From a virus: DNA of 22,528 nucleotides. The DNA lies in IMG/VR virus record IMGVR_UViG_3300021349_000011, positions 1 to 22,528 of that record. One strand, written 5' to 3'. Shown here piece by piece: positions 1 to 22,528 of the stretch. Numbering within the stretch: position 1 is the stretch's first letter; each line of letters opens with the position of its first letter. Below the pieces are notes generated by a model that was not told the origin of the DNA, searched no databases, and worked only from the letters and a program-made list of their open reading frames with translations. Both the position numbers and the translations under genes were made by a program.

Positions 1-325
1 ATATTGTAGCACAGCACTTTAAGGTAACTCCCAAAAAATAACAACCCGGCCACAATTATTTTTATAAAATGCAAAAAACTTGATTTATTAGCACATTGGA
101 TTCATTCTGTTCAGTCAACTTCATTCCCTCGGCACATGAGACCGTCTTACGTGTAATTCTTTTGTCTTACTGCGTAGATAGTGCCGCTTGTTCATAATGC
201 CGACTAAATCTATAGTCGTGAGTTGTCAGTGAGAAAGCAGATACTCAAGCGTTGTAACCAAATCGTTGAATAACAGCATAGACTTTTGTCCCATTCCAAA
301 ATCAGCTAAGCGTGTGAATTAAATA
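1..325. other. Non-coding flank upstream of the ATP-grasp gene
   Basis: I see no convincing gene, RNA or strong promoter here. The stretch is AT-rich with stops in all frames. It presumably contains the promoter of the gene that starts at 326. There is no clear Shine-Dalgarno sequence in front of that ATG. Confidence 0.5.
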
Positions 326-1468
326 ATGACAAAAAAACTATTACCATACGAAGTTTTACTGGTTACTTCTGCACTTGATTCAATTGGTTTGGCTCGATTC
401 CCCTATTTGTTGTATAAGGCTGGCTGCCGCGTGACACTGCTGTCACCTCTTGGACTTGCAATAAACCGTTCACGCTTTGTAGCTTGTCATCTGCCCGCCT
501 CAAACAATCTGGAAGCCAGTGTCCTGCATCTCAAGGAGGTGTTGAGTAAGCAAAGTCCGCCTTTTGCACAAGTGATAATCGGAGATGAACTGATTTTGGC
601 TGCATTGGCTGAGCATCGTGGCGAAGCCTGGCTGGACAGCTGGTTTCCAGTTGACCATCGAACCAAGATAGTCGAAATAATATTATCCCAACATGCTTTT
701 TATCACGAAATGGTAAACGCAGGTCTCTATATGCCGTATTCCAAGCTGTGTCAGGGTTGGATTGAGGTTGAAGCGGCTGTTAAGTGTGCGGTTTATCCGG
801 TAATGCTGAAGTCCTCGCATGGGTGCTCGGGCTGGGCTGTCCGTAAAGTTTGTGAAAGTAGCGAACTTGAGCCAGCCTATGCTGGCTTGGCAGCAAATGA
901 TGAGCCATTGTTGGTGCAGCACTTTTGCGAGGGGGCACTTGGAGCGACTGATGTGCTTTTTGATCACGGTGTGCCAATGTGCTGGCAATCGTCTTATATG
1001 CTTGATAGCTGGCCAACGTCGATGTCCGCTTCCAGTGCACGAGTAGTGATGCAGCACCCAGATATTGAACATATAATCTCAGAGGTGGGGCGAATAACAG
1101 GCTTTCATGGTTTCGCCTCTGTTGACTGGATACAGGAGACCGCTTCTGATCGTATTTGTCTGCTGGAGATGAATCCGCGACCAACACCAAGTTACCATCT
1201 GGATCGATATTCCGGGGTTAGTTTCAGCCGTAGTTTGAACCAACTGCTATCGGGTCAACGCACTATTACGCCACCCAAGCCGGTTTCCCGGCCCGCACCG
1301 CTCATAAAGCTGTTTCCTCAAGGTCTGTATTGGGCGATTAGTAACCGAGACTTGCGCGGCTTTATTCTGTGCTGGAGTGATGCGCCGTGGAATGATCCCT
1401 TACTGCTGGTGTGGAGACCTGAGATATTTGGTCAAATGGTGGAACTGGGTGAAACCTGTAGACACTAG
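326..1468 (+). CDS. ATP-grasp domain protein (host gene flanking the prophage)
   Basis: This 380-residue protein looks like an ATP-grasp carboxylate ligase of the kind that joins a carboxylate to an amine or thiol with ATP. An N-terminal Rossmann-like part (VLLVTSALDSIGLAR, residues 11-25) precedes an ATP-grasp core with a lysine strand (YPVMLKSSHGCSGWAVRK, near residue 160-175), a FASVDWI strand and the metal-binding E-x-N-x-R motif (LLEMNPRPTPSYHLD, near 285-300). The substrate cannot be read from sequence. The start ATG has only a weak ribosome binding site, so a different start is possible. It lies outside the phage repressor and is not a Mu core gene, so I infer it is the host neighbour at the insertion point, though cargo status cannot be excluded. 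Confidence 0.75.
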   Translation: MTKKLLPYEVLLVTSALDSIGLARFPYLLYKAGCRVTLLSPLGLAINRSRFVACHLPASNNLEASVLHLKEVLSKQSPPFAQVIIGDELILAALAEHRGEAWLDSWFPVDHRTKIVEIILSQHAFYHEMVNAGLYMPYSKLCQGWIEVEAAVKCAVYPVMLKSSHGCSGWAVRKVCESSELEPAYAGLAANDEPLLVQHFCEGALGATDVLFDHGVPMCWQSSYMLDSWPTSMSASSARVVMQHPDIEHIISEVGRITGFHGFASVDWIQETASDRICLLEMNPRPTPSYHLDRYSGVSFSRSLNQLLSGQRTITPPKPVSRPAPLIKLFPQGLYWAISNRDLRGFILCWSDAPWNDPLLLVWRPEIFGQMVELGETCRH

Positions 1469-1788
1469 GCGGAATAAGGGCTTGGGCCGTTTTGGTCAAT
1501 TTTTGGATTTTTTAAGATTTGTGAGATATTTGGCAAGATTTGAAATTATATCGGCGATATTTGGCGTAGCGTTTTTTTGATTGGCGTTAATTTTTTTTCA
1601 GATTCAGCCGTTTTTAACGGTCTCCTCTTTTGGTTCTACGGGTAAATTCTCCTTTGGGAAAACATTAAATATTGCGCCACTTGGCAGCGAAACATTTATT
1701 GTCAAAAAACCTGCGGAACATCTTTTATATTGTACTTCAGTTCATCTTCTATTGCATTTTTTAGCATAAAACACTTCCCCCTCTGTTG
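1469..1788. other. Presumed left-end region of the Mu-like prophage, with short direct repeats
   Basis: No gene is supported here. The stretch is AT-rich and contains AAGATTTG at 1514-1521 and 1535-1542 and GATATTTGGC at 1525-1534 and 1556-1565, so each motif occurs twice in the same direction. In Mu, the left end with several MuA binding sites lies between the host junction and the end of the repressor gene, which is where these repeats sit. The exact end and the 5-bp target duplication cannot be fixed because the right end is outside the window. Confidence 0.4.
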
Positions 1789-2286
1789 TTAAAGCACTGT
1801 TTTCATTAGTTTAGTTATCATTTTTTGTGCATATTCAAACGATGCACGGTCTTTTTCTTTATCTTCATCCTCCAATACCTGGTATGCCAGGACAAAAACC
1901 CGCGCTTTGGCTGCTGGCTCCAACATGCCCCGACGCTTGACCAGCTCCTGTTCTATCTGTTCTATCGCCAGTTTCAGGCGGTTGACATCCACCGAAGACG
2001 CGGTAATCGCTTCCTGAGGCGTTATCTCCCTCTCTACAGGCTTTATCTCCCTCTCTGAAGGATTTGTGCTGTAGTCAGCCATCAACATGGGGCCTTTGCC
2101 CGTCAATAACCAATTCGTATTAACTCCCGCATTAGATATTCCAGCCAGTGCTGTTGATCCAGGTTCACTTGATCCTGCTTCATATTTTTTATATGAACTT
2201 AGGCCAATACAAAATTTGGTTGATGCTTCTGTCTGAGACAGCCCTAATTTTGTCCTTACCTCTCGTAATCTCTCATAAATACTCAT
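1789..2286 (-). CDS. Phage repressor, Cro/CI-type HTH without peptidase domain
   Basis: The 165-residue protein starts MSIYERLREVRTKLG and carries a Xre/Cro HTH in residues 5-60 (LGLSQTEASTKFCIGLSSYK, ending KKYEAG). A variable part with the internal repeat EREIKPVEREI and a helical C-terminal region (VNRLKLAIEQIEQELVKRR) follow. It lacks an S24/LexA-type peptidase, so RecA-driven self-cleavage is not expected. It is divergent from the early operon and abuts the operator palindromes, the position of Mu c. A TTG start at 2328 would add 14 residues, but that extension runs through the operator and reads poorly, so I chose the ATG at 2286. The ribosome binding site is weak. Confidence 0.85.
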   Translation of the reverse strand: MSIYERLREVRTKLGLSQTEASTKFCIGLSSYKKYEAGSSEPGSTALAGISNAGVNTNWLLTGKGPMLMADYSTNPSEREIKPVEREITPQEAITASSVDVNRLKLAIEQIEQELVKRRGMLEPAAKARVFVLAYQVLEDEDKEKDRASFEYAQKMITKLMKTVL

Positions 2287-2350
2287 GTCGCAATTAGTGC
2301 GGTTAATTGCGACGCTGCATTGTCGCAATTAAATTTAATTGCGACAATGC
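2286..2350. promoter_or_regulatory. Operator region: 34-bp perfect palindrome plus a second inverted repeat
   Basis: Positions 2317-2350 form a perfect palindrome. Its half site is GCATTGTCGCAATTAAA (2317-2333), followed directly by the exact reverse complement (2334-2350). A second inverted repeat, TGTCGCAATTA (2286-2296) and TTAATTGCGAC (2303-2313), sits beside it. A further TTTGCGAC half site lies near 2407-2414. The location, immediately upstream of the repressor and before the early promoter, makes these likely repressor operators. In Mu the same region also acts as the transposition enhancer. Confidence 0.75.
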
Positions 2351-2440
2351 CAACTACTTGAAATAAAACAAAAATATATAATTTCATGATATTAGATTAC
2401 TATTTATTTGCGACGGACAAAATTTTGTTCTTTAATTAAA

Positions 2441-2469
2441 TTGACTGGTACAAAATTTGGGTATAGCAT
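2441..2469 (+). promoter_or_regulatory. Candidate early promoter
   Basis: TTGACT at 2441-2446 and TAGCAT at 2464-2469 (17-bp spacing) make a plausible sigma-70 promoter for the early operon. TATAGC at 2462 is an alternative -10 with shorter spacing. The sequence ACAAAATTT recurs at 2209, 2417 and 2450 around it and could be an additional operator. A GGAG Shine-Dalgarno at 2494-2497 serves the ner start. Confidence 0.45.
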
Positions 2470-2505
2470 AGACACTCATTAGATTAAAACCTTGGAGTAT
2501 AAAGC

Positions 2506-2841
2506 ATGAACAAAAAAAGCACCAAAAAAGCCGGTTTTGATGCGGAAATTCCCGCGCCGGATTGGCATCCTGCCGACATCAAATCGGCACTCAACAAGGC
2601 GGGTTATACGCTGTCTTCGTTGGCCGAAGAACTGGGTTTAAAAAGCGGGTCGATGCTGTCAAAAGCGTTAACGCTCAGTCAACCAAAAGCAGAGCGAGAC
2701 ATTGCCGAGGCGATCGGGGTAAAGCCTCAGGTGATTTGGCCCGGTCGTTATGAAGCAGACGGCACCCGCAAGTTGCAGGGGTTCCAGAAGTTACAAAGAC
2801 GAGGTCGCCGGAAAGCCCAGACCGACGGAGAGCAAGCATGA
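2506..2841 (+). CDS. ner: Ner-like DNA-binding regulator
   Basis: This 111-residue protein matches the Ner/Nlp family. It contains DWHPADIKSALNKAGYTLSS (residues 19-38), an HTH with SGSMLSKALTLSQPKAE, and the family signature GVKPQVIWPGRY (residues 71-82). In Mu, Ner is the first early gene and dampens transcription from both the early and repressor promoters. Here it is likewise the first gene after the operator, with a GGAG ribosome binding site. A basic tail (QRRGRRKAQTDGEQA) extends beyond the usual Ner length of about 75 residues. It overlaps the next gene by 4 bp (ATGA). Confidence 0.9.
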   Translation: MNKKSTKKAGFDAEIPAPDWHPADIKSALNKAGYTLSSLAEELGLKSGSMLSKALTLSQPKAERDIAEAIGVKPQVIWPGRYEADGTRKLQGFQKLQRRGRRKAQTDGEQA

Positions 2842-3296
2842 GCCGCCATCGTTATCCCGCCTCATTAAGTGAGATAGCTGTCGCTCTTGGGAAAGTCAAT
2901 CGCACAATTGCGCGTATGGCAGAAAATGGCTGCTGGAAATATACCGAAAAACCTACACATTCCCGCTATAAAAAACGCTTTTTTGAGCTTAAAGACTTGC
3001 CAAACGAGATATGCACCGCGATTTTAAAGAAACGATTAAACGGGATGATATCAGTAAGGCTTGAAGCTGATCAGGCAGAAATATTAACGACAAACCCAAA
3101 TGAAGCCGCTGTTATCCAGGAATTAAGTGAGGCTGAGGTTATTGAGGAACTGGCCGATAAAATCGTCCGGTTGGTAAGAGCCGAGATCGATAAAAACGGT
3201 AGTAACTGCCCGGCTGAAAGAGCTCTACTGCTGGCGCAGCACAGACTGTTTGGGGTGGTTTACCTGCGGCAATTATTCACCGGTAATATTCTCTAA
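2838..3296 (+). CDS. Stand-alone Mu-type winged-HTH protein (paralogue of transposase N-terminus)
   Basis: A 152-residue protein. Residues 1-70 align with the N-terminal Mu-type HTH of the transposase encoded just downstream: here SRYKKRFFELKDLPNEI, there GRYKKRLYALKDLPKAI, with the same spacing to an upstream TIARMAENGCWKY / SVERKADKEDWNY segment. In Mu, this domain (MuA Ialpha and the repressor N-terminus) binds the operator/enhancer. Residues 75-152 are acidic and helical (LSEAEVIEELADKIVRLV) with no catalytic domain. I infer a regulator that binds the same enhancer or operator sites as the transposase. ATGA overlap with ner indicates co-translation. Confidence 0.8.
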   Translation: MSRHRYPASLSEIAVALGKVNRTIARMAENGCWKYTEKPTHSRYKKRFFELKDLPNEICTAILKKRLNGMISVRLEADQAEILTTNPNEAAVIQELSEAEVIEELADKIVRLVRAEIDKNGSNCPAERALLLAQHRLFGVVYLRQLFTGNIL

Positions 3297-3320
3297 GTAC
3301 CGTTTAGTAGGGAGGAGACT

Positions 3321-5738
3321 ATGAGCCTGCTTAACGATCCTGCCACAGCCGAGGAAATATCTGATCGTATCGGAATAACTCCTAGATCTGTTGAGAGAAA
3401 GGCAGATAAAGAAGACTGGAACTATAGCGAATTGCCTGGAAGAGGTCGTTATAAAAAGCGTTTATATGCCCTGAAAGATTTACCCAAGGCCATACGGGAA
3501 GCCGTATTTGATTATCGATTTAACCAGGAGACACACCATGCCCAAAGCAACAAAACCGGACAATCTACACAGCCTGCCTATACTCCAGACCGTCGAAGAT
3601 ATGACGGAGGCGCAGACCGACGCGCTGCTGGATCTGGAGACGTACTTGACGCTGTACCAAATCGACCTGCTGTTGAAGGCGGCGACCTCCCCCGACTGGC
3701 AAGTGCCGTTGTGGGGCCATCCCAAGAAAGAGAGGTGGGCTGTGGCCCTGGCGGCACCGGCTTACTGCCTGCCGTCGATTCTGGAGGAGCTGGAGTTGCG
3801 GGAGTTCCTGCAATGCAAGGAACTGAAACGGCTGCAATTGATCCGGTTAATCCGGCTGGACGCAAAAAAAGAGGTCTGGCAGTTAACGGCACGGGGGCAT
3901 CTGCTGGTGATTTGGCACCTGAGCACGGTGGCGGATTACCAAGCGTTATTGAACCGCGAAGGCCGGATGCACTCGCCAGCGACGACGCCCAGCGGGTGAC
4001 CGACGGTGCCCGGCAGCAGTTGTTGCAGTTTGCCGCCATTTACCCCGGTTCAATGGAAGCGGCCTGTGACTATTTAAGCACCGGTTATGCCAACGGCACG
4101 TTATCAGACGAGTTAAAGCAGGCCATTGAGCAGTGCAATGACAAAGTCAATAACGAGCGGCTGGGCCGGGTGTCACCGAGCACCCTGGGCAAGTGGAAAC
4201 GCTTGAAGAAGACCACCGGCCATTGTATACCGGCCAAGACCCGGCAAAAAACCGACTGGAAAAGCGTGTGGTGGATGCCGTTGTTTTTGGCTTGTTACCG
4301 CAAGCCGCAAAAGCCCAAGATTACTGAATCCTATCAGGAGTTTGAACAAGATTGGCTGATACAGGGCTTTAACAGCGCCGACCTGCCGTCTTATGGCAGC
4401 GTCAATACGCTGCTGATGCGGGTGCCACTCATCATCCGTGAAACCGGACGCTGTACCGGATCGGACCTGGCGGCGTTAAAGTCGTTTATCCGCCGGGACT
4501 GGTCAGGTTCCAGCAATGAAGTGTGGGTCGGTGACGGCCATACCTTTAAAGCCAAAGTCAGACATCCCGAGACGGGCCGGGCCTTTGCCCCCGAGGTGAC
4601 GGTGATTATTGACGCGGCGAGCCGGTTTATTGTGGGCTGGGCGTTTAGTTTGTCGGAAAACCAGATTGCCGTCTCGGAAGCCTTGGGCCAGGGCATGATC
4701 AAACATGGCAAGCCGCTGATTTACTACTCGGATAACGGTTCCGGGCAAACCGCCAAGACCATCGACTGTCCGGCCGGCGGCATGCTGGCACGGCTGGGGG
4801 TATCGCATGAAACCGGTCGATACGGCAACCCGCAAGGGCGCGGTTTAATTGAGGGCTTGTGGGACATTACCGCGATTGCGGTGGCGAAAACCTTCCCGAC
4901 CTTTCAGGGTACGGGCATGGATAGCGGGGCGTTGCGTAAAGTGACCCAGGCGATTAACAGCGCCAGGTTAAAAGGTGAAGTGCCGAATTTTGTACCCACC
5001 TGGCAAGCCTTTATGGCCGCCTGCGAAGCCCGTTTTGACTGGTACAACCACGAGCACAAGCACGTCAAGCACGGCGGCAAAACCCCGGCCTCGGTGTATT
5101 TTGCCAACTTTGACTTGAGTTGGGCGTGTCGGTTGACGCCTGAAGAGGAAATCAACCTGTACCGGCCCTTTATTGAGCGCACGCCGGATCGCGGGGAAAT
5201 ACGCTGGATTAACAACCTGTATCACTGTGAGTTGCTGGTGGGTTATCCCGCGAAGACCAAGGTGCGCGTGGCTTATGACATGCACAATGCCGATAAGGTC
5301 TGGATCAGTGACCTGCAAGGCCGGTTTATCGGGATTGGCGTCTGGAACGGCAACCAGGTCAAAGGCTTCCCGGTGTCCAAGGTGGAGGCCCTGAAAGACC
5401 AGCGTATTGACGGCATAGTCAAGCTGAAACAACAAGGCATTGCTGATGCGGAAGCCGAGCGCGGCACTGTGATTGACGGGGAAGTGTTGCAGCGGATAGA
5501 GGTGATACCCAAAGCGGTGGAAGCGCCGTTGATACGGATACCGGTTATTCCCAAAGCCGTCGAAGTTCCGTTAAAACGGATGCCGGTTATCCCGATCGAT
5601 GCTGAAGCACCGTTAAAACCGCTGGTGCTTGCCGGTGATTTTAACAGGCAAGAACCGGAGGAGACGGTCAGGACTTACCAGGAACAGACCTTGTGGCTGG
5701 CCAAGCTGTTGGCTGACAAGAAAGCAGCGGAGGAATAA
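3321..5738 (+). CDS. muA: Mu-type DDE transposase (MuA) with extended linker
   Basis: An 805-residue transposase that would nick and join phage ends for integration and replicative transposition. Residues 1-72 form the Mu-type HTH. Residues 73-220 are a Gly/Ala/Arg/Pro-rich linker with few large hydrophobics, overlapping another gene in a different frame (3538-3999). Residues 222-340 form the end-binding region. The DDE core has D405 (VGDGHTF), D471 (YYSDNGSG) and E511 (GLIEGLWD), the classic Mu family positions shifted about 135 residues later than in Mu. The C-terminal part carries three 14-residue repeats and ends in a charged tail. MuA of Mu has 663 residues, so the excess of about 140 matches the linker. 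GGGAGGAG precedes the ATG ideally. Confidence 0.95.
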   Translation: MSLLNDPATAEEISDRIGITPRSVERKADKEDWNYSELPGRGRYKKRLYALKDLPKAIREAVFDYRFNQETHHAQSNKTGQSTQPAYTPDRRRYDGGADRRAAGSGDVLDAVPNRPAVEGGDLPRLASAVVGPSQEREVGCGPGGTGLLPAVDSGGAGVAGVPAMQGTETAAIDPVNPAGRKKRGLAVNGTGASAGDLAPEHGGGLPSVIEPRRPDALASDDAQRVTDGARQQLLQFAAIYPGSMEAACDYLSTGYANGTLSDELKQAIEQCNDKVNNERLGRVSPSTLGKWKRLKKTTGHCIPAKTRQKTDWKSVWWMPLFLACYRKPQKPKITESYQEFEQDWLIQGFNSADLPSYGSVNTLLMRVPLIIRETGRCTGSDLAALKSFIRRDWSGSSNEVWVGDGHTFKAKVRHPETGRAFAPEVTVIIDAASRFIVGWAFSLSENQIAVSEALGQGMIKHGKPLIYYSDNGSGQTAKTIDCPAGGMLARLGVSHETGRYGNPQGRGLIEGLWDITAIAVAKTFPTFQGTGMDSGALRKVTQAINSARLKGEVPNFVPTWQAFMAACEARFDWYNHEHKHVKHGGKTPASVYFANFDLSWACRLTPEEEINLYRPFIERTPDRGEIRWINNLYHCELLVGYPAKTKVRVAYDMHNADKVWISDLQGRFIGIGVWNGNQVKGFPVSKVEALKDQRIDGIVKLKQQGIADAEAERGTVIDGEVLQRIEVIPKAVEAPLIRIPVIPKAVEVPLKRMPVIPIDAEAPLKPLVLAGDFNRQEPEETVRTYQEQTLWLAKLLADKKAAEE
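3538..3999 (+). CDS. Overlapping gene nested inside the transposase gene, function unknown
   Basis: This 153-residue frame is shifted relative to muA and lies wholly within it. Reasons to believe it: an AGGAG (3526-3530) sits 7 nt before the ATG; its codons use mostly G or C in third position like the phage's other genes; and the product looks like a folded protein (TDALLDLETYLTLYQIDLLL; WAVALAAPAYCLPSILEELE; KKEVWQLTARGHLLVIWHL, reminiscent of a winged-helix wing). The muA frame over the same bases reads as low-complexity linker. Its TGA overlaps an in-frame muA GTG (3996-3998), which could restart a shorter transposase lacking the HTH. I recognise no family. It is possibly a transposition modulator. 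Confidence 0.6.
   Translation: MPKATKPDNLHSLPILQTVEDMTEAQTDALLDLETYLTLYQIDLLLKAATSPDWQVPLWGHPKKERWAVALAAPAYCLPSILEELELREFLQCKELKRLQLIRLIRLDAKKEVWQLTARGHLLVIWHLSTVADYQALLNREGRMHSPATTPSG
5493..5618 (+). repeat. Three 42-bp tandem repeats at the 3' end of muA
   Basis: Units at 5493-5534, 5535-5576 and 5577-5618 encode RIEVIPKAVEAPLI, RIPVIPKAVEVPLK and RMPVIPIDAEAPLK. The DNA has diverged between units while the peptide pattern is kept. They lie between the transposase body and its last 40 residues, the part that in Mu contacts MuB and ClpX. Confidence 0.9.
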
Positions 5739-5743
5739 GGGGG

Positions 5744-5757
5744 CTTATATATATAAG
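5744..5757. other. AT palindrome between muA and muB
   Basis: CTTATATATATAAG is a perfect 14-bp palindrome just after the muA stop. It could be a protein site or a -10-like region for muB. No function is shown. Confidence 0.3.
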
Positions 5758-5774
5758 AGTAAACCGACAAAACA

Positions 5775-5970
5775 GATGAAAAAGGGCAGCTTACTGCCCT
5801 TCCCAACCTTGCGGGTACAACCGGAAGGATTTTTACAACCCTAAAACAGGATTATAACCTATGAGATACCATGATGAAAAAGGGCAGCTTACTGCCCTTC
5901 CCAACCTTTCGGGTACAACCGGAAGGATTTTTACAACCCTAAAACAGGATTATAACCTATGAGAAACCAT
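5775..5970 (+). repeat. 98-bp tandem duplication covering the muB start
   Basis: Unit 1 (5775-5872) and unit 2 (5873-5970) differ at only about two positions (ttgcggg/tttcggg and gagatacc/gagaaacc). Each contains an 8-bp stem hairpin AAGGGCAG-CTTA-CTGCCCTT (5782-5801, 5880-5899), an AGGA ribosome binding site and an ATGAGA start. Unit 2 supplies the real muB start. Unit 1 is a near copy of that start and its leader. The near identity implies a recent duplication. Confidence 0.95.
5861..5962 (+). CDS. Possible 33-residue leader peptide coupled to muB
   Basis: The duplicated start in unit 1 of the 98-bp repeat has its own AGGA site and reads MRYHDEKGQLTALPNLSGTT and onward for 33 residues. Its TGA overlaps the muB ATG (ATGA, 5959-5962). 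It is probably a by-product of the duplication, but if translated it would couple ribosomes into muB. It resembles no known protein. Confidence 0.35.
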   Translation: MRYHDEKGQLTALPNLSGTTGRIFTTLKQDYNL

Positions 5971-6684
5971 TATGTAAAAACCAGTAATCACCAGTTATTT
6001 GTGGCGATGTTAGCTGCGCTGGAAGCACGCACCCCGCTCGAAGCCCGTATTATGTTGCTGGCAGGCGAGCCTGGCGTCGGCAAGAGCCGCAGCGTGGATA
6101 ACATTGGTGCCGCATACAATGCCATTCACATCGAAGGCATTCCCGGCATGAATGTAACCTATTTGCGGGACTTGCTGGCCTATGAGTTAGCTTGTTCGGG
6201 CAAATCCAAGTTTTTACAGCATAAAGCCATTACTGATACCTTTGCCCTGCGCCAGCCCATGGTGATACTGGACGAGGCCCAACACGGGCTGGACAATAAA
6301 GCCAATTGTATTGAGTTTCTCCGGCGTATCTGTGAGAAGGCAGGCAGCGTATTAATTATGGTCTGCCATAACAGTGAGAAACACCGCTTTGGCGAGCACA
6401 GGATGGCCCATATCGCCACGCGGATCAGTGCCCTGGTGGATTTTGTACCGGCGACACTGGCCGATTGTGTGTTGTATTTTGACGAATTGTGCGAGGTGGG
6501 TATTGATGCCGGCATTGCCCGGCAAGCCTTAACCCAGTCGCGCGGGCGTTATCGGCTGTTGTCGGTGGCTTGCCGAAATCTGGAAGACTTCGCCACTGCT
6601 ACCGGTAAGACCCGGCTTACGGAAGCCGATACCAAAGGCATGATGCTTTGTGAGGATGCCATGAAGTCCTTGCGCAAAGGGTAG
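5959..6684 (+). CDS. muB: MuB-like AAA+ ATPase, transposition target activator
   Basis: The 241-residue protein has a Walker A GEPGVGKS (residues 36-43) and Walker B VILDEAQ (102-108), with sensor-like MVCHNSEKHRF and an arginine-rich ATRIS stretch further on. In Mu, MuB binds DNA in an ATP-dependent way, delivers target DNA to the MuA transpososome and stimulates strand transfer. At 241 residues it is shorter than MuB of Mu (312). It lacks an obvious N-terminal HTH extension and is closer in form to the AAA ATPases of B3-type phages. It follows muA as expected. Confidence 0.9.
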   Translation: MRNHYVKTSNHQLFVAMLAALEARTPLEARIMLLAGEPGVGKSRSVDNIGAAYNAIHIEGIPGMNVTYLRDLLAYELACSGKSKFLQHKAITDTFALRQPMVILDEAQHGLDNKANCIEFLRRICEKAGSVLIMVCHNSEKHRFGEHRMAHIATRISALVDFVPATLADCVLYFDELCEVGIDAGIARQALTQSRGRYRLLSVACRNLEDFATATGKTRLTEADTKGMMLCEDAMKSLRKG

Positions 6685-6819
6685 GAGCCGATGTAGAGAC
6701 GCGATTTATCGCGTCTTTATACACTACTCGCAAGGCGAAAGGCGAAAGGCGAAAGGCGCGTCTTCGCGGTGAATTAATAAATTGATTCGATAACGTTATA
6801 AACAGTCAGGAGAAAGGCA
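6685..6819. repeat. Palindromic repeat and heptad repeat in the muB-downstream gap
   Basis: A copy of the dispersed palindrome lies at 6693-6716 (core AGACGCGA-TTTA-TCGCGTCT, 6697-6716). A run of four near-identical AAGGCGA heptads follows at 6732-6758. The hairpin has a short TTTAT tail and might weaken transcription, but it is not a clear terminator. AGGAG (near 6809-6813) serves the GTG start at 6820. Confidence 0.8.
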
Positions 6820-7236
6820 GTGAACCAAGGAAATAAAGTGGAAAGGCGGAAGATACGCAGCACGGGCGGACTACGCGCCCGCGCCTGGTGGGTGTTACGC
6901 AAAAACAAGAGCATGACCGTGTTGGATATCCAAAACACGGTCTGTAACGGCAGCGAGAAGTCGGCAGAATCCAATCTGCGGCGCTGGCTGATCAAACTGG
7001 TGGCGGCGGGGATACTGAAAACGACAAGGGTCGATGACGGCAAGCTGACCAGCAACGGCAGCAATTTATACAGTGTCGTTGTGGATGTGGGGCCGGTTGC
7101 ACCGATTGTCAGAACTGACGGGACGGTGTTTGATCCCAACAGCGGCGCGGTTATCGCGGCTGTACAGACAACCGCAGCGATAAAGCGCAGCGCCACCACA
7201 GGGGGGACAAATGATGCCGTTATTGACCGCCTTTAA
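6820..7236 (+). CDS. Winged-helix early protein, unrecognised
   Basis: A 138-residue protein starting at GTG with a good AGGAG site. Residues 15-85 read as a winged helix: a first helix (LRARAWWVLRKNKSMTVLDI), a recognition-like helix (SEKSAESNLRRWLIKLVAAG) and a wing (ILKTTRVDDG...SNLYSVV). The C-terminal 45 residues are Thr/Ala/Gly-rich and probably disordered. Similar small DNA-binding proteins are common in the semi-essential early region of Mu-like phages. The target is unknown. It overlaps the next gene by 26 bp. Confidence 0.7.
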   Translation: MNQGNKVERRKIRSTGGLRARAWWVLRKNKSMTVLDIQNTVCNGSEKSAESNLRRWLIKLVAAGILKTTRVDDGKLTSNGSNLYSVVVDVGPVAPIVRTDGTVFDPNSGAVIAAVQTTAAIKRSATTGGTNDAVIDRL

Positions 7237-7513
7237 AGCCAAACGGGACGAGCTGGGCACCCAAGCCCTGGCGGAGTCTCTGGGGCTGACCCAAAGCGTG
7301 GTACGGATGATTGCCACCGGCAACTATCCCAATCCCGACAAGTTTTTAAAGCAGTTTGCCCGCCAGTATATCCACGTCGTTGCCTGCCCTTACGCAGGCC
7401 GCTTGCTGGAACGGCCGGACTGCATCACCCGCTCAACCGGCCCCAGACCGTTTGGCGGCACGGCAAAATTAGCCTGGTGGGTTGCCTGCCAGACCTGTGA
7501 ACATAAAGGATAA
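7211..7513 (+). CDS. Small HTH protein with Cys-containing C-terminus
   Basis: 100 residues. ALAESLGLTQSVVRMIATGN (residues 19-38) is a helix-turn-helix, followed by YPNPDKFLKQFARQYI. The C-terminal half contains CPYAGR, RPDC and CQTCEHKG, which could bind a metal. ATG at 7211 follows a G-rich site and is directly followed by a second in-frame ATG (7214). I do not recognise the family. It is possibly a regulator of the early region. Confidence 0.65.
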   Translation: MMPLLTAFKAKRDELGTQALAESLGLTQSVVRMIATGNYPNPDKFLKQFARQYIHVVACPYAGRLLERPDCITRSTGPRPFGGTAKLAWWVACQTCEHKG

Positions 7514-7517
7514 GACG

Positions 7518-7748
7518 ATGGCGAAATACATAATTACCCTGGAAGACAACGGACTAGGGGTGGCAGTGACCGGCACTGCGGTATTAACCACAGCGGAGCT
7601 GTTGGCAGGCAAAAAGCACCCACCGGCTGTCATGCTGGGGGATTTACTCAGTAAGACCGCCTACGGCTGGGCCACTAAACTGGCTAAAGAACATGCCGGT
7701 CAGGTTCAGGTTGTTGGTCGCGGTATCGCACAACCCGTTATCCATTAG
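7518..7748 (+). CDS. Small early protein, unknown function
   Basis: 76 residues starting MAKYIITLEDNGLGVAVTGT. AAGGA at 7505-7509 selects this ATG over upstream in-frame codons. The N-terminal half looks like beta strands and the C-terminal half like a helix (SKTAYGWATKLAKEHAG). Similar short proteins without known function occur after muB in Mu-like phages. The next gene starts 10 bp later, so they are co-transcribed. Confidence 0.65.
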   Translation: MAKYIITLEDNGLGVAVTGTAVLTTAELLAGKKHPPAVMLGDLLSKTAYGWATKLAKEHAGQVQVVGRGIAQPVIH

Positions 7749-7758
7749 GAGCAAGCCC

Positions 7759-8013
7759 ATGACACGATTTAATGAAAGCTTAACAATTGATGAGCAGTTG
7801 GGTATCGACATCAACGATGAAGTCACCAACACCTTGACCGTACAAAGCTATGGCGTGGGGGCCGTTGCCTTGCGGGTGACCGGGGTATCCGAGTTCAGGA
7901 CAGTTAACGGGGAGTCGGATATTTTAACGATCATGACCGAGGAGGAATGTTTTAAATTGCTGAGGTTGCTGCGGGATGTGTGCAAGGCAAACCGGGGCGA
8001 GGCGGTGTTATGA
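7759..8013 (+). CDS. Small early protein, unknown function
   Basis: 84 residues starting MTRFNESLTIDEQLGIDIND, behind AGGAG at 7748-7752. The sequence is acidic with a beta-rich middle and a C-terminal helix (TEEECFKLLRLLRDVC). No family is recognised. It overlaps the next start by ATGA (8010-8013). Confidence 0.65.
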   Translation: MTRFNESLTIDEQLGIDINDEVTNTLTVQSYGVGAVALRVTGVSEFRTVNGESDILTIMTEEECFKLLRLLRDVCKANRGEAVL

Positions 8014-8183
8014 AGTACTTTAAACGGTTGTTTGGCCGCCGCAAGTGTGAGCTGTTGCGGTGTGTTGAGCGGGAATTGCTGGTGTCAGGCATCAAAGAAC
8101 AGTTTGCCGTACGGGCGCAGGCGCGGGTGCTTAAAATTGCCCGCAGACAGGCTTTAAAGCTGGAACGCCGGGGGATTTTATGA
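8010..8183 (+). CDS. Small basic early protein, unknown
   Basis: 57 residues, strongly basic and helical: MKYFKRLFGRRKCELLRCVE, later RVLKIARRQALKLERRG. It is joined by ATGA overlaps to both neighbours, the main reason to accept it as real. The charge suggests nucleic-acid or membrane binding, but no motif confirms this. Confidence 0.55.
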   Translation: MKYFKRLFGRRKCELLRCVERELLVSGIKEQFAVRAQARVLKIARRQALKLERRGIL

Positions 8184-8527
8184 AAGCGCCGAATATTTAC
8201 CAGTACCGGCGGCACAGCAATTATCTGAAAAAAACGGCCCTTGATCAGGCCATGGCACGGGTCGCGATAGCCGAACTGGTAGAGCTTGGGTTTGTAGTAA
8301 CCCGGTTTAGACTGGGTGCCAGTGCGTCCATTACCGTCGGGGGTATGCCGTCCGGCTGCCCTGCCCCGTTGCAGTTTGTCCCCATGGGGTTCGGCTTTAA
8401 CGGCCGGTTCCGGTATACCACCTTTGCCGCCGCGTTTGGGGATTGGACGGTGGAATGGCACAAGCGGATTTATCCGGCGCGGATAACACCAAAGGGAACC
8501 GAACCGAGGATAAGACATTATGGCTAA
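8180..8527 (+). CDS. Small early protein, unknown
   Basis: 115 residues. The N-terminal half is helical (LDQAMARVAIAELVELGFVV) and the rest is Gly/Pro/aromatic-rich (GGMPSGCPAPLQFVPMGFGF; TTFAAAFGDWTVEWHKR). ATGA overlap with the preceding gene and an 8-bp overlap with the following one place it in the same translational chain. I recognise no domain. Confidence 0.6.
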   Translation: MKAPNIYQYRRHSNYLKKTALDQAMARVAIAELVELGFVVTRFRLGASASITVGGMPSGCPAPLQFVPMGFGFNGRFRYTTFAAAFGDWTVEWHKRIYPARITPKGTEPRIRHYG

Positions 8528-8747
8528 GAAGATTGAAGCAGTCGGGCTGGCGTTGATTGTCGCAGTGCTTGGTGCCGGTCTGGCAGCGGCCTGGCTGTAT
8601 CGGGGCCTGATAATGGTGTTTTATCCGGGGTGCCTGGGGTTTGGCCTGGTTTTCGGTCTGGCGGGACTGGCGCTGGCCGCCACCGTCTACGGCCTGTATT
8701 CCCTGGGGTATTGGCGCGGGGAGGTGCAGGGCGAACTGGAAGACTAA
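8520..8747 (+). CDS. Small membrane protein with two transmembrane segments
   Basis: 75 residues with hydrophobic spans at about 7-34 (VGLALIVAVLGAGLAAAWLY and onward) and 39-65 (LGFGLVFGLAGLALAATVYG), ending in an acidic cytosolic-type tail. It is an early-operon inner-membrane protein in an unusual place, far from the lysis genes. It could serve superinfection exclusion or signalling, but nothing in the sequence shows which. Confidence 0.65.
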   Translation: MAKKIEAVGLALIVAVLGAGLAAAWLYRGLIMVFYPGCLGFGLVFGLAGLALAATVYGLYSLGYWRGEVQGELED

Positions 8748-8819
8748 TTAACGCAGGACGCGGCTAAGACGCGATAAAGCGCATCTCTACCCCTATTTAT
8801 TTATTTATTAAGCGAGAAC
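8748..8819. repeat. Decayed dispersed palindrome
   Basis: AGACGCGATAAAGCGCATCT and the following CTAC (8767-8790) is an inverted, mutated copy of the palindrome seen at 6693 and 13284. It is followed by an ATTT-rich run before the next start. Confidence 0.7.
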
Positions 8820-9464
8820 ATGATGAACATTATGAACAAAAAACCCAATACAACAACCGTCGTCCCTTTGGGCTACTCCTTCAACGCTTCCGGCCATTTG
8901 GTGCCGACGGACTTAATCAGTGAAATCGATAAAACCCGCGACGCGCTGGTGCTGGAGATTGTCGAGAAAGTCCGTGATTTACGTGAGATTATGGCCGATT
9001 TTAAAACAGATACCTTGGCGGATATCGGCGCTTTTGTCGAGTTGTCGGCGGAAAAGTACGGGGTCAGGCTGGGCGGGGTCAAGGGTAACGTGACCTTGTG
9101 CAGCTTTGACGGCCAGTATCAAATCAAGTTGTCACAAGCGGATATCAAGATATTTGATGAACGCATCCACGCCGCCAAAGAGCTGGTCGACATCTGCATC
9201 CACAAATGGACGGAAGGCAGCCGCATTGAAATCAAGGCCTTGGTAGAACACGCCTTTCAGACCGACAAGGAAGGCAACATCTCCATTGCCCGCATTTACT
9301 CCCTGTTACAGCTGGACATTGAGGACACGCAATGGCAACAAGCCATGAAAGCCTTGCGGGAATCCATGCAGGTGATAAGCACCAAGGCATACTTGCGCAT
9401 TTACCGGCGCGACAAGCCCGGCGGCAAGTATGAGCAGTTGTCTTTAGACCTGGCGGCGCTATGA
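8820..9464 (+). CDS. DUF3164 family protein
   Basis: The 214-residue protein fits the DUF3164 family found in early regions of Mu-like phages: helical N-terminal half (EIVEKVRDLREIMADFKTD), the conserved middle GNVTLCSFDGQYQIKLSQAD, then DERIHAAKELVDICIHKW and a C-terminal KAYLRIYRRDKPGGKYEQLS. Its biochemical role is not known. A second start (MNKKP, 15 bp further) is possible. It overlaps the next gene by ATGA. Confidence 0.85.
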   Translation: MMNIMNKKPNTTTVVPLGYSFNASGHLVPTDLISEIDKTRDALVLEIVEKVRDLREIMADFKTDTLADIGAFVELSAEKYGVRLGGVKGNVTLCSFDGQYQIKLSQADIKIFDERIHAAKELVDICIHKWTEGSRIEIKALVEHAFQTDKEGNISIARIYSLLQLDIEDTQWQQAMKALRESMQVISTKAYLRIYRRDKPGGKYEQLSLDLAAL

Positions 9465-9826
9465 GTACTTTGACTGCGCCCTCTACCTGCGCTAATCAAT
9501 TGATTGACGGCGCAGGCATTGCCAAACTGGCCGGACGCACAGATCCTTATTTTGCCCATACCCTGCAACGGCGCAATGCCACGTTTCCCAGGGCGGTCAC
9601 GGGCGGGTCCGGCAAAGGCAAAGCATTTTGGTTAAGGTCGCAGGTTGAAGCCTGGCTGGCCTGCTGGAGAAACCGGGAAGCGGGCGAGATGGCTACTTCC
9701 CGGCTGCGAGACCAGACTGTCAGCACGCTGGACAATGCCATGGCGAGGCAGATTATTTGCAGAGGCTGGCGGCGGGGCGGCAAAGCCATAAGTCAACAAA
9801 ACAACAAAACAACCATTAAACATTAA
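9461..9826 (+). CDS. AlpA/excisionase-like DNA-binding protein
   Basis: 121 residues. ELements of a MerR/AlpA-type winged HTH are visible: GAGIAKLAGRTDPYFAHTLQ, then FPRAVTGGSGKGKAFWLRSQ and VEAWLACW, the same order as in AlpA and phage excisionases (helix, recognition helix, wing, helix). It most likely binds DNA. The C-terminal 40 residues are basic and look disordered. ATGA overlap with the DUF3164 gene. Confidence 0.6.
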   Translation: MSTLTAPSTCANQLIDGAGIAKLAGRTDPYFAHTLQRRNATFPRAVTGGSGKGKAFWLRSQVEAWLACWRNREAGEMATSRLRDQTVSTLDNAMARQIICRGWRRGGKAISQQNNKTTIKH

Positions 9827-9848
9827 ACCATGACCTAAGGGGAATATT

Positions 9849-10334
9849 ATGATTAAAACCGATAAAGTAAAACTGGCGGAGCTGGCGAAAATCCATATTG
9901 CCAAGCAACAACTGGGGCTGGATGATGATACCTACCGCGCCTTATTGCGCCGGATTATTGACCTTAACCCGGTACATCTCACGGCTTTAGGTAAAACCAA
10001 AGCCGTTGAGGGCGTTATTTCCGCCAAATATTTAACGGCTTATGGCCGTGCGGCGGTGCTGGAACATTTAAAAGCGTCGGGCTTTACCGGCAAGGCCGCC
10101 CATCCCGGCAAGCCGCACAATACCGACAGTAAAACCTCCGGCACGGCACCGCAACTGCGCAAGCTTGAAGCCTTGCTGGCCGAGGCAGGCAGGCCCTGGG
10201 CGTATGCGTCTGCGATGGCCAGGCACATGTATAAAAAAGACACGCTGGCCTTTTGCAACAGTCAGGAACTGGCGGGGCTGATTGCCGCGCTGGTCAAAGA
10301 CGCCAAAAAACGCGGGGAGGCCCGTCATGGATGA
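9849..10334 (+). CDS. gemA: GemA/gp16 family regulatory protein (DUF1018)
   Basis: 161 residues with the DUF1018 signature: KLAELAKIHIAKQQLGLDDD, TYRALLRRI near the N-terminus, then the C-terminal helical part with QLRKLEALLAEAGRPWAYAS and MARHMYKKDTLAFC. In Mu, gp16/GemA influences host gene expression and DNA supercoiling-related functions in the early phase. A clear AAGGGGA precedes the ATG. It overlaps the next gene by 8 bp. Confidence 0.9.
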   Translation: MIKTDKVKLAELAKIHIAKQQLGLDDDTYRALLRRIIDLNPVHLTALGKTKAVEGVISAKYLTAYGRAAVLEHLKASGFTGKAAHPGKPHNTDSKTSGTAPQLRKLEALLAEAGRPWAYASAMARHMYKKDTLAFCNSQELAGLIAALVKDAKKRGEARHG

Positions 10335-10521
10335 GGCCGATATGACAGACCGTGCCATGGCGATGATCAACAAGGCGCATTTGTCGAACAGTCACCGCCG
10401 GGTTCCGGCGGCCGTACCCACAGGGGAATGCCTGTTTTGCGGGGAAGTGGTGATGCCGCTGTCCCGGCGCTGGTGCAACAGCCAATGCCGGGATGACTGG
10501 GAGAAAGATTATGCAGCTTAA
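10327..10521 (+). CDS. Small four-cysteine zinc-finger protein
   Basis: 64 residues ending in a compact C4 module: C-x2-C (CLFCGEVV) and C-x3-C (RRWCNSQCRDDWE). This is typical of the small zinc-ribbon/DksA-TraR-like proteins of phage early regions. The ATG at 10327 follows GGGAGG inside the end of gp16. The first helix of true DksA proteins is short here, so a role at RNA polymerase is only a guess. Confidence 0.75.
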   Translation: MDEADMTDRAMAMINKAHLSNSHRRVPAAVPTGECLFCGEVVMPLSRRWCNSQCRDDWEKDYAA

Positions 10522-10963
10522 CCGGTGTCCGGTTTGTCATGCCCGTATTGGCGTTGACGCCCTGGTACAGGATGAGGCGGGACGGGAATTAATGGGTTTG
10601 TTGTGCAAGCTAAACACCGAAGCGGGCAGTGCCTTGGTGAGTTATCTTGGCTTGTTCAGGTCGGAAAGCCGTGATCTGGCGAATGCCAAAGCGTTAAAAC
10701 TGGCTAAAGCAGCACTGGCTTTAGCGCCCTGGGAAATGGTTACAGCGGCCATGCAGCAAACCGTGGAGAGTTTGCAGGGCAAAGGCGGCCGGTCATTGAC
10801 CAACCATAATTATTTAAAGAGAGTCCTGGAGGCATTTTTAGCGTCCGGTTTTACACCGGAAACAAAGGGGCTATCGGTAATCAAGGGTACACACATAGGT
10901 GTGCCCCTACGGTCTAAAACCGCACAGGCCGTGCAGGCCTTAAAGGAATTTGGCAATGAATGA
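10511..10963 (+). CDS. Zinc-motif early protein, unrecognised
   Basis: 150 residues. The N-terminus has CPVCHARIGVDALVQDEAGR, a half zinc knuckle, followed by long helices (LKLAKAALALAPWEMVTAAMQ, with TNHNYLKRVLEAFLASGF). Layout is similar to small replication-associated proteins that pair a zinc site with a helical domain, but no family is certain. Near its C-terminus the residues KGTHIGVPLRS are encoded by a copy of a dispersed palindromic repeat (10885-10910). Confidence 0.65.
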   Translation: MQLNRCPVCHARIGVDALVQDEAGRELMGLLCKLNTEAGSALVSYLGLFRSESRDLANAKALKLAKAALALAPWEMVTAAMQQTVESLQGKGGRSLTNHNYLKRVLEAFLASGFTPETKGLSVIKGTHIGVPLRSKTAQAVQALKEFGNE

Positions 10964-11033
10964 AATAGCGAGAGTCGTTATTGAAGGCGTGCTTTGTGAT
11001 GAGACGGGTAGGGGTGCACCTGCGTGTGCGCCC
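10885..11033. repeat. Inverted pair of a 26-bp dispersed repeat inside two genes
   Basis: Copy 1 (10885-10910) runs GGGTACACACATAGGTGTGC and then CCCTAC. Copy 2 (11008-11033) is the same element inverted and diverged (GTAGGGGTGCACCTGCGTGT then GCGCCC). Each arm is itself palindromic. Both copies are read as protein: copy 1 near the C-terminus of one gene, copy 2 near residue 20 of the next. Confidence 0.7.
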
Positions 11034-11414
11034 GTTAACTGGCTAAAACAGGCAGTGAGCAAGGGCTTGACGGCGTTGGTGCTGTTGCATTTGGACGGGG
11101 GGCCAGCCAGCGAGACGGTCACCCAGACCGCCGCCATCTGGTATCGGGTGCTGAAAGGCTGGCCGATTGTCTGGGATGAAGCGCTGGACAGGCCGCGTTT
11201 AACCACGGCGTTTTTAACCCTGGCAGGCCGGTCAACACGCTGGCCCAGTCCGGTGCAGTTACGGGAACACTTACCGCCTCGGGTGTATCCGTTGAAGGCA
11301 CTGCCCAAGCCCGAGTATCCGAAAGAGCAGGCAGCGGCTAATTTGGTGAGGATTAAGGCGATGTTAAAGCAGGTTAAAGGTTCAAGGCACAAGGTTAAAG
11401 GGGGTGAACTATGA
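10956..11414 (+). CDS. Early protein of unknown function
   Basis: 152 residues from the ATG at 10956 (AAGGA at 10944-10947). The middle contains LTALVLLHLDGGPASETVTQ, IWYRVLKGWPIVWDEALDRP and AFLTLAGRSTRWPSPVQLRE, the pattern of short phage proteins located next to replication or host-takeover genes. No domain is recognised. The C-terminal residues KQVKGSRHKVKGG come from heptad-like repeat DNA (GTTAAAGGTTCAAGG), so the repeat family has spread into the reading frame. ATGA overlap with the next gene. Confidence 0.6.
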   Translation: MNEIARVVIEGVLCDETGRGAPACAPVNWLKQAVSKGLTALVLLHLDGGPASETVTQTAAIWYRVLKGWPIVWDEALDRPRLTTAFLTLAGRSTRWPSPVQLREHLPPRVYPLKALPKPEYPKEQAAANLVRIKAMLKQVKGSRHKVKGGEL

Positions 11415-11692
11415 AATGGATAAGTATTGCCGACCAGTTGCCTCCCATTAATGAGTGGGTGCTGGTATATACACCTGGAGATTATCCAAATATACAATCA
11501 GATAGGCTATACACAAGAGATGATGGACTGCTTGACTGGGATACTTGTACGCTATTTGAAGAAATCAGTTACGGTTATGAATATGAAATTATAAGGTTCT
11601 GGTGTCCTTTGCCAAACCTGCCTTGGATGCCATTTTTATACACAAAAGAGGAAGTGAGTAAAACAGGCATAAAGTTAAAGAAGAAAGAATAG
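11411..11692 (+). CDS. DUF551-like protein
   Basis: 93 residues. MKWISIADQLPPINEWVLVY is the characteristic start of DUF551 proteins, and the later WCPLPNLPWMPF matches their usual end. The family is common in phages, and its function is unknown. The gene is much richer in A and T than its neighbours, which suggests a separate, recent origin. Confidence 0.8.
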   Translation: MKWISIADQLPPINEWVLVYTPGDYPNIQSDRLYTRDDGLLDWDTCTLFEEISYGYEYEIIRFWCPLPNLPWMPFLYTKEEVSKTGIKLKKKE

Positions 11693-11704
11693 TTATATTT
11701 GACA

Positions 11705-11813
11705 AAAATGATACCGGGGGCTACTCTAATCGAGCACTGGCAAAATCCAGTGCACGGGTTTGACATCCCGGTATCATCACGGCACAGGCCGCTTCTAGCG
11801 GTTTTTTTTGTGC
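11705..11813 (+). ncRNA. c4-like: c4-type antisense RNA with terminator
   Basis: The segment can fold as phage c4 RNA. ATGATACCGGG (11708-11718) pairs perfectly with CCCGGTATCAT (11767-11777) and encloses the hairpin GCACTGG-CAAAAT-CCAGTGC (11734-11753). A terminator follows: CCGC-TTCTA-GCGG and eight T (11789-11809). Bases 11756-11780 are complementary, with small bulges, to 11873-11893 in the leader of the antirepressor gene (blocks GTGATG, CCGG, ATGTCA, ACCC). In P1/P7, c4 RNA pairs with the icd-ant leader and blocks ant expression. A TTGACA at 11699 overlaps the 5' edge, so the RNA is more likely cut from the longer early transcript than started here. Confidence 0.75.
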
Positions 11814-11965
11814 TATCGTTCCATCCCCTCATACTGTCGGGCTGGGCGGGGCAGTCGAAAGACTGGCCGGTCGTGATGCCGGTATGTCAACCCTGTTCAG
11901 TCCGGCGCCCAATGTTTGACATCATATCGCCGGTTATTAATTTACATCACGGAAACATATCATGA
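11708..11965 (+). CDS. Icd/Ash-like reading frame overlapping the c4 RNA and leading into the antirepressor
   Basis: The 85-residue frame contains GFDIPVSSRHRPLLAVFFVL, followed by SFHPL, and then GWAGQSKDWPVVMPVCQP. This arrangement, a run before an A-x-FFV-x-x-F-x-P motif and then a GQ/GW-rich section, is the one seen in Ash / Icd-like frames of P4- and P1-type phages. Icd of P1 inhibits host cell division. The frame ends with a TGA overlapping the antirepressor ATG (ATGA). Whether translation starts at 11708, at GTG 11810 or at ATG 11876 is unclear, and the similarity may reflect the conserved RNA more than the protein. Confidence 0.45.
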   Translation: MIPGATLIEHWQNPVHGFDIPVSSRHRPLLAVFFVLSFHPLILSGWAGQSKDWPVVMPVCQPCSVRRPMFDIISPVINLHHGNIS

Positions 11966-12582
11966 ATACTCAATTACAAACCTTCCAGTTTCAATCTCAT
12001 CAATTAACTGTCGTTGCTAACGAAGACGGCTCGTCATGGTTTATTGCTAAAGAAGTCGCTGAAATTCTTGAATATAGCGATGCTGAAGCAATGACTAGGA
12101 AGCTAGACAGTGATGAAATTCAAAACCTACAAATCGTAGGTTTTGGAAATCGCGGTGTAAATATCATCAATGAATCCGGCTTATGGTCGTCGGTACTAAG
12201 AAGTACGAAGCCGGAAGCTATAACATTTAAAAAATGGCTTACTGCTGAAGTGCTTCCTGCTATCCGCAAAACCGGCAGTTACACCGCCAACCAAAAAGCA
12301 GCCCCCCTACGCGATTACGATGCCCTGCAAAACAAATATATCGCCTTGTTGGAAGAGGACAATGCCCGGCTGAAAGCGCTGGAAACACCAGTAGCAACAC
12401 GGGTAGAAGAGGCCAGGTTTAGACAACACCGAGGCTGGACAGCGGCTCAGGATAAGGAAATGCTGGACTTGAACGAGCAAGGTCTGGGCTGGACGGCTAT
12501 CGGTGTAAAGATTGGGCGCAGTCGCGAGAATTGTCGCTATCGCTATAATATACTGATGACCCAACCGGGCGGTGCGCTATGA
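11962..12582 (+). CDS. ant: BRO-N family phage antirepressor
   Basis: 206 residues. Residues 1-105 are a BRO-N domain: FQSHQLTVVANEDGSSWFIA, KEVAEILEYSD, VNIINESGLWSSVLRSTKPE and FKKWLTAEVLPAIRKTG. A coiled stretch follows (LQNKYIALLEEDNARLKALE). The C-terminal 45 residues (HRGWTAAQDKEMLDLNEQGL, GWTAIGVKIGRSRENC) resemble a SANT/Myb-like helix-turn-helix. Antirepressors bind and inactivate phage repressors. Given a repressor here without a peptidase domain, this protein is the likely induction trigger, held in check by the c4-type RNA upstream. Confidence 0.85.
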   Translation: MNTQLQTFQFQSHQLTVVANEDGSSWFIAKEVAEILEYSDAEAMTRKLDSDEIQNLQIVGFGNRGVNIINESGLWSSVLRSTKPEAITFKKWLTAEVLPAIRKTGSYTANQKAAPLRDYDALQNKYIALLEEDNARLKALETPVATRVEEARFRQHRGWTAAQDKEMLDLNEQGLGWTAIGVKIGRSRENCRYRYNILMTQPGGAL

Positions 12583-12767
12583 GCCCCGCCTTTGATGCCC
12601 TGGACCGACTGCAAACCACGGCCACCTGCTTTCGGGCGGTGGAGTCGTTAATGTTGCCCAGTGAAGATAGTCATTTGATTGACCGCGAAGCCTTGGCTAT
12701 GTTGATCGGCTTTTTAAATACCGAACACAACAAGGCCTTGGCGGCGCTGTCGGCACTGATACTGTAA
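12579..12767 (+). CDS. Small helical protein after the antirepressor
   Basis: 62 residues (MSPAFDALDRLQTTATCFRA and, later, LIDREALAMLIGFLNTEHNK), all helical. ATGA overlap with ant and its position just before the terminator indicate it is the last gene of the early operon. No family is recognised. Confidence 0.6.
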   Translation: MSPAFDALDRLQTTATCFRAVESLMLPSEDSHLIDREALAMLIGFLNTEHNKALAALSALIL

Positions 12768-12803
12768 ACCATTAAGAGGACAACCTCGCAATGGTCACCT
12801 ACT

Positions 12804-12827
12804 AACCCCGCTGATGCGGGGTTTTTT
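12804..12827 (+). terminator. Rho-independent terminator of the early operon
   Basis: AACCCCGC-TGAT-GCGGGGTT with a six-T run (12822-12827). It is a strong GC stem with a tetraloop, placed 36 bp after the last early gene. Confidence 0.9.
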
Positions 12828-12843
12828 ATATTAAGGACATATT

Positions 12844-12852
12844 TGTTATAAT
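12844..12852 (+). promoter_or_regulatory. Extended -10 promoter for the Mor-type gene
   Basis: TG-T-TATAAT (12844-12852) is a consensus extended -10 element. No good -35 is seen 17 bp upstream (ttttat), as is usual for extended -10 or activator-dependent promoters. It lies after the terminator and 30 bp before the activator ATG. Confidence 0.6.
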
Positions 12853-12882
12853 ACCGGCAGTCATCCCCCCTGGAGTCGTGCC

Positions 12883-13287
12883 ATGTCCCCTTTGCTCTTG
12901 TTTGATCTACCCCCCGAACTGATTCCCGGACGGCTGTCCGAAATAGCCGGTTATTGCGGGCAACAGACTGCGCTGGTGTTGCTGTTGCATTATCCGGGCG
13001 TGCATGTCGCCATCCCCAAAAACCCTGCCCCGACCCATAAACTGGCGGAATTGCTGGGCTTTGCCGCCTTTGTGCAATTGTGTGCGCTGTACGGCAACGA
13101 GGTGATTCAGATCCCGCGTGCCGCTGTAGCCATCCGGGCGCTGCGCAACCAGAAAATCTTGAAGGACTTTTCGCAGGGGGTCTATCAAGCCACGATAGCC
13201 CTGGAGCACGGGCTAACCGAGCGGCAGGTCAACAAGATTTGTAATACCGTCAGAATCGACCGGCAGTTGGATATTTTTGCTTTGTAG
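12883..13287 (+). CDS. mor: Mor/C-type transcriptional activator of middle/late genes
   Basis: 134 residues of the Mor family: N-terminal dimerisation half (LSEIAGYCGQQTALVLLLHY, then HKLAELLGFAAFVQLCALYG), then a C-terminal HTH (ALEHGLTERQVNKICNTV, residues 106-123). Mor and C of Mu activate the middle and late promoters by binding imperfect dyads upstream. Only one such gene is present before the lysis region, so it may serve both functions. Its own promoter after the terminator differs from Mu, where mor is the last gene of the early transcript. GGAG precedes the ATG. Confidence 0.88.
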   Translation: MSPLLLFDLPPELIPGRLSEIAGYCGQQTALVLLLHYPGVHVAIPKNPAPTHKLAELLGFAAFVQLCALYGNEVIQIPRAAVAIRALRNQKILKDFSQGVYQATIALEHGLTERQVNKICNTVRIDRQLDIFAL

Positions 13288-13404
13288 AGACGCGCTTTAT
13301 CGCGTCTCACATAAAACCGGAACCACGAATAGACACGAATAGACACGAATAGACACGAATAGACATAAATAGACACAAATAGACGCGATAAAGCGCGTCT
13401 CTAC
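13284..13404. repeat. Composite element: 24-bp perfect inverted repeats flanking a 10-bp tandem repeat
   Basis: The left arm (13284-13307) and right arm (13381-13404) are exact reverse complements, each with core AGACGCG-x-CGCGTCT. Between them, after a short spacer, about six copies of CACGAATAGA (13324-13380, the last two mutated) are tandemly arranged. The left arm provides the stop codon of the Mor gene. It looks like a small non-autonomous (MITE- or REP-like) unit. Confidence 0.9.
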
Positions 13405-13440
13405 CTGCGTTATGAACCCCTGCTAAATCCCCCCGTCCCC

Positions 13441-13458
13441 GCCAGTGTTTACACTGGC
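13441..13458. promoter_or_regulatory. 18-bp palindrome at the endolysin start
   Basis: GCCAGTGT-TT-ACACTGGC is a perfect palindrome ending 3 bp before the endolysin ATG, where a Shine-Dalgarno sequence would normally be. It could be a protein-binding dyad or an mRNA hairpin that hides the start. Confidence 0.6.
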
Positions 13459-13461
13459 ACC

Positions 13462-14025
13462 ATGAAAACACTAACCCCCCCCAATACTCCCGGCACCGCC
13501 TGGCTTAATCTTATCAAAACCTTTGAAGGCTTGAAGTTACGGGCGTATTTATGTCCGGCGGGCAAGCTGACCATTGGTTACGGCCATGTTATTGGTGCGC
13601 CGTTTGATTATAAATTTTTCAAGGCGTTTGACAGCCACAGCCTGCAAGCATGCATCGATGCCTGTCAACAGCACAGACGGTTAACGCCGGCAGCGGTTGC
13701 CGGTTTGTTTATCAATCCTGATCAGGCCGAGACCTTGTTGCGCAACGATAGCCAACAAGTCGCCGGGTTTATCAGTTCCCTTCATCCCGCGTTAACGCCC
13801 AACCAGTTTGATGCGCTGGTGAGTCTGGTTTTTAACATAGGCCAGGGCAATTATGCCGATTCAACCTTGCGCGCCAAGCTTAAGGCCGGTGATAAGGTCG
13901 GGGCTGCGGGTCAGTTTGAGCGCTGGGTGTTTGGCACGGTTGACGGTAAAAAGGTCAAACTGCCCGGTTTGGTGACCCGGCGCGCGGCGGAACGGGCCTT
14001 GTTTGAGACGCCATACCTGTCATGA
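13462..14025 (+). CDS. Endolysin, phage lysozyme (GH24) family
   Basis: 187 residues. The catalytic pattern E22-x8-C31-x5-T37 (FEGLKLRAYLCPAGKLTIGY, residues 21-40) is that of T4/P21-type muramidases, with Cys in place of Asp as in many phage members. FDALVSLVFNIGQGNYADST and the final RRAAERALFETPYL are also typical. There is no signal-arrest anchor at the N-terminus, so a holin should release it. The usual family length is about 150-165 residues, so a modest insertion (near residue 55-75) is present. The next start overlaps by ATGA. Confidence 0.93.
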   Translation: MKTLTPPNTPGTAWLNLIKTFEGLKLRAYLCPAGKLTIGYGHVIGAPFDYKFFKAFDSHSLQACIDACQQHRRLTPAAVAGLFINPDQAETLLRNDSQQVAGFISSLHPALTPNQFDALVSLVFNIGQGNYADSTLRAKLKAGDKVGAAGQFERWVFGTVDGKKVKLPGLVTRRAAERALFETPYLS

Positions 14026-14552
14026 GCCGGGTCGAATGGCTGGTTGATGGCCTTATAACTTCGGCGCTGTTAGGTGCCTCCCTGTTTTTTCTGGAGTTCT
14101 TTCTTGTTGGAGGCTCCCGAAAAAAAACCACCTGCTTGCGTAAGCCGTTGTTACGGTGCGAGGGCAGTTCATTAGTCTTTTTTGCAAATCCTTTTATTAT
14201 GAAAAAAATTAGTTCGTTAATTCCCTGGTTTGTTGTTTCCCTGGTTGCCTTGGCTATAACTGGTCTTAATGCCGCCATTGACGGCGCTATTGCCGTGGTT
14301 TCATCAGACCCCAGTGTATTGCAGGTAACGCCGCTGGGCGAAGGCAAGTTTCATGTTGACGTGGTGGGCGTAGGTTATGCCACCTTGACAGTGAGCGGTG
14401 ATGCCGATCTGGGTGACGGTATTAAGACGCTTAGCCAGGACTTTAACTTTGAAGTTTATGACGGTGCGACCGAAGCCGACCATTTTGAGTTGCAGATTAC
14501 CGAGTTGGCACCGGCCAAGGTTGTCCCGGTTGCTGTGGCTTCTGGCGCTTAA
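14022..14552 (+). CDS. Membrane-anchored protein with an Ig-like (BIG2-type) part, lysis region
   Basis: 176 residues from an ATG overlapping the endolysin stop. Residues 9-30 are a hydrophobic segment, then a basic stretch, and a second segment at 66-86 (LIPWFVVSLVALAITGL). After that, VSSDPSVLQVTPLGEGKFHV followed by VGYATLTVSGDADLG looks like a bacterial Ig-like strand pattern. An internal ATG (14199, MKKISSLIPW) begins a protein with a normal signal-like start, but lacks a ribosome binding site. The real product might therefore be residues 60-176 only, with 14022-14198 a separate tiny membrane gene fused in frame. Confidence 0.5.
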   Translation: MSRVEWLVDGLITSALLGASLFFLEFFLVGGSRKKTTCLRKPLLRCEGSSLVFFANPFIMKKISSLIPWFVVSLVALAITGLNAAIDGAIAVVSSDPSVLQVTPLGEGKFHVDVVGVGYATLTVSGDADLGDGIKTLSQDFNFEVYDGATEADHFELQITELAPAKVVPVAVASGA

Positions 14553-14566
14553 GGCTAAGACGCGAT

Positions 14567-14647
14567 GTAGAGACGCGCTTTATCGCGTCTTTATACCCTA
14601 CACGCCTTGAACCTTTCGCCCTTAGTCGCGATAAAGCGCGGCTCTAC
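14567..14647. repeat. Second palindrome pair flanking heptads
   Basis: A copy of the 24-bp palindrome (14567-14590) faces an inverted, slightly mutated copy (14624-14647). Heptad-like CCTTGAA/CCTTTCG units lie between (14603-14623). It has the same architecture as 13284-13404 with a different filling. The full gap 14553-14689 holds nothing else that I can identify. Confidence 0.8.
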
Positions 14648-14689
14648 AGCAATTTATTTTGACCTCATTGATTAAAGGCAGGTTTGGTG

Positions 14690-14824
14690 ATGATCAACTC
14701 AATTTCAAAAACCGCACTGTGGATCGTGTTTATAGGGTTTTTAATGATGGCCTCGCCGTTTATTTATTATGACGTGTGGAGGTCAAGGGGCGGGCAGTAC
14801 AAGGGCAAAAAATCAAGGGGCTAA
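14690..14824 (+). CDS. 44-residue single-span membrane protein
   Basis: The product starts MINSISKTALWIVFIGFLMM, has one hydrophobic segment (residues 9-27) and ends with a basic tail (RSRGGQYKGKKSRG). AGG upstream gives a modest ribosome binding site, and a GTG one codon earlier is also possible. It sits in the lysis region and could be a holin partner or spanin-like component, but it has no lipobox. Confidence 0.5.
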   Translation: MINSISKTALWIVFIGFLMMASPFIYYDVWRSRGGQYKGKKSRG

Positions 14825-14836
14825 GCAGGTGTGATT

Positions 14837-15091
14837 ATGACTAAAGATACACAATTAAAACAGCGGATTAAGCATTTGGTTACGCTGTGCAGCCAGGTGA
14901 GAACCTGTCTGGAGATTGCCGAAAGCGGGAAAAACAGCAGCGATGCCAAACAGACGCGCTTAATCGCGACGCTGCGCACAGACTTGTCAGCGTTTAGAGC
15001 CCAGGGCCGCGCGGCGGTGTTTGAACTGATGCTGTGCACTTCGCACCGCCGGTTTATGCAGTATTTACGGGAGCAGGGCGAGGCATGTTAA
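14837..15091 (+). CDS. Small helical protein of the lysis region
   Basis: 84 residues starting MTKDTQLKQRIKHLVTLCSQ and predominantly helical and charged. A decayed palindrome copy (14952-14971) is read as QTRLIATLR within it. AGCAGG upstream favours the ATG at 14837. Its last codons overlap the next start. No family is recognised. Confidence 0.6.
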   Translation: MTKDTQLKQRIKHLVTLCSQVRTCLEIAESGKNSSDAKQTRLIATLRTDLSAFRAQGRAAVFELMLCTSHRRFMQYLREQGEAC

Positions 15092-15231
15092 AGCGATTAT
15101 CTTTTATGGTTCCCTGGGTTATCAGTCTTTTTTACGGGACGGTCATGGGGGAAATTACCGGCAGTTTACTGATCGGGGGGGTAATGGGGCTGTTGACCCT
15201 GTTGGCGTTGCTGTTTGTTGGAGGGCTTTAA
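15085..15231 (+). CDS. Small membrane protein, possible holin component
   Basis: 48 residues: MLKRLSFMVPWVISLFYGTV followed by a second span GSLLIGGVMGLLTLLALLFVG. Two transmembrane segments, a basic start and placement directly before a 3-TM holin suggest a holin or antiholin role. That is an inference from context. Confidence 0.6.
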   Translation: MLKRLSFMVPWVISLFYGTVMGEITGSLLIGGVMGLLTLLALLFVGGL

Positions 15232-15232
15232 G

Positions 15233-15646
15233 ATGATGGGAATAGATGATGCCGTGGCGGCAGGCTGTACGCTGGTTGATACGGTGGTCAAGCGGATTTG
15301 GCCGGATGCCACGGCAGTGGAAAAGGACAAGCTGGCGCAGTTGACCTTGCAGTTGCAGGCCGAATGGACCAACCAGCTGGCACAGCTGGAGGTAAACAAG
15401 GTGGAGGCGGCCTCGTCGTCCTTATTGGTGGCAGGCTGGCGGCCGATGGTGGGCTGGGTGTGTGCGGCCGGTTTGGCTTACGCGGCCATACTGGAACCGG
15501 TCGCCCGGTTTGTGGCGACGGTGGGCTTTGCCTACCTGGGGGTATTCCCGGTTATTGATACGGGCATCACCCTGCAAATCTTGATGGCCTTGTTGGGCCT
15601 GGGCGGGATGCGCACCTTTGAGAAAGTTAAGGGCGTTAACCGGTAG
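15233..15646 (+). CDS. Holin of the 3TM type
   Basis: 137 residues. The N-terminal half is an amphipathic cytosolic region (DKLAQLTLQLQAEWTNQLAQ). Then comes the family signature SSSLLVAGWRPMVGWVCAAG, with hydrophobic segments at about 66-88, 95-115 and 118-130, ending GLGGMRTFEKVKGV. This is the usual layout of 3TM holins, which open the inner membrane for the endolysin. GGAGGG precedes the ATG. Confidence 0.85.
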   Translation: MMGIDDAVAAGCTLVDTVVKRIWPDATAVEKDKLAQLTLQLQAEWTNQLAQLEVNKVEAASSSLLVAGWRPMVGWVCAAGLAYAAILEPVARFVATVGFAYLGVFPVIDTGITLQILMALLGLGGMRTFEKVKGVNR

Positions 15647-15655
15647 GAGGAGAGG

Positions 15656-16045
15656 ATGACCGTTACCGTGGATATTTGGCAGTTGCTGGGGGTGGCCAGT
15701 GCCTTGCTGGGCATGATGGTATCGCTGACGGTAACGGCAGGGAAGGCCTTGGTCGGGCAGTTTGAAAAGCGTCTGGATGAAAAGTTTTCGACGCTGGACG
15801 CCTGCAGGCTGGCCGAACAAAAACACTGGGACAACCAGTTTTCGGCCCTGGAACAGGCCGCCGCTGAAGAAGCCAAGGGCTGGCAGCGGCTGGAGCGGGA
15901 CATTATGCAGCTGAAAGCGGACTTGCCGGTTAACTATGTGCGCCGTGACGATTATATCCGCAACCAAAGTGTAATAGAGGCCAAGATAGACGGGCTGGCC
16001 GTCCGGATTGAAAACGCGTTTTTAAAAGGACTCAAACATGACTGA
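15656..16045 (+). CDS. DUF2730 / Mu gp25-like protein
   Basis: 129 residues: one N-terminal membrane span (VDIWQLLGVASALLGMMVSL) and a long helical coiled-coil-like region (EKRLDEKFSTLDACRLAEQK; AKGWQRLERDIMQLKADLPV; YVRRDDYIRNQSVIEAKID). This is the form of the gp25 (DUF2730) family, which in Mu-like phages precedes gp26 and gp27. A strong GGAGGAG site is present. It overlaps the next gene by 8 bp. Confidence 0.8.
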   Translation: MTVTVDIWQLLGVASALLGMMVSLTVTAGKALVGQFEKRLDEKFSTLDACRLAEQKHWDNQFSALEQAAAEEAKGWQRLERDIMQLKADLPVNYVRRDDYIRNQSVIEAKIDGLAVRIENAFLKGLKHD

Positions 16046-16349
16046 CATGGCCAAGATACGCCGCGAGAATATCCGCTGGCAAATTTTGCTGACCCTGAAT
16101 AATGCCCGGCCGATAGGCGCTTATGAGCGTATTGTCTGGTCGGTGATTCAGGCCGAATACCCGGATGCCACCCAAAACGAGATCCGCCGCGAGTGTGAAT
16201 ATTTGCACGGCCGCGATCTGATCCATATCGACAAGCGCCCGGATGGCCGCTGGTTTGTCGAATTGGCCCGTTATGGCGTGGATATTGTCGAATATACCGT
16301 GATGATAGAACCCGGCATTGCCCGTCCGGAGAAATATTTCGATGTCTAG
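16038..16349 (+). CDS. Mu gp26-like small protein, winged-helix form
   Basis: 103 residues: RRENIRWQILLTLNNARPIG, then an HTH-like VIQAEYPDATQNEIRRECEY and a wing (LIHIDKRPDGRWFVELARYG). It fits the gp26-type gene between gp25 and gp27 in transposable phages. DNA binding is inferred from the winged-helix pattern only. AAGGA precedes the ATG. Confidence 0.75.
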   Translation: MTDMAKIRRENIRWQILLTLNNARPIGAYERIVWSVIQAEYPDATQNEIRRECEYLHGRDLIHIDKRPDGRWFVELARYGVDIVEYTVMIEPGIARPEKYFDV

Positions 16350-16893
16350 TCCGGCGCAGGTGGAGGGCTGGAGCCCTGAGGCCCGGGCGGCGTTTGAGCG
16401 CGAATTGATACGGCGCAACTTTGCCGATTATGACGGTCTGGCGGTGTGGCTGGCAGAAAACGGCTTTGAACTGTCGCGCAGTGCGGCCTGGCGGCACGCC
16501 TCCAAGCTCAAGCGCCGGATTCAGGCGGTGCGCAACAGCACCGAAGCGGCACGGATGATTGCCGAGGCGGCACCGGATGATTCGGACTTGCGGTCGGCAG
16601 CGGTTATCAGCCTGGTGCAGTCGGAACTGTTTGACGTGATGGTCTGTTTGCAGGATCTGGACGAGGCCGATCCCGCCGAGCGGGTGAAGTTGTTGAAGGA
16701 AGCATCAAGGTCGGTGCTGGATATGGCCCGCGCCAGTACCCTGCAAAAGGAATGGCAGTTGAAACATACCGCACGGATCCGGCAGGAAGCCCTGGCGGAA
16801 GCGGCGGCGCTGGTGAGTGGCGCGGCCAAGGCGGAAGGCGTCTCGGAACAAGGCATAGGCCGTATCCGGGAAGCCCTGGGGATGGTGGTCTAA
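16342..16893 (+). CDS. DUF3486 / Mu gp27-like protein, likely small terminase
   Basis: 183 residues starting MSSPAQVEGWSPEARAAFER. The HTH-like part (NFADYDGLAVWLAENGFELS, RSAAWRHASKLKRR, residues 26-60) and the helical remainder match DUF3486. It sits before the large terminase and is thought to recognise phage DNA for headful packaging. It overlaps both neighbours (8 bp upstream, 3 bp downstream). Confidence 0.88.
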   Translation: MSSPAQVEGWSPEARAAFERELIRRNFADYDGLAVWLAENGFELSRSAAWRHASKLKRRIQAVRNSTEAARMIAEAAPDDSDLRSAAVISLVQSELFDVMVCLQDLDEADPAERVKLLKEASRSVLDMARASTLQKEWQLKHTARIRQEALAEAAALVSGAAKAEGVSEQGIGRIREALGMVV

Positions 16894-18317
16894 TGCCTGC
16901 CAGGGTGATTCCTGCCAATCCCGGCGCGATCTTCCTGCCCTTTCAGGAACGCTGGATAAAAGATAATTCACGGTTGAAGCTGATGGAGAAATCCCGGCAA
17001 ATCGGGGTGAGCTGGTCAACGGCTTATGCGGCTGACGAGCGCACCGCACAGGCCGGCAACAAATGGGATCAATGGGTATCGAGCCGGGATGACCTGCAAG
17101 CCCGGCTGTTTATTGAGGACTGCAAGTTGTGGGCGCAAATCCTGCAAATTGCCGCCAATGACTTGGGTGAGAAAGTCATTGATGAAAAGACCAAACTAAC
17201 CGCCTATGTGCTGGAGTTTGCCAGCGGCAAGCGTATTCACTCGATGTCCAGCAATCCCGATGCCCAAGCGGGCAAGCGTGGCGGACGCGTACTGGATGAG
17301 TTTGCCTTGCATCCCGACCCGCGCAAATTATGGAGTATTGCTTATCCGGGTATTACCTGGGGCGGCTCCATGGAGTTGATCTCGACGCACCGGGGCAGTC
17401 ATAACTTTTTTAACGGCTTGATTCGGGAAGTGCGCGAGCATGGCAACCCGAAAAACATCAGCCTGCACCGGGTGACCCTGCAAGATGCCCTGGATCAGGG
17501 TTTTTTGTACAAGCTGCAAAAAGCCTTGCCGCCTGAGCATGAAGTGCAAGTCATGGATGAGGCGGCTTATTATGACTTTATCAAGGCCGGTTGTGCCGAT
17601 GAAGAAAGTTTCCAGCAAGAATATATGTGCGATCCGGCCGACGATGACACGGCCTTTTTGGAATATGAACTGATTGCCCGCTGCGAGTATGGCAGTGACG
17701 AGGAGTGGGAGCCGGATCTGGAAGCCTGCAAAAAAAACGGGGCCAGGCTGTATGCCGGTCTGGATATTGGCCGCAAGAAAGATTTAACGGTGCTGTGGGT
17801 GTTTGAAGCACTGGGCGACGTACTCTATACCCGCAAGATTATTGAGTTAAAAGCCATGTCCAAGCCGGATCAGGAGAAAATATTGTGGCCGGTAATGGCC
17901 TTGATGGAGCGCACCTGTATTGACAACACCGGCCTGGGGATTGGCTGGACCGATGACGCCATTGCCAAATTTGGCAGTTACCGGGTCGAGGGCGTGACCT
18001 TTACCGGCCGGGTTAAGGAAGAGCTGGCCTATCCGGTACGCGGCGGTATGGAAGACAGGACGCTGCGGATTCCCTACAGGCCGGAAATCCGCGCGGACTT
18101 GCGGGCGGTCACCAAGGTGACTACCCCTTCGGGCAATATCCGGTTTACCGCCGAGCGCTCTGAAAACGGCCATGCCGACCGCTTCTGGGCACTGGCCCTG
18201 GGGGTCCATGCCGCCTCGGTGCCTGCCCGGCTTATTGAATATAACCCCATGCCCGGTAAAGATGAACGTTACTGGGATGAAGATGATGCCGGCCTGAGCC
18301 GCAAAGGAGCCTGGTAA
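16893..18317 (+). CDS. Large terminase subunit (Mu gp28-like)
   Basis: 474 residues. ATPase motifs: an atypical Walker A SRQIGVSW (residues 34-41), as in the gp28 family, and Walker B RVLDEF (132-137). Nuclease half: LYAGLDIGRKKDLTVLW with D291, and TCIDNTGLGIGWTDDA with D344. The enzyme cuts and pumps DNA into the procapsid. The start at 16893 overlaps the gp27 stop (TAATG). An upstream in-frame extension would read through gp27 and has Gly/Arg-rich nonsense composition. Confidence 0.92.
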   Translation: MPARVIPANPGAIFLPFQERWIKDNSRLKLMEKSRQIGVSWSTAYAADERTAQAGNKWDQWVSSRDDLQARLFIEDCKLWAQILQIAANDLGEKVIDEKTKLTAYVLEFASGKRIHSMSSNPDAQAGKRGGRVLDEFALHPDPRKLWSIAYPGITWGGSMELISTHRGSHNFFNGLIREVREHGNPKNISLHRVTLQDALDQGFLYKLQKALPPEHEVQVMDEAAYYDFIKAGCADEESFQQEYMCDPADDDTAFLEYELIARCEYGSDEEWEPDLEACKKNGARLYAGLDIGRKKDLTVLWVFEALGDVLYTRKIIELKAMSKPDQEKILWPVMALMERTCIDNTGLGIGWTDDAIAKFGSYRVEGVTFTGRVKEELAYPVRGGMEDRTLRIPYRPEIRADLRAVTKVTTPSGNIRFTAERSENGHADRFWALALGVHAASVPARLIEYNPMPGKDERYWDEDDAGLSRKGAW

Positions 18318-19930
18318 TGAGTTTTATGGATTGGTTTACGAACAAAGTGACCCCGGCGCTGGTCGCCGTGCAGCAAACGTCGCTGCCGCAGGCCGCGTCT
18401 CTGCACCGCGAATTTGAGGCACACCCCTCCAAAAACCTGACGCCGGTACGCCTGGCCACTATTCTGCGCCAGGCCGAAGAGGGCAATATGATAGCTCAGG
18501 CCGAGCTGTTTATGGATATGGAAGACAAAGATGCGCATATTGTCGCCGAGATGGGCAAGCGCAAGATGGCGGTCAAAAAACTGGACTGGCATCTGGAACC
18601 CCCGCGCGAGGCCACCGCTACCGAAAAAAAGGCCACCAGGCTGCTGGAGGGCCTGATCCGTGACGAGCTGGATGCCGGAGCCGTGCGGATGGCGATGCTG
18701 GATGCCATCGGCCACGGTTATGCCTGTCTGGAATTGGACTGGGGACAAACGACCGGCAACCAGAGCGGCTTGTGGATCCCCAGGCAGATTATACAGCGGC
18801 CGCCGTCGTGGTTTACCTGTCCTTTAGCTGACCGTAACACCCTGCATTTACGGGACATAAGCGGTGCCTGTGGCGTGCCTTTACAGCCGTTTGGCTGGAT
18901 TCCCCATATTCACCGCTCCACTTCCGGCTATTTGGCCCGTACCGGTTTATACCGGGTGCTGGCGTGGCCGTATCTGTACAAGAATTATTCGGTGCGGGAT
19001 ATGGCGGAGTTTTTGGAGATTTACGGCTTGCCGATCCGGGTGGGCAAGTATCCGCCGGGCGCGTCGGATGCCGAAAAACGCGCGCTGATGAATACGGTGT
19101 TGAGTATCGGCCATAATGCCGCCGGGATTATTCCCGATTCGATGCAGCTGGAATTGCAACAGGTGATGGCAACCGGCAGCGCCGAGGCCTTTAAGGTGAT
19201 GATTGACTGGTGTGAAGCCAGTCAAAGCAAGGCGATTTTGGGCGGCACCTTGACCAGTTCGACCGGGGCCAACGGCAACCGCAGTCTGGGCGATGTCCAT
19301 AATGAAGTGCGGCTGGACATCCGGGATGATGACGCCCGGCAGGTCGATCAAAGCTTAAGCACTTATTTGCTGTACCCGATCGCCATGCTGAACGGCCTGT
19401 TTGCCGGACACCGCTGTCCGGCGTGGGTGAGCGATACCCAAGAGCCGGAGGATTTGGCCCTGTTTGCCGATGCCCTGCCCAAACTGGCCGCCGCCGGTGC
19501 CAGGATACCGGTCAGTTATGTGAATTTAAAGCTGAAGATACCGGAACCGGAAGACGGCGAGGCGGTGTTGGGTGTACCCGCGCCTGTGCCTGGTGTGCCG
19601 GGGAATAGTGCAGACGCGATAAACAGCGGTAATGCAGACGCGATAAATCGCGTCTTGGCGTTGGCGGCAGAAGTACCGGTCACGGATATCGACAACTCGC
19701 CGGTTACGGCACAGGCCGGTTTATTGGCAACAGCGGCCGCACCGGTGCTTAAGGACTGGATAGACATAGTGCGTGCCAAGCTGGACAGCGCTGACAGTCT
19801 GGACAGTTTACAGGCTGATTTGTTGAACAGTTACGGCGATCTGGACAGCACTGAACTGGTGAAGGTGATGGCGCTGGCGTTTGCAGCCGCTGATTTGTCG
19901 GGCCGGTATGATGTTTTAAAAGCAGGGTAA
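18317..19930 (+). CDS. Portal protein (Mu gp29-like, DUF935)
   Basis: 537 residues with the DUF935 pattern: LTPVRLATILRQAEEGNMIA, AQAELFMDMEDKDAHIVAEM, GKRKMAVKKLDWHLEPP, then YKNYSVRDMAEFLEIYGLPI and ILGGTLTSSTGANGNRSLGD. Twelve copies form the portal ring through which DNA enters. AAGGAG precedes the ATG, and it overlaps gp28 by one base. A dispersed palindrome copy is translated in the C-terminal part (ADAINSGNADAINRVLAL, near residues 431-450), likely an exposed loop. Confidence 0.92.
   Translation: MSFMDWFTNKVTPALVAVQQTSLPQAASLHREFEAHPSKNLTPVRLATILRQAEEGNMIAQAELFMDMEDKDAHIVAEMGKRKMAVKKLDWHLEPPREATATEKKATRLLEGLIRDELDAGAVRMAMLDAIGHGYACLELDWGQTTGNQSGLWIPRQIIQRPPSWFTCPLADRNTLHLRDISGACGVPLQPFGWIPHIHRSTSGYLARTGLYRVLAWPYLYKNYSVRDMAEFLEIYGLPIRVGKYPPGASDAEKRALMNTVLSIGHNAAGIIPDSMQLELQQVMATGSAEAFKVMIDWCEASQSKAILGGTLTSSTGANGNRSLGDVHNEVRLDIRDDDARQVDQSLSTYLLYPIAMLNGLFAGHRCPAWVSDTQEPEDLALFADALPKLAAAGARIPVSYVNLKLKIPEPEDGEAVLGVPAPVPGVPGNSADAINSGNADAINRVLALAAEVPVTDIDNSPVTAQAGLLATAAAPVLKDWIDIVRAKLDSADSLDSLQADLLNSYGDLDSTELVKVMALAFAAADLSGRYDVLKAG
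19612..19655. repeat. Dispersed palindrome inside the portal gene
   Basis: A half copy AGACGCGATAAA (19612-19623) and a full palindrome AGACGCGATAAATCGCGTCT (19636-19655) are read in frame as DAIN-x-x-x-ADAINRVL. This shows insertion of the repeat into coding sequence without a frameshift. Confidence 0.85.
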
Positions 19931-19935
19931 AGGGT

Positions 19936-19972
19936 CTTAACCTTGAACCTTGAACCTTTAACCTTTAACCTG
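19936..19972 (+). repeat. Heptad repeats in front of the MuF gene
   Basis: Four AACCTTG/AACCTTT units fill the gap between the portal and MuF genes. They replace any recognisable ribosome binding site for the ATG at 19981. Confidence 0.85.
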
Positions 19973-19980
19973 CCTTTATT

Positions 19981-21252
19981 ATGCCGTTAAATCTATCCCC
20001 TACACAGCTGGCATTTAACGCACGCGGCGACGGCACGTTTAACCAGCCGTTTGAGGAGCAGGTCGCCTTTTTAAAGCAAAAGCTGAACCTGCCGACGGCG
20101 CACTGGGATGACATTTTAACCGGTGCGCATGACCGGGCGTTTATGGTCGCGGGTGCGATGAAGGCCGATTTGTTGGCGGATATTCATGCGGAGGTTATTA
20201 AGAATGCAGCTGCTGGCCAGTCGATAGGCGCGTTTAAAAAAGCATTTGAGGCCCTCGTCAAGAAGCACGGCTGGGAAGGCTGGACGGGCAGCGATACCGA
20301 AGCGGGGCGGGACTGGCGGGCGCGGGTGATTTACAACACCAATATGCGGGCCGGTTATGCCGCCGGGCGGTATGCGCAATTGACCGACCCCGAGTTGTTG
20401 CAGTCACGGCCGTACTGGAAGTATATCCACAATGACACGGTGGCGCACCCCCGGCCGTTACATCAAAGCTGGAACGGTACGGTGCTGAAGTACGACGACC
20501 CGTTTTGGGACAGCCACTATCCGCCGAACGGCTTTGGTTGCCGGTGTCGAATAGCGGCGGTTAGGCCGACTGAGTATAAAGGCCATCCGGCACCGGATGA
20601 CGGAACGTATGAGAAAACCGACCGGAATGGCGTGGTGCATACCTTGCCCAAGGGCGTGGATTACGGGTGGGACTATAAGCCGGGGGCTTCGGTTGCCAAG
20701 TCTTTCAAGAGCCTGATTGATGACAAGCTGATCCGCTTGCCTGCGCCGGTGGGTGCGGCGATGATGGAAGCGCTTAAGCCAATCATGGCAATGGAAATGC
20801 AAGCGCAATGGATAGGTACGCTGAATACTTGGCTGGCTACTGAGCAAGTTGGGCGGGTCGCTATCGTTGGCGCTATTGATACTCCGACTCTTAATTGGCT
20901 AGATGAAAACAAAAAAATAGCCCCAAAAACTGCTGAAATAGCTATCCGCGAAGGTCTGATAAAAGGAACCAAGCAGACTAGGCATGAAAAAAAAACAAGT
21001 GATGCACTGAGTGAAATGGAATGGCAACAATTGCCGGAGATTGTAAGTAACCCGGATCAGATTTTATTTGATACCCGAAGCGGTTACGTTATCTATGTAC
21101 TTAAAACAAATAATCCGGCGATTAAGTTATCGGTAAAATTTGATTATGCCAAAAAAGGGGTTAAGACCAATATGATTGTCTCGGCTTTTAAGCAGTCTGT
21201 CAGTACTATAGCGGAGATGATAAAGGGAAAGGTTTATGAGCGGATTAAATGA
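19981..21252 (+). CDS. MuF-like head morphogenesis protein with C-terminal nuclease/toxin-like domain
   Basis: 423 residues. Residues 1-225 are the MuF part: VIYNTNMRAGYAAGRYAQL, YIHNDTVAHPRPLHQSWNGT (H150 onward) and PPNGFGCRCRIAAV with C187 and C189. Residues about 280-423 differ: LPEIVSNPDQILFDTRSGYV (from 351), IYVLKTNNPAIKLSVKFDYA and KTNMIVSAFK. This pattern fits the BECR-fold (PBECR2-like) nuclease domains attached to MuF proteins of many phages. The DNA becomes AT-rich from about 20860, supporting a separately acquired C-terminus. MuF is packed in the virion, so the domain could enter the new host. No clear ribosome binding site is visible. Confidence 0.82.
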   Translation: MPLNLSPTQLAFNARGDGTFNQPFEEQVAFLKQKLNLPTAHWDDILTGAHDRAFMVAGAMKADLLADIHAEVIKNAAAGQSIGAFKKAFEALVKKHGWEGWTGSDTEAGRDWRARVIYNTNMRAGYAAGRYAQLTDPELLQSRPYWKYIHNDTVAHPRPLHQSWNGTVLKYDDPFWDSHYPPNGFGCRCRIAAVRPTEYKGHPAPDDGTYEKTDRNGVVHTLPKGVDYGWDYKPGASVAKSFKSLIDDKLIRLPAPVGAAMMEALKPIMAMEMQAQWIGTLNTWLATEQVGRVAIVGAIDTPTLNWLDENKKIAPKTAEIAIREGLIKGTKQTRHEKKTSDALSEMEWQQLPEIVSNPDQILFDTRSGYVIYVLKTNNPAIKLSVKFDYAKKGVKTNMIVSAFKQSVSTIAEMIKGKVYERIK

Positions 21253-21364
21253 GGGTGGGAGGACGGCAGACCCTCCATTCAAGATTATTCATCAGGACTC
21301 GTGGAAGCCGATTTTCCGCGACTCACCCTCAGCTTTTAATTATAGATCAAACAATAACCGATGA
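21236..21364 (+). CDS. 42-residue protein overlapping the MuF 3' end
   Basis: The frame starts at 21236 behind GGGAAAGG, 17 bp before the end of the MuF gene, and reads MSGLNEGGRTADPPFKIIHQ, then DSWKPIFRDSPSAFNYRSNN and NR. Its TGA overlaps the next ATG (ATGA, 21361-21364). I recognise no family. The tight coupling to the toxin-like MuF tail makes it a candidate immunity or accessory peptide. Confidence 0.5.
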   Translation: MSGLNEGGRTADPPFKIIHQDSWKPIFRDSPSAFNYRSNNNR

Positions 21365-21516
21365 AAACACCTGATTTACAGCTTATTAAGACAGGCTTAT
21401 TCACGCTAGTCGTGCGTAAGGTTATCGGAAGTGAAACTTTTAGATGTGTATTCGAAGTGCGTGGAAGCCCTAAAAACAGGTCTGTTGTATTAACAACAAT
21501 GTCGATAGCTACATGA
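21361..21516 (+). CDS. 51-residue protein, candidate immunity partner
   Basis: Reads MKTPDLQLIKTGLFTLVVRK, VIGSETFRCVFEVRGSPKNR, SVVLTTMSIAT, with a strand-rich pattern. It is AT-rich like the MuF C-terminus, unlike the following gpG. ATGA overlap with the preceding 42-residue frame supports expression. The assignment to immunity is from position only. Confidence 0.5.
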   Translation: MKTPDLQLIKTGLFTLVVRKVIGSETFRCVFEVRGSPKNRSVVLTTMSIAT

Positions 21517-21541
21517 GAGCAGGTGGCGCGTTGCCTACCGT

Positions 21542-21991
21542 ATGATTAACGTCGAGGTCGATGACCGAGCCATTGTGGCGGCCTTGCGCCGCCTGCAAAA
21601 CCACGGCAGCAACCTGCGCCCGGCGTTGCGGGAAATCGGCGAAATCCTGAAGGAGTCGACCCAACAGCGGTTTGTCTCCACTGCCGGCCCGGACGGGCAA
21701 GCCTGGGCGCTTAACAGCGTATTGTCAACCCTTGAACATAAAGACGGTGACCGGCCCTTGACGGACGGCGGCATCCTGGGGGATACCATCAACAGCAAAT
21801 TATCGGGCAATGACGGCGTGATGATTTACAGTCCGATGGTCTATGCGGCGATGATGCAGTTCGGCGGCACCAGGGCTGAATTTCCGCAGTTGTGGGGCGA
21901 TATCCCGGCGCGGCCGTTTTTGGGGATATCGCCCGGTGATGAAAGCGACATTTTGTCGATCCTGCATGATTATCTGGAATCTGCGCTTTAA
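21542..21991 (+). CDS. gpG-like virion morphogenesis protein (Mu gp31)
   Basis: 149 residues: MINVEVDDRAIVAALRRLQN, GEILKESTQQRFVSTAGPDG (then QAW), PLTDGGILGDTINSKLSGND and YAAMMQFGGTRAEFPQLWGD, IPARPFLGIS. These are the family marks of phage virion morphogenesis proteins (Phage_tail_S / gpG), which assist tail or head completion. No ribosome binding site is evident before 21542. Its last bases (GCGCTTTAA) form the beginning of the tandem repeat array that follows. Confidence 0.9.
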   Translation: MINVEVDDRAIVAALRRLQNHGSNLRPALREIGEILKESTQQRFVSTAGPDGQAWALNSVLSTLEHKDGDRPLTDGGILGDTINSKLSGNDGVMIYSPMVYAAMMQFGGTRAEFPQLWGDIPARPFLGISPGDESDILSILHDYLESAL

Positions 21992-22528
21992 GCCGCGTTT
22001 TTAGGGTAAGTCATGTCAGTATCAGGCTTAAGGGTTTTACCCGCGTTAAATTGGCTTTCAACTGGCTTTAAATGCCATTCGCAAGGCGAAAGGCGAAAGG
22101 CTAAGGGCTAAAGTCTCACGGTTATTTTTTTGCCTTTCGCCCTTAGCCCTTGGCCTTGAACCTTTCGCCTTGAACCTTAGCCGCGCTTTATCGCGTCTTG
22201 CTGAATTTCCGCTTTAAGCCGCGTTTTTAGGGTAAGTCATGTCAGTATCAGGCTTAAGGGTTTTACCCGCGTTAAATTGGCTTTAAACTGGCTTTAAATG
22301 CCATTCGCAAGGCGAAAGGCGAAAGGCTAAGGGCTAAAGGCGAAAGGCTAAAGGCCAAGGGCGAAAGTCTCACGGTTATTTTTTTGCCTTTCGCCCTTAG
22401 CCTTTTGCCTTGAACCTTTCGCCTTGAACCTTTCGCCTTGAACCTTAGCCGCGCTTTATCGCGTCTTGCTGAATTTCCGCTTTAAGCCGCGTTTTTAGGG
22501 TAAGTCATGTCAGTATCAGGCTTAAGGG
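21984..22528 (+). repeat. Tandem array of long repeats (226 bp, 268 bp and a partial third unit)
   Basis: Units begin at 21984, 22210 and 22478, and the third runs out of the window. Each has a GCTTTAAGCCGCG start, a conserved AGGGTAAGTC-ATG with an ATGTCAGTATCAGGC frame, a block of GGCGAAA/GGCTAAA heptads, TCTCACGG plus a seven- or eight-T run, a block of inverse heptads (TTTCGCC, CCTTGAA), and a palindrome copy (GCGCTTTATCGCGTCTTG). The 42-bp size difference is exactly six heptads (four on the left, two on the right). The opposing heptad blocks can form a large hairpin. The peptide frame in unit 1 (ATG 22013) ends after 32 codons, in unit 2 (ATG 22239) after 15. No intact gene is seen in 21992-22528. 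Confidence 0.92.

Follow-up and report, generated by a model that had tools for sequence, protein, structure and literature searches.

Among the closest described systems, the phage gene Rz1 is embedded in the +1 frame of Rz, with one frame flexible in those parts where constraint acts on the other (PMC5295617), and a survey of spanins reported no family that mixes embedded genes with other architectures (PMC6139136). Internal overlaps in the +1 frame are reported to be in excess in general (PMC8227390). In the MuA transposase of phage Mu, insertions in the linker between domains Iα and Iβ (amino acids 65–89) are well tolerated and often raise the activity (PMC3362531). Fully nested genes under dual selection have seldom been shown in double-stranded DNA phages, and for a nested gene in a Mu-like transposase we found no report, within the limits of the open-access literature. 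Here, we describe such a gene inside muA of the window, i.e., the whole stretch of 22,528 nucleotides of viral DNA that was analysed (Table 1).

The muA product belongs to the MuA/DDE group of Mu-like transposases, based on the presence of both a DDE core and the Mu C-terminal domain. The match to the latter (PF09299) was over the cut-off, and that to rve was slightly under its own. Alignment identified D405, D471 and E511 as the DDE residues, which are invariant, and placed the first of them 136 residues later than D269 of Mu. At the N-terminus, the Pfam match to HTH_Tnp_Mu_1 was weak (0.071, under the cut-off). Modelling of MuA residues 1–320 returned a folded N-terminal domain, a pLDDT of about 30 for residues 77–218, and an end-binding segment that is folded from residue 215. 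The inner gene (muA codons 73–227) corresponds to this disordered stretch, which joins two folded domains and is the Iα–Iβ linker. A preliminary description, made from the sequence alone, had called this part of the muA frame a low-complexity linker, which agrees with its composition and predicted disorder. MuA proteins of relatives without the inner gene have about 645–670 aa and a short linker, and the alignment to known-phage MuA relatives without the extra stretch skips from approximately residue 70 to approximately residue 220 of the window protein. The excess length of MuA therefore equals the nested gene, as had been proposed.

Table 1. Features of the muA region (positions in the window)
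Feature	Position	Strand	Evidence
Ner-like regulator	2506..2841	+	HTH_35 6e-24; phrog_769
muA transposase gene, 805 aa	3321..5738	+	Pfam Mu-transpos_C 1.4e-12; rve 3.1e-07; phrog_310 transposase 3e-114
MuA N-terminal domain (Iα-like, enhancer-binding type), residues 1–76	3321..3548	+	confident helical/winged model, pLDDT ~76–90
Shine-Dalgarno AGGAG of the nested gene, 7 nt upstream of ATG	3526..3530	+	sequence
Nested gene, 153 aa, +1 frame within muA, predicted MarR-like winged-helix product	3538..3999	+	homologues in 15 other distinct muA genes; substitution tests; structure
muA-frame linker, residues 77–218, predicted disordered, Gly/Ala/Ser/Asp/Arg-rich	3549..3974	+	pLDDT <50; composition
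muA in-frame GTG overlapping the nested stop, proposed restart, not conserved	3996..3998	+	comparison of relatives
muB-like ATPase gene	5959..6684	+	AAA_22 3.9e-10; phrog_296 DNA transposition protein 3e-23

Immediately upstream of muA, the MuA N-terminal domain occurs a second time as a separate unit (2838–3296), 42% identical over 62 aa to that of muA, and a relative, L015, has its own copy at 2062–2358 (65% to its muA); such a copy could compete for the enhancer. To the left of the phage, an ORF of 380 aa (326–1468) has the look of an ATP-grasp-type host gene, which suggests a prophage boundary ahead of the regulator region, the ORF having been judged by eye only.

The nested frame runs from the ATG at 3538 to the TGA at 3997–3999 (153 codons), is offset by +1 and lies entirely inside muA. 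The preliminary description had pointed to this frame, to the AGGAG 7 nt ahead of its ATG and to its preference for G or C at third positions; the coordinates proved correct, and GC3 was 0.76 for the inner frame vs 0.68 for the muA core. Across the 19 other genes of the window, the equivalent frame contained 6.1 stops per 100 codons and not one of 1,679 stretches of 153 codons was open; the nested frame is therefore not due to chance. A promoter-like −10/−35 match at 3557–3584 was no better than chance. The GTG at 3996 had been suggested as a possible restart for the transposase. The codon is present in the window but not conserved among relatives, with a matching TTG only in L014, L015 and L088 and nothing in most others, and the restart was rejected for lack of conservation among the phages carrying the nested gene. 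An antisense ORF of 153 aa over the same bases (3578–4039) was also rejected, since the antisense frames have stops in nearly all relatives.

MuA relatives were gathered by two alignment-based scans of viral contigs, a scan of genome contigs and whole-genome searches. Complete copies of the inner gene were found in 16 distinct muA genes, i.e., that of the window and those of 15 other Mu-like phages or prophages. Eleven carriers have a first core type (the window, L007, L009, L010, L014, L015, L016, L087, L088, L089 and L107; L008, a near-copy of L007, was not counted apart), and five have a second, divergent core type (L153, L154, L155, L156 and L159). A partial copy in L152, ended by the contig edge, stands outside the 16. 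The sources were viral contigs of IMG/VR, 7 of the 311 genomes of the order Methylococcales and one Rhodocyclaceae MAG; none was found in 368 further genomes of the wider class or in 397 of another order. In every complete carrier the inner gene lies in +1, begins with ATG at muA codon 71–83 and extends up to the next conserved segment of MuA. It is 94 to 157 codons long, and the length of the muA linker varies in step. All 16 are embedded overlapping genes, each lying complete within another gene but read in a different frame. A long-linker homologue with stops in the inner frame would have refuted the preliminary description, and no such homologue was found. AGGAG, GGAGG or AAGGA precedes the inner ATG in all 11 first-type carriers; among second-type carriers the Shine-Dalgarno sequence is weaker or missing, with none clear in two of the five (L153 and L154). 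A survey of 171 related muA loci for inner ORFs that have at least 75 aa and a preceding Shine-Dalgarno sequence yielded 17 in +1, two of which belong to near-identical phages, and one in +2.

Searches of the nested protein against Pfam, PHROGs, a phage database (tblastn) and PDB sequences yielded nothing convincing, and viral-contig scans with a single nested protein, a single MuA or a free-standing homologue returned no relatives. In the linkers of divergent MuA proteins, winged-helix-like ORFs in +1 were observed at L170:1586-1939, L168:2647-3036, L166:4501-5001 and L182:3170-3580. Only L168 reaches the profile (E 7e-4), and the four were held as candidates, outside the carrier count. Between L170 and its close sister L171, the stretch is present in one and missing in the other; a scan for the L170 type recovered the known pair and nothing further.

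Among the window, L007, L009 and L010, the nested proteins are 35–56% identical vs 17–39% for the muA linker; nested homologues outside the close group have low identity. In codon alignments, most differences fall at inner position 3 and the fewest at inner position 2, which is position 3 of muA. Constraint on muA alone would predict the opposite. Changes were scored by their effect in both frames, with ratios taken per site. Changes synonymous in the nested frame and nonsynonymous in muA exceeded the reverse by 3.05-fold for L016–L107 (p 6e-5), 2.48-fold for L007–L009 (p 5e-5) and 1.58-fold for L155–L156 (p 0.07). By these substitution tests, the inner frame is under purifying selection; inner changes unbiased toward synonymous ones, the other outcome named beforehand as a refutation, did not occur. 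Judged from such comparisons, the nested gene is real and conservation is stronger in its frame than in that of muA, which is under a weaker constraint to stay open and flexible.

Over the inner gene, the muA frame contains no stop in any of the 16 carriers. Shuffling of synonymous codons in the inner gene produced a mean of about 2 muA-frame stops. The product of the probabilities of zero stops over 11 carriers was about 10^-13.6, or 10^-29 with the codon usage of the muA core, although these products overstate the evidence, as the carriers are related and not independent. Second-type carriers behaved alike in the shuffling. L154 provides a cleaner control, since its nested copy is accompanied by a free-standing homologue located between ner and muA (L154:4931-5308): in the muA-equivalent frame the nested copy has 0 stops vs 10 in the free-standing one. 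At fourfold-degenerate sites the inner gene differs somewhat less than the muA core in most pairs, and muA therefore adds some constraint. These data indicate selection that keeps the outer frame open, and both frames are depleted of stops, in line with the earlier inference of selection for both from the open muA frame. Furthermore, stop-free synonymous coding in +1 exists for all 16 inner proteins, while the +2 geometry imposes at least one unavoidable host-frame stop on 13 of the 16.

The model of the inner protein (pLDDT 71, pTM 0.60) combines a two-stranded wing with helices, including a long one at the C-terminus, so that the product, earlier described as looking folded, is predicted to fold. 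Its Foldseek neighbours are mostly of the MarR family, with probabilities up to 1.00 and E-values of only 0.01–0.1, and VIA-align gave a Z of 9.1 over 99 residues; Foldseek against viral models returned weak helix-turn-helix matches only. No MarR match was obtained at the sequence level: positions 3538–3999 have no Pfam family, and no MarR model appeared among the matches of 12 members of the nested family up to E 1. We propose, with moderate confidence and on the basis of the model, that the product is a MarR-like winged helix. It is probably a small DNA-binding protein, both DNA binding and a regulatory role being inferred from the predicted fold.

On a tree of MuA cores the inner gene is patchy, with at least six changes needed. 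Carriers have short-linker non-carriers as neighbours in L153/L158, L155-L156/L157, L154/L161 and L089/L123. Similar N-termini were seen on distant cores, i.e., domain swapping inside muA: the MuA N-termini of L088 and L154 are 81% identical but their cores only 33%, and for L009 and L156 the values are 74% and 28%. The inner genes of L016 and L107 are 71% identical vs 45% and 55% for the flanks. The tree of nested proteins groups the inner genes of L014 and L088 with the second core type; it is poorly resolved and served for this grouping only. Exchange of the inner gene as a cassette by recombination is likely from the patchy distribution and these identities; it is not proved, because double constraint may also raise the identity of the overlap. 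A wider proposal, to which we give even chances, is that nested regulatory genes generally land in the Iα–Iβ linker of Mu-like transposases. Cassettes with small winged-helix genes would be inserted, swapped and lost there, always in +1 and across very different cores, and the transposase would evolve its disordered tether in the other frame of an inserted gene.

Our preferred reading, which we consider likely, is that one stretch of DNA yields two proteins, i.e., full MuA and an internally initiated MarR-like regulator within a permissive linker; translation, DNA binding and the regulatory role are inferred. The muA gene would be translated in frame 0 over its full length, and ribosomes would also initiate separately at ATG 3538, served by the AGGAG ahead of it, to produce the small +1 gene product. 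This MarR-like winged helix would most likely bind DNA as a dimer and act as a regulator, expressed alongside the transposase in the early lytic phase. In the muA frame, the overlap would be a mere flexible tether from the N-terminal enhancer-binding domain to the end-binding domain. As this spot tolerates insertions in Mu, the inner gene would cost almost no genome length, and it would fit +1 because every host-frame stop can be removed by synonymous changes at inner third positions. The pair may act as an exchangeable cassette, with some phages having it, short-linker sisters lacking it and one copy standing free. Dual conservation, position, frame and stop avoidance are established as far as sequence comparison allows, and dual coding of the overlap is well supported on the same footing. 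Internal initiation at the inner ATG is strongly suggested, in the absence of transcript, ribosome or protein data.

It could be argued that only the inner gene matters, muA having been broken by the insertion, the transposase being made from a restart at GTG 3996 or as separate pieces, and the open muA frame being a by-product of GC-rich codons. The overlap of that GTG with the nested TGA, the TTG there in three relatives, and the activity of MuA without Iα (PMC3362531) are in favor of this; however, the restart codon is missing in most carriers, muA is open in all 16 carriers, more than nested codon usage would account for, the free-standing copy has its 10 stops, and in most pairs fourfold synonymous sites vary less in the inner gene than in the muA core, leaving this explanation highly improbable. 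The inverse, that only muA matters and codon bias over a low-complexity linker has opened the inner ORF by chance, is scarcely credible: long alternative ORFs are favored in GC-rich DNA and the window also has the antisense ORF, but almost all relatives have stops in the antisense frames, and the conservation of the inner protein, the codon-position pattern, the ATG kept in relatives and the substitution tests contradict it.

Frameshifting is common among transposase genes, and +1 ribosomal frameshifting from muA would fuse the N-terminal domain to the winged helix, with no separate protein being made. The inner frame is open for 9–135 nt ahead of its ATG, as this would require, but several carriers have just 9–15 nt, occupied by the Shine-Dalgarno sequence, and the inner ATG is invariant; we regard such a fusion as very unlikely. 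A possible, though rather unlikely, alternative keeps the nested protein and changes its role, e.g., binding to MuA, MuB or a host protein as a transposition modulator, exclusion factor or counter-defence factor. A winged helix alone does not prove DNA binding, co-translation with MuA would suit a partner, and the patchy distribution resembles that of accessory genes, against which the best structural matches are mostly MarR-family regulators.

The host of the nested gene is the transposase of a much-studied type of phage, and genes are not normally looked for at such a place during annotation. This suggests that a family of phage regulators is being overlooked by annotation pipelines, and that a disordered linker of unusual length may betray a hidden gene within that of a phage protein. 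With carriers, empty relatives and a free-standing copy at hand, both the origin of nested genes (insertion vs overprinting) and the rule favoring +1 become directly testable.

Compared with known systems, the locus resembles the Rz/Rz1 spanins of lambda in that a complete gene lies wholly in the +1 frame of another. Unlike Rz/Rz1, which form a single lysis complex, the host here is a transposase and the guest is predicted to be MarR-like, and unlike the spanins the nested family has embedded and free-standing members as well as empty hosts. As with gene E within D of phiX174, the gene is fully contained in another frame (PMC8227390); phiX174 has a tiny single-stranded DNA genome, whereas the present gene appears to be an exchangeable insert in an interdomain linker. 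In its predicted topology, a two-stranded wing together with helices of which the C-terminal one is long, the product resembles the MarR-family regulators MepR, ZitR and MarR, from which it differs in having no significant sequence match to MarR models. The host protein shares with MuA of Mu the domain order, the DDE catalytic core and the insertion-tolerant Iα–Iβ linker (PMC3362531); this linker is short in Mu, with no nested gene known, in contrast to about 150 dual-coding residues in the window.

Follow-up and report, generated by a model that had tools for sequence, protein, structure and literature searches.

RNase P trims RNAs of the C4 family to about 77 nt, and in phage P1 the icd gene lies between C4 and ant. 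The CI RNA of P4 ends the transcription of replication genes, with no antirepressor known to take part. The work on P1 and P7, as summarised previously, describes a C4 RNA matured by RNase P, in which the element a' gives specificity and the element b' acts at the ribosome site (PMC5320573). In Gifsy-1, IsrK has been described together with STnc1160 and likened to the SeqA/CI RNA of P4, and it was found to activate translation in trans as well (PMC4825925). A further pair of isrK and C4, from Xylella, is only a table entry in a study that analysed neither its function nor its host element (PMC12189769).

The covariance models of the two RNA families place isrK and C4 in tandem in Gifsy-1 (79.3 and 69.0 bits), in P4 (60.8 and 74.9 bits), and in P1 (35.1 and 68.8 bits, the isrK-like match being below the 50-bit cut-off). 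The a1/a'/a2 triad can be read in the P1 sequence. In P4 (L199), the C4 match at 8420-8507 is downstream of the isrK match, at the place expected for the CI RNA, and this match to the C4 model would place P1 C4 and P4 CI RNA in one family. Here, we analysed a 22,528-base IMG/VR record (hereafter the window), a Mu-like phage by gene content, and find in it a genuine isrK-C4-ant module, i.e., a switch of the kind known from P1, P4, and Gifsy-1 in a new phage setting. In the literature that we searched, with incomplete coverage, C4 had not been reported from any Mu-like phage.

An isrK-C4-ant module in a Mu-like phage

The initial annotation of the window, made from the sequence, had described a transposable Mu-like phage, and this is borne out by Pfam and PHROGs searches, which matched MuA, MuB, Ner, GemA, Mor, Gp27, and Portal_Mu, Mu-type head genes included. 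A gene of non-phage look at 326-1468, left of the repressor, resembles ATP-grasp genes (the name comes from reading its sequence, without a family search) and suggests that the window includes host DNA as well as the left end of the phage, in which case it would represent an integrated prophage.

Ahead of a gene for a Bro-N antirepressor, isrK and C4 stand in tandem, both above the Rfam cut-offs of 50 bits for the former and a gathering score of 45 for the latter (Table 1). A c4-type RNA preceding an antirepressor gene had indeed been proposed, and both parts of the proposal hold: the search with the C4 covariance model gave a match above the gathering score, and the gene is of the antirepressor type by its matches to PF02498 (70.8 bits) and phrog_130 (150.5 bits). 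The reading frame of ant is intact, with a start codon at 11962 and a weak Shine-Dalgarno-like CGGA. The isrK part, whose family name refers to Hfq binding, has the features of the family, namely the covariance match, three hairpins, and a terminator; when folded in isolation it forms hairpin I (11734-11753), a second hairpin (II) whose loop contains a1, and the terminator hairpin followed by a T-run. In the C4 stem, 14 of the 24 consensus pairs show compensatory changes among 12 sequences. The putative promoter was found by eye and predicts a transcription start near 11733; it is not listed by an automatic promoter scan, and its -10 element fits at only four of six positions. Related loci have an A/T-rich -10-like motif at the matching position.

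Table 1. Features of the module, of its 3' neighbourhood, and of the repressor gene in the window.
Feature	Coordinates	Strand	Evidence
Phage repressor, HTH only, 165 aa (presumed target of Ant)	1789..2286	-	HTH_3 5.9e-08
Putative module promoter	11699..11727	+	TTGACA 11699-11704, 17 nt, TACTCT 11722-11727; by eye
c4-a1b1 target RNA	11721..11774	+	Rfam RF03163, 43.8 bits, just under the gathering score of 46.7
isrK-family RNA, SeqA-like leader	11734..11808	+	Rfam RF01394, 59.1 bits, E 1.5e-10
Target a1 TTGACAT	11760..11766	+	exact complement of C4 a'
Target b1 CATCACG	11775..11781	+	exact complement of C4 b'
isrK intrinsic terminator	11786..11808	+	terminator scan; Rfam isrK 3' hairpin and T-run
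C4 antisense RNA (P1 C4 / P4 CI RNA family)	11830..11912	+	Rfam RF01695, 64.0 bits, E 1.5e-10
C4 loop b' CGTGATG	11872..11878	+	7-nt complement to both b1 and b2
C4 loop a' ATGTCAA, specificity element	11884..11890	+	complement in a1 and a2
Hairpin CCGGCG/CGCCGG displaying a2	11902..11933	+	sequence; fold of 11895-11965
Target a2 TTGACAT	11916..11922	+	exact complement of a'
Target b2 CATCACG	11945..11951	+	sequence; adjoins Shine-Dalgarno-like CGGA of ant
ant, Bro-N antirepressor, Myb/SANT-like C-terminus, 206 aa	11962..12582	+	PF02498 1.5e-19; phrog_130 Ant 1.5e-43
62-aa ORF overlapping the end of ant	12579..12767	+	44% identical counterpart in L002
Second terminator-like hairpin CCCCGC-TGAT-GCGGGG-TTTTTT, gap between ant operon and mor	12806..12827	+	sequence; similar hairpin in L002

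The roles within the module are the reverse of those first assigned. The leader had been read as the c4 RNA itself, folded by an 11-bp long-range stem, a 7-bp hairpin, and a terminator, with 11873-11893 as its target. The 7-bp hairpin (11734-11753) and the terminator (11786-11808) exist, as parts of the isrK/c4-a1b1 target and not of c4; the antisense RNA is at 11830-11912, its target is at 11756-11781, and what had been taken for the target, at 11873-11893, is the antisense loop of C4 itself. The complementarity between 11756-11780 and 11873-11893 is itself well founded, with a duplex of -36.9 kcal/mol; when the target was shuffled 1000 times with its dinucleotides preserved, this value was never reached. 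The initial annotation had overlooked another target, a2/b2, located at the ribosome site of ant. Both a' and b' match it, as they do the first target, over exactly 7 nt, and the 5' arm of the hairpin that displays a2 is shared with the stem that closes C4, of which it is the 3' arm. The a2/b2 duplex taken alone is only marginal against shuffles (49/1000); the support for this target comes from covariation (see below).

The 11-bp stem is a real inverted repeat (arms at about 11708-11718 and 11767-11777), specific to the window and not a part of the RNA device: across 127 loci, the stems at this place are no longer than those in mismatched pairs of loci. Since its left arm falls in the spacer between the -35 and -10 elements of the putative promoter, upstream of the predicted start, the stem could form only in transcripts entering from upstream. 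The motif ATACCGG was also considered, as an operator, and rejected; it occurs 11 times against 2.6 expected, but the copies are scattered and three of them fall within the stem or the pairing elements.

The initial annotation had further proposed a P1-type c4-icd-ant operon, in which an Icd-like protein would be encoded at 11699-11965. A frame of 88 aa is open across isrK and C4 and ends over the start codon of ant, but it has no match in Pfam, PHROGs, or NCBIfam, its tblastn matches are at chance level, its first listed start codon is within the -35 region, and it is broken in L002, the nearest relative bearing the cassette. Furthermore, the P1 a2/b2 site is 3' of c4, at the place where the window has ant itself. 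We thus regard such an operon as very improbable. At the other end of the module, the 62-aa ORF has no Pfam or PHROGs family match, and may belong to the cassette.

Covariation of the antisense RNA and its targets

We searched viral contigs with an isrK pattern and genomes of the Rhodocyclaceae family with the C4 family, and then built a C4 model of our own. The resulting 158 C4 matches were reduced to 141 by exact dereplication, to 130 by excluding those without the CAA of a', and to 128 by requiring at least 200 nt of upstream sequence. The exact 7-nt complement of a locus's own a' is found upstream (a1) in 127 of the 128 loci and downstream (a2) in 126 of them. When a differing a' from another locus is used instead, the rates drop to 1.9% and 0.5%, respectively. 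The 126 loci with both targets have 13 specificity types of a', and since many loci are related, independent changes are closer in number to the types than to the loci. The matches of b' with b1, and with b2 over the 126 loci, exceed those of all 300 permutations. The pattern used to choose the viral loci fixes the first three letters of a1 and leaves the other four free; the genome loci, chosen by C4 alone, fit the a1/a'/a2 pairing equally well. The complementarity between antisense RNA and target is therefore kept in relatives, with a1/a'/a2 and b1/b'/b2 covarying across 126-128 loci.

The Mu-like carriers partake in this pattern. The window (TTGACAT/ATGTCAA) and L002 (TTGGTCT/AGACCAA) have different specificities and have each kept both targets; in L022, the match at b2 is poor. 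This bears on the idea that the cassette is a decayed remnant, acquired with neighbouring DNA and devoid of function. Its optional presence in Mu-like phages would fit such an origin, but ant is intact, all six pairing elements of the window match exactly, and L002 keeps its own with a different sequence; we consider decay very improbable. Beyond the individual locus, the covariation across the 128 loci offers a simple test of type, in which the ant genes that a C4 is expected to silence are predicted by reading the 7 nt of its a' loop.

An optional cassette and its possible regulation

Besides the window, C4 accompanies a Bro-N gene in three Mu-like phages or fragments: the short contigs L002 and L022, and a prophage of genome G199. 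The proteins of L002 are 44% (ant), 57% (Mor), and 72% (Gp27) identical to those of the window. L022 is Mu-like by its matches to Gp27 and to the large terminase, and its Mor-like gene has no Pfam match. The G199 prophage encodes GemA, Mor, C4, a Bro-N-like gene slightly under the Pfam cut-off, a lysozyme, and a Mu portal. A candidate for a fifth carrier, L181 of genome G157, has C4 and a Mor-like gene; it was not counted because its terminase is of the lambda GpA type. Protein scans of the viral contigs with single Mor and MuA sequences gave nothing usable, and a search with an alignment of two Mor sequences returned L002 alone. The cassette is 5' of mor in the window and L002, and 3' of mor, or of the Mor-like gene, in L022 and G199. 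It is absent from 11 complete Mu-like phages, Mu included, and from the closest relative that we found, of Rhodocyclaceae (L125/L206), which is 52% identical in MuA, 62% in MuB, and 70% in Mor. We conclude that isrK-C4-ant is an optional cassette that occurs in phages with differing life styles. At the corresponding position, about 3900-6960 of L125, there are other small genes, as in a variable cassette site before mor. Among the Rhodocyclaceae-family genomes sampled, 36 of 199 have C4 over the cut-off; the usual number of matches is one, and two genomes, G095 (L129) and G191 (L128), have 17 and 15.

The presumed adversary of Ant is the repressor, which, as initially described, lacks a detectable peptidase domain: Pfam matches HTH_3 and no Peptidase_S24 (LexA-like) domain. 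An AlphaFold model of this protein computed without an alignment had a pLDDT of 45.7, too poor to serve as evidence. The motif GTCGCAAT occurs four times in the gap between the repressor and ner, only at 2287-2345 and not near 11700, and two of its copies form a perfect palindrome with 17-nt arms (2317-2350). These copies, at 2287-2350, are likely operators. Since the candidate operators are found only by the repressor, the module does not look repressor-controlled. Antisense control had been proposed to act instead of SOS cleavage, which is unsupported: the repressor of L125/L206 is homologous to that of the window and likewise has no detectable peptidase domain, and as this phage also lacks isrK-C4-ant, the two traits are uncoupled. 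Of the device initially proposed, antisense control of the c4/ant type in a transposable phage is supported; the assignment of c4, the Icd frame, and the replacement of SOS are not.

We assign a probability of about 0.8 to the reading of the locus as an isrK-C4-ant immunity module of the kind of P1 immI, P4 CI RNA, and Gifsy-1 IsrK. Both RNA families, the two targets, the covariation of a1/a'/a2 and b1/b'/b2, and the identities of the genes are seen here; from these we infer where transcription starts, the processing of the RNA, the control of termination, the block of translation, and the partner of Ant, as follows: 1) transcription from the promoter at about 11699-11727 would yield a leader mostly ending at the isrK terminator (11808); 2) read-through would produce a precursor, to be processed to the C4 RNA (about 11830-11912); 3) in the lysogen, constitutive production of C4 would keep ant off; 4) C4 would pair in trans with a1/b1 of the leader, favouring termination; 5) it would also pair with a2/b2 in front of ant, which would block the ribosome site and prevent synthesis of the antirepressor; 6) the same C4 should silence the ant of an incoming phage with the same a'/b' type; and 7) when C4 runs short, Ant would be made and would be expected to antagonise the repressor (1789-2286), opening the early operon.

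It may be that isrK has an effect of another sign than in this scheme. If isrK acted in trans by binding the C4 stretch of a long transcript, it would free the ribosome site and turn ant on, a mechanism demonstrated with IsrK-orf45-anrP of Gifsy-1 (PMC4825925). Pairing in cis between the a1b1 of isrK and C4 is predicted for the full leader, and isrK has a terminator of its own, both of which are compatible with activation. Yet a2/b2 is directly at ant in the window, with no orf45-like frame between, the frames that span C4 are not conserved in L002, and b' is complementary to the region of the ant ribosome site, which fits C4 as an inhibitor. We therefore judge activation by isrK unlikely.

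Another possibility, which we consider less likely than not, concerns other phages: a mobile cassette might mainly silence the ant of superinfecting phages of the same type, or its Ant might hit the repressors of other prophages, with self-control being secondary. The optional occurrence of the cassette, its two positions relative to mor, and the presence in L022 of an a' and a fitting b' common with L012, L031, and L048 point in this direction, but the window has preserved its own a2/b2, i.e., self-control is maintained, and its a' type is the sole one of its kind in the set of 128 loci. It is conceivable, in a similarly speculative vein, that the a'/b' pair is an immunity code transferable across phages whose modes of replication and packaging are unrelated, with Mu-like transposing phages among them. 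If true, a Mu-like prophage would show cross-immunity, at the ant level, to unrelated phages or satellites of the same type, and this would be predicted from matches of the 7-nt a' plus b' alone, e.g., for L022 with the three loci just named.

Comparison with known antisense modules

The immunity module in the window, as we read it, places the antisense device of P1, P4, and Gifsy-1 in transposable phages. The sar RNA of P22 is similar in being an antisense RNA that blocks the translation of an antirepressor, and differs in the RNA and in the arrangement of genes (PMC12197685). The De Donno strain of Xylella fastidiosa has the same two Rfam families, isrK and C4, about 45 nt apart (PMC12189769). 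The CI RNA of P4, with seqA and seqC, is likewise an antisense RNA with targets on both sides (PMC4825925), although the spacing between isrK and C4 is wider than in the window. The isrK-STnc1160/orf45-anrP locus of Gifsy-1 resembles the window in having isrK about 20-25 nt 5' of C4, a terminator between them, and a regulatory gene on the 3' side. However, Gifsy-1 is lambdoid and the translation of anrP is coupled to that of orf45 (PMC4825925), whereas no such frame is supported in the window. Finally, the immI operon (c4-icd-ant) of P1 and P7 has the same C4 family, with a1/b1 upstream, a2/b2 downstream, and an antirepressor gene on the 3' side, and in it, too, a' sets the specificity and b' acts at the ribosome site (PMC5320573). 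P1 differs in being a plasmid prophage that has many operators and a different antirepressor (PMC8546580), whereas in the window, a Mu-like phage whose Ant is of the Bro-N type, a2/b2 is directly at ant and no icd gene separates ant from C4.
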